From Ignavibacteriota bacterium (GTDB lineage: Bacteria; Bacteroidota; Ignavibacteria; SZUA-365), in the NCBI GenBank assembly GCA_016218045.1, contig JACRFB010000059.1, positions 1 through 64,000 on the forward strand: 64,000 nt of DNA, given 5' to 3'. The position numbers and the translations under genes were made by a program. Below the pieces are notes generated by a model. That model ran no database searches and was not told where the DNA came from. It was given only the letters and a program-made list of their open reading frames with translations. Position 1 is the stretch's first letter. Each line of letters begins with the position of its first letter. This document shows positions 1-64,000 of the stretch, in pieces.

Positions 1-1
1 G

Positions 2-982
2 CTGTACTATCAGTACTACGTGATGAAGGACGGCCAGGACATCCGCGAGTCGTTCTACAACTTCGAGTACACGGGCAGCGACAACTCGCTGGCCGAGCGC
101 CGCGCGGTGACGCCGGCGGCCGCGACCTTCACGGTCGAGGACATCGTCGACAGCAAGACCGTGATGAACCGCATGCCGACCTTCCGCAACCTCTCCGTGC
201 TCGCGCGGAACGTGCGTGTCACGTGGGTCTGTGATCTGCGTCCGGCCTATTACCAGACGCTGAAGGGCGACACGTTGTTCGACATCCAGGGCAGCGATCA
301 CATCTACGATCCCGCAACCGTGTACACATCGGGCCTGTGGATGAACGGTCCGGCAACCGGCGGTTGGACGACGTGGGGTCAGACGCTCCGTGACGATGCG
401 CCGAAGCGCATGTACGACGACGGCACCAACGGTGACGCCGTCGCGGGCGACCACTTCTACACCGTGCAGTTCTTGTATGGACCCGATTCCACCGGCAGCA
501 AGAAGTTTGTCGGCCAGGAATTCAAGTTCGGCATCAAGGGCGGCGACAACGAAGGTGGTCAGGGCGGATTCGGTAACAACCACTACGAGAACATCGACGA
601 CTCGCAGGCCGAGGTTACCATCAACACCGCGTTCGGATCCATCAATCCGAAGTACTACGACGGTTGGGATTACAACACCGGCACACCGACTTCGGTAGAC
701 CGCCTCGGCGGCGCACCTGTCGTGTACCGTCTCGACCAGAACTATCCGAACCCCTTCAACCCGAGCACCAACATCACGTACTCCGTGCCGGCTTCCGGCT
801 GGGTGACGCTGAAGGTGTTCAACGCCCTCGGGCAGTACATGACCACACTCGTCAGCGGTCCCGCCGAAGCGGGCGATTACCGCGTGCAGTTCGACGCCTC
901 CGGCTTCGAGAGCGGCGTGTACATGTACGAACTCAGCGTGAACGGCTTCCGCCAGACACGCACGATGACACTCGTGAAATAA
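2..982 (+). CDS. T9SS-sorted secreted protein, C-terminal part (5' end outside window)
   Basis: The reading frame is open to the left edge, so this is the last 326 or so residues of a longer protein; the first in-window start codons lie inside the domain and are not real starts. The body contains an Asp/Gly-rich module (DDGTNGDAVAGDHFYT near residue 140) of the kind found in Ig-like or carbohydrate-binding-like modules of secreted proteins, but I cannot assign a family. The last 80 residues are a classic type IX secretion sorting domain, starting with the QNYPNPFNPST motif and ending in a Thr-rich strand plus LVK. Known for the family: the tail directs export through the outer membrane and is cleaved or attached to lipopolysaccharide. 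A strong intrinsic terminator follows 24 bases after the stop, so this ends a transcription unit. Confidence 0.9.
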   Translation: MYYQYYVMKDGQDIRESFYNFEYTGSDNSLAERRAVTPAAATFTVEDIVDSKTVMNRMPTFRNLSVLARNVRVTWVCDLRPAYYQTLKGDTLFDIQGSDHIYDPATVYTSGLWMNGPATGGWTTWGQTLRDDAPKRMYDDGTNGDAVAGDHFYTVQFLYGPDSTGSKKFVGQEFKFGIKGGDNEGGQGGFGNNHYENIDDSQAEVTINTAFGSINPKYYDGWDYNTGTPTSVDRLGGAPVVYRLDQNYPNPFNPSTNITYSVPASGWVTLKVFNALGQYMTTLVSGPAEAGDYRVQFDASGFESGVYMYELSVNGFRQTRTMTLVK

Positions 983-1006
983 ACGAGTCCATCACCGATC
1001 GACACT

Positions 1007-1036
1007 GGCGCCCCGGCAACGGGGCGCCTTTTTTTT
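1007..1036 (+). terminator. Intrinsic terminator after the first gene
   Basis: Perfect 8-bp stem GGCGCCCC/GGGGCGCC around a 6-base loop, directly followed by eight T residues. It serves the plus-strand gene only; on the minus strand there is no T run. Confidence 0.95.
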
Positions 1037-1080
1037 CAGTCCCCTACCCACCTGCCAATGTCACGCCTGCCATCAGCCTT

Positions 1081-1956
1081 TTACCCGTCCACCTTTTGAA
1101 GCTCCGCCCAGGCCCGCGCGATATGTTCCGGTGTTGTACCGCAACAGCCGCCGACATACGAGGCGCCCGCATCGACGAGGGCACGGATACCAGCAGCGAA
1201 AGATTCAGGCGTCGCGGAATACAGGATACGTCCATCCGATATTTCGGGCAGACCCGCATTGGGTTTCATCCACACGGGGCGTGTGGTACCCGCGCGCAGG
1301 ATACGGCACACGGGCAGCGCATCGGTGATGCCGGTGCCGCAGTTTGCGCCGATAATGTCGGCTCCCGCGCGTTCGAGTTCCGCTGCGGCATCACGCGCAT
1401 GCAGGCCCATCATGGTGGACGCGCCGTCCTCGCCGCTGTCGAACACCATGCTCACAGCGACCGGCAGCCCCGTGCTTTTTGCCGCCGCGAGGGCGATGAG
1501 CGTCTCGTCGAGATCCGTCATGGTCTCGAGAAGGAGTGCATCAACGCCGCCCTCGGCGAGTGCGCGCGCCTGCGTGAGATAGACTTCCGCCAGTTCCACC
1601 TCCGACACTTCCCCCATTAAAAGCAGGGCACCCGTCGACCCCATGGAGCCGAACACGCGCACTTCCGAGCCGGCTTCCGCGCGGCTGATCTCGGCGCCCG
1701 CGCGTGCAAGTTCCGCCGCCCTATCGCTCAAGCCGTGACGCGCGAGCACGATGGCATTCGCGCCGAACGTATTTGTCAGAATGATGGCACTGCCCGCCTG
1801 CACATACGACCGCGCCACACCCGCGACAAGCTCGGGAAATTCCACATTCCATAGATCGGGACATGCGCCGACAGGCAAGCCGCGCTTCTGCAGTTCCGTG
1901 CCCCACGCGCCGTCGAGAAGGACGGGGCCGCTGTTGGATTGAGTGTTGAGGTTCAT
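1081..1956 (-). CDS. Homocysteine S-methyltransferase family protein
   Basis: A 291-aa single-domain protein of the family that moves a methyl group to homocysteine (MmuM, BHMT and the N-terminal Hcy domain of MetH). The N-terminal DGAWGTELQKRG matches the family opening DGAxGTxL. The zinc-thiolate cysteines are present: one in GANCG (near residue 210) and the pair in GGCCGTTPEHI near the C-terminus. I chose the ATG at 1954-1956 because the family usually begins a few residues before DGA; a TTG 36 bases upstream would add only a non-conserved stretch. No folate- or cobalamin-binding domains follow, so the methyl donor cannot be read from the sequence; S-methylmethionine or betaine are possible. 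It is monocistronic and divergent from the next gene, with a short tandem repeat in its upstream gap. Confidence 0.85.
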   Translation of the reverse strand: MNLNTQSNSGPVLLDGAWGTELQKRGLPVGACPDLWNVEFPELVAGVARSYVQAGSAIILTNTFGANAIVLARHGLSDRAAELARAGAEISRAEAGSEVRVFGSMGSTGALLLMGEVSEVELAEVYLTQARALAEGGVDALLLETMTDLDETLIALAAAKSTGLPVAVSMVFDSGEDGASTMMGLHARDAAAELERAGADIIGANCGTGITDALPVCRILRAGTTRPVWMKPNAGLPEISDGRILYSATPESFAAGIRALVDAGASYVGGCCGTTPEHIARAWAELQKVDG

Positions 1957-1997
1957 GCCCGCAATGTAGCAGGCATGACACCGAAAGGCCAATGACG

Positions 1998-2078
1998 GAC
2001 AGCGGGAGAGCGGGACAGCGGGAGAGCGAGACAGCGGGACAGCGGGAGAGCGGGACAGCGGGAGATCGGGACAGCGGT
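1998..2078. repeat. Short tandem repeat, word GGGACAGC/GGGAGAGC
   Basis: About ten degenerate 8-base units, purine-rich on the plus strand, in the gap between two divergent genes. The same words recur at 4161-4220, 50335-50362 and, as the complement, at 43620-43752. Non-coding. Confidence 0.9.
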
Positions 2079-2164
2079 GTACGTGTGGCCGCGTAGCACG
2101 TGCAGTTCACATGTCAGGATACTCGTACATCAATTGTCTGGTGTATGACCAGCAGGAAATCTGT

Positions 2165-4162
2165 ATGCGCACTTCTTCGCTTTCTTCCACCTTCGTTGTG
2201 TTCACCTTGTTGTGGCTGTGTATCGGATCCCAGTCCGGGAACCTGCACGCGCAGCCGAAACTGCGTGTCATGCGCATTATCAACAACTGGCCCACGATAG
2301 AAGTATATATTCGGTCGACGTGCAACGGCGAACGTATCTTTCCGAGCAACAGTAAGCAGTTTCGGATATCCGAAAACGGTAGGGATATCCGAGATTTCGA
2401 GCTCTGGTGCCCGGAACCCACAACACGCGACCCTCTGACCTGCGTGATACTGCTGGACGTGGATCCCAGGATGGACGCGAATGCACAACGGCTGATGAAA
2501 CAGCGCGCCAGGGAACTCATCTCGTCGCTCGATCTGAAAAGAGATAACGCCACGATTCTCGCCGTCAGCGCGACACCGTCCGTCGTGCAATCGAAAACAT
2601 CAGATACGACACTCCTTTTCGCTGCAGTGGAATCGGTACAACCGGCTGCAACGGCACGACTTTGGGACGGCCTGTTCCAGGCCATGGACCTGCTTCACGC
2701 TGAACGGTTGTACCCCGCCGCCGTCTACTATTTCGGATCAGGCCGGGACAGCGCGTCTCAAAAAACACCCGGCGACTGTTTGCAACATCTGTGGGCCCTC
2801 TGGCGCACGATGTTGTACTCCTTCACATTCGGTACACCGCATGCTCATGATTCCCTACGCATCCTGACGGAGCGAAGTTCCGGAAGAGACCTCCACAATC
2901 CCGCCGCCGGCTGGATGCAAACGGCAGTCACAGAAGCAGCCACGATCGTCTCCCGTTGGATAGAAGATTGCCTCATCACGTATCAGGCGACGTGTATGGA
3001 CCGCACTGAGCGCATCGTTCGCGTGACGCTGCTGGACACATGCAATGGCACCGATACCGAAGTGAAATCTTACAGGGCTCCAGTCGATACCAGCACGTTC
3101 ACTCCACTGCGTGTTGGTCCGGGAACCGTGTTTCATGCCCTCGAAGGAAGCGTGGTGGAAGTACCAGTTCTCCTCCATGATTACCCGAGTGCATATCCCG
3201 GCAATCTCGTGGGTGCATGTACATTTTCAATCCTATTCAATGACACGCTGCTTTCGTGGCGTGGCGCCGATATTCCCGAGGGTAGCATCTACAGCGGAGT
3301 TCCGGTAAGAACCACGCTTGATGAGGGGCGTGTCATCATTTATCTCGACGGGCCCGCCACCGCCTGGCCTCAGACGATGCCCACTACGCTTTTGCTACTC
3401 CGCTTCCGTGTCCGCACCGCTCAAGACCGGAGCGTCGTACGAACGCCGGTACACCTTGTCGATTGGAAATTCCATGAGGGCTGTCACTCCGCGTGGACGC
3501 GCGATGGTGCGGTGTTAATTCCGCAACGCCGGCCTGCACCCGTGCACACGCTCGCGATAAATGGACAGAGCATCCGCTGGGATGAAGCACTGGCACGCTA
3601 CACCCCGTCGCCACTTCAGTTCTCATGCCTGGTCGCGAACAATGGAGCAGAAACAGCACGTCATGCAATGGTCACCCTGTCCTTCACGGATTCGCTCATC
3701 ACACCGACTGCACCACGTTTCTTACACACCGCGACTTCACCGCCAAACATCGAATTCAACACCGTCAGTGAGGCCCGATGGGATCTGTTCCTGCATCCGC
3801 GCACAACCGGCGACACAGTGTTACTCTCTGCTGAAATGATATTCGATAATGCCGACACACTCCGCGGATCGCTCAAGCTGTGGATACCGCCCGCGCGCGT
3901 AACAGGAATCGATGTCGCGGAGAAGGCCGCGGCGCGGCTGTTTTCCGTGTATCCCAATCCCAGCGATGGATTCGTCACACTTCGCTTTCCAGATACGGAT
4001 GCCACATACCCCGTATCGGTACACGACGCACTCGGACGACTGGTTTACACCGTCACCTCCGCACAACACGGGAGCAACACACTGGATCTCTCCGCAGTGC
4101 CGCCGGGGCTGTACATCATTAATGCCGGCGGCTTCCGACAGACACTGCTGCTCACACGTTGA
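2165..4162 (+). CDS. Secreted protein with VWA-like N-terminus and T9SS sorting tail
   Basis: A 665-aa exported protein. I start at the ATG at 2165 because it gives a standard signal peptide (MRTSSLSS, then a hydrophobic stretch ending at HAQ) and has an AGGAA about 7 bases upstream; an earlier start would place 18 extra residues in front of it. Residues about 25-260 resemble a von Willebrand A fold (ILLDVDPRMDANAQ, with LDxDxxMD in the MIDAS-like position). The middle (about 315-450) resembles a cohesin-like beta domain. The last 80 residues form a T9SS sorting domain (VYPNPSDGFVTLRF). Role unknown; surface or extracellular location is inferred. The stop codon is fused to a short tandem repeat. 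Confidence 0.88.
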   Translation: MRTSSLSSTFVVFTLLWLCIGSQSGNLHAQPKLRVMRIINNWPTIEVYIRSTCNGERIFPSNSKQFRISENGRDIRDFELWCPEPTTRDPLTCVILLDVDPRMDANAQRLMKQRARELISSLDLKRDNATILAVSATPSVVQSKTSDTTLLFAAVESVQPAATARLWDGLFQAMDLLHAERLYPAAVYYFGSGRDSASQKTPGDCLQHLWALWRTMLYSFTFGTPHAHDSLRILTERSSGRDLHNPAAGWMQTAVTEAATIVSRWIEDCLITYQATCMDRTERIVRVTLLDTCNGTDTEVKSYRAPVDTSTFTPLRVGPGTVFHALEGSVVEVPVLLHDYPSAYPGNLVGACTFSILFNDTLLSWRGADIPEGSIYSGVPVRTTLDEGRVIIYLDGPATAWPQTMPTTLLLLRFRVRTAQDRSVVRTPVHLVDWKFHEGCHSAWTRDGAVLIPQRRPAPVHTLAINGQSIRWDEALARYTPSPLQFSCLVANNGAETARHAMVTLSFTDSLITPTAPRFLHTATSPPNIEFNTVSEARWDLFLHPRTTGDTVLLSAEMIFDNADTLRGSLKLWIPPARVTGIDVAEKAAARLFSVYPNPSDGFVTLRFPDTDATYPVSVHDALGRLVYTVTSAQHGSNTLDLSAVPPGLYIINAGGFRQTLLLTR

Positions 4163-4220
4163 ACAGCGGGACAGCGGGACAACGGTACAACGGGACAGCG
4201 GGACAGCGAGACAACGGGAG
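4161..4220. repeat. Short tandem repeat GGGACAGC abutting the stop codon
   Basis: Seven or so 8-base units; the first unit shares two bases with the TGA stop of the preceding gene. Purine-rich on the sense strand. Same family as 1998-2078. Confidence 0.88.
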
Positions 4221-4300
4221 ATGACCGACACGCCTCCCGCTACATAGAGTCTCCATTTTTTCGCACATTGCCGCATGTTCCACCTCACACCTGCGAGAAG

Positions 4301-5092
4301 ATGAGCCGCACGAACCGACTCCCCAGCCCTCTTGCCTCCGTGGAGGCCTATAAGACTCCCGGAGAAACGTTACACACATCCACGTTCCTCGCGACACTGC
4401 GCTTTTACCCGCGGCTCGCGGTGGTGGTTGTACGTGCATCGCGGCGGGCGAAACACGGACGGTACGGACGCCAGGACTGGGAGGACAGCAGCATCGCCAC
4501 CATGCTCTGTCTCGAAGCCGCGGGCTGCCGCTTCAACATCGAGGGACTGCGCAACATCACGGCGTGTGAAGGTCCGGCGGTGTTTGTCGGCAATCACATG
4601 AGCACACTCGAGACGTTCTCGCTACCGGGCATTATCGATCCCGTGAAACCCGTGACCTTTGTCATCAAACCGAGCCTGATGGACTACCCGCTCTTCGGTC
4701 ACGTGATGCGCTCACGGAATCCCATCGTCGTCTCACGCGACAATCCGCGGCAGGATCTCGTCACCGTACTCGAAGAGGGACGGCGGCGACTCGAAGAGGG
4801 CATCAGTATCGTGCTTTTCCCGCAGACCACGCGACGGCTCGACTTCGATCCCGCGCAGTTCAACTCCCTCGGCGTCAAACTCGCAAAAAGTGCCGGTGTC
4901 CCCATCATCCCTGTCGCCCTCAAAACCGACGCCTGGGCCAACGGCCGCATCGTCAAGGAATTCGGACCCATAGATCCGAAAAAGACCATACACCTCGCTT
5001 TCGGCTCCCCCATACACATCGAAGGCAACGGCCGCGCCGAGCACGAATCCGTCATCGCCTTCATCGAGAAACACCTGCGGCAGTGGCGGTGA
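4301..5092 (+). CDS. PlsC/LPLAT-like acyltransferase with atypical motifs
   Basis: A 263-aa protein of the lysophospholipid acyltransferase superfamily, whose members esterify glycerol-phosphate or lyso-lipids at the inner membrane. Block I is VGNHMSTLET: the catalytic His is present but the usual H-X4-D ends in Glu. Block III, normally FPEGTRS, reads LFPQTTRR, so the conserved Glu-Gly is Gln-Thr. The later VPIIPVAL block is normal. These changes suggest a divergent acceptor or an MlaC/ornithine-lipid-type branch rather than canonical PlsC; that is inference. The ATG at 4301 is preferred over an in-frame TTG at 4268. No convincing transmembrane segment is obvious. The TGA stop runs straight into a G-rich repeat. 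Confidence 0.8.
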   Translation: MSRTNRLPSPLASVEAYKTPGETLHTSTFLATLRFYPRLAVVVVRASRRAKHGRYGRQDWEDSSIATMLCLEAAGCRFNIEGLRNITACEGPAVFVGNHMSTLETFSLPGIIDPVKPVTFVIKPSLMDYPLFGHVMRSRNPIVVSRDNPRQDLVTVLEEGRRRLEEGISIVLFPQTTRRLDFDPAQFNSLGVKLAKSAGVPIIPVALKTDAWANGRIVKEFGPIDPKKTIHLAFGSPIHIEGNGRAEHESVIAFIEKHLRQWR

Positions 5093-5139
5093 GCGGGACG
5101 GGGGAGTAAGGAATTGGGGGTGGGGAGTAGGGAGCAGAA
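5090..5139. repeat. G-rich short repeat abutting the stop codon
   Basis: Degenerate GGGGAGT/GGGACGG words begin at the TGA of the preceding gene. The rest of the gap to 5212 is unremarkable. Confidence 0.7.
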
Positions 5140-5212
5140 CAACAAAGTGGGGTCACGCTGAGTCCCGCGAAGCGGGAAAGCACGACGAGAATCGGATCGA
5201 TGGGGCGTTTTA

Positions 5213-5279
5213 TCGTCCAATCGTCTGAGCGTCCGATCGTCTAATCGTCTAATCGTCTGATCATCCAATCGTCTAATCC
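5213..5279. repeat. Octamer tandem repeat CGTCTAAT
   Basis: Eight to nine degenerate copies of an 8-base word (ATCGTCTA and variants such as ATCGTCTG, ATCATCCA) in the leader region of the next gene. Non-coding. Confidence 0.88.
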
Positions 5280-5296
5280 AGTCATCGCGTATGGTG

Positions 5297-5326
5297 TTGC
5301 TGTTGTACGGGATGGGTAGTAGTTTG
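5297..5326 (+). promoter_or_regulatory. Candidate Bacteroidota-type promoter
   Basis: TTG (5297-5299), 20 bases, then TAGTTTG (5320-5326), one base shorter than the Bacteroidota -7 consensus TAnnTTTG. It lies 34 bases before the ATG at 5360. Confidence 0.35.
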
Positions 5327-5348
5327 CACACCTTATGCAGTAATACGC

Positions 5349-5353
5349 GGAGG
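5349..5353 (+). promoter_or_regulatory. Shine-Dalgarno GGAGG deciding a start
   Basis: GGAGG ends 6 bases before the ATG at 5360 and supports that codon over the preceding GTG (5357) and over an internal ATG at 5429. Confidence 0.7.
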
Positions 5354-5359
5354 TAAGTG

Positions 5360-6391
5360 ATGGCGAAGCGAAGGGGTGAAAAAGCGGCGGAAACTGCGTC
5401 AGCACCTGATTTGAGTGGACGAAGCAGGATGTGGATAGGCCATACGACTGCAGTGATGACAATGGGTATGATCGTCCTTCTCCTCGCGGGATGCGGAAAA
5501 GACAAGAACGAGGATGGCATCGTCGCCCCTCAGGACGGCCTCCGCATCACGAGCGTTCATGCGACAACGGCATGGCCGCGCGATAGCATCGTCTTGAGCG
5601 GTCAGCTTCCTCCGAACCCCGGCCTGATCCGCGTGCTCTTCGAGGTTGGAGGCGTTCTCGCCCCCGACACGGCGCTGCCACTCTGGTACACGCCCACCAC
5701 GGGTTTCGCAATCCGTATACCCGTCGCTGCAATGCACTGGACGCAGCCGGTAACCGTCGTGCTCCTCTGCGACGCCGCGCGCTTCCGTGCCCCGAGCGCC
5801 ATCGAGATCATGCACATGCCCCCCTACCGCGCCCTGCAATGGAAGGTTTCCGGCGTTGTCGCACGTGTACAGATTACCGATTGGATCGACGTCGACGGCG
5901 TGCGCACTGAGAAGACCAAGGACTCGGTGATGACGATCCCCGACTTCTCGTCCACGGCCTACGGCTCGAACACGATCGCGGTGAACGATACACAGCGGAC
6001 CTTTGCCGACTCGGTAACCAGTCAGCCGTATCAGGTGCCACCTTATACTCTGATGCTCCAGGGATACTTTTCCACGCCTCGCCGTCTGGGTCGGCTATAC
6101 GGGTACTCCGCCACCTACACCGTGACGGGACGGCCACGCCTTATTTTGAGTACGACTATTGCGACACTCACAATACACGACGTCCCCCTCGCCGAGGCAG
6201 CGCCGTGGCTGGATACAGTCACCAAGCTGAACCACGATCAATTCACCGCATGCGCCCCGTCCCTGTCCTATCGCGCCGAGTACTGGAACTACATCAACGG
6301 GGGGTTGCTGAACGGGGGGCGTCTCATCACGCTGACCGAGGTCCTGAGCTATGTGCCGGGCACGGTTTGCACAATCGTTGCCTGGAAATGA
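5360..6391 (+). CDS. Putative lipoprotein, function unknown
   Basis: A 343-aa exported lipoprotein. A hydrophobic stretch ends in the lipobox LLLAGC (Cys at about residue 45), followed by a charged KDKNED linker typical of a mature lipoprotein. The strong GGAGG places the start at 5360, giving an unusually long n-region of about 24 residues; starting at the ATG at 5429 (MWIGHTTAVMTMGM) would give a normal signal peptide. Both have ribosome-site support, so the start is open. The mature part is beta-rich with many Thr/Val strands and no family I recognise. It stands alone, with a gap of about 110 bases to the large outer-membrane gene downstream, which may be co-transcribed. Confidence 0.8.
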   Translation: MAKRRGEKAAETASAPDLSGRSRMWIGHTTAVMTMGMIVLLLAGCGKDKNEDGIVAPQDGLRITSVHATTAWPRDSIVLSGQLPPNPGLIRVLFEVGGVLAPDTALPLWYTPTTGFAIRIPVAAMHWTQPVTVVLLCDAARFRAPSAIEIMHMPPYRALQWKVSGVVARVQITDWIDVDGVRTEKTKDSVMTIPDFSSTAYGSNTIAVNDTQRTFADSVTSQPYQVPPYTLMLQGYFSTPRRLGRLYGYSATYTVTGRPRLILSTTIATLTIHDVPLAEAAPWLDTVTKLNHDQFTACAPSLSYRAEYWNYINGGLLNGGRLITLTEVLSYVPGTVCTIVAWK

Positions 6392-6503
6392 CCGCACAAT
6401 GCGCGGCATGATCGAGGCCGCGGCGCCTTCATCGCTTCCGGGCTGACGACTCCCGTGACCGCACGCATAGGAACATCGTCGCGGCGGTTCTAACTTCCGC
6501 GCT

Positions 6504-9500
6504 GTGACACCGCGAGGAAATATCATCCGACGCTTCGCACGGCCGCTCGCGCGCGGCGTGCTCCTGTTTGCCGCACTCCTGCCCTTGCTCGCACGGGCGC
6601 AGAGCGACACGGCACGTTTCCGTGCAACGGAGTACACCGAGACGCTGGCAGTGACAGATACGCTGCGACTTGCGCGGCAGTTCGTGGAACTCGGAAGTGT
6701 GTCGATCGGCACGGAGAACGGGACCATCCTGCCAGACAGCGGATGTTTCAGTCTCGATTTGCGCCTTGGAATCGTTGTATTGACGGCGCGTGGACGCGGC
6801 ATAGTCGATTCGTTACACACGACACGGCTGCGTGTCACCTATCGTGCCCTGCCCTTCCGCTTCCCGCCGGTGTACCGCGCACGCGAACTGGTGCTGCGCA
6901 CCGATACCGCGCGCGGCGACACGCTGCGTGTGTTTGCTCCGTCGGCGCCGCTGACGATGGAGAATATTTTCGGTGCGGGACTGCAGAAGAGCGGGTATAT
7001 CGGACGCGGCTTCACTGTGGGCACGAATCGCGACCTTACCCTCAACAGCGGCTTCCGGCTGTCACTCGCGGGCAAGCTTGCCGAAGACATCGACATCATG
7101 GCCGCGCTCACCGACGAGAACACTCCGATTCAGCCCGAGGGCAACACACGCACGATACAGGAACTGGACAAGGTGTTCATCCGCATTTCGAGCGGTCCGC
7201 TTGCGGCGACACTCGGCGACTTCTCCCTCTCCTTCAGCGGCACGGAGTTCGGATCATATAACCGCAAGTTATCGGGCGTGCTCGCGGAGGGCAGCTCGCC
7301 GCTCGGCAGTGCGGCCGCGTCGTACGCAACCATGAAAGGCAGCTATCGCACCGTACAATTTGCAGGTATCGACGGCGTGCAGGGGCCCTACCGCCTCACC
7401 GGAAAAAACGGCGAACAGCGCATCGTAGTGCTGGCCGGCACCGAACGTGTGTATGTGGACGGTGTCGAAATGACACGCGGCGAAACCTTCGATTACATCA
7501 TCGAGTACGCAAGCGGAGAGATCACCTTCCGGCCGCGACGGCTCATCACCGCGGCGTCGCGGATCACGGTGGACTTCGAATACGCCGACAGGCAGTACGC
7601 ACGCGCGCTCTTCGCTGCCAACGCCACGGCCGACATCATCCCGAAAGCGCTCGCGGTGACAGCACGGTACATGCGCGAGGGTGATGATCCCGATTCGCCC
7701 ATCGACTTCGAATTGAGTGCGGAAGACCGGCGCGTGCTGGCCGATGCGGGCGACGATCCGCGCAAGGCCGCGACATCGGGCGTGGTGTACGCGGGCATCG
7801 ACACCGCGCGCGGCAATGGCGCGGGCCAGTACGTGCGCATCGATACCACCATCGGCGGCGCTCCGATGGCCGTGTACCGTTACGCGCCTGGCGACGACAG
7901 CGCGACGTACACCGTCACATTTTCCTATGTGGGAACAGGGTCGGGCGACTATTCACGGAAGACGCTGGGCTCCTTCGCTTTTGTCGGCGTCGGTCAGGGC
8001 GACTATGCGCCGCTGCGCCTGGTGCCCGTGCCGCAGTTGCATCAGACGGGCAATCTGCTGCTCGCGGCAACACCGTTCGAGGGCCTCACGGTGCGCGCGG
8101 AGGGAGCGGTGAGCGACCTGGCGCGCAACCGCCTCTCGGAGGTCGATGCCGCCGACAATGCCGGCAGCGCCGTCAACACCAGCGGCGTGTGGACCTTCGG
8201 CACACCCGTCGGAGATGTGGAAGTCGCCGGGCGTTTCCGCGCGACGGCCTCGACCTTTGCTCCGATCGACCGCATCAACGACATCGAATTCTCGCGCCGC
8301 TGGGACGTGGCCGCCACCACGTCCGCAACGGAGACAATACGCGAGGGCAGCTTCGCGCTGAAACCCGCGTCCTTTGCGCGCGCGTCCGTCGGCGCGGGCA
8401 GTTACACACGAGGCGATTTTTCATCGCGGCGCATTGAAACACAACTCACACTGTCGGAGAGCGCGGCCGAAGCGTGGATCCCGCAACTGTCGTGGCGCGG
8501 CGAACACATCACAAGCGACGACCGCGCGGCGCGCGGCAGCGGCACATGGCTGCGGCAGCGCGGCGAGGCGCGGTACACGAAGGGATTCATACAACCGACG
8601 CTGCGTTTCGAAAGCGAGGACCGCTCCGCATCCGCAGCCGACACCCTTCTGCCCGTGAGTCTGTCGTTCGTCGACGTGCGTCCCGGCTTTATCCTGCCCG
8701 CGATCGGCGCCATGAGTTTTGCCGCCGAGATCGGCTACCGCAGCGACAACGCGTGGCAGCGTGGATCCGTCGTGAAACAGTCCGACGACATATACCAGCA
8801 GTACACCTTGACGCTGCGACCCTGGAACGACCTCAGCGCCAACGCGGCCGTGACATTGCGCGACAGGCGCTTCAGCGAGAGTTTCCGCAGCGCGGGCAAC
8901 AGCGATCTGCAGACCATCCTGACCAAGACCCAGATCCAGTACACGCCCTTCAATCGCGCCCTGGCGGCGGATGTGCTGTACGAAGTGTCCACCGAAAAGA
9001 CGTCCAAACTCGAACGCGCCTTTCTGAAGGTTCCCTTCGGACAGGGCAACTACGTGTACAAGGGCGACGTGAACAAGAACGGTGTCGAAGACGAGAGCGA
9101 ATTCGAACCAACACGCTTCGATGGCGACTACGTGGCCATCACCGTGCCCACCGACCGACTCTTCCCCGTGATCGATCTGCGCAGCAGCGTGCGCCTGCAG
9201 GTGCGTCCCGCGCGCGTCCTGGGCCGCGACGGCGGCGGCTTGCTCGCCGCGCTGGGACGCGCGCTGTCGAGCGAGACCTCGGCGCGCATCGAGGAGAAAA
9301 ACAGCACGGCCAACACGGCCGACGTGTACCTCCTGCGTCTCGCGCGGTTCCTGAACGACACGCTCACACTGCGCGGCTTCCAGAATTTGCGCCAGGACTT
9401 TTTCCTCTTCGAGCAAAATTCGGAGCTGTCGCTCCGATTCCGCTACGAACAGAACCGCGGCTTCAGCCAGTTCGCGCTTGCGAACGAGCGGAGTTTCCGC

Positions 9501-10019
9501 GCCGAGCGGTCGCTGCGCCTGCGCACACAGCCCGTGCGTGAAATCGGCGTGCAGGCCGATCTTGCCTTCACCAACGACAACGTATCGACCACGCAGGCCA
9601 GCAATCGCGCGCGTGCGCTCGACGCCGTGGTGTTCACCGCCGATTTTTCATACCGGCCCGCGGCGCGCGTCGAGGTGGGTTTTGTCCTCGGCGCAAAGGA
9701 CGCGCGCGACCGCTATCCCGGCCAGGAGACCGAGGCCAGCATCAATACGCAGGCCCTTCGCACCACGGTGACCTTCGACGGACCCGGCCGTCTGCGCATT
9801 GAGGCCGAGCGCGGCGAGGTGCTGTTTTCGTCCGCCGTCGCCCGCTTTCCGTTCGAACTCACCGACGGCAAGGCCGAGGGAAAAAACTGGGTGCTGCGCA
9901 GCAACTTCGACTACCGCATCACGGCCTTTCTTCAAGCCACGCTCAGTTACCTCGGACGCAGCGAAGGCGGCGGAACGTTTGTGCATACTGCACGAGCCGA
10001 AGTGAGGGCGTTCTTTTAA
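6504..10019 (+). CDS. Large outer-membrane beta-barrel protein, function unknown
   Basis: An 1171-aa protein with a signal peptide (basic MTPRGNIIRRFARPLARG, then hydrophobic, ending LLARAQ). Around residues 155-260 it carries blocks such as SGYIGRGFTVGTNRD, LAGKLAEDIDIMAALTDEN and DKVFIRISSGPLAATLGDF, which recall the repeated membrane-strand blocks of SprA-like and related giant barrels in the FCB group; I cannot show that it is SprA. The rest is a long run of alternating amphipathic strands, and the chain ends in FF, as many barrels do. The GTG at 6504 is the only start that gives a complete signal peptide. The TAA stop is followed at once by a purine-rich repeat arm. Confidence 0.88.
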   Translation: MTPRGNIIRRFARPLARGVLLFAALLPLLARAQSDTARFRATEYTETLAVTDTLRLARQFVELGSVSIGTENGTILPDSGCFSLDLRLGIVVLTARGRGIVDSLHTTRLRVTYRALPFRFPPVYRARELVLRTDTARGDTLRVFAPSAPLTMENIFGAGLQKSGYIGRGFTVGTNRDLTLNSGFRLSLAGKLAEDIDIMAALTDENTPIQPEGNTRTIQELDKVFIRISSGPLAATLGDFSLSFSGTEFGSYNRKLSGVLAEGSSPLGSAAASYATMKGSYRTVQFAGIDGVQGPYRLTGKNGEQRIVVLAGTERVYVDGVEMTRGETFDYIIEYASGEITFRPRRLITAASRITVDFEYADRQYARALFAANATADIIPKALAVTARYMREGDDPDSPIDFELSAEDRRVLADAGDDPRKAATSGVVYAGIDTARGNGAGQYVRIDTTIGGAPMAVYRYAPGDDSATYTVTFSYVGTGSGDYSRKTLGSFAFVGVGQGDYAPLRLVPVPQLHQTGNLLLAATPFEGLTVRAEGAVSDLARNRLSEVDAADNAGSAVNTSGVWTFGTPVGDVEVAGRFRATASTFAPIDRINDIEFSRRWDVAATTSATETIREGSFALKPASFARASVGAGSYTRGDFSSRRIETQLTLSESAAEAWIPQLSWRGEHITSDDRAARGSGTWLRQRGEARYTKGFIQPTLRFESEDRSASAADTLLPVSLSFVDVRPGFILPAIGAMSFAAEIGYRSDNAWQRGSVVKQSDDIYQQYTLTLRPWNDLSANAAVTLRDRRFSESFRSAGNSDLQTILTKTQIQYTPFNRALAADVLYEVSTEKTSKLERAFLKVPFGQGNYVYKGDVNKNGVEDESEFEPTRFDGDYVAITVPTDRLFPVIDLRSSVRLQVRPARVLGRDGGGLLAALGRALSSETSARIEEKNSTANTADVYLLRLARFLNDTLTLRGFQNLRQDFFLFEQNSELSLRFRYEQNRGFSQFALANERSFRAERSLRLRTQPVREIGVQADLAFTNDNVSTTQASNRARALDAVVFTADFSYRPAARVEVGFVLGAKDARDRYPGQETEASINTQALRTTVTFDGPGRLRIEAERGEVLFSSAVARFPFELTDGKAEGKNWVLRSNFDYRITAFLQATLSYLGRSEGGGTFVHTARAEVRAFF

Positions 10020-10155
10020 CGAGGAGATGGGAGAGAGGAGTTAGAAGTTGGGAGATGAAATATGGGCCGTGAACCAATTCAGTCCGCAATGGGAGAGTCA
10101 ACTGTTCAAAGACACAATTCTACCAGATTCTCACTCCCAGCTCCTAGCTCCTCAT
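10020..10155. repeat. Inverted pair of short repeats between convergent genes
   Basis: A purine arm (10021-10057, words GGAGTTAG, GGAGATGG) directly after the stop of the plus gene is answered by a pyrimidine arm (10127-10155, words CTCCCAG, CTCCTAG) before the stop of the minus gene. Pairing the arms as RNA over 20 positions gives 19 pairs, two of them G-U. The roughly 70 bases between hold no feature I can name. Confidence 0.75.
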
Positions 10156-10168
10156 GCTTCACATCCAG

Positions 10169-10690
10169 TTATTTCCCTGCATCGGCGGTCATCGGAGCCC
10201 ACGTCATACCCATCTGCTCCATCATCTTGCCCATGTCGAAGTAGCCCCAATGCTCGACACCCTTTCCATCCTTGAAGCGGACGATGTCGACTCCTTCCAC
10301 ATCCATGGCCTTGCCGGTGGCGGGCATGCCTTCCACTGACCCCGTGTTTGTGCCGGTCCATCGATAGTGCGACATGACCAGATCACCCTCGGCGATCATC
10401 CAATTGACCTGCACCTTGAAATCCGGAAGCATGGTTTCCGTGGCTCTCATGGACTCGAGCAGTCCTGCGAGACCTTTGCTCTTCATCATGGGATCAGGCG
10501 TGTGTTCCGTGTAATTGACGTCGACAAAGTCGCCAAGTTTGTCGAAGTTCCGATTGTTCATGGCGTCGACGAAGGCCTGCATGGTCTTTTTATTCTGTTC
10601 CTCCATTGCGGCATTGGGGTCGGCCGGCTTGCAGGCCGACAATAACGACACGATCGCGACAAGCGCGCACAGCGTGGTGGTGCGATGCAT
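10169..10690 (-). CDS. Lipoprotein with SnoaL/NTF2-like (ester cyclase-like) domain
   Basis: A 173-aa lipoprotein. The start at 10690 gives a short signal peptide with lipobox LLSAC (MHRTTTLCALVAIVSLLSAC), and GAGGAG lies 7 bases upstream. The mature part is one SnoaL-like domain: FVDAMNNRNFDKLGDFVDVNYTEHTPDP, then GLAGLLESM, MIAEGDLVMSHYRWTGTN and the closing VDIVRFKDGKGVEHWGYFD. SnoaL-like domains form a cone-shaped pocket that may bind small ligands or act as polyketide cyclase; the substrate here is unknown. A Met-rich tail (MGKMMEQMGMTW) ends the protein. Convergent with the preceding barrel gene; transcribed alone. Confidence 0.88.
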   Translation of the reverse strand: MHRTTTLCALVAIVSLLSACKPADPNAAMEEQNKKTMQAFVDAMNNRNFDKLGDFVDVNYTEHTPDPMMKSKGLAGLLESMRATETMLPDFKVQVNWMIAEGDLVMSHYRWTGTNTGSVEGMPATGKAMDVEGVDIVRFKDGKGVEHWGYFDMGKMMEQMGMTWAPMTADAGK

Positions 10691-10730
10691 GAGATCACTC
10701 CTCAGAATATATGTGAAGGGAATTATGGTC

Positions 10731-10761
10731 GGAAAGTAGCGGACAGACTGACATAATGCAA
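10731..10761 (-). promoter_or_regulatory. Weak candidate promoter for the SnoaL lipoprotein
   Basis: On the minus strand TTG (10761-10759), 20 bases, then TACTTTCC (10738-10731), a partial match to TAnnTTTG, about 40 bases before the start codon. Confidence 0.25.
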
Positions 10762-10899
10762 CAAGTTTCATCCGAATTATATATACCGATTTTTCAAGAT
10801 GATCGAACCGTCCCTCCGTAATCCTGACCCCATGTCGCCGATAAAGGAATAGAGGATAATGGGATTGTTTTATCCCATTCCTCAATGCCGACCTCTTCT

Positions 10900-10957
10900 C
10901 CCCTTCCCCGTACACCGTTCACGTTCCCCGTTCCTCGTTCACCGTTCCCCGTTCCTC
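10900..10957. repeat. Heptamer repeat GGAACGR overlapping a gene end
   Basis: On the minus strand the words GGAACGG, GGAACGA and TGAACGA run through the last four codons and the TGA stop of the membrane-protein gene. The stop codon itself is one repeat variant (TGA for GGA). The rest of the 10762-10899 gap shows only AT-rich promoter-like sequence. Confidence 0.85.
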
Positions 10958-11733
10958 ATCCCGCGCAACTGGAGCACAGCCAGACCGAGCATGTACGCCG
11001 CGAAGAGAAACGACACAGCCATGGACCCGTAGGCAACAGGCAGCCCAAATGAAGGTTTGGACAGTTCGTTCAGACCCAGAGGGAAGATCACAAAAAAGCC
11101 GAGCAGCATGATGGCGGGACCTAGCAGCGTGCCGATCGGCTTTCCACGCAGTGTCATTACACCCGTTATGAAGAAGGCGGGCATGATGAAACACAGGTCG
11201 AGTATGTAAATCGAGTACAGATATTCGATACGTATATGCTCGCGCATGATCGGCACGAGGGCGGCTGTCCACAGTGCGGTGAAAATAACCGCGATGACGA
11301 TGGACGACCATGCGGTGACACGCCCGATGCCCCTGGGCAGCGTCCACCCAGCAAGGTTTTCCTCGCGCAAGGTCGAGAGACCGTACACCAGCGACCAGAA
11401 CGACGAGGCGAAGATGAGAGCATACACCAGGTACAGGGCGTTATACACACGTTCGATGGTGAAGATGCCGTAGAGATACAATAGCGAACCGATCAGCCCG
11501 GCGATCACCACCTGCCTCCGCAGTTCGCTGCGCTGCACGCGCACAATGTGCAGAAAGAGGAAAGGACAGAGCAGCAGCGTCAGAATATCCTGCGGCAGCG
11601 CGCCCGGCAGGAACTCCGGAGCAAAGAGACCGACGTAGATGTCGCGCCAGATCACGCCGCACAGAGAAGCCACAAATGCTCCCGCGACGGGGATGGTCCA
11701 GAATATTTTTGCAAGACGGAGGTTCGGCATCAT
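10939..11733 (-). CDS. Polytopic inner-membrane protein, function unknown
   Basis: A 264-aa protein with roughly eight hydrophobic segments (for example IPVAGAFVASLCGVIW, VVIAGLIGSLLYLYGIFTI, ALYLVYALIFASSFWSLVYG, SSIVIAVIFTALWTAALV, GPAIMLLGFFVIFPLGL). I recognise no enzyme or transporter signature. The first two codons are both ATG; only a weak AGAG lies upstream. Oddity: the last residues (NGER) and the stop are encoded by an intergenic-type heptamer repeat, so the original C-terminus may have been replaced. It lies downstream of another minus-strand gene, separated by a duplicated repeat block, so co-transcription is uncertain. Confidence 0.85.
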   Translation of the reverse strand: MMPNLRLAKIFWTIPVAGAFVASLCGVIWRDIYVGLFAPEFLPGALPQDILTLLLCPFLFLHIVRVQRSELRRQVVIAGLIGSLLYLYGIFTIERVYNALYLVYALIFASSFWSLVYGLSTLREENLAGWTLPRGIGRVTAWSSIVIAVIFTALWTAALVPIMREHIRIEYLYSIYILDLCFIMPAFFITGVMTLRGKPIGTLLGPAIMLLGFFVIFPLGLNELSKPSFGLPVAYGSMAVSFLFAAYMLGLAVLQLRGMRNGER

Positions 11734-11764
11734 GATTTATTGCTCTTTTTTGGACTAATATACG

Positions 11765-11930
11765 GACATCGGTCCGCTTAGCACACATCTCCTGTCTCCT
11801 TCCTCCGGTATCCTCACGCGCATGAAAGGAGACAGGATGCAGGAGACAGGAGACATCGGTCCGCTCAGCGCAGATCTCCCGTCTCCTTCCTCCTGTATCC
11901 TCACACGGATGTAAGGATACAGGAAGGCGG
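11765..11930. repeat. Direct duplication (period 87) with internal inverted repeat arms
   Basis: Two copies starting GACATCGGTCCGCT at 11765 and 11852, each holding pyrimidine words (CTCCTGTCTCCTTCC) followed by purine words (AGGAGACAGG), so each can fold on itself. The sub-sequence CAGCGCAGATC (11865-11875) recurs as its complement at about 15029-15039, next to the same AGGAGACAGG words. Confidence 0.85.
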
Positions 11931-11934
11931 TATG

Positions 11935-13164
11935 TCACTTCGCAATATTCGAAGGCACAGGAAACGGATTCCCTTTACGTGGCACACGCTGCGCCATCGC
12001 TTTTCCCTCGGGCGTCGTCCAGGGGAGCCCGTAGAATAACGACGTTGAAGGCCCCGCAAGACGTCCATCGAGCGGACTGCCGCCCGCCGGTATCTCCATC
12101 TCGACCAGATAGGTGTTGTACCCGAGATTCACATTGGCGCGCTGTTCGGGATGGAGGTTCGGCCGTCCGTCCTGGCCCACCGTGAAACGCCAGGTGCGCC
12201 ACACCTCGCCATTGTTCATCAGTGCGCACTCCCATTCGCCCGGATAATCCTCGAGCGCGATGCGGTTCTCGTCGCGGTTGGCTTTCTCTCCCCAGGTGAG
12301 GGGCGCGTGCACCTTCACCATACGAAAGCCGATTTCGTCGCGATACTCAGTGCCGCGCTTGTACTGCGCCGCGATGCGGTCCTGATGAATGACCACATAC
12401 GAGTGTTTCACCTGGCTCACCACCTGATCCGCATACGGCATCGGACCGGGAAGCGACAGGCGCTTCCCGTTTACCGTGACGCGCATGTAACAGTGCGGCA
12501 ATTCCTTGCCCTTCTCCGAGGGCGAAAGACTGTAAAAGAACTCCACGTGGTTGGCGCCGAGCCGCTCGGGGCTCGAAGTCCAGTCGAAGTATCCGGCGTA
12601 TTCACGCGGACGCAGCATCATAAAACTCGCGGCCGCCTCGTTGTGCCGGTTGATGTAATACTGCGGCGGCGCGAGACCCGCCTCCTGCCCCGAACGCACG
12701 CGGTTCACGGTCCGTACCTCGAAACGATATGTGCGTACGAGCGCCTCCGCGTCGGTCTGTCCGTCGACGGTGTACACCTGCACCTCGAAGTCGCCCGTCT
12801 CCTTTGTTGCGGATTCCTTGTTCCAGCAGTCGGCTGTCATCATAAAACTTTCATCGAGCGCATTGTTCCGGTTCACGTACACGTACGTCTCGCAACGGGT
12901 GGTGGCAATGGTTTTACCGCCTTTGCGAAGCACCAGCTTGATCGCGCTCCGGTTCGGATATTCTCCGAACACACGAACGAACGACTTCAGATACCATCCC
13001 GTGCTGACAGGGACGTTGTTGGGTCCGAGCGCCTCCCCATTGACCGCCTCGAACCAGGTGAAGCCGTCGTCCACCACCCCTTGGCGCGCCTTCTGCGCAA
13101 TCATGTCGCCCGTGACGGCCAGCATTGACAGCAGCAGAATCGCGTGTATTGTCAGTGTCCTCAT
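11935..13164 (-). CDS. Secreted protein of unknown function
   Basis: A 409-aa protein with a signal peptide (MRTLTIHAILLLSMLAVTGD, cleavage probably after MIAQ). The mature chain is soluble and beta-rich; recognisable but unassigned stretches include GWYLKSFVRVFGEYPN, CETYVYVNRNNALDESFMM and WECALMNNGEVWRTWRFTVG. No lipobox and no T9SS tail, so it is probably periplasmic. An AAAGAGAC sits about 7 bases before the ATG. The gene ends only 5 bases after a repeat block and lies upstream of the membrane-protein gene on the same strand. The roughly 320 bases to the divergent gene at 13484 contain no other gene. Confidence 0.82.
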   Translation of the reverse strand: MRTLTIHAILLLSMLAVTGDMIAQKARQGVVDDGFTWFEAVNGEALGPNNVPVSTGWYLKSFVRVFGEYPNRSAIKLVLRKGGKTIATTRCETYVYVNRNNALDESFMMTADCWNKESATKETGDFEVQVYTVDGQTDAEALVRTYRFEVRTVNRVRSGQEAGLAPPQYYINRHNEAAASFMMLRPREYAGYFDWTSSPERLGANHVEFFYSLSPSEKGKELPHCYMRVTVNGKRLSLPGPMPYADQVVSQVKHSYVVIHQDRIAAQYKRGTEYRDEIGFRMVKVHAPLTWGEKANRDENRIALEDYPGEWECALMNNGEVWRTWRFTVGQDGRPNLHPEQRANVNLGYNTYLVEMEIPAGGSPLDGRLAGPSTSLFYGLPWTTPEGKAMAQRVPRKGNPFPVPSNIAK

Positions 13165-13483
13165 GAATCGTCTCTTTGATAATGAATGATGGATGTTCGT
13201 ATCGTATCCATCCGGCGGATGTATGCGGACCGCTCGGACTATACTCGGCCATGCCGGGCAGATTCCTGCGCGGCAATATTAAGACCCCGTGATCCGATAC
13301 TATGGGGGAAGTCGCTTGGTGTATTGCGGCAAGTATACGATGCGGCGGGATGTGATGCCACACCAGAGCGGTTGGGGTGGAGCCGTGCGCCTCAGCCGTC
13401 CATGCAGCCGCGTCCGCATGCGTGTCACTTTCTTCTTCGCCAAGTTTTACGCAGATTCTGAAGACCATACAGTGAGCATCGAC

Positions 13484-14977
13484 ATGAGACTTGTATACGG
13501 AACCATTGCAGGATTACTGCTGCTCGTCGGATCCGCGGCGGCACAGCTCGAGGAAGTGCTTGTCCCTTCCTTCTCGCCCGAACTCCCCTACGCCGCGATC
13601 GAGTGGGCCGATTCGAGCACGGGCTTCGTGTTCGACGAGGGCGGCAGGTATATCAAGACCTCCGACGGAGGAGCGACATGGAAGGCGGATTCGCTTCCCT
13701 TCTCCTTCATCGGTCCGAACACCATCGGCTACCGAAAAGTGCACGAGGTAGATTTCCGCACGCGTGATTTCGGAGTCGTCGTTTTTTCGCGCAGACATGA
13801 CACTCTCTTTTACGCGTGGACAGAAAACGGCGGCAGCACTTGGACGCCGATGCAGACGCGCATTCCCGGACGTTACGGCGGCTGGGTACGGCCCAACGTG
13901 TACCTGCGTCCGTTGCACAGGAATCTCTGGTTTCTGCAGTACGGACTCGATTCGCTTTCGACACGCCTCTACAATCCCGCGCTGTTTCAATCCACCAATC
14001 AAGGCCAGAGCTGGGAACGCATCAGCGTGGATCCCGAGGTGGTGATCTCCTACCCCGATGTGGTCGAGATGCACACCTACGTGATGCTCGACGCCATGCG
14101 CCACATCGTGTTCATCGGCACCACCGGGCGGCTCAGCGAGGAGATCCCGCGCTTCTGGGCGCGCGGCACTTTCGACGGCGGGCGCACGTGGATCACGCAG
14201 GAGTGGAACAACGGGCAGTCCTCGCCACTCGAGTTCCGCGCCATCCGTATGACAAGCGACACAAGCTTTTCCATGATCTTTAATGCGGGCAGCGCCACAA
14301 CGAGGGCCTGGACGCCCGGCCCTGACGCCGGCACCGCTCCCACCATCACCGTCGCGTGGCCCGACCGTTCGATCTGGACATCACGCGCCGAAGTGCTCCC
14401 GCGTCCCGGCCGGCTCATGCGCGACTTCCTGAGTGTCGCGGGAAACGACTACGCCATCATCAGCACGCAGGTGTTGCCGAACGTGTTCACCGATTCGTTG
14501 TACGCGCGGAAATCACTAGCGCCCACAGCGCCGTCACGCGTACTCGCGCTGCCCGGATTTGGTTGGCTTTTGAGCGCGCGCACCAACAGGGAGATCTGGA
14601 TCGCAACCGCGAGCAAGCCGAAGCAGACCGCCGCGCCCGCACCCATTGCAGGAGTGGAAACAAAACTCCTCCGTTACCGCCACACACTCGTCGGAATCGA
14701 CCGCCCCGTGTCACCCTCGCGCGGCAGCATCGACGTGTATCCTCAGCCCGCCCGCAGCGGAGCAGTCATGCACCTCAGCACCTCGATTACATCCGCCGAC
14801 ACACAGCTCTCCGTCCACGACGTACACGGCCGCACCGTCTTTGCGCAGACCATCGCCGCCTCCTCCGCGACGGAGGAAAACAGTTTCACCCTTCCCACGC
14901 TCCCCGCCGGCATGTACATGCTTCGACTCAGCAACAGCCACGACGCACGGATGGGAAGGGTGGTGGTTGTTCGGTAG
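13484..14977 (+). CDS. Ycf48/BNR-repeat secreted protein with T9SS tail
   Basis: A 497-aa exported protein. The ATG at 13484 begins a clean signal peptide (MRLVYGTIAGLLLLVGSAAAQ); starting upstream would add 65 residues of no signal character. At least four Asp-box/BNR-type motifs mark beta-propeller blades: SDGGATWKADS, TENGGSTWTPM, STNQGQSWERIS and TFDGGRTWITQE. The propeller family is that of Ycf48/HCF136 and BNR sialidase-like proteins, but no catalytic residues are evident, so a binding role is likelier. The last 85 residues (VYPQPARSG to RVVVVR) form a T9SS sorting domain. The TAG stop is the first TAG of a TAGATGG repeat, so the repeat supplies the stop codon. Confidence 0.88.
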   Translation: MRLVYGTIAGLLLLVGSAAAQLEEVLVPSFSPELPYAAIEWADSSTGFVFDEGGRYIKTSDGGATWKADSLPFSFIGPNTIGYRKVHEVDFRTRDFGVVVFSRRHDTLFYAWTENGGSTWTPMQTRIPGRYGGWVRPNVYLRPLHRNLWFLQYGLDSLSTRLYNPALFQSTNQGQSWERISVDPEVVISYPDVVEMHTYVMLDAMRHIVFIGTTGRLSEEIPRFWARGTFDGGRTWITQEWNNGQSSPLEFRAIRMTSDTSFSMIFNAGSATTRAWTPGPDAGTAPTITVAWPDRSIWTSRAEVLPRPGRLMRDFLSVAGNDYAIISTQVLPNVFTDSLYARKSLAPTAPSRVLALPGFGWLLSARTNREIWIATASKPKQTAAPAPIAGVETKLLRYRHTLVGIDRPVSPSRGSIDVYPQPARSGAVMHLSTSITSADTQLSVHDVHGRTVFAQTIAASSATEENSFTLPTLPAGMYMLRLSNSHDARMGRVVVVR

Positions 14978-15196
14978 ATGGGTAGATGGGTAGATGGTAG
15001 ATGGTAGCTGGTAGATGGGTAGGCGAGGGATCTGCGCTGCGACAGTGAGGACACAGGAGACAGGAATCAGGAGACAGTCATCCGGTTGATCAACCCGTGA
15101 TTTCTGTCTCCTGACTCCTGTCTCCTTTCGCGATTTTCGTAGATCGATCTACCTATCTACTATCTACTATCTACTATCTACCCATCTACCCAGTGA
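14974..15196. repeat. 220-bp nested palindrome built from short repeats, between convergent genes
   Basis: Outer arms: TAGATGG words (14976-15022) and complementary ATCTACC/ATCTACT words (15147-15192). Inner arms: a 22-base block at 15056-15077 (GGAGACAGGA then TCAGGAGACAG after one base) matches the complement of 15104-15125 at 21 of 22 positions. Centre: the perfect palindrome GGTTGATCAACC (15084-15095). GATCTGCGCTG at 15029-15039 matches the repeat block at 11865-11875. Confidence 0.92.
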
Positions 15197-15203
15197 ACGG
15201 AAA

Positions 15204-16355
15204 TCACGCGACCGTCCACAGGCCGTCACGCATGATCTCCTGCGTTGCGCCATCGGGATACGTGAGCGTGACGGATTTGACCACGATATCCGGCTGGAGT
15301 GATGCGACGTAGACGCGGTCGATATGAATGACGTTCTTGAGATCGTTGAAAGACGCGGGAGAGACGATGCCGCCGAAGTGTTCGCTGCGGCCGAAGGCCA
15401 CATGCAGACCAAGCTTTTCGTCCATCAACAGACTCCCGACGGCGGTGCAGCCGAATTCGCCCAGCACGCCGTGACCGATTTCTGCGATATTGCCGTAGGC
15501 CGGTTCGAGCGCGAGCATGGCGCGTTCCTTTTCCGACTGCGGACCCTCACTCAGCACTTCCACCGCGCGGTTGTTTTCGATGCGGTACACAACGATCTCG
15601 CCGCCGAACTGCACGGGCAGCAGACCCGAGCTGCGGCTCGGATCGCCGTCCTTCTCGCCTTCGTACGGCACGATGTACGTTTCCCCTGAGGGAAGATTGC
15701 CCACGACCATATCGTCGTGAAACATTCCGCTGGAGGGCGTCGCGGTGCGATGACGCAAATCCACATCAAATACGTATTCGCTGCCGCGCGCCTCGAACAC
15801 GATCACCTCGCGCTCGGCGCGATCGAGCAACACCTTTAACGCCATGATCCGTTCGTGCACCTTCGCATAGTCGAGATTGAGCGACGGCAGCATCGAGAGC
15901 ACAAAGCCGGGCATGGTGGTGCCGCGGAAGTTGTATTTCTTCGCCAGCATCTTGCAGGGGGCTGTCGCGGAGAACTCCGTAAGCGCGATGATGAGATTTG
16001 TCCCGTTCATGATCTCGGCCAGACGTGTGGCCATTCCGTCGGCGCGCAGTGTATCGGCGTTCAGATCCCCGGGCCGACCGCCCCAATGGTACAGATCCGT
16101 GGGCAGATCGTTATTGTTACTGCCGACGTTCGGATAATAATAGATCTCGACGCGTTTGAGACCGAGTTCGTTCTTGAAGCTGATGGCCTTGATCCACCAG
16201 TCGTAGGCCAGCTCGCGCCGCTCGCGCCACTCCTGCGTGTCGGGCACCTTCGCGTCGGGGACATCCACAAGGATGGTCAGTACCTGGTCGCTCTCGCGAA
16301 TCTTGTACACGGTGCGGAACAATGATTTTAATTCGTCGGCTGTGAGCATGTCCAT
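15204..16355 (-). CDS. M29-like (thermophilic aminopeptidase family) metallopeptidase-like protein
   Basis: A 383-aa cytoplasmic protein. The C-terminal half carries the layout of family M29 aminopeptidases: EIGHGVLGEFGC, LLMDEKLGLHVAFG, then a His (SEHFGG) and a downstream HID motif (VIHIDRVYV), the positions where M29 enzymes place their two-metal ligands (Glu, Glu, His, His, Asp). The same fold is used by 2,5-dihydroxypyridine dioxygenase relatives, so peptidase activity is not certain. The N-terminal half contains TADELKSLFRTVYKI and NGTNLIIALTEFSAT. The start is the ATG at 16355 with AAGGA 6 bases upstream. It is monocistronic and converges on the Ycf48-like gene. Confidence 0.65.
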   Translation of the reverse strand: MDMLTADELKSLFRTVYKIRESDQVLTILVDVPDAKVPDTQEWRERRELAYDWWIKAISFKNELGLKRVEIYYYPNVGSNNNDLPTDLYHWGGRPGDLNADTLRADGMATRLAEIMNGTNLIIALTEFSATAPCKMLAKKYNFRGTTMPGFVLSMLPSLNLDYAKVHERIMALKVLLDRAEREVIVFEARGSEYVFDVDLRHRTATPSSGMFHDDMVVGNLPSGETYIVPYEGEKDGDPSRSSGLLPVQFGGEIVVYRIENNRAVEVLSEGPQSEKERAMLALEPAYGNIAEIGHGVLGEFGCTAVGSLLMDEKLGLHVAFGRSEHFGGIVSPASFNDLKNVIHIDRVYVASLQPDIVVKSVTLTYPDGATQEIMRDGLWTVA

Positions 16356-16858
16356 GGCGATCCTTGGTATGTGATAATGTTCAAGATCGGTCGGATGTAC
16401 GAGAGAAACAAAAAATGCACGATTTCGGCGGCTACGGGTGCATCCATATGTCTCGCCGCACCGACTGATTCATACCGCAATACTATCAATGCCTGTTTGA
16501 AGACGCCCGCCCGCGGAGCCGATCAGCCCGCCATCCTTCCTTGCGGCGGAGTTTTTTTCCTCCGGATATTATCGTAATTTCATGGACGAATTCGATAACG
16601 GATTCACGAACACGCACCTCCTGTCCCATGCCACACCGCCGAAGCGCGCACGGCGCTTCCCTTCCAGACTCCGACACAGCCGTTCTCCCGACTTCCCGGA
16701 AAGTATTCCGCCCCCGCCGGGTCGGCCAGTTTCATTTTTCCCGTCTTTCCCCCCTTCCTCACATCGCACAAGGACCGAGCGATGGCTCATCCATGATGCA
16801 CCCCCTGTCTTTCACCTTCAGTGTTTTCCATATCTGATCCACGATACAAGGACCCACC
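16356..16858. other. 500-bp gap without a supported gene, upstream of nifJ
   Basis: No ORF here has plausible composition; the open frames on the plus strand run into nifJ out of frame. It probably holds the divergent promoters. TAATTTCA at 16575-16582, preceded 20 bases earlier by TTT, is only a weak promoter candidate. An AAGGA (16848-16852) about 6 bases before the nifJ ATG is the ribosome site. Confidence 0.5.
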
Positions 16859-19800
16859 ATGAGCACGCGAAAGAAAATCACCATCGACGGCAACGAGGCG
16901 GCGGCATTCGTCGCGCACAAAACCAACGAGGTGTGCGCCATCTATCCCATCACGCCCAGCTCGAACATGGGCGAGTGGGCCGACGCCTGGTCGGCGGCGG
17001 GACACAAGAACATCTGGGGCACGGTTCCGACCGTCGTCGAGTTGCAGAGCGAAGGCGGCGCCTCAGGCGCGGTGCACGGCGCGCTGCAGACAGGCGCGTT
17101 GACCACCACGTTCACGGCCTCGCAGGGATTGCTCCTCATGATCCCGAACATGTACAAAATCGCGGGCGAGCTGACCTCGACCGTGTTCCACGTCTCTGCA
17201 CGCTCGCTCGCCTGCCAGGCCCTGTCGATCTTCGGCGATCACAGCGACGTGATGGCAGTGCGTCAGACCGGTTGGGCGCTGCTCGCCTCGGCGTCGGTGC
17301 AGGAAGTGATGGACCAGGCGCTCATCGCGCAGGCCGCGACTCTCGAATCACGCGTGCCGTTCATGCATTTCTTCGACGGCTTCCGCACTTCGCATGAAGT
17401 GATGAAAATCGAGGAGCTGACCGACGACGACATGCACGCGATGCTGCCCTTCGAACTGATCGACGCGCATCGCAAACGCGGACTCACCCCCGAATCCCCC
17501 GTGCTCCGCGGCACCGCGCAGAATCCCGACGTGTATTTCCAGGGCCGCGAGACCGTCAATCCCTTCTACACCGTCTGTCCCGAGATCGTGCAGAAGGCGA
17601 TGGACAAGTTCGCCACTCTCACGGGCCGCCAGTATAAGCTGTTCAGCTACATCGGCCATCCCGAAGCCGATCGTATCATCATCATCATGGGCTCGGGCGC
17701 GGGCACGGCCGAGGAGACGATCAACTATCTGCTCTCCAAGGGCGAAAAGGTCGGCATGATCAAGGTGCACCTCTTCCGTCCCTTCTCCGTCAAACATTTT
17801 ATTGACGCGATTCCCGCCAGCGTGCGCAAGATCGCCGTGCTCGACCGCACGAAGGAGCCGGGTTCGGCGGGTGAACCGCTGTATCAGGATGTGCTCACGG
17901 CACTCGCCGAGACGATGGCAGAAGGCACGCTTCCGACGGGCACGTTCCCGCACGTGATCGGCGGCCGCTACGGCCTTTCGTCGAAGGAATTCACACCGTC
18001 GATGATCAAGTCGGTATTCGACGAAATGACGAAGAGCAACCCGAAGAATCACTTCACAATCGGCATCGTCGACGACGTGTCGCACACGAGTCTCGAGTGG
18101 GACCGCAACTTCTCGATCGAACCCGACGAAGTGTTCCGCGGCATGTTCTACGGCCTCGGCGCCGACGGCACCGTGTCCGCGAACAAGGACTCGATCAAGA
18201 TCATCGGTGAAGAGACCGACAATTACGCGCAGGGATACTTCGTGTACGATTCGAAGAAGTCCGGCTCCATCACCACCTCGCATCTGCGTTTCGGCCCGCG
18301 CCCGATACAGTCGGCGTATCTGATTTCGACCGCGCAGTTCGTGGCCTGCCATCAGGCGGTGTTCCTCGAGAAGTACGACATGCTCCGCAACATCACCGAG
18401 GGCGGCACCTTCCTGCTGAACACGTCCTACGGACCCGACGAAGTGTGGAACACGCTGCCGCGCAAGGTGCAGAAGCAGATCCTCGACAAGAAGCTGAAAT
18501 TCTTCGTGATCGACGGCTACAAGGTTGCGGAAGCGACGGGTATGGGCGCGCGCGTAAACCGCATCATGCAGACGTGTTTCTTCGCGATCTCCGGCATTCT
18601 TCCGAAGGAGGAAGCGATCGAGAAGATCAAGATTTCGATCAAGAAGACCTACGGCATGAAGGGCGACAAGATCGTGCAGATGAACTACCAGGCGGTGGAC
18701 GGAACGCTCGCCGGGCTGCATGAAGTGAACGTGCCCGCTGCCGTGACAAGCACGCTGGAACTCGCGCCCACCGTCTCGCCGAAGGCCCCGGCGTTCGTGC
18801 AGGAGGTGACCGCGACAATCATCGCCGGCTACGGCGACGACGTGCCCGTAAGCAAGATGCCCATCGACGGCACATACCCGACCGCGACCGCGATGTGGGA
18901 AAAACGGAATATCGCACTCGAAATTCCGGAATGGGACATGGCGACCTGCATCCAGTGCGGCAAGTGCGCGATGGTGTGTCCGCACGCCACGATCCGTATC
19001 AAGGTGTACGAGGAGAAGGAACTCGCCGGCGCGCCCGCGTCGTTCAAGGCGAGCGACTACAAGGGTCGCGAGTATCCGGGCTGGAAGTACACGATACAGG
19101 TCGCGCCCGAGGATTGCACGGGCTGCGCGCTGTGTGTGGACGTGTGCCCGGCGAAGAACAAGTCGGAAGTGCGCCTGAAGGCCATCAACATGGTACCGCA
19201 GCCCGCGATCCGCGAGCAGGAGCGCGAGAACTGGGACTTCTTCCTCGGCATTCCCGAAGTGGACCGCCGCACCGCCAAGATCGACACCGTGAAGGGCTCG
19301 CAATTCCTGCAGCCGCTCTTTGAATTCTCGGGCGCCTGCTCGGGCTGCGGCGAGACGCCGTACGTGAAACTCGTGAGCCAGCTCTTCGGCGACCGCACGG
19401 TCATCGCGAACGCGACGGGTTGTTCCTCGATTTACGGCGGCAACCTTCCGACCACGCCGTGGGCGAAGGATGCGAACGGACGCGGTCCGGCCTGGTCGAA
19501 CTCGCTGTTTGAAGACAACGCGGAATTCGGCTACGGCTTCCGCCTCACCATCGACAAGCAGAACGAATCCGCGCGTGAAATGCTCGTGGCCATGACCGAC
19601 GCCCTCGGTGGCGACACCGTGCGCGCGCTCCTCGAAGCGGACCAGAGCAACGAGCAAGGCATCTTCGAACAGCGCGCGCGTGTCGCCGACCTGAAGGTGA
19701 AACTCGAAACGCTCGGCACACCCATGGCGGCGCGCCTGCTCTCGCTAGCGGACTATCTCGTGAAGAAGAGCGTGTGGATTATGGGCGGCGACGGCTGGGC

Positions 19801-20461
19801 ATACGACATCGGCTACGGCGGTCTCGACCACGTGCTCGCGTCCGGCCGCAATGTCAACGTGCTCGTGCTCGACACCGAAGTGTACTCCAACACCGGCGGG
19901 CAGATGTCGAAGGCGACGCAGATCGGCGCGGTGGCAAAATTCGCCGCGGGCGGCAAGCCCATCGCGAAGAAGGATCTCGGTCTCATCGCGATGGCGTACG
20001 GCACCGTGTACGTCGCCACTGTGGCGATGGGGTACAGCGACCAGCAGACGCTGCGCGCCTTCATCGAGGCCGAGGCGTACGACGGTCCGTCGCTCATCAT
20101 CGCATACAGCCATTGCATCGCGCACGGCATCGACATGGCGCGCGGCATGCAGAATCAGAAGGCGATCGTGGACTGCGGCATGTTCCCGCTGTACCGCTAC
20201 AATCCGCAGCTCGCCGCACAGGGCAAGAGCCCGTTCAAGCTCGACTCGAAGGCGCCGAACATCAAGGTGAAGGATTTCACCTCGATGGAGACGCGCTTCA
20301 GCATGCTGCACAAGAGCAAGCCCGAGGAAGCCGAGCGTCTGAACCGTCTCGCGCAGGAACATGTCGACCGCAAATGGCGCTACTACTCGAATCTCGAGAA
20401 GATGTTCGCCGAGGCCGACCGTCCCGCGACCGAGATCCTCAACACACTCACGAACGGCTAG
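16859..20461 (+). CDS. nifJ: Pyruvate:ferredoxin (flavodoxin) oxidoreductase, single chain
   Basis: A 1200-aa homodimer-type PFOR, full length for the family. It oxidises pyruvate plus CoA to acetyl-CoA and CO2, reducing ferredoxin or flavodoxin, in the cytoplasm. Visible in order: the substrate-binding YPITPSSNMGEWAD (from about residue 29), the GDHSDVMAVRQTGWA segment, two ferredoxin-type 4Fe-4S clusters CIQCGKCAMVCP (about 697) and CTGCALCVDVCP (about 754), the proximal-cluster start GACSGCGETPY (about 825), and the thiamine-diphosphate motif GDGWAYDIGYGGLDHV (about 977) with NVLVLDTEVYSNTGGQ. The ATG at 16859 is preceded by AAGGA. It is followed by a hairpin and then a dihydroorotate-dehydrogenase-like gene, a neighbourhood I also recall from cyanobacterial nifJ loci. 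Confidence 0.97.
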   Translation: MSTRKKITIDGNEAAAFVAHKTNEVCAIYPITPSSNMGEWADAWSAAGHKNIWGTVPTVVELQSEGGASGAVHGALQTGALTTTFTASQGLLLMIPNMYKIAGELTSTVFHVSARSLACQALSIFGDHSDVMAVRQTGWALLASASVQEVMDQALIAQAATLESRVPFMHFFDGFRTSHEVMKIEELTDDDMHAMLPFELIDAHRKRGLTPESPVLRGTAQNPDVYFQGRETVNPFYTVCPEIVQKAMDKFATLTGRQYKLFSYIGHPEADRIIIIMGSGAGTAEETINYLLSKGEKVGMIKVHLFRPFSVKHFIDAIPASVRKIAVLDRTKEPGSAGEPLYQDVLTALAETMAEGTLPTGTFPHVIGGRYGLSSKEFTPSMIKSVFDEMTKSNPKNHFTIGIVDDVSHTSLEWDRNFSIEPDEVFRGMFYGLGADGTVSANKDSIKIIGEETDNYAQGYFVYDSKKSGSITTSHLRFGPRPIQSAYLISTAQFVACHQAVFLEKYDMLRNITEGGTFLLNTSYGPDEVWNTLPRKVQKQILDKKLKFFVIDGYKVAEATGMGARVNRIMQTCFFAISGILPKEEAIEKIKISIKKTYGMKGDKIVQMNYQAVDGTLAGLHEVNVPAAVTSTLELAPTVSPKAPAFVQEVTATIIAGYGDDVPVSKMPIDGTYPTATAMWEKRNIALEIPEWDMATCIQCGKCAMVCPHATIRIKVYEEKELAGAPASFKASDYKGREYPGWKYTIQVAPEDCTGCALCVDVCPAKNKSEVRLKAINMVPQPAIREQERENWDFFLGIPEVDRRTAKIDTVKGSQFLQPLFEFSGACSGCGETPYVKLVSQLFGDRTVIANATGCSSIYGGNLPTTPWAKDANGRGPAWSNSLFEDNAEFGYGFRLTIDKQNESAREMLVAMTDALGGDTVRALLEADQSNEQGIFEQRARVADLKVKLETLGTPMAARLLSLADYLVKKSVWIMGGDGWAYDIGYGGLDHVLASGRNVNVLVLDTEVYSNTGGQMSKATQIGAVAKFAAGGKPIAKKDLGLIAMAYGTVYVATVAMGYSDQQTLRAFIEAEAYDGPSLIIAYSHCIAHGIDMARGMQNQKAIVDCGMFPLYRYNPQLAAQGKSPFKLDSKAPNIKVKDFTSMETRFSMLHKSKPEEAERLNRLAQEHVDRKWRYYSNLEKMFAEADRPATEILNTLTNG

Positions 20462-20465
20462 AAAC

Positions 20466-20512
20466 GGAACGGGGAAGGAGCGCCGCGCTCCTTCCCGTTT
20501 CCCTTTTCCCTC
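20466..20512 (+). terminator. Hairpin after nifJ (probable terminator or attenuator)
   Basis: GGGGAAGGAGCG (20471-20482) pairs with CGCTCCTTCCC (20486-20496), followed by the T-rich GTTTCCCTTTTCCC. The T run is broken, so read-through into the next gene is likely. Confidence 0.6.
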
Positions 20513-20560
20513 TTCCCCACCCAGACGAACAGTACTTCCGACCCATACCAGGAACCCGCC

Positions 20561-21559
20561 ATGGATCTCACCACAACCTACATGGGCATGACGCTGAAGA
20601 ATCCGCTTGTGCCCTCCGCATCGCCTCTGTCGAAGGACATAGGCCACATCAAGGCGCTCGAGGATGCAGGCGCATCAGCCATCGTCATGTATTCGCTGTT
20701 CGAGGAGCAGATCACGCACGAGCAGATTGCTCTCGATCATTTCCTCACGCACGGCGCAGAAAGTTATCAGGAAGCCACGAGTTATTTCCCGCCGCAGAGC
20801 GACTTCAACCTCGGTCCCGACGAATATCTCGAGCACATTCACGTGGCAAAGGCCGCGACCGACATACCGATCATCGGCAGCTTGAACGGCGTCTCGCCGG
20901 GCGGTTGGATCGACTACGCAAAAAAGATCGAGCAGGCGGGCGCCGACGGTCTTGAAGTGAACGTGTACTACATCCCGACAGATCCGCGTTTCAACGGCGC
21001 GGAAATCGAGAAGATCTATCTCGAGGATCTGAAGCTGATCAAGTCGAGCATCAAGATCCCCGTGGCAATGAAGTTGAGCCCCTACTTCAGTTCGATGTCG
21101 CACATGGCCAAACAGCTCGACGAGGCCGGTGCCGACGCGCTCGTGCTCTTCAACCGATTCTATCAGCCGGACTTCGATCTCGACGCGCTCGAGGTGGTGC
21201 CGAGTCTGAATCTCAGCGTGTCATCCGAAGGCCGTCTTCCGCTGCGCTGGATCGCGATACTCTACGGGCACATCAAGGCGAGCATGGCGGCCACCACCGG
21301 CGTGCACACACACATCGACGCGCTCAAGATGCTGATGGCCGGCGCCGACGTCACCATGATGTGTTCGGCGCTGCTTCAGAACGGCATTCCCCGGCTCTCG
21401 CAGGTACTCGCCGATCTCAAACAGTGGATGATCGACCACGAGTACGAGTCCATCGCGCAGATGAAGGGCAGCATGAGCCAGCGCGCAGTTGCCGAGCCCG
21501 CGGCCTTCGAACGCGCCAACTACATGAAAGCGCTCAACAGTTGGAAAGTTCTCGTCTGA
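20561..21559 (+). CDS. Dihydroorotate dehydrogenase-like flavoprotein (not a typical PyrD)
   Basis: A 332-aa TIM-barrel protein of the dihydroorotate/dihydropyrimidine dehydrogenase FMN family: it opens with [20 protein letters not shown] and has [25 protein letters not shown] and the phosphate-binding-like [14 protein letters not shown]. The segment that in PyrD carries the catalytic base (NxSCPN) reads [11 protein letters not shown], so the catalytic Cys/Ser motif is missing and classical orotate synthesis is doubtful. AGGAA lies about 7 bases before the ATG at 20561. The gene is 100 bases behind nifJ on the same strand, which suggests a redox role linked to PFOR; that link is inference from position. 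A strong terminator ends the unit. Confidence 0.88.
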
Positions 21560-21590
21560 TCTGATCTGCATCAATTGCGCCACAGAGCAA

Positions 21591-21620
21591 GCCCCTGCAC
21601 ATTGTGCGGGGGCTTTTTTT
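21591..21620 (+). terminator. Intrinsic terminator of the nifJ unit
   Basis: GCCCCTGCAC, loop ATT, GTGCGGGGGC (one G-T pair), then seven T residues. Confidence 0.95.
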
Positions 21621-21646
21621 GTGGAAAGGAGAAAGTGGAAGGTCCG

Positions 21647-22132
21647 TCAGCGGCTGTTTCCACCGCAGAATTTTTCCAAGTGATCGACCACGGGTCCGAC
21701 ATGGAAAATAAACAGGCGGTTGCCGATTTCGAGCAGGCGTTCATCGAAGCCGGTTGCATCCTCTTCATAGACGTTGTCGCGCGACGCAACGGATCCCATT
21801 TGCGCGACGACCTTGTAGGCATTTACCGAGAGTCCACCGTCCATGTGCTGGGCCTCCACAAAGATCAGCGTGGGCCGACGGTTCGAGATTTCATCAACCG
21901 TCTGGATCTTTCGCGCAAAGGTGCGGAGATACCCGGAGTCCGGTAAAAATTGCTTCACAGAAAATCCCGATGCGATCACCGCGTTGCGCGCTTCGTTCAT
22001 CACATCCGCGCGTGGACGGCCGCACGTGATGAACTGTGACTGCGGCAATGTTGACGCGCAGCCGGCCAACAGCATCGAACCCGCGAGAAAAAAGTATGCG
22101 CGGGGGTTGTTCAACAGAAATGATGGTCTCAT
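21647..22132 (-). CDS. Putative lipoprotein, function unknown
   Basis: A 161-aa lipoprotein: MRPSFLLNNPRAYFFLAGSM followed by the lipobox LLAGC. The mature part (FITCGRPRADVMNEARNAVI, PDSGYLRTFARKIQ, RRPTLIFVEA, GLSVNAYKVVAQMGS) resembles small periplasmic alpha/beta lipoproteins but matches no family I can name. I use the ATG at 22132, which gives a compact signal peptide; an in-frame ATG at 22174 with a better-placed AGGTG is possible and would add 14 residues. It converges on the nifJ unit; upstream lies the repeat block and terminator of the next minus-strand gene, so it has its own promoter. Confidence 0.8.
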   Translation of the reverse strand: MRPSFLLNNPRAYFFLAGSMLLAGCASTLPQSQFITCGRPRADVMNEARNAVIASGFSVKQFLPDSGYLRTFARKIQTVDEISNRRPTLIFVEAQHMDGGLSVNAYKVVAQMGSVASRDNVYEEDATGFDERLLEIGNRLFIFHVGPVVDHLEKFCGGNSR

Positions 22133-22267
22133 CCCGAGAGTACTCCCGATGGTGTGTGTGATAGTTCCCTTCATGTGAACGTCACCTGCGGTCGACGCTG
22201 CACATGTCCGCTCAAACCTACAACGCTTCATCGAACATTTCAACCCACACAATCACACACAAATCTC

Positions 22268-22362
22268 ACCCTTCACATTTCCACCTTCCACTATTCACTT
22301 TCCACCTTCCACCTTCCACCTTCCACTTTCCACCTTCCACCTTCCACCTTCCACTTTCCACA
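22268..22362. repeat. Heptamer tandem repeat TTCCACC
   Basis: About thirteen degenerate 7-base units (TTCCACC, TTCCACT), purine-rich on the minus strand, lying downstream of the histone-like gene beyond its terminator. Confidence 0.92.
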
Positions 22363-22385
22363 TTCACGCAACGCACCATCGTCAG

Positions 22386-22416
22386 AAAAAAAAAGAGCCG
22401 CGTCTCATGACGCGGC
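22386..22416 (-). terminator. Intrinsic terminator of the histone-like gene
   Basis: On the minus strand: stem CCGCGTC/GACGCGG with loop ATGA, then CTC and about ten T residues. It sits 40 bases after the stop codon. Confidence 0.92.
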
Positions 22417-22455
22417 CCGTGTCGTACATCGATGACGGCCGTGAGGCCGTGTGTG

Positions 22456-22824
22456 TTATTTCTTCTTTGCGGCCGGCTTCTTTGCAGGAGCGGCTTTCTT
22501 CGCCGGGGCGGCCTTCTTGGTCGCGGCCGGTTTCTTCGCTGCGGCGGGAGCTGCCTTCTTCGGGGCGGCCTTCTTTGCCGGAGCGGCCTTCTTCGCCGGG
22601 GCGGCCTTCTTTGCCGGAGCGGCCTTCTTTGCCGGGGCGGCCTTCTTTGCCGGAGCGGCCTTCTTTGCCGGGGCGGCCTTCTTTGCCGGGGCGGCTTTCT
22701 TTGCCGGGGCGGCCTTCTTTGCCGGGGCGGCCTTCTTTGCCGGGGCGGCCTTCTTTGCCGGAGCGGCTTTCTTTGCCGGAGCGGCCTTCTTCGCCGGGGC
22801 GGCCTTCTTTGTTGTTTCTGCCAT
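22456..22824 (-). CDS. Lys/Ala/Pro-rich histone H1-like repeat protein
   Basis: A 122-aa, strongly basic protein made almost entirely of tandem KKAAPA hexapeptides (an 18-bp DNA repeat), opening with MAETTKKAAP and ending AAKKPAAKKK. Such low-complexity chains resemble the C-terminal tail of eukaryotic histone H1, the bacterial HctA/Hc1-like and AlgP-type DNA-binding proteins; nucleoid binding is therefore the likely role, by composition only. The start is the ATG at 22824: GGAGG at 22834-22830 lies 5 bases upstream, and it overlaps the competing ATG at 22836, which is therefore excluded. The near-identical codons make the gene prone to length change by slippage. The opposite strand shows long open frames (FFAGAA repeats) that are shadows. 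Confidence 0.9.
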   Translation of the reverse strand: MAETTKKAAPAKKAAPAKKAAPAKKAAPAKKAAPAKKAAPAKKAAPAKKAAPAKKAAPAKKAAPAKKAAPAKKAAPAKKAAPAKKAAPKKAAPAAAKKPAATKKAAPAKKAAPAKKPAAKKK

Positions 22825-22829
22825 GGTTG

Positions 22830-22834
22830 CCTCC
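22830..22834 (-). promoter_or_regulatory. Shine-Dalgarno GGAGG deciding the histone-like start
   Basis: GGAGG ends 5 bases before the ATG at 22824 and overlaps the alternative ATG at 22836, ruling that one out. Confidence 0.85.
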
Positions 22835-22890
22835 ATGATAGTGGGTGGATGAGTGATACCGGAGGTACGGTGAATCCGTCCCCCCGGATT

Positions 22891-23121
22891 TTATGCCTGA
22901 TAGTGTGAGGAGATCAAACGTTTCAAATTTGCTCGCGATGTGATCGTGTTCTGCGCGAATGTGTCGCGGGGCTCGAAGTAAATCTGGTCGTCAATCAGCA
23001 TGCGGGAGTATTGTGGTTCACCACGATCCGCTATAACTTTCCAAAGCTCCTGTTGCAGAGGCCGCGTTGCCGCGAAATGTTCTACGATGCTGACGCGTGT
23101 AAGACGATCACATGTTTCCAT
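22891..23121 (-). CDS. Small hypothetical protein
   Basis: A 76-aa ORF (METCDRLTRVSIVEHFAATR, ending RLISSHYQA) with balanced, protein-like composition but lower GC at third positions than its neighbours. It precedes the histone-like gene by about 65 bases on the same strand, so the two could be one transcript. No Shine-Dalgarno is evident. A promoter-like TTG-N20-TTAGTTTG lies so close to the ATG that the message would be almost leaderless. It may be a real conserved small protein or a chance ORF. Confidence 0.45.
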   Translation of the reverse strand: METCDRLTRVSIVEHFAATRPLQQELWKVIADRGEPQYSRMLIDDQIYFEPRDTFAQNTITSRANLKRLISSHYQA

Positions 23122-23236
23122 GCTTGATGCAAACTAACAAAAAAAAATCGCGCGCAACAAGTTTCGTACACAAATTCGCAGCATGCCTCGCGCATCCTTC
23201 CACTCACGCGATTCGTCCGCACTTCGACCACACCGC

Positions 23237-25243
23237 ATGACACGACGTTTTCCGCGCACCCTCCTTCCCGCACTCGTCATCCTCGTCGCCGCACACGCGA
23301 GCGCACAACCTCTCGCGCACGATGCTCTGCCGCGTCCCGGCTACGGCGTGCTTGCGGGCATCTCCTTCAACACACATGGCGCAACATTCACGGGCCTCCC
23401 CGACGTGCCGAGCTGCTGCGGCGGCTACGACGGTGGAAGCGGCACGGGCTTCTACGCGGGCGCGATGTACGACGCGCGCATCAACACCACGCTCGGCGTG
23501 CAGATCGCGCTCGTGTACGCCGATCTCTCCGGCACACTGACGCGCAGACAGGCGATTGGTCCAGTGCTTACACCGACGGGTCCGCGCGAGGCCTTCGTCG
23601 AACACGAGATCGTCTCGACGACACACGCGCTGCTGCTGCGTCCGACTCTCGCGTATCAACTTGTCTCGTCGCTGCCCGTGTCGGTGTTCGCGGGCACGCA
23701 GCTCGGCCTGCTCACAACGAACGAGTACGCGCAGAAAGAGACACTGGTCGAGCCCGAAGGCGCGCTCTTCAACGACGGCAGCACGGTGCGCAACGCCTAC
23801 ACGGGCGCGGTGCCGGGCGCCTCGGGAATCTACGCGGCGTTCACCGTCGGTATGCGCGCCGCGCTATTTACGAGTCCGTCGTGGTCGCTGCAGCCGGAGG
23901 TGTCGTTCAACGCGTCGGTGAATTCGTTGAGCGGCGACGTCTCCTGGAATGCGAGCAGCCTGTGGGCCGGCGTCGCGATCCTGCATCATCCGCAGCCCGC
24001 GCCGCCACCGCCTCCTCCGCCGCCACCACCTCCTCCTCCGCCGCCGCCCGCGATCGCCGCGGCGCTCACGGCGCAGGCCCGTGCACTCGACGGCACGCCG
24101 CTGCCCGACGTGCGCATCGTGACGCAGCGCCTGACGCGCAGCGAACTTTTCCCGCTGCTCCCATACGTGTTCTTCGAGCAGGACCAGAGTGTGTTTCCGC
24201 AGCGCGGTATGCATCTGCTCGACGCGGCGGGCACGGACGCCTTCAACGAGACGGCGCTCCCCAACAACACGCTCGCGATCTACTACGACCTGCTCAACAT
24301 CGTCGGCTCGCGTATGCGCGCGAAACCCAAGGCGCGCATCACGCTGACAGGATGCAACAACAGCAACGACAACGAGAAGAAAAATCTCGCGCTCTCACGC
24401 GCGCGCGCCGAGACGGTGCGCGACTATCTCGTGCACACGTGGGGCATCGAATCAAAACGCATCACCATCGCCTCGCGCAATCTCCCGAAGGAAGCGCCCG
24501 ATCCGACGACACTCGAGGGTCAGGAGGAGGCGCGGCGCGTGGAAATCGGATCAACGGATCCTGATATCCTTTTCCCTGTCCGCTGGCAGGCGGCCGAGCA
24601 GCAGCTCTCGACGCCGCTCGTGGCGCTGCGTCCCGCGGTGACCGCCGAAAGCGGCGTGGCACGCTGGTCGCTCGCGCTCGCGCAGGGGACGCGGGCGCTG
24701 AAGGACTGGTCGGGCACGTCCATGCCGCCGCGGGAAGTCGTGTGGGCGATCGATTCGGCCACGATGCCCGTTCCGGGCAGCGCCGTGACGGCCACGCTGC
24801 GTGTGCGCGACGGCGCCGGACAGGACAGCAGCGCGGTCTACACACTTCCTGTCGAATCGGAAGTGCGGACAACCGAAATCATCGAGGAACAGGGCGGCCG
24901 GCGCATCGACCGCTTCAGTCTCATCCTCTTCGAATTCGAGAAGGCCGACATCGGACCCGAGAACGCGCGCATCCTCGACATCGTGCGCCGCGCCATCACG
25001 CCGCGCTCGCGCGTCACCATCTTCGGCTACGCCGACCGCACGGGCAACACCGAGTACAACCGCAACCTCGCGCGGCTCCGCTGCGAGGCCGTGACACGCG
25101 TCCTCGGGCGCACGCTCGACGGCATACCAGTAAAACTCGAAGCCGTGGGCAGCGACCGCCTGCTCTTCGACAACGCACTTTCCGAGGGAAGAAATTACTG
25201 CCGCACCGTACAGATCGTCGTTGAAACAGGACTGACACAATGA
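23237..25243 (+). CDS. OmpA-family outer-membrane protein with polyproline linker (copy 1)
   Basis: A 668-aa protein. The signal peptide is MTRRFPRTLLPALVILVAAH, then ASAQ. Residues about 25-250 look like an outer-membrane barrel and contain a vicinal Cys pair (LPDVPSCCGGYD). A run of 16 prolines (24002-24049) links to a periplasmic part with VFFEQDQSVFP, a first OmpA-like segment (TLTGCNNSNDNEKKNLALSR to VWGIESKRITIASRNLP-like end) and, at the C-terminus, a second OmpA domain (SLILFEFEKADIGPENARIL, FGYADRTGNTEYNRNLARLR), which in the family binds peptidoglycan. The stop overlaps the start of the next gene by 4 bases (ATGA at 25240). The same architecture recurs at 62550. I prefer the ATG at 23237 over 23183 for the signal peptide. 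Confidence 0.9.
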   Translation: MTRRFPRTLLPALVILVAAHASAQPLAHDALPRPGYGVLAGISFNTHGATFTGLPDVPSCCGGYDGGSGTGFYAGAMYDARINTTLGVQIALVYADLSGTLTRRQAIGPVLTPTGPREAFVEHEIVSTTHALLLRPTLAYQLVSSLPVSVFAGTQLGLLTTNEYAQKETLVEPEGALFNDGSTVRNAYTGAVPGASGIYAAFTVGMRAALFTSPSWSLQPEVSFNASVNSLSGDVSWNASSLWAGVAILHHPQPAPPPPPPPPPPPPPPPPAIAAALTAQARALDGTPLPDVRIVTQRLTRSELFPLLPYVFFEQDQSVFPQRGMHLLDAAGTDAFNETALPNNTLAIYYDLLNIVGSRMRAKPKARITLTGCNNSNDNEKKNLALSRARAETVRDYLVHTWGIESKRITIASRNLPKEAPDPTTLEGQEEARRVEIGSTDPDILFPVRWQAAEQQLSTPLVALRPAVTAESGVARWSLALAQGTRALKDWSGTSMPPREVVWAIDSATMPVPGSAVTATLRVRDGAGQDSSAVYTLPVESEVRTTEIIEEQGGRRIDRFSLILFEFEKADIGPENARILDIVRRAITPRSRVTIFGYADRTGNTEYNRNLARLRCEAVTRVLGRTLDGIPVKLEAVGSDRLLFDNALSEGRNYCRTVQIVVETGLTQ

Positions 25244-28200
25244 GACAGACCCGCCTTATGATCCGCCTCATCCTCCCCGCGCTCGCGGTGCTCCTCTCCG
25301 TGCAGACGCAGGCGCAGATCACGCTGAACCTCTCGGGCGCCGACGCATCGGCGTATCCGACCATCAAGGTGTTCTTCGAGGCGCGCGACCGCAACGCGGC
25401 GCAGATACGCTCGTTCGTGCCATCGGATTTTACTGTGGTGGAGGATGGTATCACGCGTCCCGTGCTCAGCGTCAGTTGCCCCCCGCCCACAACTCCACCG
25501 TTGTCGCTCACGCTCACGGTCGACATCAGCTACTCGATGTCGATCGCGGGGCGGCTCAACAACGCGAAGACGGCGGCGTCGGTGCTTGTGCGCTCGCTGA
25601 ACTTCCCGCCGGCGCAAGTGGGCATCACAACATTCACCGACGATTCGTTTATCACGCTGCCCTTCTCCGGCGACACGACACAGATCCTGAGCAGCATCGC
25701 GTCCCTCACCACTGTGTCGCGCAGCGGCACCGACTTTCTGGGGGCCTGCCTCGATCCAACAACGGGCGCGCTGGACTTCACGAAGAACCGCACAGGCGAC
25801 CGCTACATCATCTTCATCACCGACGGCGCGCAGAACCTGCTTGCCGCCGACGAGCAGCGCATCATCACCGCCGCGGTTGCCGCAAATCTGCGCATCTACA
25901 CGGTGACATTATCACCCTTCATACAGAACTTCTCGCTGCGGCGCATCGCCACCGGCACGGGAGGATTGTGGTTCGAGGACATTACCACCGAGCAGGCGGC
26001 CATCGATGCATTCAAACGCATCGGCGACCGCCTCTACACGTATGCGCCGTGTGAACTGACGTATGTGACCAGCGGCTGCGAAACGCGCCGCAATGTGGAC
26101 GTGACCCTGCGGAAACTTTCGTCCACCGCGACGAAGTCGCTGCAGTACCTCGTGCCCGCGGGCGCCATCGTGTCGCTGGAGTCGTCGAACCTCCTGCTCG
26201 ACTACGGCGTTGTGGGCGCGGGCTCCTCGCGTCCGCTCAACGTGACGATTACTGCGCGCAACGGCGCGGTGAACGTGACGGGCTTGTCGACGTCGCATCC
26301 CGCGTACCAGATCACGTCGTTCGGCGGCAGCGCGCCGCCGTTCACACTCGCGGCGAACGAGTCGCGCGTGCTCCGCATACAATACACCGCGTCCGACACG
26401 TCGAAACTCGTGGCACAGCTCAACGTGCAGTGCAACGCGCCTTGTGTGAATCCGCCCGTGCTCTCCGCGGGTTCCTACAAACCCGACGCGCTGCGCCTCG
26501 TGCAGCCCAACGGCGGAGAGGTGCTGTACGTGGCGTCCTCGTACATGATCCGGTGGGCGGGCATTGCGCCGAATCAGCAGGTGATCCTCGAATACAGCAC
26601 TGACGCCGGCGCGACGTGGTATCAGATCTCGCCGAACGCGTACTCCCTCGCCTCGAACTGGGTGGTGCCGAACACGCCGAGTCCCAACTGTCTCGGCCTC
26701 GTGCGCACGCCCGAAAAACGCGCGACAAACAAGGATGCCATCTGGCTGCCCTGGCAGCCGGAGGAGGTGGTGGATCTCGATATCGCCGCGGGCGGGGCGT
26801 TGTGCGCCACCGCGCAGGGTGACGGACACGTGAAGGTGTTTGCGCCCGACAACAGCGTGCTTATCGATATGCTCGCGGGACACACAGGCCGCGCCACCGC
26901 GGTCGCGTTTTCGCCCGACGGCTCGCTGCTCGCGAGCGGCGGCAGTGACGGGCGCGTGAAGATATGGTCCACCGCATCCGGCGCGCTGCTGCGCGACCTT
27001 GCCCACGGCGGCACGGTGCACTCGCTCGCTTTCGCGCGCGACGGCGCGACACTCGCCAGCACCGACGGCGGCGCGGTGGTGCTGTGGCGCACGTCGGATT
27101 GGAGCGAAGCATGGAGGCGCAACGGCGCGACAGGCACCGATGGGGCGCTCTGCATTTCGCCGAAAAACGCCTGGGTCGCGTCCGCAACCGGCAGCCAGAT
27201 CGCGATACTGCGTTTTACCGACGGTTCCACGATGCAGACGCTGTCCGGTCACGGCGGCGCTGTCCGCGCATTGTCCATCACCGCGGGCGGACAGATGCTC
27301 GCCAGCGGAAGCGACGACCGCAGCATCATCCTGTGGAAGACCGCGACGTGGCAAAACACGGCGACGCTCAGCGGCCACACGGGCGCGGTGACTTCCGTGC
27401 AACTCTCGCCTTCGGGCCTGTACTGCCTGAGTTCCTCGCGCGACCGTTCCGTGCGCATATGGGACACGCGCCGCGCGCTTGCGACGCAGACCTTCACCGG
27501 CCACACCCTCGACGTCAACGCCGCGCGCACCGACGCGCGCTCGGGCCTCACCCTCTCGGGCGGACTCGACCGCACGATCCGTGCCTGGGGATATTCGCTG
27601 CCCCTCGACGACATGAGCGACAGTCTCTGGGCCATCATCGCCCCGAACACCACACTGCGGGTGGATCCGCCCGCGTTCACGACTGTGCTGTGCCCCGGCG
27701 AATATTCGGAGTCGGAGATCTTTTTCAAGAACACCGGCAATCAGCCGCTCACGATGCAGACCGCGACATTCAGCGGCAGCCCCGCGTTTTCCTTCGCCCC
27801 CGGATACTCGCTGCCTCCCGCCCGCGTGTTGCAGCCGGAGGACACGCTGCGACTGCGTGTGCGTTTTTACCCCGCGTCGCCGGGCGATCACCAGGGCACG
27901 ATCACTTTCACCACCGATGCGCCGACGATGGCCACGTTCGACGTCCCGCTGCTCGGTCACAAGGACAGCGCCGGATTTTTCGCCCTGCCCGACACGATCG
28001 ACACGGGCGAGTTGTACGCATGTACGCTCCCCGCGGTCTTTTCCATCGAACTCACAAACGCGGGCACGGTCAATCTGCGCATTGACTCGCTCGATGCCGC
28101 TTTCACCGGTTCGATGCAGCTCGAGCCCACACTGCCTCATCCTCTGCTCGCGGGTGAAATCGACACGCTCACTCTCTCGCTGCGGCCCGGGCAACTCGGA

Positions 28201-30249
28201 CCCTTCGTCGGCCGCCTGATTCTGGGCGCGCCCACTTGTGATGTGCGCGACACCATCGTGCTGACAGGATCTCTCGTTGCGACACGGCCCGTTCTTACGC
28301 CGGATCCTGTGGCGTTCGGATTCACAACCGTAGGCGATACGAGCCAGCAGGCAGCGTCGCTGCGCAATCCGACACGCGCGCCCATGACCATCGACACGAT
28401 CACGATTGACAATACCGAGTTTTTCATCACAAGTCCCACGGCATTCCCGCTTGTCATTCCCCCGCTCGACAGCATCCCCGTATCGCTGTCGTTCGCTCCT
28501 GTGACGGAGGGTACCGCGTTCGCGCGGCTGACGGCTTACAGTTCCGCGCCGTGCGCCGACACGGTGCAGGTCGGCGTACGCGGCAGTGCCGCGCGCAAAC
28601 CCGCCATCGCATTCCGCGGAGGAGAATTCGAAACACTGCTGTGCCCCGACCGCCTGTTCACCGACAGCATCGTGGTGCTGCGTAACACCGGCGGCGTTGC
28701 GCTTCTGGTGTCGAACATGGATATCCGCGGGACGCACGCGGGCGACTTCAGCATACTGACCAGTACAACCGGCACCATCGCTCCGGGCGATTCCATGACC
28801 GTGCGCATCCGCTTCGAGCCGAAGGGCACGGGCCTTCGCACGGCGACACTGCGTGTGACGAACAACTCGTCGCAATTGCCACAGCTCGACATCTCGCTTG
28901 TGGGCCGCAAGGATTCCGCGGGCTTCGTGATCGATCCGCCCTCGATCGACGCGGGTGTGGTGCACGTCTGTGATCTCCCCGTGATACGCAAAGTCGTGTT
29001 CCGAAACACGGGGACGGTGCCTTTGAGTATCGACCTTGTCGCGGGTTCGCTGCCCGCGTTTGCACGCATCGAAAATCCGCCGCCGCTCTCGCTTCGGAAC
29101 AACGACACCCTAGAGGTGTTCGTGCGATTTCTCCCCACGCAGTTCGGTCCCGCGGCAGGTGTGGCACGTTTCTCCGCTTCACCCTGCGGCGAGACTGCCG
29201 CACTCGCGCTTGCGCTCGTGTACGAACCGTCGACACCGCTGGCGCGTCCCGCACCCGTCGACTTCGGATCGCTGGGCGTGGGCGTGCGACAGACACGGCG
29301 TACCTATGTTGTGAATCCGGCGAGCGTGCCGATGCGTGTCACAACGCTCGACCTGCTGCCGCTGCCCGGTCCCACACTCCGCCGTGTGCAGCCGGCCACA
29401 CTGCCCGCGACAATTGCGGGCCGCGATTCGCTCCTGGTCGAATATGAATACGCTCCGACTGCGGACGAGTTAATCACGGCCACATTGCACGTGGTTACCG
29501 ACCTGCCCTGCACAGATTCCGTGCGGCTTGCCGTGCGCGCAACCGGTGTCGGAGCGCTGTCGCTCATCACGCTGCCGACACTCAGTGCGGAAATCGGCAC
29601 ACGGGTCCGCATCCCCGTCACGCTCGCAACGAGCAGCAATCTCGCCCTGACATCCACACACTCGCCACGCGCGCAGATCGTGTGGAACAGATCGATGTTG
29701 TGGCCCATTTCGGTGAACGCAAACGCAGGCACCGCCACGATGACCTCGCAGGCAGAGGGCGACAGTCTCGTCGTCACCGTTGATGTGCAGCAGACGGGCA
29801 CTCCGGCGAATGGCGCGCTGGCCGAGATCGAATGTCTGGTCCTGCTCGGCACAAACGATTCAACCGCGCTCACCCTGCGCTCCTTCGCGTGGACCGCGGG
29901 CACCGCCGCGGTGCAGACCAGCAACGGCGTCTTCACCGCGCTGGGCATCTGCGATCAGGGCGGCCAGCGTCTGATGTCGATGTCGAACCTCGTCAAACTC
30001 TTCGGCAACACTCCGAATCCGTTTAATCCCGAGACGGTCATCGAGTACGAACTCCCCGACGAGATGTACGCAGATCTGCGCGTGTTCGACGGCCTCGGAC
30101 ACGAGGTGGCCATGCTCGCCACGGGCGTCCACACACGCGGGAGACACCGCGCCGTGTTCCACGGTGACGGCCTCGCAAGCGGCACCTTATTCGCCGTCCT
30201 CCGTGCCGCGGGTGTCACACGTCTCCTGCCGATGCTGCTCGCCAAGTAA
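25240..30249 (+). CDS. Giant VWA + WD40 + choice-of-anchor-D protein with T9SS tail
   Basis: A 1669-aa exported protein (signal peptide ends LLSVQTQAQ). Domains in order: von Willebrand A with an intact MIDAS DxSxS (TVDISYSMS, about residue 93) and later ITDGAQN; a segment with NGGEVLYVASSYMIRW; a WD40 propeller (about 540-790) with six or seven blades, such as GHTGRATAVAFSPDGSLLAS and GSDDRSIILWKT; about six choice-of-anchor-D/HYDIN-like beta repeats marked by RNTG and VRFEP-type strands (about 800-1430); a cohesin-like domain; and the T9SS tail TPNPFNPETVIEYELP. Translation is coupled to the OmpA gene by the ATGA overlap. Metal-dependent adhesion plus protein scaffolding at the cell surface is the inferred role. 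I know of no described protein with this exact order. Confidence 0.92.
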   Translation: MRQTRLMIRLILPALAVLLSVQTQAQITLNLSGADASAYPTIKVFFEARDRNAAQIRSFVPSDFTVVEDGITRPVLSVSCPPPTTPPLSLTLTVDISYSMSIAGRLNNAKTAASVLVRSLNFPPAQVGITTFTDDSFITLPFSGDTTQILSSIASLTTVSRSGTDFLGACLDPTTGALDFTKNRTGDRYIIFITDGAQNLLAADEQRIITAAVAANLRIYTVTLSPFIQNFSLRRIATGTGGLWFEDITTEQAAIDAFKRIGDRLYTYAPCELTYVTSGCETRRNVDVTLRKLSSTATKSLQYLVPAGAIVSLESSNLLLDYGVVGAGSSRPLNVTITARNGAVNVTGLSTSHPAYQITSFGGSAPPFTLAANESRVLRIQYTASDTSKLVAQLNVQCNAPCVNPPVLSAGSYKPDALRLVQPNGGEVLYVASSYMIRWAGIAPNQQVILEYSTDAGATWYQISPNAYSLASNWVVPNTPSPNCLGLVRTPEKRATNKDAIWLPWQPEEVVDLDIAAGGALCATAQGDGHVKVFAPDNSVLIDMLAGHTGRATAVAFSPDGSLLASGGSDGRVKIWSTASGALLRDLAHGGTVHSLAFARDGATLASTDGGAVVLWRTSDWSEAWRRNGATGTDGALCISPKNAWVASATGSQIAILRFTDGSTMQTLSGHGGAVRALSITAGGQMLASGSDDRSIILWKTATWQNTATLSGHTGAVTSVQLSPSGLYCLSSSRDRSVRIWDTRRALATQTFTGHTLDVNAARTDARSGLTLSGGLDRTIRAWGYSLPLDDMSDSLWAIIAPNTTLRVDPPAFTTVLCPGEYSESEIFFKNTGNQPLTMQTATFSGSPAFSFAPGYSLPPARVLQPEDTLRLRVRFYPASPGDHQGTITFTTDAPTMATFDVPLLGHKDSAGFFALPDTIDTGELYACTLPAVFSIELTNAGTVNLRIDSLDAAFTGSMQLEPTLPHPLLAGEIDTLTLSLRPGQLGPFVGRLILGAPTCDVRDTIVLTGSLVATRPVLTPDPVAFGFTTVGDTSQQAASLRNPTRAPMTIDTITIDNTEFFITSPTAFPLVIPPLDSIPVSLSFAPVTEGTAFARLTAYSSAPCADTVQVGVRGSAARKPAIAFRGGEFETLLCPDRLFTDSIVVLRNTGGVALLVSNMDIRGTHAGDFSILTSTTGTIAPGDSMTVRIRFEPKGTGLRTATLRVTNNSSQLPQLDISLVGRKDSAGFVIDPPSIDAGVVHVCDLPVIRKVVFRNTGTVPLSIDLVAGSLPAFARIENPPPLSLRNNDTLEVFVRFLPTQFGPAAGVARFSASPCGETAALALALVYEPSTPLARPAPVDFGSLGVGVRQTRRTYVVNPASVPMRVTTLDLLPLPGPTLRRVQPATLPATIAGRDSLLVEYEYAPTADELITATLHVVTDLPCTDSVRLAVRATGVGALSLITLPTLSAEIGTRVRIPVTLATSSNLALTSTHSPRAQIVWNRSMLWPISVNANAGTATMTSQAEGDSLVVTVDVQQTGTPANGALAEIECLVLLGTNDSTALTLRSFAWTAGTAAVQTSNGVFTALGICDQGGQRLMSMSNLVKLFGNTPNPFNPETVIEYELPDEMYADLRVFDGLGHEVAMLATGVHTRGRHRAVFHGDGLASGTLFAVLRAAGVTRLLPMLLAK

Positions 30250-30293
30250 GTCACTTGCCGGCGTCGGCCTGACTTGCTCGGGCGGACGCTCGC

Positions 30294-30500
30294 GACAGTG
30301 AACGAGGAACTGGGAACGAGGAACTGGGAACTGGGAACGAGGACTTGGGAACGAGGAACTGGGACCTGGGAACTGGGAACTGGGATGCGTTCGCTTCAAG
30401 ACCCGTCTCCTGTCTCCTTCCTCCTGTCTCCTCACACTCCCTTCATAGATCGATCTACCAACTACCAACTACCACCTACCATCTACCATCTACCATCTAC
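30294..30500. repeat. Composite short-repeat gap between convergent genes
   Basis: First a heptamer block GGAACTG/GGAACGA (30300-30384) on the plus strand, then CTCCTGT/CTCCTTC words (30405-30433), then ATCTACC/AACTACC words (30452-30500) that run into the minus-strand gene and supply its TAG stop. The 30250-30293 stretch is unremarkable. Confidence 0.9.
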
Positions 30501-31396
30501 CGCGCATCAACTTTCCGAAAACCGATCGCAGTGCGGAATTCGAGCACGTTGCTGCGGGCAGACACACTCGCGTGAGAGAACTCTAAAAGATGCGGGACAA
30601 ACTCGAAGGACCCCGCATTGACTTTCTGCGACGGCACGGGAAAGGCCACCTCGGTACGGAGCGCGAGCGGGATCACCAGCGGCTGCATAATTTCGGATAA
30701 CTGGATCGGGATATCCTGATTCCACGGGATTCCCCATTCAAGCAGCGTGACTGTGAAACGCGCCTTGAGCATGAGCGTGCGGGACACGGGTTTCAACACG
30801 GCCGTACCGGTGTCGGTGGCGCGCACGTCGAACGCGATGCGTTCGTTTAAAGAGAGGTCGATGTCGGGTTTCGCACTGGCGGGGATGCCGGTGTACCTGC
30901 CCGACGCGGCGATGCGGCCGTGCCCCTCGATGACAAGATCCGCCTCGAGGCGATTGTTCTCGAAGCGGTCGAAACGGAATTGCGCAAGATTCAACACCAC
31001 CGCGCCACTGTCGATATCGAGCGTGTTTGTGTACGAGATGCCCAGAATCGATTTCTCGGCCTTCACGAGCGGACGCGTAGGAAGAAACCGGAGACGCACA
31101 TCGTCGCTGCGCACATACACGAAGGCGCGGGTGATGCGGTTGAGCGCATCCATACGCACTCGTGTCACCAGATCGGCACCGCCCGGCACAACCGCTCCGG
31201 CGGCACGCACACGCGCCTCCGCCGAATCGAGACGCGCGGCATGGCGGACGGTCTCCGCGCGGGACTGTTCGACGGTGGGCAGATGCACCGACGAACACGC
31301 GGCGAGATAGCACGTCATGCCGCAGAGCAGGACCAACAACGGCGCAGCGGTGCGCGCGCGACGCGATGCGGATGATTGCGACGCACGGCTGCTCAT
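30497..31396 (-). CDS. Putative envelope lipoprotein A of a coupled pair
   Basis: A 299-aa lipoprotein (hydrophobic segment ending TCYLAACSS). The mature domain is beta-rich with long amphipathic strands (VYVRSDDVRLRFLPTRPLVK, GAVVLNLAQFRFDRFENNRL, VLEFRTAIGFRKV), which could be a TULIP-like lipid-binding fold as in other periplasmic lipoproteins; this is a guess. Its ATG overlaps the stop of the preceding lipoprotein gene by 4 bases, so the two are translationally coupled and probably form a complex. The last codon is followed by TAG that belongs to a TAGATGG repeat, so the C-terminus may be repeat-trimmed. Confidence 0.82.
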   Translation of the reverse strand: MSSRASQSSASRRARTAAPLLVLLCGMTCYLAACSSVHLPTVEQSRAETVRHAARLDSAEARVRAAGAVVPGGADLVTRVRMDALNRITRAFVYVRSDDVRLRFLPTRPLVKAEKSILGISYTNTLDIDSGAVVLNLAQFRFDRFENNRLEADLVIEGHGRIAASGRYTGIPASAKPDIDLSLNERIAFDVRATDTGTAVLKPVSRTLMLKARFTVTLLEWGIPWNQDIPIQLSEIMQPLVIPLALRTEVAFPVPSQKVNAGSFEFVPHLLEFSHASVSARSNVLEFRTAIGFRKVDAR

Positions 31397-32169
31397 TTCG
31401 CCTCCGCGTTGGCGAGGTTCAACGCCACAAGCATGCGGCCTTCGAAGAACAGCGCCTCCTTGATGCGGAGGGTTGTGCGCAGCACTCTGCGCGGGCTGTC
31501 GATGTCGAGATTGATACCGCTTCGCACCTGCACGCGGCTGCCTTCGACAGGGAACGTGGACGCGGATTCGACGGGCAGCACAATGGGCGGGAGATCTTCG
31601 CCCAATCGCGCCAGACGCACCTTGATGAGATCGCGGATGATGTCGGACGCGGCTGAGAGGAGTCCGCCCGCCGACACATCGGGAGCGATATTAAACGGTT
31701 CGAGACGCGCGACCAGCCCGTCTTTCTCGAATGAGAGTGTGAGCACACAGTCCATGAGCAGACGCACGTCCACCGCGTAGTCCTCATTCCGCGCGTCGAG
31801 CGCAAGCGAGACGATGGCGCAGCCGTTGCGCAGCGCTGCCGTTGCTCCGCGCACGACGTAGGGCGTCTGTTCGTCCAGGCGTCCCGGCACCCCGACAACC
31901 TGCGCGAGCGCCTTGTTGACGGCCTCGGTGCCGAAGGTCACCACAACGTCGGCCTGCGTGACGGGCTCCCTGTTCTCGAGCCGGCGTGCGAGAGCCGTCG
32001 CGGCGTCGGCGCGGATGCGGGTCACCGCCGCCTCGCGCGATGCGGCGAATTGTTCCGCGTCGATGTCGGCGCCCGCAACGGTGCGGACAATGCCGCATCC
32101 GGTGCACCACATCAGGAGAAGGACGGCTGCAGCGATACGCGCCGTATCACGACCCGAAAAAAAAGACAC
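31393..32169 (-). CDS. Putative envelope lipoprotein B of a coupled pair
   Basis: A 258-aa lipoprotein with lipobox WCTGC. I choose the GTG at 32167-32169 (chain MSFFSGRDTARIAAAVLLLM): AAGG lies about 7 bases upstream and the overlap with rsmG is then about 23 bases, whereas the upstream ATG at 32247 would overlap it by 100 bases and prefix a basic, Cys-rich stretch. The mature part (VVTFGTEAVNKALAQVVGVP, LRNGCAIVSLALDARNED, VRSGINLDIDSPRRVLRTTL) is beta-rich, similar in style to lipoprotein A. Both look like periplasmic lipid- or ligand-binding proteins, but no family is certain. Downstream coupling by the ATGA overlap at 31393. Confidence 0.8.
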   Translation of the reverse strand: MSFFSGRDTARIAAAVLLLMWCTGCGIVRTVAGADIDAEQFAASREAAVTRIRADAATALARRLENREPVTQADVVVTFGTEAVNKALAQVVGVPGRLDEQTPYVVRGATAALRNGCAIVSLALDARNEDYAVDVRLLMDCVLTLSFEKDGLVARLEPFNIAPDVSAGGLLSAASDIIRDLIKVRLARLGEDLPPIVLPVESASTFPVEGSRVQVRSGINLDIDSPRRVLRTTLRIKEALFFEGRMLVALNLANAEAK

Positions 32170-32860
32170 GCAACACCTTTTTATCCTGTTCCACAAAGTA
32201 CGGTTCACCGGGCAGCGCGAGCGCATGCGTCTCGATGGACCGCACATCCTTCCGTGCCCGGGTCTCGGTCAACTCGTCCGCAATGTCGCCACCCTTCCAG
32301 GCGAGCAGCATGCGGGGTCCGTCACGCCGCAGCAGCGGCGAAGCCCAGGCGGCGAGCGCGGGTAACGCGGTGACGGCGCGCGCCACCACGACATCGGCAT
32401 CGCGGCCGAGTATATCGCGCACGGCCGCATCCTCGACCCGCGCATTGAGGCAATGCACGTTCGCGAGCTGCAGCTCACCCGCCATGGCCTCGACCGCGCG
32501 TATTTTTTTCGCGATCGAATCACAGAGCAGGAATCGCGTGTCGGGACGCAGAATCGAGAGGGGTATGCCCGGCAACCCGCCGCCGGTGCCGATATCGATC
32601 CAGTACCCGCCCGCGGGCAACTGCAGCACGGCAAGGGGCGCGAGTGAATGCAGCAGATGGTTGCGCCACAGTTCGGCCTCGTCCTTGCGCGAGATCAGGT
32701 TGAGACGCGCGTTCCATTCGCGCAGCAACTGCGCGTAGCGTGCCAGCGCGCGCTCCTGCTCGGCGTCCACCGGCAATCCCGCCTCGCGCAGAATGTCGCA
32801 CGCGTGCGACGCGCCCGCGTCGGGAGCGGGAGGAAAGGCGAGAATACCGGACTCACTCAT
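32147..32860 (-). CDS. rsmG: 16S rRNA (guanine(527)-N7)-methyltransferase
   Basis: A 237-aa Rossmann methyltransferase of the RsmG (GidB) family, which methylates N7 of G527 in the 530 loop of 16S rRNA with S-adenosylmethionine. The SAM motif is YWIDIGTGGGLPGIPLSI; then DTRFLLCDSIAKKIRAVEAM, the VHCLNARVED stretch and ADVVVARAVTALPALAAW, all typical. Length matches the family. The start at 32860 is 3 bases from the stop of the OmpA-PD40 gene, and its 3' end overlaps lipoprotein B. A housekeeping rRNA methylase embedded in an envelope operon is unusual; in many bacteria rsmG sits with mnmG or parAB. Confidence 0.95.
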   Translation of the reverse strand: MSESGILAFPPAPDAGASHACDILREAGLPVDAEQERALARYAQLLREWNARLNLISRKDEAELWRNHLLHSLAPLAVLQLPAGGYWIDIGTGGGLPGIPLSILRPDTRFLLCDSIAKKIRAVEAMAGELQLANVHCLNARVEDAAVRDILGRDADVVVARAVTALPALAAWASPLLRRDGPRMLLAWKGGDIADELTETRARKDVRSIETHALALPGEPYFVEQDKKVLRVFFFGS

Positions 32861-32863
32861 CCG

Positions 32864-34441
32864 TCATTCGTTGCGGTAAATGGCTATTTCGACGCGGCGG
32901 TTGCGCTGCCGTCCCTCGTCGGTGGTATTCGACGCGACGGGATTCATCTCGCCGTAGGTCCGCACCTCCAACTCGCGCCGGAGCTTCCCCATCCTGCCGA
33001 CGAGATAGCGTTCGACGTACTTGCTCACTTCGCTCGCGCGGTTGTAGCCGAGCCGGATGTTGTACATTTCGGTGCCCAGAGAATCCGTATGACCCGACAC
33101 CACCACAGTGGAGTTCGGGTAACGTGTCAGCAGCGCCACGACACTGTCGAGATTGCGCTTCTCCTCGGGCCGGATGTTGAACAGGTTAAAATCGAATTCC
33201 ACTACAAAGGCGTAAATCTTGCGCTCCTGTTCCATCACCGGTGTCAGCAGTATACGGCGATCGTGACGGCCCTCGGATTCGAGAGGATAAAAGAACGAAT
33301 CCACGGCGCTGGCATATCCCGGATGTGACGCGGTCACGCGATACTCGACGCCGTCGCGCACACGCGCTTCCGCGCGGCCTTCTGCGTCGGCCCGTATACC
33401 CACTTCCTCATCGCCGTCCGCACCAAAGACCACAAAAGCGGGTATGGGATCGAGCGTAAAGGCGTTGCGCGCGGTGTATCGGACCGAGAAGGGCGCGCGT
33501 ACCGTCGCGACCGGCGGCGGTGCCGCCGTGGCGCTCTCGCGCGTACTCGCCACGTAGAGATCGAAACCGCCGCGGCCGCCGTCGCGCGAGGAACAGAAGT
33601 AGAGCGTGTCACCGGCCCCGCGCGCGAGGAACGCGTCGTCCTCGTCGCTGTTGAAAGGTCGGCCGAGATTGAGCGGCGTGCTCCACACTCCGCGCGCGGA
33701 TCGCGTGAGGAAGATGTCGAAACCGCCGTATCCGGGCAGGTAGTCGGACGAGAAAAACAACGTGTCGCCGACCGCCGAAATGCGCGGCGCCTTCTCGTCG
33801 CCGGGAGTGTTCACCGGTTCGCCCAGATTCACGGGCGCGGACCACGCGCCGTCGCTTCCCTTCTTCGCCATCCAGATGTCGCTGCCGCCGTGTCCGCCGT
33901 GCCGTTCCGAAGCGAAATAGAGTTTCGTCCCGTCGGCCGTGAGCGACGGGTGGCTGTCCCATTCCTGGCTGTTGAGAGGGGCGCCGGGATTGTGAACGCC
34001 GGTGATCATGCCCTTTTCCTCGCGCCCGAAGACGAGGTCACAATCACCCACTCCGCCCGGCGCGTAACACCGCACGAACACTGCTTCGCCGCCGGGAGAG
34101 ATGGCCAGTACACCTTCGCCTTCAGCGCCGGCTGCTGCGGCCGTGGCGCGCGCGAGTTCCGCGCCGCCTGGTGCCAGGCGGTACAGCCGGTCATGTCCGT
34201 CGCCGTCTCCGCTGCTCCTGTTCGATGTAAAATACACGCCGCCATCACCGGACGGCAGCGGAGCCAAATCGTCCGCTTCGCTATTGGCCGGTGTGCCCGC
34301 ATTCCGGACCGTGTACTCCTTTGTTTTCTGCCAGGTGGCCGAGGGTCCGGCGCCGCAGCCGGCAACCGTGCAATACAGCACGATCGGGAGCAGGGGCAAC
34401 AGCCCGCGAGCTGCGGAGCGCGAGCGGAAACGTGTCGTCAT
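32864..34441 (-). CDS. PD40-OmpA lipoprotein (peptidoglycan-associated)
   Basis: A 525-aa lipoprotein: signal peptide from the ATG at 34441 (MTTRFRSRSAARGLLPLLPI) with lipobox TVAGC. A PD40/WD40-like beta-propeller follows (VYFTSNRSSGDGDGHDRLY, YFASERHGGHGGSDIWMAKK, LFFSSDYLPGYGGFDIFLT, YFCSSRDGGRGGFDLYV), then a small Ig/carboxypeptidase-regulatory-like domain, and a C-terminal OmpA domain (VSGHTDSLGTEMYNIRLGYN, NRRVEIAIYRNE) that binds peptidoglycan in the family. This layout is common in Bacteroidota next to T9SS proteins, where relatives such as PorE anchor the system, but identity with PorE is not shown. The ATG overlaps the stop of the barrel gene by 4 bases; rsmG starts 3 bases after. 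Confidence 0.9.
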   Translation of the reverse strand: MTTRFRSRSAARGLLPLLPIVLYCTVAGCGAGPSATWQKTKEYTVRNAGTPANSEADDLAPLPSGDGGVYFTSNRSSGDGDGHDRLYRLAPGGAELARATAAAAGAEGEGVLAISPGGEAVFVRCYAPGGVGDCDLVFGREEKGMITGVHNPGAPLNSQEWDSHPSLTADGTKLYFASERHGGHGGSDIWMAKKGSDGAWSAPVNLGEPVNTPGDEKAPRISAVGDTLFFSSDYLPGYGGFDIFLTRSARGVWSTPLNLGRPFNSDEDDAFLARGAGDTLYFCSSRDGGRGGFDLYVASTRESATAAPPPVATVRAPFSVRYTARNAFTLDPIPAFVVFGADGDEEVGIRADAEGRAEARVRDGVEYRVTASHPGYASAVDSFFYPLESEGRHDRRILLTPVMEQERKIYAFVVEFDFNLFNIRPEEKRNLDSVVALLTRYPNSTVVVSGHTDSLGTEMYNIRLGYNRASEVSKYVERYLVGRMGKLRRELEVRTYGEMNPVASNTTDEGRQRNRRVEIAIYRNE

Positions 34442-35226
34442 AACCGCACCTTCAACATCATGTCGCCCTGCAGTGTCAGAACTTTCCACGACGGATCGGA
34501 CGAGGAAAGCGCCGAGATGGGCAGGCCCGCGGTGAAACGCGGCGTCAGAACGAAACGGTTCGAGAGTCGCACGTCGCCGCCAACACCGAGCGACAGACCG
34601 AACTGCACGGCGCGTCCGCCCGGTATGTTCGTCTCACTCAGGAGCACGACTCGGTCGCTTCCGTTTTTATAGACGGTGCCGGGTGTGAGGATCTGCTCGG
34701 TGTTGTCGTAGCGCGCGTGCAGGGGGATGCAGATGTCGAGACCCGCGTGCAGGAACACCGCGGTGTACGGGAAATACCATTGTATCGCGGGCACGAGCCG
34801 AATCGACCGGTGTGAAACGACCGACGTCTTTTTATACTGCACGAGCGAATCAGGCACGTTTCCGATAAAGGTCGATACGCGCGTTTCTTCGAAGGAAAAC
34901 GTGGCCGAATAGTCGTGGTACATCACCGTCACCGACAGGGCAAAACCGAGTTTCGGATACTGAATCACCGCCGCGAGGCCGGGAATAAAACGCACGCCCT
35001 CCGCGTCGCGGAACGAGCAGTCGCAATTCGGAGTATACGATCCGATATGCCGGTACATGTACCCGCCGAGCACCGGAGCGATGAAGTAGCGGACGGGCCG
35101 CGCGATCATGACATCGCTCTCGTACGGTTCCGCGGGCGCCGAGGCCGTCTGCGCACGCAGTGCACCCGCAGCGAACATGAGCGCGGCAAAGGCGAAGGGG
35201 ACGGCTGAATGCAGGTGCGGTCTCAT
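34438..35226 (-). CDS. Outer-membrane beta-barrel protein
   Basis: A 262-aa exported protein. The start at 35226 gives a signal peptide (MRPHLHSAVPFAFAALMFAA) ending LRAQ; the longer frame upstream has no signal character. The body alternates amphipathic strands (YFIAPVLGGYMYRHIGSY, GFALSVTVMYHDYSATFSFE, GRAVQFGLSLGVGGDVRLSN) and ends ...GDMMLKVRL, typical of small PorT- or OmpW-size barrels of 8-10 strands. The gene is coupled to the PD40-OmpA lipoprotein by a 4-base overlap; the pair probably forms a barrel plus peptidoglycan anchor. Confidence 0.85.
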   Translation of the reverse strand: MRPHLHSAVPFAFAALMFAAGALRAQTASAPAEPYESDVMIARPVRYFIAPVLGGYMYRHIGSYTPNCDCSFRDAEGVRFIPGLAAVIQYPKLGFALSVTVMYHDYSATFSFEETRVSTFIGNVPDSLVQYKKTSVVSHRSIRLVPAIQWYFPYTAVFLHAGLDICIPLHARYDNTEQILTPGTVYKNGSDRVVLLSETNIPGGRAVQFGLSLGVGGDVRLSNRFVLTPRFTAGLPISALSSSDPSWKVLTLQGDMMLKVRL

Positions 35227-35277
35227 CGGAGAAGTTTCGGATTGGACACAAGGTACGGGAATTGCCCGTGCATCACC

Positions 35278-35312
35278 AAGCCGCGTCTCTCCGCTGTGAT
35301 GCGACGCGGCTT
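35278..35312 (-). terminator. Stem-loop at the end of the IgGFc-domain gene
   Basis: Perfect 10-bp stem AAGCCGCGTC/GACGCGGCTT with a 15-base loop, beginning at the stop codon. No T run follows, so it may be a processing or stability hairpin rather than an efficient terminator. Confidence 0.45.
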
Positions 35313-38300
35313 CATCGCGTACGCAATACACGCAATGTGCGCGTGCCGATGCGCGTCTGCAGCATGGCGACATACATTCCCACCGGCACGTCTCGGAGAT
35401 TCAATTCGCCGGTCCAGGTCCCGCGCAGACTTCTGCCGACAGGGATGGCGGCCACGCGCCTGTCATGGAGGTCGTACAGCACCAGTTCTCCATCCTCGAC
35501 GTCGGACGGAATATAAAACCGCACGACGCCGCTGCTGGGATTCGGCAGGGCCGCAAAACCGCCGTCAGTCGGCGCAGCCGGATCCGTGAGACCCGTCACT
35601 CGCGGCCCTCGGTTCGTTCGATACCCGGCGTTAAACGAATAGGCGTCGTGATAGGAGAAACCGTACGCGGTAACGCCGACGCCGCGCGGGTCGGATGTTT
35701 CGACCGAATGTGTCGTGTTGCTCACCGCGAGTCGCGCTGCGCGGAGAGTCGTCAGTGGGACGCGGTGAAACGCAGTGTCGGGCAGGGGAACTCCATCAAT
35801 CACGACAGCCGACTCGCCTCCCTCGTGTACGGTGAGGTTGAGGAAGGATGTGGCACTGTCGAGCACACCCGAATTCACCACATGACAGGCGCTGAATCTA
35901 TTGGACGGGACCATTATTGTCATTGATGCATCGCCATATTCATTCGACGGATCGTCCCACGCGGCCGAATTTGCAAACTGCGCCACCGACACGGGTTTTG
36001 ATGCCGTGATCACGGCCGTTTCCGCGCGCTGGAATTCCATCCAGTCTCCCCTCTGCGCGAGTCGCACAGGGGCATCGGTACCGATGGTCACATCTGTCGA
36101 ATCGGCCGTGGCTACCACCTTGTATGTGTCGCCTCTCCTCCGCGACAGGAACGGCATCGCCAGAAATTCCTTCCCCAGAAAATCGTCGGGCGGAAGTTGC
36201 TCGGCATGATGATTGAGGAAGCCGTAGTTCGGCAGCGAGTTTTCAGGGATCCATCCGGATTGTGCACCGCCAAATACCGTCACCGGTTTGTCCGCTACGA
36301 TGAAACTGCCTGTCAGACCGCCGAACGCTCCCGTGATCCCACTTTGGACCCGGTAGCAGTCGCCCTGTTGCAACGTGACTTGAAACGGCACGCGCGGCGG
36401 CCGACGTGTGGACGTCAGGCCGAAGGGCGTGATGGTGACCGAGGTAGCGTCTTCTGTTGCCACAACGACAAACTGCTCATCCGTCGTGGAGTAGTTGTAC
36501 CCCGCCGCATGATAGGAGGTACCGAGCGCGTGAAGGGGCAATACGAGCGACGCGTCGCTGTGATTCTCGACGAGACTCGCGATGGTTATCGACACCGGGC
36601 GGTCGGAGCGGACAAACACGCCGCGTTTCACGGGGGTCTCCGGCAGGATCTCCTGCGCACTTTCCTCCACATCGAAGTACGCTGTTCCTCCCGCAGGCAC
36701 CGTGATGTCGTTGCTGCGTCCCAACCAACCACGTGTAATGGTGACACGTGCCGCCTCGACTGCAGAGGCGAACACGCGCAGTGTCAGCGTGCCGCTGCCG
36801 TTGTTCGGCGGAAAGGCCAGCCAGAATTCCCTTCCACGAATGGTGGCTGCACTGTCGGTGCAGATCTGTTTCGGAATAATCGCCGGTATCGATATATGTG
36901 AAGTGCAGCGCAGTGTGTCGAGCCCCGCGCCACTCACGATGACACTCACTTGTACAAGCGCAGCCTTGCTGCGGGGCAGCGCTTCGAGCACCCATCCCGC
37001 GCTTCCCGTCGCTCCGGGTGCAAGTGTGATCGGTGCTATCGGCATCGACGCTGCTCCGCCGACACGTTTCAGCTCCGGAGGGACAGTGATCGTCGCCGTC
37101 AGAGACGAAAGGACCGCGGTACCTGTGTTGCGTACCGTCACCGTCAGCGGAATGGTCGTCGGATCGTAGGCACTGCTGTCGGCGTTCAGATTGAGCGAAA
37201 GCGTATCCGGACATGAGAGCGCCGCTTCGAACCGGGGCATGGGCGGGATACGCGTTTCAGCAGTGCAGCGCTGTGCCTCCTGTGCCGGATCTGTCAGATC
37301 GATGGGGAATGAGAGCACACGAAGCGTGTCCGTCGCATCCGCATGAAATCGCCATGCGACACGCACGCTGTCGCCTGGGAAAAGCGGAACAGAGGAGCTA
37401 TGTGTCTGATTCTCGCCTGCAGCGAGGCGCGCGCCGGGCGGCACGCCGATACTCAGCGACCACGACGGCAACGGCAGCGATCCCGTGCTTCGAACGACGG
37501 CCGACACGGTGAACGGATCCGGCGTGTACGCGTTTTGTGCGGCGTTCACCGCGACCCGTTCCGCGCCGCATACAAGCGCGGCATCAAAATCGGCGAGGTA
37601 CCCGTAATCCGTCTCGATCGTGAAACTTGCGCCGGGCGCGAGAGCGCGCTGGTCCCACTGCGAGAGAACCGCGGCATCCCAGATACGCAGACCGCTCGCG
37701 CGATAGTCCCACGCCGCCGCGCCGAGATAGCCGTTGTCCTGCCACTGGCCTGCCACAAATCGCGACGGTGCATCCGTGCCGCCGCCACGCAGACGTCCGC
37801 GCACCACGATGGGACTTCCCGCGACACGTCCGTGCCACTGGTCGGGAATGGCATCACCAAACCATTCACGCTCGAGGCGCACCGTATCGCTCTGCACTGC
37901 GAGACTCACAAGATCACTGTGCTCGAGGAACACATCCAGCATGAGCAGAAATCCCGCGTCCAGCACACGTGCACCCAGATTCCTCACACTCGTGCGCACA
38001 CGGACGAATGCATAATCACTCTCGAGCATGGGGACGAAGTCCATCCGCAGCGACACGCTGTCGCCGCCCGCGTGCAGCACAGCGACAAACACGACGCTGT
38101 CTCCCTCCTCCCTTGCGATGCCGGCGGGCATACGCGTTGTGCCGAGCGGGGGCTGCGGACGGTGCAGATCGTTGTTCGTGAACACCGTCGAGCCGAGGCG
38201 CACGTTCGCGAACGATGTCGCGTTGTCACCCTGAAAGAAAAGGAGCGGCACACCTTTTTTTGTGCGCACGGCGAACTGCCCGCTGTGCCGGTCGACCGCC

Positions 38301-38443
38301 ACTGTGATCGCCACATTCGAGGCCTGTGCGAAGCCGGCATTGTCAAGGGAGGCGGATGCCCGTGCTCCGCTCTTTATCTGTGCCTCACCCGAGATCATCA
38401 GCACAAGACTCAGCAACAACACCGCAGGAACATAGAATCTCAT
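35312..38443 (-). CDS. Giant T9SS protein with IgGFc-binding-type domain
   Basis: A 1043-aa secreted protein (MRFYVPAVLLLSLVLMISGE, then AQ). The N-terminal third is beta-rich with CARDB/Ig-like repeats (FTVSAVVRSTGSLPLPSWSL, PLTVTVRNTGTAVLSSLTAT). Residues about 538-935 match the IgGFc-binding-protein N-terminal domain: REFWLAFPPNNGSGTLTLRV, VRSDRPVSITIASLVENHSD, FIVADKPVTVFGGAQ and GFSYHDAYSFNAG. The last 75 residues are a T9SS sorting domain (PNPSSGVVRFYIP). Bacterial copies of this domain occur on adhesin-like proteins; IgG binding is not implied. Two ATGs are adjacent (38446 and 38443); GAGGAG spacing favours the second. It is the first gene of the minus-strand envelope series. Confidence 0.9.
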   Translation of the reverse strand: MRFYVPAVLLLSLVLMISGEAQIKSGARASASLDNAGFAQASNVAITVAVDRHSGQFAVRTKKGVPLLFFQGDNATSFANVRLGSTVFTNNDLHRPQPPLGTTRMPAGIAREEGDSVVFVAVLHAGGDSVSLRMDFVPMLESDYAFVRVRTSVRNLGARVLDAGFLLMLDVFLEHSDLVSLAVQSDTVRLEREWFGDAIPDQWHGRVAGSPIVVRGRLRGGGTDAPSRFVAGQWQDNGYLGAAAWDYRASGLRIWDAAVLSQWDQRALAPGASFTIETDYGYLADFDAALVCGAERVAVNAAQNAYTPDPFTVSAVVRSTGSLPLPSWSLSIGVPPGARLAAGENQTHSSSVPLFPGDSVRVAWRFHADATDTLRVLSFPIDLTDPAQEAQRCTAETRIPPMPRFEAALSCPDTLSLNLNADSSAYDPTTIPLTVTVRNTGTAVLSSLTATITVPPELKRVGGAASMPIAPITLAPGATGSAGWVLEALPRSKAALVQVSVIVSGAGLDTLRCTSHISIPAIIPKQICTDSAATIRGREFWLAFPPNNGSGTLTLRVFASAVEAARVTITRGWLGRSNDITVPAGGTAYFDVEESAQEILPETPVKRGVFVRSDRPVSITIASLVENHSDASLVLPLHALGTSYHAAGYNYSTTDEQFVVVATEDATSVTITPFGLTSTRRPPRVPFQVTLQQGDCYRVQSGITGAFGGLTGSFIVADKPVTVFGGAQSGWIPENSLPNYGFLNHHAEQLPPDDFLGKEFLAMPFLSRRRGDTYKVVATADSTDVTIGTDAPVRLAQRGDWMEFQRAETAVITASKPVSVAQFANSAAWDDPSNEYGDASMTIMVPSNRFSACHVVNSGVLDSATSFLNLTVHEGGESAVVIDGVPLPDTAFHRVPLTTLRAARLAVSNTTHSVETSDPRGVGVTAYGFSYHDAYSFNAGYRTNRGPRVTGLTDPAAPTDGGFAALPNPSSGVVRFYIPSDVEDGELVLYDLHDRRVAAIPVGRSLRGTWTGELNLRDVPVGMYVAMLQTRIGTRTLRVLRTR

Positions 38444-38446
38444 CAT

Positions 38447-38831
38447 GCTCTCCTCTGGCTTTATAAGGTGGTGACCCGGCGTGCACCGGATCACGATCGC
38501 TGCCCATGCAGAAAAATATCCGTGTGGCCGGGGAGAAACAACGCCTGCGCCTCGAAAATTTTCCATGGAAAGATTTCCTCTTATTTGTGTCAGGATTTTC
38601 CACCTTGTGATGTCTTGATCTGGATGGTTCGGTGAAACATCGACGGTCCCGCGGCGAAATTCTCGCGATTTTGTTTGATCCGTCGGCTTTTTTCTTTCAT
38701 TGCAACGGTTTTCACGCTATATTTTTTTGATGGTCCAACCACTAGTTGAACGAAAATTGCCTTGATTTCGTCAATAAAGTTGAACAATGTATAGACGCGT
38801 AATCAGATCACCCCAGAAGGAGGTCAGCAGC
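38447..38831. other. Divergent promoter region, 385 bp without genes
   Basis: AT-rich compared with its surroundings. It holds the palindrome TTTCCATGGAAA (38560-38571), a promoter candidate TTG-N19-TTTTTTTG (38700-38729) about 100 bases before the plus-strand gene, and two TTGAAC words (38750 and 38780 region). Confidence 0.5.
38817..38824 (+). promoter_or_regulatory. Strong Shine-Dalgarno AAGGAGGT
   Basis: Full complement to the 16S rRNA tail, 7 bases before the ATG at 38832; it settles the start over the in-frame ATG at 38787. The paralogue at 40695 keeps a version (AGGAGTCAGCAGC before ATG). Confidence 0.85.
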
Positions 38832-40481
38832 ATGAACCGGCGTACTACATTCTTTGCCTTGGCGCTTCTCCCCATGCTCGTTTTTGCAACCCTCGCAACG
38901 GCACAGCAGCGAAGCGACAACTCCCGTCACACGGTGCTGAACAGCTCGTCTGGTGGCACCCTGCTCGTCACGCAGGGCGGCGGCGTGGGATTCGATCAGT
39001 CACACAGGCTGCTGGACATCGATAAACTCGTGGGCGAGGAAGTGTGCTTCACACTCACCGCGAAAGATCAGAACGGCAATGTCATCCGCAGTTGGAACGT
39101 GAACGGCAACCCGACAACAATCACCCTCAAGGGTTCGGACGCGAACACCGACTCGAGCACGCGGTCCTGGAATGCGGATCCCGACGGCTATTCCTGGGCC
39201 CGCCTCACACATAACGGCACGCCTCTCACTCAGGTCGGCCCGAACGAGTGGTCCATCCCCAACACGGACTTCGACTCGCTCGGTCAAGCGCGCATCTGCC
39301 TCACGCACAGCAAGGCGCTGAAGGGTGTGACACTGATGGTCACCCCGTTTTTCTCGGGCCTGAATCAGGAAACCGAGAAAATGAACTTCACGGAAATCGG
39401 CCAGACGAACTACCTGGTCGAAATCACGTCGCACGTGCCCGGGAAAACCGCCGTATATCACATGCGTCAATACGAACTGACCGTCACCCCGCGCGACCGT
39501 TACCTGAATGTGACCAACGTCGAAATGGCCACAAAATTCTCGGCACGCTGGCCGGGCGAGTTCGATAACACGATTCCCGGACTGGCCGACATCTTCGCGG
39601 GTGAAGTGTTCATCAAGGGACCGACGCCCTATCTGGTCGCCTCGCGCATCATCCGCGAGCTGCCCGGCGACATTCTCCAGTACATCGTCGCCTACGCTTC
39701 GTCCGATCCCACGATCAATGGACGTACAAACGACTACGAAATTCTCAGTCATGAGCCGGTGGATTTTGTGCTTCTCACACCGCCCGATCATACGTTCCTG
39801 TCGATCGACGTGAACAATGAAAAGACACCGATGGATTTCACGTGGACCAAGCCCTTCCCGTCGGATCCATATTTCCAGATCAAGACCAGCAACTCGAGCA
39901 GCGCGGTGTATTCCGACACAGTCGCGTACACCCTCGTGTTCATCGACAGCACCAGTCTCACCTTCTCGCAGCGATATCCGTCGAACAACGTGGGCACCGA
40001 GCCCAAGCTGACCATGCTGTATCAGCAGATCCGCGACGTGGCGAACCGCATGGCGGGTCGTACCAATTGGCGCAACTACAATCTGGTGTGGTACGTGGAA
40101 GCGACCGACGGCCTGTACGTGACGAAGAGCGGACCGCCCGCCAACGATCCATCGAATCGTCCGGGTTTCTATCTCACACTCGGCATCCCTGTCGGCACTG
40201 CTCCCGTTGCCGCTCCTGCGCGTCTCGGCCTGAGCCAGAACTACCCGAATCCGTTTAATCCCTCGACCTCGATTCGGTTCTCGATTCCGACGACAGGCCG
40301 TGTGCAGCTCCGTGTCTTTGATCTTCTCGGCGCACATGTCGGAACACTTGTGGACGAAGTCCACGAAGCGGGTGAATACAGCGCATCCTTCGATGCCTCC
40401 TCCCTGCCCACCGGCATCTACGTGTACAAGCTGCAGTTCGAGGGCAAGACACTCACACGCCGCATGACACTCATGAAGTGA
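38832..40481 (+). CDS. T9SS cargo of unknown function, tandem paralogue 1
   Basis: A 549-aa secreted protein: signal peptide MNRRTTFFALALLPMLVFAT to ATAQQ, a long unassigned beta-rich body, and a T9SS tail (QNYPNPFNPSTSIRFSIP to RRMTLMK). The N-terminal half contains EEVCFTLTAKDQNGNVIRSW, SDANTDSSTRSWNADPDGYS and PGKTAVYHMRQYELTV, nearly identical in the adjacent copy; the region before the tail differs more. The KDQNGNVIRSWN part looks like an Ig-like strand pair, but no family is recognised. The start has a near-ideal ribosome site, and a UUCG-capped terminator follows, so each copy is its own transcription unit. Confidence 0.9.
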   Translation: MNRRTTFFALALLPMLVFATLATAQQRSDNSRHTVLNSSSGGTLLVTQGGGVGFDQSHRLLDIDKLVGEEVCFTLTAKDQNGNVIRSWNVNGNPTTITLKGSDANTDSSTRSWNADPDGYSWARLTHNGTPLTQVGPNEWSIPNTDFDSLGQARICLTHSKALKGVTLMVTPFFSGLNQETEKMNFTEIGQTNYLVEITSHVPGKTAVYHMRQYELTVTPRDRYLNVTNVEMATKFSARWPGEFDNTIPGLADIFAGEVFIKGPTPYLVASRIIRELPGDILQYIVAYASSDPTINGRTNDYEILSHEPVDFVLLTPPDHTFLSIDVNNEKTPMDFTWTKPFPSDPYFQIKTSNSSSAVYSDTVAYTLVFIDSTSLTFSQRYPSNNVGTEPKLTMLYQQIRDVANRMAGRTNWRNYNLVWYVEATDGLYVTKSGPPANDPSNRPGFYLTLGIPVGTAPVAAPARLGLSQNYPNPFNPSTSIRFSIPTTGRVQLRVFDLLGAHVGTLVDEVHEAGEYSASFDASSLPTGIYVYKLQFEGKTLTRRMTLMK

Positions 40482-40500
40482 TTCCATTGAAATACAACAC

Positions 40501-40528
40501 AGGCGGCCTTCGGGCCGCCTTTTTTTTT
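40501..40528 (+). terminator. Intrinsic terminator with UUCG loop
   Basis: AGGCGGCC, loop TTCG, GGCCGCCT, then at least eight T residues. Confidence 0.96.
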
Positions 40529-40627
40529 AGTCGCATCGGGGCGCATCCCGGGATGATCGCTGCCAGTGCCGACACGCACGACGGGCGGTGAGCCGCCGGA
40601 CGAATCGCGATTGTCTCATGATTTCAC

Positions 40628-40658
40628 TTGATTACGGATATGCAAATCCGGATTTTTG
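40628..40658 (+). promoter_or_regulatory. Candidate Bacteroidota-type promoter of paralogue 2
   Basis: TTG (40628-40630), 20 bases, GATTTTTG (40651-40658), seven of eight positions of TAnnTTTG counting free positions as matches; 36 bases before the ATG. Confidence 0.45.
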
Positions 40659-40694
40659 TTGCACGCCAGGGTTCATTCAACAGGAGTCAGCAGC

Positions 40695-42308
40695 ATGAAA
40701 CAATGCAGTGTTATTGCAGGTACGATGCTTACGATGTTTTTCCTTGCACTCACGTGTGCTGATGCGCGGGATGGGAACGGCAGCGCGGCCGCTCGTGGCA
40801 TCCACGGAGGTGTGGTCTTCGAACGGACGCTCCGCCTCACCGACATCGACAAAAAATCAGGCGAGGAGGTGTGCTTCACACTCACCGCCAAGGACCAGAA
40901 CGGCAACGTGATCCGCAGTTGGAACACCAGCGGCACACCCACCACCATCACGCTCAAAGGATCCGACGCAAACACCGACTCGAGCACACGTTCCTGGAAT
41001 GCGGATCCCGACGGCTACTCCTGGGCGCGGCTCACGCACGAGGGCACGCCGCTCACACAGCTCTCGCCGAACGAGTGGTCCATCTCGAACAACGCGTTCG
41101 ACGCCAACGGCCAGGCGCGCATCTGCCTCATACACAGCAAGGCCTCGAAGGGTGTCACACTCATGATCACACCGTTCTACGCGGGGCTGAATCAGGAGAC
41201 GGAGAAAATGAACTTCATCGAAGGTGATCAGACAAATTACCTCGTGGAGTTGACCTCGCACGTACCGGGAAAACCGGCCGTGTATCACATGCGCCAGTAC
41301 GAGATCACGGTGACGCCGCGCGACCGCTATCTGAATGTGACACACGTGGAAGTGGCGACACGATTCTCGGCCCGCTGGCCGGGCGAATTCGACAACACGG
41401 TTCCGGGGCTGGCCGACATCTTCGCCGGTGAAGTGTTTATCAAGGGACCGACGCCCTATCTGGTCGCCTCACGTATAATCCGCACACTGCCCGGCGACAT
41501 CCTCCAGCATATAATTGCATATGCTTCGTCCGATCCCGCGATCAACGGCCACAGCGACGACTACGAGATCCTGAGTCACGAGCCGGCAGACTTTGTATTG
41601 ATCCAGCCTCGTGATGGTGCAAGAATCATTCTTTGGACGGCAATTCAGACCGAGGATTTTACATGGTCAAAGCCAAGCCCTGCCGATCCCTACTTCCAGA
41701 TAAAAACGAGCAATACACGAAACGACGTTTTTTCGGACACCGTGTCGTACACACTGGTGTTCCTCGACAGCGTCAGCCTGACTCGTTCCCTTCGCTTTCC
41801 ATCCAACGGACTCGGCGCTGATGCGAAGCTGACACTTTCCTACGCGCAGTTGGGAAATGTGATACTCTTCATGTCGGGTTCAAAGATGTCCCGGGCCTAC
41901 ACAGTCGTCTGGTATGTAGAAGCGACCGACGGTTTGTACATAAAGCGCAACACACCTCCCGCCAACGACCCAACCAAACGCCCTGGGAATTACCTCTTTA
42001 TCAGGTACGACCTCTATGACGGGGCCACCCCTGTTGCCGCCCCTGAACGTCTCGGCTTGCAGCAGAACTATCCGAATCCGTTCAATCCTTCCACCACCAT
42101 CCACTATTCCATCCCTGTGAGCGGCCGCGTGCAGTTGCGGATATATGACCTGCTCGGTGCCCCGGTACGGACTCTTATCGACGACAACCGTGCGGCAGGT
42201 GAATACAACGCCGACTTCGATGCGGCTGGCCTCCCTTCCGGCACCTATATCTACAAGCTCAGCTTCAACGGCGAGACTCTCACGCGCCGCATGACGTTGA
42301 TGAAGTGA
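40695..42308 (+). CDS. T9SS cargo of unknown function, tandem paralogue 2
   Basis: A 537-aa secreted protein starting MKQCSVIAGTMLTMFFLALT; AGGAG lies 8 bases before the ATG. The body repeats the blocks of the upstream paralogue (EEVCFTLTAKDQNGNVIRSW, PGKPAVYHMRQYEITVTPRD, GLADIFAGEVFIKGPTPYLV) and ends in a T9SS tail (QNYPNPFNPSTTIHYSIP to RRMTLMK). The signal peptide and residues about 300-430 are diverged, while the N-terminal domain and tail are nearly unchanged, which fits a recent duplication with local divergence or gene conversion. Followed by a long hairpin shared with pta. Confidence 0.9.
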   Translation: MKQCSVIAGTMLTMFFLALTCADARDGNGSAAARGIHGGVVFERTLRLTDIDKKSGEEVCFTLTAKDQNGNVIRSWNTSGTPTTITLKGSDANTDSSTRSWNADPDGYSWARLTHEGTPLTQLSPNEWSISNNAFDANGQARICLIHSKASKGVTLMITPFYAGLNQETEKMNFIEGDQTNYLVELTSHVPGKPAVYHMRQYEITVTPRDRYLNVTHVEVATRFSARWPGEFDNTVPGLADIFAGEVFIKGPTPYLVASRIIRTLPGDILQHIIAYASSDPAINGHSDDYEILSHEPADFVLIQPRDGARIILWTAIQTEDFTWSKPSPADPYFQIKTSNTRNDVFSDTVSYTLVFLDSVSLTRSLRFPSNGLGADAKLTLSYAQLGNVILFMSGSKMSRAYTVVWYVEATDGLYIKRNTPPANDPTKRPGNYLFIRYDLYDGATPVAAPERLGLQQNYPNPFNPSTTIHYSIPVSGRVQLRIYDLLGAPVRTLIDDNRAAGEYNADFDAAGLPSGTYIYKLSFNGETLTRRMTLMK

Positions 42309-42340
42309 GTGCAGTGCCGCAACGGATAAAATGATAAACG

Positions 42341-42378
42341 CGGAACGCAGAATTCCGTGTTCCGAATTCTGCGTTCCG
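42341..42378. terminator. Perfect 15-bp inverted repeat between convergent genes
   Basis: CGGAACGCAGAATTC (42341-42355), 8-base spacer, GAATTCTGCGTTCCG (42364-42378). No T run on either strand. It lies between the ends of the T9SS paralogue and pta and may be a bidirectional RNA-end hairpin. Confidence 0.7.
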
Positions 42379-42399
42379 TGTTCCGTATATCCCGCTCGA

Positions 42400-43386
42400 T
42401 CACACCGCGCCCATCACCGCGTTGAAGACCGTAGTAACGACGATGTCGTTCACCGAGCAGCCGCGCGAGAGGTCGTAGGCAGGTTTGGCGAGGCCCTGCA
42501 CGATGGGTCCGAGCGCCTCCGCGCCGCCGAGACGTTCGGCGATCTTGTATGCGATATTGCCGGCCTGCAGATCGGGGAAGATGAGCACATTGGCCTTGCC
42601 CGCGATGTCGCTGCCCGGCGCCTTCTTCGCGCCGATCTTCTCGACGATGGCCGCATCCACCTGCAATTCGCCGTCGATCTTGATGTCGGGCCGGCGTTCG
42701 CGCACGAGGCGCAGCGCTTCACGCACCTTGTCCACCAGTTCGTGTTCGGCGCTGCCCTTTGTGGAGAATGACAGCAGGGCCACGAGCGGCTCTTCCTGCA
42801 TCAGCGCACGGTGATTGTCGGCGGTGCTGATTGCGATGTCGGCGAGTTGCGAGGCGTCGGGCAGAGGGAGCACGGCGCAGTCGGCGAAGCTGTACAGCGT
42901 CTCGGGGAATTTCATGACAAAGAAACTCGACACAGTCTTGATGCCGGGTTTCAGGCCGATCGCCAGAATGCCCGCGCGGATCACGTCGCCCGTGGTGGAG
43001 AGTGAACCGGCGACACTGCCGTCGGCAAATCCGTTGCGCACCATCATGGCGCCGAAGAAGAGCGGGTGCAGCATCTGCTCGCGCGCCTGCTCGGGCGTCA
43101 TGCCCTTGGCCTTGCGCAGTTCATGGAGCTGAGCGGCAAAAGTGTCGAGATGTTCGGCCGAAGTCGGATCGACGATGCTGATGCCGTCGAGCGAGGTGCC
43201 TGCCGCGTCGGCTGCGGCACGTATCGCAGCATCGTTCCCTACCAGGGAAATGCGAGCGGTGCCCTCGTCCGTGACGATGCGTGCCGCCTTGATGGCCCTC
43301 TCGTCGGTGGCGTCGGGATAGACAATGTGTTTGGGATTGTTGCGCGCGCGATCCTTCAGATCGTCGATAAAATGTGCGGGATGCAT
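42400..43386 (-). CDS. pta: Phosphate acetyltransferase
   Basis: A 328-aa single-domain phosphotransacetylase, interconverting acetyl-CoA plus phosphate and acetyl-phosphate plus CoA. The start [20 protein letters not shown] matches the family N-terminus; the frame is open 150 codons further upstream only because it crosses repeats. Family blocks: [75 protein letters not shown] and [22 protein letters not shown] lies 8 bases upstream of the ATG. No acetate kinase gene is in view. A good promoter candidate (TACATTTG) lies about 42 bases upstream, between the gene and the repeat block. Confidence 0.96.
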
Positions 43387-43427
43387 ACAGGTGCCTTGTT
43401 TGTTTGTTGATACGCGATATGCGTCTT

Positions 43428-43435
43428 CAAATGTA
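43428..43435 (-). promoter_or_regulatory. Candidate -7 element TACATTTG of pta
   Basis: Exact match to TAnnTTTG on the minus strand; a TTT is 20 bases upstream in the place of the -33 TTG. The predicted leader is about 36 bases. Confidence 0.5.
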
Positions 43436-43454
43436 GGCCGCACGGCGGGAAGGA

Positions 43455-43753
43455 AAAAACGGGGGACGGGGGACGGGGGACGAGGGACGGGGGACGAGGG
43501 ACGGGGGACGGGGGACGGGGGACGAGGGACGGGGGACGGGGGACGGGGGACGGGGGACGAGGGACGGGGGACGGGGGACGGGGGAGTGGGGAGTAGGGAG
43601 TGCAATATAAAAGCGAGACACTCTCCCGCTGTCCCGCTCTCCCGCTCTCCCGCTGTCCCGCTGTCCCGCTCTCCCGCTGTCCCGCTCTCCCGCTGTCCCG
43701 CTGTCCCGCTGTCCCGCTCTCCTGCTGTCCCGCTCTCCCGCTGTCCCGCTGTT
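43455..43753. repeat. 300-bp double short-repeat block between divergent genes
   Basis: A purine block (43459-43587) of GGGGGAC/GAGGGAC heptamers is followed by a pyrimidine block (43620-43752) of CCCGCTCT/CCCGCTGT octamers. The latter is the complement of the GGGACAGC family at 1998 and 4161. Pure G-tracts could form quadruplexes. No gene. Confidence 0.93.
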
Positions 43754-43805
43754 CGGTGATTTTTCCGTACCTTGCATGATTCCATTTCACATTGAAACGC
43801 ACAAC

Positions 43806-45434
43806 ATGAGCGATCTTCTTCTTCAGATACATCCAACGGTGCAGGCGGCGGCAGGACCGCTGCTTCTCATCATCATGGACGGATACGGCATTGGGAAAAA
43901 CTATCCCGGCAACGCGGTGGCCAATGCGCATACACCACATTTGGACGAGTATTTCTCGCGCGGGCTGTACACACAACTGCGCGCGCATGGACCCGCAGTG
44001 GGCCTGCCCAGCGACGACGACATGGGCAACAGCGAAGTGGGTCACAATGCGCTCGGCGCCGGACGCATCTTCGCGCAGGGCGCGAAGCTGGTGAACGCCG
44101 CCATCGCCGACCGCAGCATCTTTAGTTCGAAACACTGGCGCGCCATCGTCGAACGGCAGCAGAAGGGCGGTACATTGCACTTCGTGGGCCTGCTCTCCGA
44201 CGGCAACGTCCACTCGCATATATCGCATCTGTACGCCATGCTCGAACGCGCCGCTGCTGAAGGAGTTGCGACAGTGCGCATCCATACCCTTCTCGACGGC
44301 CGCGATGTCGGTGAAAAATCCGCGCTCGACTATGTGCTGCCCCTCGAGCAGAAACTCGCCGAGTATTCGGCGCGCCCGGGATTTTCGTACGCCATCGCGT
44401 CCGGCGGCGGACGTATGAACGTGACCATGGACCGCTACAACGCCGACTGGCGCATCGTCGAACGCGGATACCGCGCGCATGTGCAAGGCGTCGGACGCGC
44501 CTTCCCTTCCGCATCGGAAGCCGTGCGCACCTACTACGCCGAGGATCCGTCCATGACGGATCAGTACATGGACTCTTTCGTCGTGGCCGATAATACCGGA
44601 CCTGTAGGTCCGATTCGTGACGGCGACAGCGTCATCTTCTTCAATTTCCGCGGCGACCGCGCGATCGAATTTTCACGCGCATTGACCGAAAAGGAATTCG
44701 CGGAATTCGACCGCGGTCCGCTGCCCGACGTCTATTACGCGGGCATGATGGAATACGACGGCGACATGCACATCCCGCCGCATTACCTCGTCGAACCGCC
44801 GAGCATCGACCGCACATTGAGCCAGTATCTCTGCGGCACGGGCGTGACGAGTTTTGCGATCTCCGAGACGCAGAAGTACGGGCACGTGACATACTTCTGG
44901 AACGGCAATAACAGCGGCTATATCGACGAGCGCCTCGAACGTTTCGTCGAGATTCCTTCCGACCGTATCGAGTTCGACAAGGCGCCGCGCATGAAGGCGG
45001 CGGAGATCACCGACGCGACACTCGCGGCGCTCGACAGCGGGAGCTATCGCTTCCTGCGTGTCAACTATGCGAATGGCGACATGGTCGGGCACACGGGCAA
45101 TTATGCAGCGGCCGTGGAAGCTGTCGAGACCGTGGACGCCGGCGTTGCACGCCTCGTACAAAAGACGCTGGCGCTGGGCGGCATCGTGGTCATCACCGCC
45201 GACCACGGCAACTCCGACGAAATGTTCACCGAGAAAAACGGCGTGCGCACACCAAAGACCAGCCACACGCTGAACCCTGTGCCGTTCTGCATTCTCGACT
45301 CTCGCCCGCAGCCGCCGTACAGACTCGCGTCCGTGCCCTCCGCCGGTCTCGCCAATGTCGCATCGACACTCTGTAATCTCCTCGGCTATACTGCTCCGTC
45401 GGAGTACGAACCGTCGCTCATTCAGCCCGTATAA
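43806..45434 (+). CDS. gpmI: 2,3-bisphosphoglycerate-independent phosphoglycerate mutase
   Basis: A 542-aa cofactor-independent mutase, interconverting 3- and 2-phosphoglycerate in glycolysis through a phosphoserine intermediate with two Mn ions. Visible: [19 protein letters not shown], the catalytic serine in [62 protein letters not shown], and the metal-binding [12 protein letters not shown] and [12 protein letters not shown]. Slightly longer than the usual 510-530 residues. The ATG at 43806 is the natural start; a further ATG 30 bases upstream adds only [10 protein letters not shown]. No clear ribosome site precedes it. Confidence 0.96.
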
Positions 45435-45439
45435 ACCGC

Positions 45440-45464
45440 GCGGCAGCATCAACAGTGCTGCCGC
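45440..45464 (+). terminator. Hairpin after gpmI, no T run
   Basis: GCGGCAGCA/TGCTGCCGC with a 7-base loop. Possibly a weak terminator; the next gene starts about 50 bases on. Confidence 0.4.
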
Positions 45465-45515
45465 AGTCGACTCGTTTCCCACACCCGCATCCTACCACAA
45501 ATCCGGACACGTGCC

Positions 45516-46826
45516 ATGGCCCGTTCCCTCCCCCGCCGCACCTTCCTCGGTCAGATCACACGCGGCCTCGGCGCCACGGCACTCGGCTCCGCGGCATTGG
45601 CCGGATTCTTCGACCAATTGCATGCGGCGGGACGCCGCATCGATCATCTCACGCCCGAGCAGGCAGCCGGCGATGAGGATTTCTGGTTCGAGATACAGCG
45701 GGCGTTCACCGTCACGCGCGGCATCATCAACCTCAACAACGGGGGCGTCTGTCCCTCGCCGCGCATCGTGACCGAGGCCTTTGTGCGGTACACATGGGAA
45801 CAGGAGGAGCTGCCCGCATACGTGATGTGGCAGATTCTGGAGCCGCGCGTGGAAAATGTGCGCGAAGGACTCGCGGCCATGTTCGGGACGGACAAGGAAG
45901 AGATCGCCATCACACGCAATGCGTCGGAATCCATGGAGACGCTGCTTTTCGGACTCGAGCTGCGTTCGGGTGACGAGATACTTACCTCGGCACAGGATTA
46001 TCCGCGCATGATGACAACCGTGCGCCAGCGCGAGGCGCGCGAGGGTCTGTCGCTCTCGGTCATCCCGATCGCCACACCACCCGCCGATCCGTCCGAACTG
46101 GTCGCCGCCTTCGAACGCGCGATCACAAAAAAAACCAAACTCGTCCTTATCTCGCACATCAATTTCACGAACGGACAGATCATGCCCGTGCGCGAGATCT
46201 GCGCCATGGCGCGCGCGCACGGCATCGAAACCGTGGTTGACGGCGCGCACGCGTTTGCTCATCTCAACTTCACGCAGAAGGACCTCGACTGCGATTACTT
46301 CGGCACCAGCCTGCACAAATGGCTGTACGGTCCGAAGGGCACGGGACTGCTCTACGTGCGGCGCGACAAGATCGAGCGTGTGTGGCCGCTGATGGCAGCG
46401 GAGAAGAAGCAGTCCGCCGACATCCGCAAATTCGAGGAGATCGGCACACATTCCGCGGCACCGCGCCTCGCGCTCGCCGAGGCGCTGCTGTTCCATCAGG
46501 GTATCGGACCCGCGCGCAAGGAAGAGCGCCTGCGTTTCCTCGCGCGCTACTGGATGAACCGTCTGAAGGACGTGCCCGGCGTCGTGTTCCATACATCCTT
46601 CGATGCGCGCCAGTCCTGCGCGATCGCGACGGTCGAGATCAAAGGCATAGAGCCGGGCGCTCTGCAGGGCTATCTCTTCGACAAGAAGAAAATATTCTGC
46701 ACCACGATATCGAACGAGTATTTCAAAGGCATACGGATCACACCCAACGTGTACACGACACTCGCCGAACTCGATAGATTCGTGGAGACGATGGAGCGCG
46801 TCGCGAAGTCCGGTCTGCCCAGGTGA
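45516..46826 (+). CDS. Class V aminotransferase-fold PLP enzyme with Tat signal
   Basis: A 436-aa fold-type I PLP enzyme. The N-terminus is a twin-arginine signal (PRRTFLGQITRGLGATALGS, hydrophobic ALGSAALAGFF), so it is probably exported folded to the periplasm, rare for this family. Core motifs: NLNNGGVCPSPR, TRNASESMETLLFGLEL, the cofactor aspartate in ETVVDGAHAFAHL and the Schiff-base lysine in GTSLHKWLYGPKGTGLLY. The overall pattern resembles isopenicillin-N-epimerase-like and cysteine-desulfurase-like proteins; the substrate is unknown. It lies 35 bases before rqcH and may be co-transcribed with it; a small hairpin (46826-46843, ATGGAGC/GCTCCAT) lies between. Confidence 0.9.
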   Translation: MARSLPRRTFLGQITRGLGATALGSAALAGFFDQLHAAGRRIDHLTPEQAAGDEDFWFEIQRAFTVTRGIINLNNGGVCPSPRIVTEAFVRYTWEQEELPAYVMWQILEPRVENVREGLAAMFGTDKEEIAITRNASESMETLLFGLELRSGDEILTSAQDYPRMMTTVRQREAREGLSLSVIPIATPPADPSELVAAFERAITKKTKLVLISHINFTNGQIMPVREICAMARAHGIETVVDGAHAFAHLNFTQKDLDCDYFGTSLHKWLYGPKGTGLLYVRRDKIERVWPLMAAEKKQSADIRKFEEIGTHSAAPRLALAEALLFHQGIGPARKEERLRFLARYWMNRLKDVPGVVFHTSFDARQSCAIATVEIKGIEPGALQGYLFDKKKIFCTTISNEYFKGIRITPNVYTTLAELDRFVETMERVAKSGLPR

Positions 46827-46860
46827 TGGAGCGCCAGCTCCATACACGCTGATACACCCG

Positions 46861-48534
46861 ATGCTTACGAACTGGCTGACGCTGCGCGCAATCGCGGACG
46901 AACTCGACCACCGCTACCGCGGCGCGCGTATATCCGGCTGTTTTTCACAGGAGCGCGATGTGCTCATGATCGAGCTCGAGACTGCGTCGGGCATCGAGCA
47001 TCTGCATTTCTCCGCGGGTCCGCTGCTGTTCCTCGCGCCGCATCCCGGATTCGCCCGCGCGCGGAAGAACAGCGTCGACGTCTTCGATGATACACGCGGC
47101 GCGCGTATCGAAAGTGTCGACATCGCGCGCAACGACCGTGTGGTCCGCATCCTGCTCGACACGGGCGCATCGCTGCTCTGCACGTTGTACCGTCGCGGCG
47201 CGGGCGCCGCGCTGCGCGATCCGGATGGCGCGTGTATCGCGACATTCAAACACGAGGGTCCGGGCGAAACCTTCGACTTCGACAACACCCTGCACGCGCC
47301 GGGACAGGAAGAATTCGAAGCGGCTCTCGACATCGACCCCGCACGCGAGGCGGGGCACGCGTTGCGCGCCCTGCGGCCGTATCTGAGCGGTGTTGCGGCG
47401 GCCGAGGTGTTTCATCGCGCGTTTATCGATGCCACCCGCACGTGCGGAGACCTTCGGCCCACCGAACGAATGGCGCTGGCGGTCGAACTCGGTCTCCTGC
47501 TTGAGGAGAGCGCGGGCGGGCGGGGCCATGTGTATTTCCGTGACGGTGCACCGGTCCATGTCGCACCATTGCAACTGCGTCATCTCGCGGAGTGCCGCGA
47601 CGAGACGGCCGACACCCTGTGCGACGCCGTCTTCCTCTTCGCGCGCAAGACACTTGCCGCCGGCAGCGAGGAAGGCCTGCGCCGCCGCGCGCTCGCCGCG
47701 CTCGCGCGCGAGACGTCGCGCATCGATCGTGCCATGACACATCTCGCCGAGCCGCGCGAGATTGAGCAGCGTGCCGCCGAATACGAAAAATTCGGCAACC
47801 TGCTCATGATCCACATGCACGACTATCCGGAACAACCGTGGCGCATGACTGTGCCCGACATTTTCACGGATCCCCGGCTCGTGGTGAGCATCCCGATACG
47901 GGAAACCGAGACCCTCCTCGAAAACGCGCAGCGGTATTTCGAAAAAGCGAAACACGCACGCTCGTCGATTGCATACGTGCGTGCGCGTGTGTCATATTTG
48001 CAGACGCGCGCATCCCAATTGCAGTCGCTGGCGCTCGCCATCGAAGGCGCCGAATCGGCGCGCGCGCTCAAAACCGTTTTTTCGGACCACGCGGAGCTTA
48101 TGCAGAGTCTCGGACTTACCTCGAAGGGCGACACCGACGAACGCCCTTTCCCCTTCCGCCGCTTCGTCGTAAGCGGTGGCTTCGAGGTATGGGCCGGGAA
48201 AAACAGCGCGAACAACGACGAGCTGACAGTGCGTCACGCGCGCCCGAACGACCTCTGGTTTCACGCGCGCGGTGTCGGAGGATCACACGTCGTGCTGCGC
48301 GTGCCCTCGTCGGGCGCGCCCGTCCCGCGCGAGGCGATTCGCGAAGCCGCCTCGATCGCCGCGTACTACAGCAAACATCGCAACGCAAAAACGGTGCTGG
48401 TGGCCTACACCGAAAAAAAATACGTGCGCAAACCGCGCGGCGTACCGGCCGGCACCGTGTATCTCGAGCGCGAGAAAACCATCAATGCGGAACCGCGGCT
48501 GCCCGCCTCCGCCGACACCGAACTGGAAGGATAA
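46861..48534 (+). CDS. rqcH: RqcH/NFACT-family ribosome quality-control factor
   Basis: A 557-aa NFACT protein (bacterial Rqc2/NEMF homologue). In the family it binds stalled 50S-peptidyl-tRNA and adds C-terminal alanine tails to mark the nascent chain for decay. The N-terminal NFACT-N domain opens LTNWLTLRAIADELDHRYRG and keeps an Asp-Arg pair (ARNDRVVRI, near residue 90), the position reported as essential in Bacillus RqcH. A helical, coiled-coil-rich middle (about 290-420, RRRALAALARETSRIDRAMT, ARSSIAYVRARVSYLQTRAS) and the NFACT-R domain (RPNDLWFHARGVGGSHVVLR, KYVRKPRGVPAGTVYLERE) follow. Only 3 bases separate it from the carB-type gene. Confidence 0.93.
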   Translation: MLTNWLTLRAIADELDHRYRGARISGCFSQERDVLMIELETASGIEHLHFSAGPLLFLAPHPGFARARKNSVDVFDDTRGARIESVDIARNDRVVRILLDTGASLLCTLYRRGAGAALRDPDGACIATFKHEGPGETFDFDNTLHAPGQEEFEAALDIDPAREAGHALRALRPYLSGVAAAEVFHRAFIDATRTCGDLRPTERMALAVELGLLLEESAGGRGHVYFRDGAPVHVAPLQLRHLAECRDETADTLCDAVFLFARKTLAAGSEEGLRRRALAALARETSRIDRAMTHLAEPREIEQRAAEYEKFGNLLMIHMHDYPEQPWRMTVPDIFTDPRLVVSIPIRETETLLENAQRYFEKAKHARSSIAYVRARVSYLQTRASQLQSLALAIEGAESARALKTVFSDHAELMQSLGLTSKGDTDERPFPFRRFVVSGGFEVWAGKNSANNDELTVRHARPNDLWFHARGVGGSHVVLRVPSSGAPVPREAIREAASIAAYYSKHRNAKTVLVAYTEKKYVRKPRGVPAGTVYLEREKTINAEPRLPASADTELEG

Positions 48535-48537
48535 ACC

Positions 48538-50328
48538 GTGGACATCGATACAACCGTCACTCCCGCCCTTTTGCGCACCGCCAAGGAATACGGATTTTCC
48601 GACGCGCAACTCGCCTCGATCTGGGGGTGTACAGCCGACCGCGTGCGCGCCCTGCGCGAGCAGTGGAACATCACGGCCGTCTTTAAAACCGTCGACACAT
48701 GCGCGGCGGAATTCGAGGCGTACACGCCATACTATTACTCGAGCCACGATCAGCAGAACGAGTCCACACGCAGCACACGGCGCAAGGTGATCATCCTCGG
48801 CGGCGGCCCGAACCGCATCGGGCAGGGCATCGAATTCGACTACTGCTGCGTGCACGGAGTGTTCGCCGCCCGCGAGGAGGGTTTCGAGGCGATCATGGTG
48901 AACTGCAATCCCGAGACCGTCTCGACCGATTACGACATCGCCGACAAACTGTACTTCGAACCGCTGACGCTCGAAGACGTGATGCGCATCATCGACCTCG
49001 AACAGCCCGAGGGTGTCATCGTCTCCTTCGGCGGTCAGACGCCGCTCAAGCTCGCGGCTGACCTCGCCGCGCGCGGGGTGCGCATACTCGGCACGCCCTA
49101 CGAGGGCATCGATCTCGCGGAGGACCGCGAGCGTTTCAGCGCCCTGCTCCGCGACCTCGGCATACAGTATCCGCCTGCCGGAAACGCGCGCAGCGCCGAC
49201 GAGGCGGCCGCCGTCGCGAACGAGATCGGCTATCCGGTGTTATTGCGTCCCTCCTACGTGCTTGGCGGACGCGGCATGCGCATCGTGTATTCCGAAAAGG
49301 CCCTGCGTGAATTCGTCGACGAGGCGCTTGAAATTTCCGACAATCATCCCGTGCTCATCGACAAGTTCCTCGAGGACGCGATGGAGTTCGATGTCGATGC
49401 CGTCTGCGACGGACACGAGGTGATGATCGGCGGCGTCCTGCAGCACGTGGAGGAGGCGGGAATACACAGCGGCGACAGCACCTGCGTGATGCCGCCCATG
49501 CTCAAAAAGGAATCGATCATCGAAGAACTGAAGGAAACCACCCGCCGCATCGCGCGAGGCGTGGGCGCCGTCGGCCTGATCAACGTGCAGTACGCCCTGC
49601 AGAACGACGTGATCTATGTGCTCGAGGCCAATCCGCGCGCGTCGCGCACCGTCCCCTTTATCAGCAAGGCCTCGGGAGTGCCCCTCGCGAAGATCGCGAC
49701 CAAGGTGATGCTGGGACGCACCCTCGCCGACCTCGGTGTGGTGGAGCCCGACATCCGCGACTACGTGGCCGTAAAAAAGGCGGTGTTCCCCTTCATCAAG
49801 CTCATCGGCTCGCGGCAGTTCCTCGGACCGGAAATGAAATCCACCGGCGAGGTCATGGGCATCGCCTCCACCTACGGTGCCGCCATGGCGAAAAGCCAGC
49901 TCGGTTCAGGCGCCACGCTGCCCACCGACGGCACCGTGTTTGTGTCCGTCAACCAGCGCGACAAGCGCCAGCGCACGCTCGACTTCGCGCGCGATCTGCG
50001 CGCGGCGGGCTTTGAGCTGGTGGCGACACGCGGCACATCAACCTACCTGTACGAAAACGAGGTCGAGACACGCAGCGTGCTGAAGGTGAGCGAAGGCCGG
50101 CCCGACATCGTGGATGAAATCAAGAACGGGCATGTGCAGCTCATCGTCAACACACCCGCGGGCGAGATATCCAAGGACGACGAAACACCCATCGGCATCG
50201 CGGCGCTCGCCTACAACATCCCCTATGTCACAAATGTCTCGGCGGGCATCGCCCTTCTCGACGGCATCCGCGAGGCCGGCACCGAAGCGCACGACGTGCG
50301 AAGCATTCAGGAATACCACGCGCGATAG
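48538..50328 (+). CDS. carB: Carbamoyl-phosphate synthase large subunit, C-terminal half only
   Basis: A 596-aa protein equal to roughly residues 480-1073 of a normal CarB: the end of the oligomerisation domain (LLRTAKEYGFSDAQLASIWG), the second ATP-grasp domain (ILGGGPNRIGQGIEFDYCC, MVNCNPETVSTDYDIADKLY, LLRPSYVLGGRGMRIVYSE, VIYVLEANPRASRTVPFISK) and the C-terminal MGS allosteric domain (about residues 455-590). The first ATP-grasp half, which makes carboxy-phosphate and carbamate, is not upstream, where rqcH is intact, so it must be a separate gene or be missing. Split CarB is known from Methanocaldococcus and Aquifex. The GTG start has AAGGA 7 bases upstream, inside the end of rqcH, so this is a proper gene and not a broken fragment. 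The stop TAG runs into a GGGACAGC repeat. Confidence 0.92.
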   Translation: MDIDTTVTPALLRTAKEYGFSDAQLASIWGCTADRVRALREQWNITAVFKTVDTCAAEFEAYTPYYYSSHDQQNESTRSTRRKVIILGGGPNRIGQGIEFDYCCVHGVFAAREEGFEAIMVNCNPETVSTDYDIADKLYFEPLTLEDVMRIIDLEQPEGVIVSFGGQTPLKLAADLAARGVRILGTPYEGIDLAEDRERFSALLRDLGIQYPPAGNARSADEAAAVANEIGYPVLLRPSYVLGGRGMRIVYSEKALREFVDEALEISDNHPVLIDKFLEDAMEFDVDAVCDGHEVMIGGVLQHVEEAGIHSGDSTCVMPPMLKKESIIEELKETTRRIARGVGAVGLINVQYALQNDVIYVLEANPRASRTVPFISKASGVPLAKIATKVMLGRTLADLGVVEPDIRDYVAVKKAVFPFIKLIGSRQFLGPEMKSTGEVMGIASTYGAAMAKSQLGSGATLPTDGTVFVSVNQRDKRQRTLDFARDLRAAGFELVATRGTSTYLYENEVETRSVLKVSEGRPDIVDEIKNGHVQLIVNTPAGEISKDDETPIGIAALAYNIPYVTNVSAGIALLDGIREAGTEAHDVRSIQEYHAR

Positions 50329-50362
50329 TAGAGCAGAGAGCGGGACAGCGGGAAAGAGGGAC
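50327..50362. repeat. Short GGGACAGC-type repeat after carB
   Basis: Words GAGAGCGGGACAGCGGGA begin just after the stop; the same family as the repeats near 2 kb and 4 kb. Confidence 0.7.
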
Positions 50363-50367
50363 GTGGA

Positions 50368-50823
50368 TCAGTTCCCGTCCAGCGCCACGAACTCGAGATG
50401 TGTGTGGTCGATGAGTTCCTGGATGCGGTGGATCTTGTAGGGCTTGTCGTAGATCACCCGGTGAATGCCGGTGTTCATGATCGTTTTCAGGCAATGATAA
50501 CAGGGGCTGGCGGTGACGTAGATGTCGGCGCCTTCTATCGCCACCCCGTGTTTCGCGGCTTGCGCTATCGCGTTGATCTCGGCATGGATGGTGCGGAAGC
50601 AGTTCTCCTCTTCCTCGCCGTTCGGGTTGCGCGACACATAGATCAGGCAGCCGACGTCGGTGCAATGGGGATGACCCGCGGGCGAGCCGTTGTAGCCGGT
50701 GGCGATGATGTTTTTATCCTTCACGATAACCGCGCCGATCTTCGCCCGCGTGCAGGTCGCACGCTCGGCCACGATCTTTGCGATGCTCATGAAGTATGTA
50801 TCCCAGGATTTGCGAGAGGACAT
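50368..50823 (-). CDS. dCMP deaminase (ComEB-like)
   Basis: A 151-aa zinc deaminase converting dCMP to dUMP for thymidylate synthesis. The Zn/catalytic signature is complete: HAEINAIAQA (His and catalytic Glu) and PCYHCLKT (two Cys), with RAKIGAVIVKDKNIIATGYN upstream and a further Cys/His (HPHCTDVGC) in the second zinc position typical of ComEB. The start MSSRKSWDTYFMSIAKI matches the family; the leader is the pyrimidine-rich repeat ACTCCTAACTCCTTC on the sense strand and contains no Shine-Dalgarno. It is convergent with carB and divergent from the PhoH gene. Confidence 0.93.
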   Translation of the reverse strand: MSSRKSWDTYFMSIAKIVAERATCTRAKIGAVIVKDKNIIATGYNGSPAGHPHCTDVGCLIYVSRNPNGEEEENCFRTIHAEINAIAQAAKHGVAIEGADIYVTASPCYHCLKTIMNTGIHRVIYDKPYKIHRIQELIDHTHLEFVALDGN

Positions 50824-50827
50824 TGGT

Positions 50828-51024
50828 GAAGGAGTTAGGAGTTGGGATCTAGGAGTTGGATTAGGGACGGGTGAAACCTTTACTTGAAGTATGACACTGG
50901 GAATATAGTGGAACGAATGGTCCATTGGTACCCGTCATTTCCGATCTAGCGCCTGATTCCGTATCCTACTGCGAAGACCACCAACAGACTCTTCGATTCT
51001 CACTCCCTACTCCCTACTCCAAAG
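50828..51024. repeat. Repeat arms filling a divergent promoter gap
   Basis: Plus-strand purine arm GGAGTTAGGAGTTGGG (50828-50875) and pyrimidine arm CTCCCTACTCCCTACTCC (51001-51020); they lie directly before the start codons of the two divergent genes. The 125 bases between contain no repeat and probably hold the promoters. Confidence 0.75.
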
Positions 51025-51030
51025 TCCGCC

Positions 51031-52362
51031 ATGGCCCGTCCGCCCGTCAAGCTGTTTGTCATAGACACCAACGTGATCCTACACGACAGTTCCTGCGTGT
51101 ATCAATTCGACGAACACGACGTGGCGATTCCCATCGCGGTGCTGGAGGAATTGGATCACTTCAAAAAGGGCAATGAAATCCTGAATTTCCATGCCCGGGA
51201 ATTCGCGCGTTCGCTCGACGCGCTGAGCGGGGAGAAGCTGTTCGAGGACGGTCTGAAAATCGGTCCGAAGAAGGGCCGCATATCCGTGCGTCTCGACGAG
51301 GAGTTCCATCCGGACCTGCGCCTGAGCTTTGCGCCCGACAGGCCCGACCACCGCATACTCAACACGGCCTACCACCTTGCGCAGCAGCATCCGAAGCGCA
51401 CCGTGATATTGGTGTCGAAGGACGTGAACCTGCGCATGAAAGCGAAGGCCGTGGGCCTCACCGCGCAGGATTACAAGACCGACCGCGTCAAGGACATCGA
51501 CACGCTCTACACCGGCAGGCGCGTGCTGGAACACGTCGACGACGACGCCATCGACCGCATGTACCAGTTGCCCTATGAGGTGGACGCCGCGGAGGTGGAG
51601 CATGGATCCACCTTCCGCCCGAACGAGTTTTTTATCCTGCGTAACGGCAAAAAATCGGCGCTCGCCACCTATCACAATCCGAGCGGCATGCTGCGGCGCG
51701 TGGACAAGGTGACGGCCTACGGCATCACCCCGCGGAATTCCGAGCAGACCTTCGCCCTGCATGCCCTGCTCGATCCCGATGTGCAGCTCGTGACGGTAAG
51801 CGGCAAGGCGGGCACTGGAAAAACCTTGCTCGCGCTCGCCGCGGCACTCGAGCGCAAGAAGCAGTACCGCCAGATCTACCTCGCGCGGCCCATCGTGCCG
51901 CTCAGCAACAAGGACCTCGGCTTCCTGCCCGGTGACATTCAGTCCAAGCTCGATCCGTACATGCAGCCCCTGTTTGATAATCTCGGGGTGATTCAGAATC
52001 AGTTCCCCGAGACCGACGTCAAACACCGTCGCATCAAGGAACTGCTCAACGAGGAGAAGCTGGTCATTTCACCGCTGGCCTACATCCGCGGGCGCAGTCT
52101 TGTGAACATCTACTTCATCGTCGACGAGGCGCAGAATCTCACGCCGCACGAGATTAAAACCATCATCACCCGCGCGGGCGAAGGCACGAAATTCGTCTTT
52201 ACCGGCGACATCTTCCAGATCGACCATCCGTATCTCGACACACTGTCCAACGGCCTGAGCTACCTGATCGACAAAATGCAGGGACAGCGCCTCTACGCCC
52301 ACGTCACGTTGGAAAAGGGCGAACGGTCGGAACTCGCGGAACTTGCGTCGGATCTTTTATAG
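51031..52362 (+). CDS. PIN-PhoH fusion ATPase/nuclease (PhoH2-like)
   Basis: A 443-aa two-domain protein. N-terminal PIN nuclease domain: [15 protein letters not shown] with acidic residues, then [11 protein letters not shown] and the later [17 protein letters not shown]-terminal PhoH ATPase domain: Walker [38 protein letters not shown], Walker [18 protein letters not shown] and the sensor-like [14 protein letters not shown]. Family members (YlaK, PhoH2) are RNA helicase/RNases proposed to act in RNA turnover; some are paired with PhoAT antitoxins, none seen here. The ATG at 51031 has no Shine-Dalgarno; the leader is CTCCCTA repeat. Confidence 0.92.
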
Positions 52363-52382
52363 ACGACCTATGCGTGGTTGTG

Positions 52383-52398
52383 AACGAATCCGTTCGTT
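52383..52398 (+). terminator. Small hairpin after the PhoH gene
   Basis: AACGAA, loop TCCG, TTCGTT followed by TG; too short to be sure it terminates. Confidence 0.3.
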
Positions 52399-52408
52399 TG
52401 ATCTACGC

Positions 52409-52528
52409 AGCGCGGTGTCAGGAGACAGGATTCAGGAGACAGGAGGGATCACCCGACATTCTCCCTCCTGGATCCTAACTCCTCACTCCTTGCTCCTATG
52501 TCCTAGTTCCTAGCTCCTCCTCAATTCC
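52409..52528. repeat. Purine arm and pyrimidine arm of short repeats
   Basis: Plus-strand AGGAGACAGG words (52418-52447), which share the GGAGACAGGA core with 11830 and 15056, then CTCCTGG/CTCCTAA/CTCCTTG words (52460-52528) leading into the GroES-like gene. Confidence 0.85.
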
Positions 52529-52537
52529 AGACCGCAC

Positions 52538-52909
52538 ATGCGCACAGTAAAAAAAATCCTCGTTGTTGGTGATCGTGTACTGATTTCACCGGAAGACCCG
52601 AGCGGAATGACCAAGTCCGGACTCTACCTGCCTCCGGGGGTGCAGGAGAAAGAAAAGATACAGGGCGGCTATGTGGTGAAAATCGGACCCGGATATCCGA
52701 TTCCAAACCCCGACGCAAGCGAGGAGCCCTGGGCGCCGCGGCGCGAACCGATCCGCTATCTCCCCCTGCAGGTGGAGGAAGGCGACTACGCCCTGTTCCT
52801 CCGTTCGCAGGGTGTGGAATTGGAATTCGAGGGTACACAGTACCTGGTCGTCCCGCAGGCGGCAATACTCGTACTGGTGAGACAAGAGCTGGTGGAAGAC
52901 ACGGACTGA
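52538..52909 (+). CDS. GroES-like co-chaperonin (orphan, no GroEL nearby)
   Basis: A 123-aa Cpn10-fold protein: VGDRVLISPEDPSGMTKSGL and YLPPGVQEKEKIQGGYVVKI are the opening strands and mobile-loop region of GroES, GPGYPIPNPD sits where the roof follows, and the last part ends EGTQYLVVPQAAILVLV as GroES does (usually VMSESDILAIV). It is about 25 residues longer than normal GroES, with a central insertion near residues 57-85. No groEL is within reach, so it may be a regulatory paralogue. The start has no ribosome site; the leader is CTCCTAG repeat. It sits 214 bases before hoxE. Confidence 0.85.
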   Translation: MRTVKKILVVGDRVLISPEDPSGMTKSGLYLPPGVQEKEKIQGGYVVKIGPGYPIPNPDASEEPWAPRREPIRYLPLQVEEGDYALFLRSQGVELEFEGTQYLVVPQAAILVLVRQELVEDTD

Positions 52910-53027
52910 GATGCGGCGCAAGGCACGGATCTGCCGTGCCTGAGGATGTGGCGGGTGCGGGGAGTAGAACCCGTTTCGAGAGAATTTTCACTATAGGGAG
53001 GCGCCGGACTGAACCGCCACAAAACGC

Positions 53028-53058
53028 TTGGATATTTATCGTCCGATGGGTACATTTC
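53028..53058 (+). promoter_or_regulatory. Candidate hox promoter
   Basis: TTG (53028-53030), 20 bases, TACATTTC (53051-53058): seven of eight positions of the Bacteroidota TAnnTTTG element. Expected start point near 53064, about 60 bases before hoxE. Confidence 0.5.
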
Positions 53059-53070
53059 GTGATAGGTAAT

Positions 53071-53086
53071 CGAGAAATATTTCTCG
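53071..53086 (+). promoter_or_regulatory. Perfect 16-bp palindrome, possible hox operator
   Basis: CGAGAAATATTTCTCG, fully self-complementary, lies 37 bases before the hoxE ATG and just downstream of the predicted start point: the position of a repressor operator. The regulator is not known. Confidence 0.55.
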
Positions 53087-53123
53087 TTAATTCCACAAGA
53101 AATCCCTCGACATTGGTCATCAC

Positions 53124-53648
53124 ATGCCCACATTAGCCGAAGAGCGGGAAAAACTCAAGAAGCCCGAGGCGAAATCGAACGATAACAGATTCAAGTATCT
53201 GGATCGTGCGCTCGCCAAGCACCATTTCCGCGGTGATGCATTGATCGAGATACTGCACACGGCGCAGGAACTGTTCGGCTTTCTTTCGCAGGATCTGCTT
53301 CTGTACATCGCGAAGAGTCTGCGCCTGCCGCCGAGCAAGGTGTACGGTGTCGCGACGTTTTACCACTTCTTCTCGCTCAAACCGAAGGGCGAGCACACGG
53401 TGACGATCTGCATGGGCACGGCATGTTACGTGAAGGGTGCGGGAGCGCTGCAATCGGCCGTAGAACATCTCTGCAAGTGCCGCGCGGGCGAAACAACCGC
53501 CGACGGCAAGGTGTCGGTGCAGACCGCTCGCTGCGTCGGATCCTGCGGCATCGCGCCTGTGGTTGTGTACGACAATGACGTCGCACCGAATGTCGGTCCG
53601 GAGGAAATCACGGCCCGTGTGGCCGCCTGGCTGGAGACAACACCATGA
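53124..53648 (+). CDS. hoxE: Bidirectional [NiFe] hydrogenase, HoxE (NuoE-like) subunit
   Basis: A 174-aa thioredoxin-fold 2Fe-2S protein. Cluster ligands: [13 protein letters not shown] and, 35 residues on, [12 protein letters not shown] (C-X4-C...C-X3-C). In HoxEFUYH hydrogenases it passes electrons within the diaphorase module. First gene of the operon; its stop overlaps hoxF by 4 bases (ATGA, 53645). No clear Shine-Dalgarno. The HoxE versus plain NuoE assignment rests on the whole operon. Confidence 0.93.
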
Positions 53649-55372
53649 CTATCGACGAACTATACGAGATCGGACAGAATTTCCGTCGCTCCCTCGAGTC
53701 GTTCAGCGCGGAGATCCACGTCTGCGGGTCCGGCGGCTGTTTCTCGTCCGGCGGCATGCAGATCAGGGAAGCGCTCGAGCAGGCCTGTGCCGCGCGTAAT
53801 CTCGCCTCGGACGTGCGTATCATCAGCACGGGGTGTATGGGCTTGTGCGGCGCGGGACCGCTGGTGCGCATGCATCCGTCGAACACGCTGTACGTCAAGG
53901 TCACACCCGCCGACGCCGATCGCATCGTCGAACAGCACCTCGTCGGCAACACACCCGTGGCGGATCTTGCACATCCCACCGACACGCCCTTCTTCACAAA
54001 GCAGACGCCGATAGCCCTGAAAAACATGGGACACATCGATCCGGAATCGATCGACGACTACATCGGGCACGGCGGATACGAGGCGCTCGCAAAGGCCATC
54101 ACCTACTACACGCAGGACGGCGTGATCCTCGAGGTGCGTTCCAGCGGACTGCGCGGCCGCGGCGGCGCGGGATATCCGACAGGGCTGAAGTGGAGCATCG
54201 TGCGCAAGGTGAAATCGAACCAGAAGTACGTCGTGTGCAACGCCGACGAGGGCGATCCCGGCGCGTTCATGGACCGCGCGATGCTCGAAGGCAATCCGCA
54301 CGCGATCCTCGAGGGCATGGCCATCGCAGGATACGCCGTCGGCGCGACGCAGGGCTACATCTATGTGCGCGGCGAGTATCCTCTCGCGATCGAGCGCCTC
54401 AAGAAGGCCATCAAGCAAGCCGAACGCACACAGATGCTCGGCAACAGGATCTTCGACTCCGAATTCAACTTCCGTATCGACCTGCGCATCGGCGCGGGCG
54501 CGTTTGTGTGCGGCGAGGAGACGGCGCTGATGGCCTCGATCGAGGGACGGCGCGGCCAGCCGCGTCCGCGTCCGCCGTATCCCTCGCAGTCGGGTCTCTG
54601 GGGCATGCCCACGCTGCTTAACAATGTCGAGACCTACGCCAACGTTCCCGCCATCATCCTCAACGGCGGCAAGTGGTTCGCGGGCATCGGCACCGAAAAG
54701 AGCAAGGGAACAAAAGTGTTCGCGCTCGCCGGACGCATCAAGAACACGGGACTCATCGAAGTGCCGATGGGCATATCGCTACGTGAAATCATCTTCGACA
54801 TCGGCGGCGGCATTCCCGACGGCGGCGAGTTCAAGGCGGCCCAGACGGGCGGTCCCTCAGGCGGATGTATTCCCGCCCAGCATCTCGACATCCCGGTCGA
54901 CTACGAGTCGCTCGCACAGGTCGGCTCGATCATGGGATCGGGCGGACTGATCGTGATGGACAAAAGCTCGTGTATGGTGAAGCTCGCGCAGTACTTCATG
55001 GAATTCTGCATGGACGAATCCTGCGGCAAGTGCATCCCCTGCCGCGTCGGCACCGTGCAGCTCCATAAGGTGCTCGAGCGCATGACACAGGGACGCGCCA
55101 GCATGGAGGATCTCGGCATACTCGAGGAACTCTGCGACATGGTCAAGGACACGAGTCTCTGCGGACTCGGCCAGACCGCGCCGAATCCCGTCGTCAGCAC
55201 ACTGCACTTCTTCCGCAAGGAATACGAAGACCACATACACGCACACGTGTGCGACGCGGGCGAATGCACGGCCCTCGCCGCGGCTCCAGCGCCCGAGCCG
55301 CCTTCCGCGCCAGCAGAAAAAACCACCGCAGCCAAGACCAAGCCGGGACGGAGGTCCAATGGAAGAGATTAA
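53645..55372 (+). CDS. hoxF: Bidirectional [NiFe] hydrogenase, HoxF (NADH/FMN) subunit
   Basis: A 575-aa NuoF-like diaphorase. The N-terminal thioredoxin-like 2Fe-2S part ([22 protein letters not shown]) precedes the FMN/NADH core: [50 protein letters not shown], and the 4Fe-4S site [16 protein letters not shown]. It oxidises or reduces NAD(H). After the last domain there is an Ala/Pro/Lys-rich tail of about 40 residues ([20 protein letters not shown]) of no known function. It overlaps hoxU by 14 bases; the GGAGG for hoxU lies within the tail. Confidence 0.95.
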
Positions 55373-56078
55373 AACCCTCACCATCGACGGCGAGATCATC
55401 AGCGCGCCGGCGCACGCCACCATATTGAGCGCCGCGTTCGAGAATGAGCTACACATCCCGACGCTGTGCAATCTCGAAGGCCTCGACGCCGTCGGCGCGT
55501 GCCGCCTCTGCCTCGTCGAAATCGACGGACAGAACAAACTGCAGCCCGCCTGCACCACGCGCATCGAGGAAGGCATGGTGGTGAACACACGCTCGGCGCG
55601 CATACAGAAGTACCGCCGCATGATCGTCGAAATGCTGTTTGCAGAGGGCAACCACATCTGCTCGGTCTGCGTGGCCAACGGGCATTGCGAACTGCAGAAC
55701 CTCGGCTACGAAGTCGGGATGGACTCGGTGCGCTTCGATTACCTGTATCCCGCGAAGAAGGTGGACGCGACACACGAGCGCTTCATCATCGATCACAATC
55801 GCTGCGTGCTCTGCACGCGCTGCGTGCGGGTCTGCGACGAGATCGAAGGCGCGCACACCTGGGACGTCGCGGGCCGCGGCATAGGCACCTTCGTCGTGAC
55901 CGACCTCGCCGGCGACTGGGGCCGGAGCGGCTCCTGCACTTCGTGCGGAAAATGTGTGCTCGTCTGTCCGACTGGCGCATTGTTCGAGAAGGGAAAAGCG
56001 GTGAGCGAGATGACCAAGAACCGCGATTTCCTCCAGTACATCGTGAACGCGAGAGAGAAAAAACAATGGCTAAAATAA
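55359..56078 (+). CDS. hoxU: Bidirectional [NiFe] hydrogenase, HoxU (NuoG-like) subunit
   Basis: A 239-aa electron-transfer subunit with an N-terminal plant-type 2Fe-2S domain ([20 protein letters not shown] then ACTT), a His/Cys 4Fe-4S segment ([18 protein letters not shown]) and two ferredoxin-type 4Fe-4S clusters ([30 protein letters not shown]). It links the HoxEF diaphorase to the HoxYH hydrogenase. GGAGG is 4 bases before the ATG at 55359; the stop overlaps the start of hoxY by 13 bases. Confidence 0.95.
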
Positions 56079-56599
56079 AAATCGCCACGGCCTGGCTCGG
56101 CGGCTGCTCGGGCTGCCACATGTCGTTCCTCGACCTCGACGAGCGGCTCATCGATCTGCATGGACGCGCCGAACTGGTGTACAGTCCGATCATGGACGTG
56201 AAGGTGTTCCCCGCGGGTGTCGACGTGACGCTGGTGGAGGGCGCGGTGGCGAACAGCGACAATCTCGAACTGTTGGAAACGATACGCCGCAACAGCCGCA
56301 TCCTTGTGGCCTTCGGCGACTGCGCCGTGACGGGCAACGTGACGGCGATGCGCAACGGACTCGACCGCGACGAAATTCTGCGCGACGTGTACGGCGAACT
56401 GGGTGTCACCTTTGGGAAACAGGACGGTACCGTGCTGCCCGTGCTGCACGAATCCGTGACGCCCATTCACAAAGTCGTTTCTGTCGACGCCTACCTGCCC
56501 GGCTGTCCGCCCGACGCGGATCTCATCTGGTACGTGATCACGGAGCTGCTCGAAGGCAGGCAGCCCGTTCTAACCGAGGACCTTCTGAAATATGGCTAA
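56066..56599 (+). CDS. hoxY: Bidirectional [NiFe] hydrogenase, small subunit HoxY
   Basis: A 177-aa small subunit; the ATG at 56066 lies within the end of hoxU. Proximal 4Fe-4S ligands are seen in [30 protein letters not shown] and [14 protein letters not shown] (C-X2-C, C, C). No signal peptide, so the enzyme is cytoplasmic, as in group 3d hydrogenases. The short length, without medial and distal cluster domains, also fits HoxY. Overlaps hoxH by 8 bases. Confidence 0.95.
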
Positions 56600-58040
56600 G
56601 CCCACCCGACAGATCGTGATCGATCCAGTGACGCGGATCGAGGGACACGCGAAGATCACCGTCCACTTCAACGACCAGGGTGCGGTGGAAGACGCGCGCA
56701 TCCACATCACCGAATTCCGCGGTTTCGAAAAATTCTGCGAAGGCCGGCTCGTGTGGGAAATGCCCGGCATCACGTCGCGCATCTGCGGCATCTGCCCTGT
56801 CAGCCACCTGCTCACCTCGGCGAAGGCGGGCGACGACATCCTTGCCGTTGAGATTCCCCGGCCCGCCGAGAATTTGCGCCGAGTGCTGAATCTCGCGCAG
56901 TGGGTGCAGTCGCACGCGCTCAGTTTCTTCCATCTCTCCGCGCCCGACCTGCTGCTCGGCTTCGACGCCCCGCCGGAGAAACGCAGCATCTTCGGACTCG
57001 CCGAGGCGCACCCCGACTTCGCGCGCCGCGGCATACGGCTGCGCAAATTCGGGCAGGACGTCATCGAAAAACTGGGCGGCAGGAAAATCCATCCCGTGTA
57101 CGCCGTGCCCGGAGGTGTGCGCGCACCCCTCTCGGAGGCGGTGCGCGACGAGATCCTCGCGGGCCTTCCCGAGGCCCACGACACCGCCGCCATGGGCCTC
57201 GAGTTCATCAAGGCCTTCATCGAAACCAATCACGGCAAGCTCGACGTGTTCGGCAATTTCCCGACACTGTTCCTCGGGCACGTGACGGGCGACGGTGCGC
57301 TCGAGTACTACGACGGATTCATCCGCGTCGTCGACAGCGGCGGCAACATCGTGGCCGACCGCCTCGATCCCCGCAAGTACAACGACTACATCTCCGAGGC
57401 CGTCGAGGAGTGGTCGTACCTCAAATTCCCCTACTACGCGCCGCTCGGGTATCCGCAGGGCAACTACCGCGTGGGTCCGCTGGCGCGACTCAACGTGTGT
57501 TCGCACACGGGGTCGCCAAAATCGGATCGCGAACTCCTTATCTTCAAGCAGATGGCCGGCACGCGCAATGTGGTGCTGAACTCGTTCTACTACCACTACG
57601 CGCGCATGATCGAAATCCTCTTCGCGCTCGAGCGTATGGAGGAACTGCTCACCGACCCCGACACGCTGAACCAGGAAGACATCCGCGCGAGGGCCTTCTC
57701 GAACAAACCGCACGGCGTCGGCGCCTGCGAAGCGCCGCGCGGCACACTCTTTCACAACTACACGGTGGGACGCGACGGCGTGATCAAAAAGGTCGATATG
57801 GTGATCGCGACGGGACAGAACAACCTCTCGATGAACCGCACCATCCGGCAGATCGCCATGCACTACATCAGCGATCCCGAGACCGAGATCACCGACGGCA
57901 TACTCAACCGCATCGAGGCAGGCATCCGCTGCTACGATCCCTGCCTCTCGTGCTCGACACACGCGCTCGGACAGATGCCCTTCGAGATCGAATACCGCGG
58001 ATCCGACGGCACGCTGCTCAAGCGCGGAGGACGCGGCTGA
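56592..58040 (+). CDS. hoxH: Bidirectional [NiFe] hydrogenase, large subunit HoxH
   Basis: A 482-aa catalytic subunit. The four Ni/Fe cysteines lie in the N-terminal motif [14 protein letters not shown] and the C-terminal motif [10 protein letters not shown]. The chain continues 24 residues past the motif ([16 protein letters not shown]...), so maturation by a HoxW-type protease cutting after the His is expected, but no hoxW or hyp gene is in the window. Also present: [12 protein letters not shown] and [10 protein letters not shown]. Reaction: reversible H2 oxidation coupled to NAD(P)+. A separate promoter candidate follows for the next gene, so the operon probably ends here. Confidence 0.97.
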
Positions 58041-58071
58041 TAGAAGGTTCGCATAAAATTCCCGCGTGTTG

Positions 58072-58079
58072 TATTTTTG
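58072..58079 (+). promoter_or_regulatory. Candidate -7 element TATTTTTG
   Basis: Exact match to TAnnTTTG, with TTCG about 21 bases upstream in the place of the -33 TTG; 38 bases before the ATG at 58118. Confidence 0.45.
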
Positions 58080-58117
58080 TCTGTTTACATCAAAACACGA
58101 CTCACGAAGGACAACAC

Positions 58118-58918
58118 ATGAGAACTCTGTTTGCGCTGGCCATTGCCTGTCTTTGCGCAGGATCCGCGTTCGCACAGGATCCCGCATCGGTCCGCCCGAT
58201 CCAGGTGGGACCGCATCTCTCGCTCAACGTCACGAGAAACACAGTGGACTACAAGGTCGCGGGACCGGAACGCGACTGGGGCATGGGAAGCCGCATCGGC
58301 GTGATCGGCGACATCCCGGTGGGTGAGGATCTCGCGGTGGTCGCGAGTCTCGACTACTACACACTGTCCTTCAGCGACAAGAACAAAGCCGTCGATGTGA
58401 CGCCGAACGGAGCGTCCACCGACAAGGACGAGCTATTCCCCGACGGCACATTTCTCACCACCGAAGGATCGTTCAATTACCTCGCACTTACAACGATGTT
58501 CCGCGTGAGCAATTTCGCCTTCGGTTTCACCTTCGGCCTGCCGCTTACCGCGACAATCACGAACAGCTTCAATCCCCAGTACCCGATGCCGGTACGCAGG
58601 GTCAACACTTCGAACGACGACGTGTACATACTGCAGGAGGACATTTCTCCGCCTTCGTCGGAGCGCGCATTCCTCATCGAGGCGCGGATCGGGGGCGACT
58701 TCCCGCTGTACGCGAACGAATCCGGCTCGCTGCACCTGCTGCTGAGCGCCGCGTATCCGCTCACGCAGATGATATCGTCCGCCGCGGGCGAGGATATCGT
58801 GACGGATCTCGGCAACGGGCAGAAGAAGATCACGAAGGTGACGTACCTTCCGCATCTGAACGACAATTTCCGTCTGCCGACGCTTTCGCTCGGCGTGTCG
58901 TACCTGTTCAATCTGTGA
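58118..58918 (+). CDS. Outer-membrane beta-barrel protein
   Basis: A 266-aa exported protein, signal peptide MRTLFALAIACLCAGSAFAQ. AAGG lies 8 bases before the ATG; the long frame running in from hoxH is a shadow. The mature part alternates amphipathic strands (VGPHLSLNVTRNTVDYKVAG, LAVVASLDYYTLSFSD, FAFGFTFGLPLTATITNSFN, LPTLSLGVSYLFNL) and ends in a hydrophobic, aromatic-containing C-terminus, as barrel proteins do. It lies first of three genes (barrel, anchor-D giant, OmpA), joined by overlapping starts and stops (GTGA at 58915, ATGA at 62550), so the three are probably expressed together. Confidence 0.87.
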   Translation: MRTLFALAIACLCAGSAFAQDPASVRPIQVGPHLSLNVTRNTVDYKVAGPERDWGMGSRIGVIGDIPVGEDLAVVASLDYYTLSFSDKNKAVDVTPNGASTDKDELFPDGTFLTTEGSFNYLALTTMFRVSNFAFGFTFGLPLTATITNSFNPQYPMPVRRVNTSNDDVYILQEDISPPSSERAFLIEARIGGDFPLYANESGSLHLLLSAAYPLTQMISSAAGEDIVTDLGNGQKKITKVTYLPHLNDNFRLPTLSLGVSYLFNL

Positions 58919-61900
58919 TTCCGACGCCGGCACAGCACTGCCGCGCAGCGCGCGGATTGACACACGCACGGGCCACTCACACGGCGGGGATCATTCTGCT
59001 CCTCGCCGTGTTTGTTGCGTTCCCGGCACCGGTGTACGCCTCGGCGGCGGCCGCGCGCGTCGTCGTGGATTCGACCGGCACCGTATTCGCCGAGGATGTG
59101 GACTACGGCACGGTGTCCGACGACCAATTCCCGAGCGATAAAGTCGTCGCGCTGCGGAATACAGGCGCCACCGCCGTGACCATCGTCCGCGCGGACGTCC
59201 GTCCCGGGGCGCCGTTCCGCGTGACCGCGGGACTGCCCGCGACAATTCCCGCGGGCGGCACCGTATGGATGATCGTGCGCTTCCTTGATCCGGGTTCCGA
59301 GGGTGCGCAGCAGGACACGCTGCGGTACATGACCCAGACGTCGATGTTTGCCGCGATGACCGTCGCGCGCGGGCAGAAACGATTCCGGCTCAGCATCGGC
59401 GCACCGTCCGCGGTTGCGTGTTATCTCGGGCCCTGCGATCCCGGTCCGCTCGACACCGTGGTCGTGCTGCGCAACACCGGCACGAACGAGATAAGCGTGA
59501 GCCGCATCGCGCTCACGAACGACTCGAATTTTACACTCACGCCGCCCATACCGATGCCGCGGCGCATCGCAGCAGGCGACAACGTGCGCGTGCCGCTGCG
59601 TTTCCAGCCGCGATCCGCGGGCGACAAATACACGACGCTGCAGATCACGAGCAACGCGATGAACGCGCCCTCGCTCACGATTCCCGTCAGCGGCCGCAAG
59701 GAATCGGCCGATCTCACCGTGCTCTCGCTGTACTTCGGCAATCTCACGCCCGACCTCTTCCCCGACACGGGGACCGTGTTCATCAAGAACAACGGCACGC
59801 TTCCCATACGCATCGACTCGGCCACGTTCGGCGCGAATCCGCCCTTCACCGTGCTGGGCGGACTCCCCGTCACGCTGCAACCCAGCGGCGCGACAAATCT
59901 CGCCGTCGAGTTTGCGGATCCCGGAGTCGACGGATACTACTCCGACACCCTGGCCTTCGCGCACGAGCCGCACTGCAGTCCCGTGCGCATCCTCGTGGCA
60001 GGCACGCGCATCTCCGCGCCGAAGATTACAGGTCCGTCGACGATACGGTATCCCGATCTGTTCTGCCGTTTCACGACGCGCGACACCTCCATCCTTCTCA
60101 CCAACACCGGGGCGTTTACACTCACGATCAGCGGTGTGACGGTGACCGGCGATCCCGCGTTCAGCATCCCGTCGCGGATGCCGAAGAACATTCCCGCGGG
60201 GCGTTCCGACACGCTGACACTGCGCGTGCGCGCGACCGCCGCGGGCTTCAGATCCGCGTCCATTCTCATCGCCAGCAACGCCGTAAATGAGCCGCTGCTG
60301 CCGGTGAACGTCTTCGCGCTCGCCGACACCCCGCGTGTGCGCATCGACGAAGTGCATTTTGGCCGCGTGCCGCTCACTGCCTTCCCGGCTGTCCGCACGG
60401 TGTACGTGCACAATCCGGGCGTCGTCGCGGTGCGGCTCGATTCACTGCTGTTCCTGCCCGCGGGACGATTCACGGCCTCGGCCTCCTTCCCCATGACAAT
60501 TGGCCCCGGCGATTCGTCGGCGGTGGACATCGTCTTCGAAGCCCCGACAGCCGACGGCATGATCACGGCCTATATGGTGCCGCAGCATCAGCCCACATGC
60601 ACGCCCGTGCCCGTGCTGGTGGACGGGGAACGGCTCTCGCTTCCCCTCATATCCTCGCCCGAGGCCATCGAATTCGGACTGCTGCTCTGCCCCGACGCGT
60701 CGCGCGACACACTGCTGCGCATCGACAATACCGGAGGTTCGGATCTTCTTCTCTCGAATATTGCGCTGACGGGCGATCCCGCCTTCTCCGCGACGCTTCC
60801 CGCGCTTCCCGCGCGCATCGCGCCCGAGAGCGCGCTGTACCTGCCCGTCCGTTTCGCACCGCAAGGGAGCGGCCTCTTCACGGGACGTGTCGAGATCACG
60901 AGCAACGCCGTGAATCAGCCGTTCCGCACGGTGACGCTGCGCGGACGCAAGGACTCGGTCCTGCTCTCCGCTCCGCGTCTCGATTTCGGCACACGCCAGC
61001 CGACGCAACTTCCCGTCGTGCGGGGCACGGACGCGCGCAACAGCGGCAATGTGGACGCACGCGCGATCTCCGCGCGTTTCGCCCGCGGCATCGCGTACAC
61101 GCTCGACACGCCGCCGCCCGCGCAGATCGCTGCGGGCGCGCAGGCGACCATCTCCGTGTCTTTCGCCCCGCCCGGCGACGGCACATACGACGACACGCTG
61201 ATCATCGAATACGAGCCATCGTGCGCGACGCTGCGCATTCCCCTCAGCGGCGCACAGGTGACACGACCTGAAATGAGCGGACCCGCGGCGCTGGACTTCC
61301 CGCGCCTCACCTGCGACGGCACCGTGCGCGACACCGTCATCGTGATCCGGAATATCGGAGGCACGGATCTTTTTATCTCGGATGGACGTATCGACGGCGA
61401 CGCGGACTTCCTCTTCGAACCGCCGTTCACACCCTTCGCCATCCCGCGTCGCGACAGCGCCCGCGTGGGTGTGCGCTTCCGTCCGTTGGCCGCGGGCGAC
61501 CGCGCGGCCCTGCTCACACTCACAAACAATGCGTCGGGCACCACCACACTGCAGGTGCCGCTGACAGGCCGCAAGGAGCAGGTATCGCTCGCGGCGCAGT
61601 CCCTCGCATTTGGCACCGTCGTCCGCGCTTCCATGCCCGCCCGCCGCGCCGTCTGGGTGCGGAACACGGGCACCATGGCCGTGACACTCCGCACACATAC
61701 CGCTGCGGCGCCGTTCACGCTCGAGACCCCCCTGCCGCGCACCATCGCCGCGGGCGATTCGACGCTTCTCGATATCCTTTTCGACGAAACGGCCACGGAT
61801 GCGTCGGCGAAAACCGACATCACCTTCACGACAGACCCGGATTGTGGCGTCCTGCTGCTGACCGTGAGCGGAGAGCAGGTGACACCCGCCGCGCGCATCG

Positions 61901-62553
61901 AAGTGGGCAGCGCCACGGCGGCTCCCGGCGCGGTGGTGGAGATCCCCGTCACCCTGCGCGACGCGAGGCATCTGTCCTTCGCCAACATCAGCGGATACCG
62001 GCTCCGCCTGCGTTTCAACCGCACCCTGCTGCGGCCGCTCTTCTCGCCCGCGGGACAAACGGCCGTGAACGACCGCGTGATCGATCTGGATCTGCCCGCA
62101 CAGGCGGATGCACAGGACCACCTTGCCGTGCTGCGCTTTGAAGCCGCGCTCGGAAACGACAGCAGCACCGCGCTATCCATCGACACCATCGAGAGTGTGG
62201 GCGGGCGTGTTGATATCGCGGCCGTGCCCGGACGATTCACGCTTGACCGTCTCTGCCGCGAGGGCGGCGTGCGCCTGCTGAATCCCGACGGTGAAATCGC
62301 CCTGTATCAGAATACGCCGAATCCGTTTAATCCGCAGACGACCATCACCTACGAGGTGATCGAACAGGCACCGACACGCCTGACCGTACTCGACCGCGCC
62401 GGGCGCACCGTGGCTGTGCTTGTGGACGGCCTCGTACCTCCGGGAAAATACTCGGTGGTCTTCGACGCCTCGGCCCACGCAAGCGGCGTGTACATCGCGG
62501 TGCTCGAGACAGCGACGCAGGTGCTGACACGATTGATGGTTGTGATGAAATGA
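58915..62553 (+). CDS. Choice-of-anchor-D (HYDIN-like) repeat protein with T9SS tail
   Basis: A 1212-aa secreted protein. The GTG start overlaps the previous stop; the signal-like segment is HTAGIILLLAVFVAFPAPVY then ASA. The main body consists of repeated beta domains of about 110 residues in alternating forms: VVLRNTGTNEISVSRIALTN, LLTNTGAFTLTISGVTVTGD, LLRIDNTGGSDLLLSNIALT, each followed by RFxPxxxG and GRKDS/GRKES. A cohesin-like domain (ARIEVGSATAAPGAVVEIPV) precedes the T9SS tail (YQNTPNPFNPQTTITYEV to LTRLMVVMK). It lacks the VWA and WD40 parts of the 25-30 kb protein but shares its repeats, cohesin-like domain and tail, so the two are paralogues. It overlaps the OmpA gene by 4 bases. 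Confidence 0.92.
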   Translation: MIPTPAQHCRAARGLTHARATHTAGIILLLAVFVAFPAPVYASAAAARVVVDSTGTVFAEDVDYGTVSDDQFPSDKVVALRNTGATAVTIVRADVRPGAPFRVTAGLPATIPAGGTVWMIVRFLDPGSEGAQQDTLRYMTQTSMFAAMTVARGQKRFRLSIGAPSAVACYLGPCDPGPLDTVVVLRNTGTNEISVSRIALTNDSNFTLTPPIPMPRRIAAGDNVRVPLRFQPRSAGDKYTTLQITSNAMNAPSLTIPVSGRKESADLTVLSLYFGNLTPDLFPDTGTVFIKNNGTLPIRIDSATFGANPPFTVLGGLPVTLQPSGATNLAVEFADPGVDGYYSDTLAFAHEPHCSPVRILVAGTRISAPKITGPSTIRYPDLFCRFTTRDTSILLTNTGAFTLTISGVTVTGDPAFSIPSRMPKNIPAGRSDTLTLRVRATAAGFRSASILIASNAVNEPLLPVNVFALADTPRVRIDEVHFGRVPLTAFPAVRTVYVHNPGVVAVRLDSLLFLPAGRFTASASFPMTIGPGDSSAVDIVFEAPTADGMITAYMVPQHQPTCTPVPVLVDGERLSLPLISSPEAIEFGLLLCPDASRDTLLRIDNTGGSDLLLSNIALTGDPAFSATLPALPARIAPESALYLPVRFAPQGSGLFTGRVEITSNAVNQPFRTVTLRGRKDSVLLSAPRLDFGTRQPTQLPVVRGTDARNSGNVDARAISARFARGIAYTLDTPPPAQIAAGAQATISVSFAPPGDGTYDDTLIIEYEPSCATLRIPLSGAQVTRPEMSGPAALDFPRLTCDGTVRDTVIVIRNIGGTDLFISDGRIDGDADFLFEPPFTPFAIPRRDSARVGVRFRPLAAGDRAALLTLTNNASGTTTLQVPLTGRKEQVSLAAQSLAFGTVVRASMPARRAVWVRNTGTMAVTLRTHTAAAPFTLETPLPRTIAAGDSTLLDILFDETATDASAKTDITFTTDPDCGVLLLTVSGEQVTPAARIEVGSATAAPGAVVEIPVTLRDARHLSFANISGYRLRLRFNRTLLRPLFSPAGQTAVNDRVIDLDLPAQADAQDHLAVLRFEAALGNDSSTALSIDTIESVGGRVDIAAVPGRFTLDRLCREGGVRLLNPDGEIALYQNTPNPFNPQTTITYEVIEQAPTRLTVLDRAGRTVAVLVDGLVPPGKYSVVFDASAHASGVYIAVLETATQVLTRLMVVMK

Positions 62554-64000
62554 CGCGGCTTCGCGGACGTGTGTTCCGGACCGGGCGGCTGCTGCTGCTC
62601 TCGGCCGCCTGCGCCTTCGTCTGGCCTGCCGCGCAGGCACAGGACGACACGCTCGCGCGGCATACCTCGTACGGTGTTTTCGGCGGCGCGGGATGGAACC
62701 TTCATCGCGCCGATTTCCGCGCGCTGCCCGGCGTGCCTAACTGTTGTCCGTCCTTCACTGAAGGCGGAGGCCTCGGATACGCCGCGGGCGTGTTGACCGA
62801 ATTTCCCTTCTCCGCCCGCTGGGCTCTTGCGCTTCGCGCGGGTCTCGCGCAAAGCGGCGCCGTCTTGACCGCACGCGAAGGCACCTATCTCATCGCGGGC
62901 GAGGAGACCGTACCGGGGGAATTCGAACATCGGATCGAGATATCCATTTTCAGCGCAGGACTCGAACCCTCCGCAACGTACCGCGTGGCGGGTCCGCTGC
63001 GTGTCCATGCCGGACTGCGCGCGGGGCTCGTGCTGTCGACGCGCTATGAACAGCGCGAGACGATCGTGCTGCCCGTGAACCGCGGCACCTTTCTCGAGAA
63101 CGGCCTGCGCACACGCAACGAAAGCAACGGTGTCATTCCCGAGGCGGGCGCCATGCAGCTTGCCATCAGCGCGGGCCTCAGCGTGGAATTGCCGTTGAAT
63201 GCACGGGGCACCCTGTTCGCCGCGCCGGAGGTATTCGCGAGTTACGCATTGACACCCGTGGTCACCGGCTACGCCTGGCATGCGCACGCCCTGCGCGCCG
63301 GCCTCTCCGTATTCTACCGACGCAAGGACGATCCGCCGCCCCCGCCGCCTCCGCCGCCCCCTCCGCCTCCGCCCGTGCGCGAGCCCGTGCTGGCGGCCGA
63401 GCTGCGCGCTTTCGGCGTCGACGATCAGGGGAAGGACAGTCCGAACGCGCGTGTGCGCATCGAGGAATTCATCGGCGCGCAGATGCGCCCGCTGCTGCCC
63501 TTTGTGTTCTTCGGCGAGAACAGCGACACGATCCCGTCCCGCTACAGGCAGTTGACGCGCGAAAGCGCCGGCGCCTTTCACGTCGGCTTGCTGCACGAGG
63601 CGAATGCGATCGGCGTGCATCACGATGTGCTGAACGTGATCGGCAAGCGGTTGACAGAACATCCCGACGCCGTGATCACGATCACCGGGTGTAATGCCGA
63701 CGAGGGTCCGGAGAAGCGCAACATCGCGCTCTCGCGTCGCAGGGCTGAGCGTGTGCGCGCATATCTGCGCGACGTGTGGGGCATCGGTGACCGCCGCATG
63801 GAAATACGGGTGCGGAATCTGCCCGTCATGAATTCGAGCATCGCCGACGCGGACGGCGCCGAGGAAAACCGCCGCGTGGAGATCAGCGCCGCGGACTGGA
63901 GCATACTGCAGCCCGTGCTGACGCGCGACACCATGCGCCTCGCGACGCGGCCCATCATTCGTTTCCGTCCCACGATCACCGCCGAGTCGGGCCTGGCGTC
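62550..64000 (+). CDS. OmpA-family protein with polyproline linker (copy 2), cut by right edge
   Basis: The frame stays open to the end of the window (about 483 codons). It begins MTRLRGRVFRTGRLLLLSAA (signal to AQAQ) at the ATG that overlaps the previous stop. Barrel-like part with the Cys pair LPGVPNCCPSFTE, a run of 14 prolines (63334-63375), LLPFVFFGENSDTIP and an OmpA-like segment (ITGCNADEGPEKRNIALSRR, YLRDVWGIGDRRMEIRVRNL). All these elements appear in the same order in the 23237 gene, so the two are paralogues, and each is directly linked to an anchor-D giant. By analogy a second OmpA domain probably lies beyond the edge. Confidence 0.93.
   Translation, partial: MTRLRGRVFRTGRLLLLSAACAFVWPAAQAQDDTLARHTSYGVFGGAGWNLHRADFRALPGVPNCCPSFTEGGGLGYAAGVLTEFPFSARWALALRAGLAQSGAVLTAREGTYLIAGEETVPGEFEHRIEISIFSAGLEPSATYRVAGPLRVHAGLRAGLVLSTRYEQRETIVLPVNRGTFLENGLRTRNESNGVIPEAGAMQLAISAGLSVELPLNARGTLFAAPEVFASYALTPVVTGYAWHAHALRAGLSVFYRRKDDPPPPPPPPPPPPPPVREPVLAAELRAFGVDDQGKDSPNARVRIEEFIGAQMRPLLPFVFFGENSDTIPSRYRQLTRESAGAFHVGLLHEANAIGVHHDVLNVIGKRLTEHPDAVITITGCNADEGPEKRNIALSRRRAERVRAYLRDVWGIGDRRMEIRVRNLPVMNSSIADADGAEENRRVEISAADWSILQPVLTRDTMRLATRPIIRFRPTITAESGLA

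Follow-up and report, generated by a model that had tools for sequence, protein, structure and literature searches.

A putative Rex operator in front of the hoxEFUYH hydrogenase operon of an Ignavibacteriota bacterium

The window analysed here, a 64-kb stretch of an Ignavibacteriota genome, carries a hoxEFUYH operon on its forward strand. The proteins of two genes score above their NCBIfam equivalog cut-offs: that of the first gene, hoxE (53124-53648), reaches 243.7 bits with the HoxE model NF005747 (cut-off 224), and that of hoxU (55359-56078) 393 bits with the HoxU model NF005745 (cut-off 333). Between them lies the diaphorase gene hoxF (53645-55372), whose NuoF-like product matches the expected NuoF family (TIGR01959, E = 8.8e-152), with a score below the cut-off of this model, which is normal for a HoxF. 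The gene of the large [NiFe] subunit, hoxH (56592-58040), also matches the expected family, namely [NiFe] hydrogenase large-subunit models (VhuA, E = 7.7e-112). The small [NiFe] subunit gene hoxY (56063-56599, start estimated) was named by eye, with no family-model basis, from the C-terminal part of an open reading frame ending at 56599. Upstream of hoxE are found a gene for a PhoH2-type protein and then, between it and hoxE, a gene for a GroES-like protein of 123 amino acids (52538-52909). Other genera of the family (G032 and genus g2) share the order PhoH2, GroES-like, hoxE.

The palindrome CGAGAAATATTTCTCG, a perfect Rex-type inverted repeat with an N4 spacer (CGAGAA-ATAT-TTCTCG), occupies positions 53071-53086, with no strand assigned, and 37 bp separate it from the hoxE start at 53124. 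It is preceded by a Bacteroidota-type promoter, TTG-N20-TACATTTC, predicted from the sequence on the forward strand (53028-53058; TTG at 53028-53030, TACATTTC at 53051-53058). The two elements lie about 20 bp apart, in agreement with the Bacteroidota-type TANNTTTG (TTG-N19..21), and are kept at orthologous promoters; the last base in the window is C, not G. A sigma-70 scan found nothing, and no sigma-54 promoter was found at the hox operon of the window. The first-pass annotation had described both the 16-bp palindrome and the promoter, and they are present as described. It also considered that the site is not an Fnr/Crp box. Direct reading of the sequence bears this out: the site resembles TTGAT-N4-ATCAA in being a palindrome with an N4 spacer near a promoter, but the core sequence differs.

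The promoter and operator were searched for together in related genomes as TTG-N20..22-TANNTT followed by GAGAA-N4-TTCTC, with the four central bases freed. The pattern has one match each in 11 of the 12 genomes of the family, with no control matches. Outside the family, 13 of 276 genomes of the class have a match vs. approximately 10 control matches, which is the background level. The Fisher test of the family against the rest of the class gives p ~1e-12, but this value and the family counts are indicative, since the genomes are related and do not represent independent events. The site is followed by hydC in nine of the 11 family genomes and by hoxE in the other two (the window genome and G081); a match outside the family, in G113, also precedes hydC. 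The hyd operon includes an 'NADH-dependent [FeFe] hydrogenase, group A6'. The hydC promoter of the window genome itself carries ATGAGAATAATTTCACAA, two changes away from the published 18-bp Rex consensus. This site was revealed by a genome-wide search with the canonical consensus at up to three mismatches, a search that was otherwise too noisy.

At the hox promoters, the site is found in six of eight family genomes, the window genome included, if G032 with its degenerate left half is counted. It reads CGAGAATTTTTTCTCG in G081, CGAGAAATATTTCCCG in G101, GGAGAAATATTTCCCG in G061, and AGAGAATTTTTTCCCG in G001. Among other genera, the closest hox in conserved synteny is that of G032 (HoxE 74%), and its promoter keeps CTTG-N20-TAnATTnCG and the right half TTTCTCGTT, the left half being degenerate and the offset 23 bp. 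No site was found at the hox promoters of G012 and G042. In other Ignavibacteria families, no perfect palindromes of at least 12 bp occur at a comparable place upstream of hox. Recurrence of the site in front of hox in relatives and in front of other genes, which the first-pass annotation had proposed to look for, was found within the family, the other genes being hydCBA.

A close variant of the operator also stands before rex wherever the order has this gene (13 of 13 genomes), so that recurrence before a regulator gene, likewise suggested earlier, is seen as well. These sites read TGTGAATTTCTTCTCT in the window genome, CGTGAAAATGTTCTCG in G032, and CGTGAAATAGTTCTCT in G108. The half-sites differ, with GTGAA at the rex promoters vs. 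GAGAA at hox and hydC. In the four g3 genomes, the rex-promoter sites are CGTTGAT...TTCTCG or TTCACG, two mismatches off, with no recognisable promoter element. Apart from these four, every listed site is preceded by TTG-N20/21-TANNTT; in the family, this promoter is conserved upstream of the operator at hox and hydC and at the majority of rex genes. Outside the order, the regions upstream of rex in other Ignavibacteria families (L268, L270, L275, L279) also show palindromes with CG ends, for example ATCGATAAATATTTATCGAT and ATAGAGAATTTTTTCTCGAT, which suggests that the change at the ends may extend to the whole class.

Rex is encoded by a single gene in the order (PF06971), which in the genome that contains the window (G000) lies on contig C45. 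The protein reaches 215 bits with the equivalog model NF003994 (cut-off 130) and matches a solved Rex structure, PDB 3wg9, with E = 9e-37. It has the GxGxxG NAD motif and keeps Arg48 and Lys49 within VRKD. In its wing, RGRQNQGY, reading against the Thermotoga maritima numbering places Gln60-Asn61 where the T. maritima protein has Arg60-Gly61.

The Rex operator consensus is TTGTGAA-N4-TTCACAA (Ravcheev 2012, in the form quoted in PMC6391272 and PMC5317091). Compared with this quoted form, the window site shares the inverted repeat, the N4 spacer, and the GNGAA/TTCNC core, and the family sites likewise stand at rex itself and at NADH-linked or hydrogenase promoters. The outer TTG/CAA, however, is replaced by TCG/CGT, and the two half-sites at hox and hydC are both GAGAA. 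TCGAGAAATATTTCTCGT has five mismatches to the quoted 18-bp consensus, from which the rex-promoter sites of the lineage deviate too. The TTG/CAA ends are a consensus and no absolute requirement: the operator bound by T. maritima Rex departs from them as well. That operator, crystallised with Rex (TM0201, ATTTGAGAAATTTATCACAAAA), carries a GAGAA half (PMC8836258), so a half-site of this kind can be bound by Rex. Arg48 and Lys49, both conserved in the Rex studied here, are the key contacts in the T. maritima protein and read G5 and G7/A8 (PMC8836258). Unlike the window site, the T. maritima operator is asymmetric (GAGAA/TCACA) and has AT-rich flanks.

Among known regulatory systems, Rex of Caldicellulosiruptor bescii is a repressor of its own gene and of hydrogenases of the FeFe and NiFe types (PMC6391272). 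The types of targets are the same, but the NiFe target in this member of the Firmicutes is Ech, not the NAD-linked HoxEFUYH. Cyanobacterial hoxEFUYH, an operon of the same kind with redox-linked control, is governed by cyAbrB1/cyAbrB2 and RpaA (PMC13421787); these regulators and their sites are unrelated to those of the window. The open-access literature that was searched nowhere describes hox as being under the control of Rex, which does not prove that no such description exists.

In general, these data suggest that the palindrome is very probably an operator of Rex, which would repress hoxEFUYH at low NADH/NAD+. The probability is high because close variants stand at the same spot before hydrogenase genes and rex across the family. 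That the operator itself is real is firmly supported by comparison with relatives, and the evidence, which includes the likeness of the window site to the rex-promoter sites in a weight-matrix ranking given below, argues strongly for Rex as the putative protein bound there. In which direction Rex would regulate and what a second site, described below, would do we infer. We call the site a Rex-type operator variant with putative Rex binding, since the core, the N4 spacing, the position, the presence of rex in the genome, and the like site before rex all agree with a Rex operator, the TTG/CAA ends being the exception. The first-pass annotation expected a redox-linked repressor other than Fnr/Crp and left it unnamed. 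Its expectation is supported by the recurrence at hydCBA, rex, and hox, and the name can now be supplied: the different repressor is most likely Rex.

The site could alternatively be a real operator bound by another repressor that also controls rex. This would account for CGAGAA-N4-TTCTCG lacking the TTG/CAA ends of the Rex boxes as quoted in PMC6391272. Nevertheless, it seems improbable, because the spacing and the GNGAA core equal those of Rex boxes, the operator crystallised with T. maritima Rex has GAGAA, the variant occurs at all 13 rex promoters, and the targets are typical of Rex.

A chance palindrome with no function is very improbable, even though palindromy alone is weak evidence: the 64-kb window contains three perfect 16-bp palindromes vs. 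about two expected from Markov shuffles, although only 0.003 are expected in the 214-bp hox intergenic region. The 4.77-Mb genome contains the exact 16-mer only once, and its four genomic copies at two mismatches seem to be mostly coding. The recurrence check suggested by the first-pass annotation therefore fails for the exact 16-mer and succeeds for the relaxed form, CGAGAA-N4-TTCTCG. The exact scan is uninformative because it over-specifies the centre, where the four bases form a free spacer. The relaxed form is significant once promoter context and relatives are taken into account. Counts of YGWGAANNNNTTCWCR alone (18 matches vs. 1 control in the same genome) were left out of the evidence since most matches look coding. 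Two results speak against chance: across the family, the site recurs in front of hydrogenase operons with the same promoter context, and an independent weight matrix ranks it at the top. The input of the matrix was limited to sites at the rex promoters of other genomes, and neither hydrogenase sites nor any sequence of the window genome contributed. The matrix places 53071 first in the window with 21.8 bits, a score reached in none of 40 shuffled windows, whose maxima were at most 19.3 bits. An RNA hairpin in the 5' leader, acting as an attenuator or stability element, can be practically dismissed: the palindrome does lie within the presumed transcript leader, but the predicted fold lacks the hairpin of the palindrome itself and has an ordinary energy (z = -1.19), no T-run follows, and the rex-promoter site nearly abuts the -7 element (1-6 bp), so that it could hardly be transcribed in full.

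The same matrix ranks second in the window, with 16.3 bits, a probable auxiliary operator, CGAGAG-AATT-TTCACT (CGAGAGAATTTTCACT, 52977-52992, no strand assigned). It lies in the same intergenic region as the primary operator, 94 bp (9.0 helical turns) upstream. A comparable pair is seen at hox of G081, where the second site, CGAGACTTTTTTCACG, is 103 bp upstream. The primary operator lies just downstream of the promoter at hox, as is expected of Rex operators, which overlap the promoter or directly follow it. Its offset behind TANNTT is 14 bp in the window and 14, 4, 4, 6, and 23 bp at the other hox promoters, 10-14 bp at hydC of the family, and 1-6 bp at rex. At nearly all promoters, the distance from the -7 element is therefore 1-6 or 10-14 bp, which corresponds to the same face of the helix. 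At a 10.5-bp repeat, the offsets cluster on one helical face with a Rayleigh p ~1e-6 if the promoters were independent, which they are not. A repressor bound at this position would block initiation or early elongation.

Several other loci of the class were noted. Sigma-54-type -24/-12 elements lie upstream of hoxE at the f14 loci L016, L017, L022, L026, L027, and L029 and at L015 (f19); such elements, e.g., TGGCATGCCTGTTGCA and TGGCACACACATTGCG, occur with at most one mismatch in six of seven f14 loci. Given these elements in other families, hox seems to have come under more than one control system within a single class. In the window genome, the intergenic CGAGAATTAATTCTCA (G000:C40:227148-227163; L178, L259) marks another candidate target of this operator type, and the genes behind it form a carboxyltransferase/biotin carrier/Na+-transporting decarboxylase beta subunit cluster. 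Near-canonical Rex boxes, TGTGAAATTTTTCACA at G022:C17:20750 (L190) and TGTGAATTTATTCACG at G052:C32:11108 (L206), lie between two genes, one encoding a histidine kinase and the other, divergently oriented, a protein with a ferredoxin domain that looks like an [Fe] hydrogenase homologue.

We propose the following mechanism for control by Rex, the NADH/NAD+-sensing winged-helix repressor encoded once in the genome. At low NADH/NAD+, transcription of hoxEFUYH would be blocked by a Rex dimer bound to CGAGAA-N4-TTCTCG directly behind the -7 element, where it would probably cover the transcription start. The site 94 bp upstream perhaps assists Rex, so that the two hox sites would cooperate. When NADH builds up, it would bind Rex, which leaves the operator; the hydrogenase would then be made and NADH re-oxidised with H2 release. 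Rex would switch the NADH-dependent [FeFe] hydCBA operon and its own gene in the same way. A broader proposal is possible, but we hold it only tentatively. Rex and its operators in the order may have changed together, the protein acquiring the Gln60-Asn61 wing and the sites their CG...CG ends. One re-specified Rex might then tie two unrelated NADH-linked hydrogenases, the [FeFe] HydCBA and the [NiFe] HoxEFUYH, to a single redox switch. At hox, the two phased operators could hold the DNA between them in a loop, and hox of other Ignavibacteria families might depend on sigma-54-like promoters.

The analysis provides hoxEFUYH of a largely uncultured class with a specific candidate regulator. If Rex does repress the operon until NADH rises, then Hox in these bacteria would serve to vent electrons as H2 rather than to take up H2. 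In addition, a lineage-specific operator consensus would make the NADH regulon of these genomes readable.
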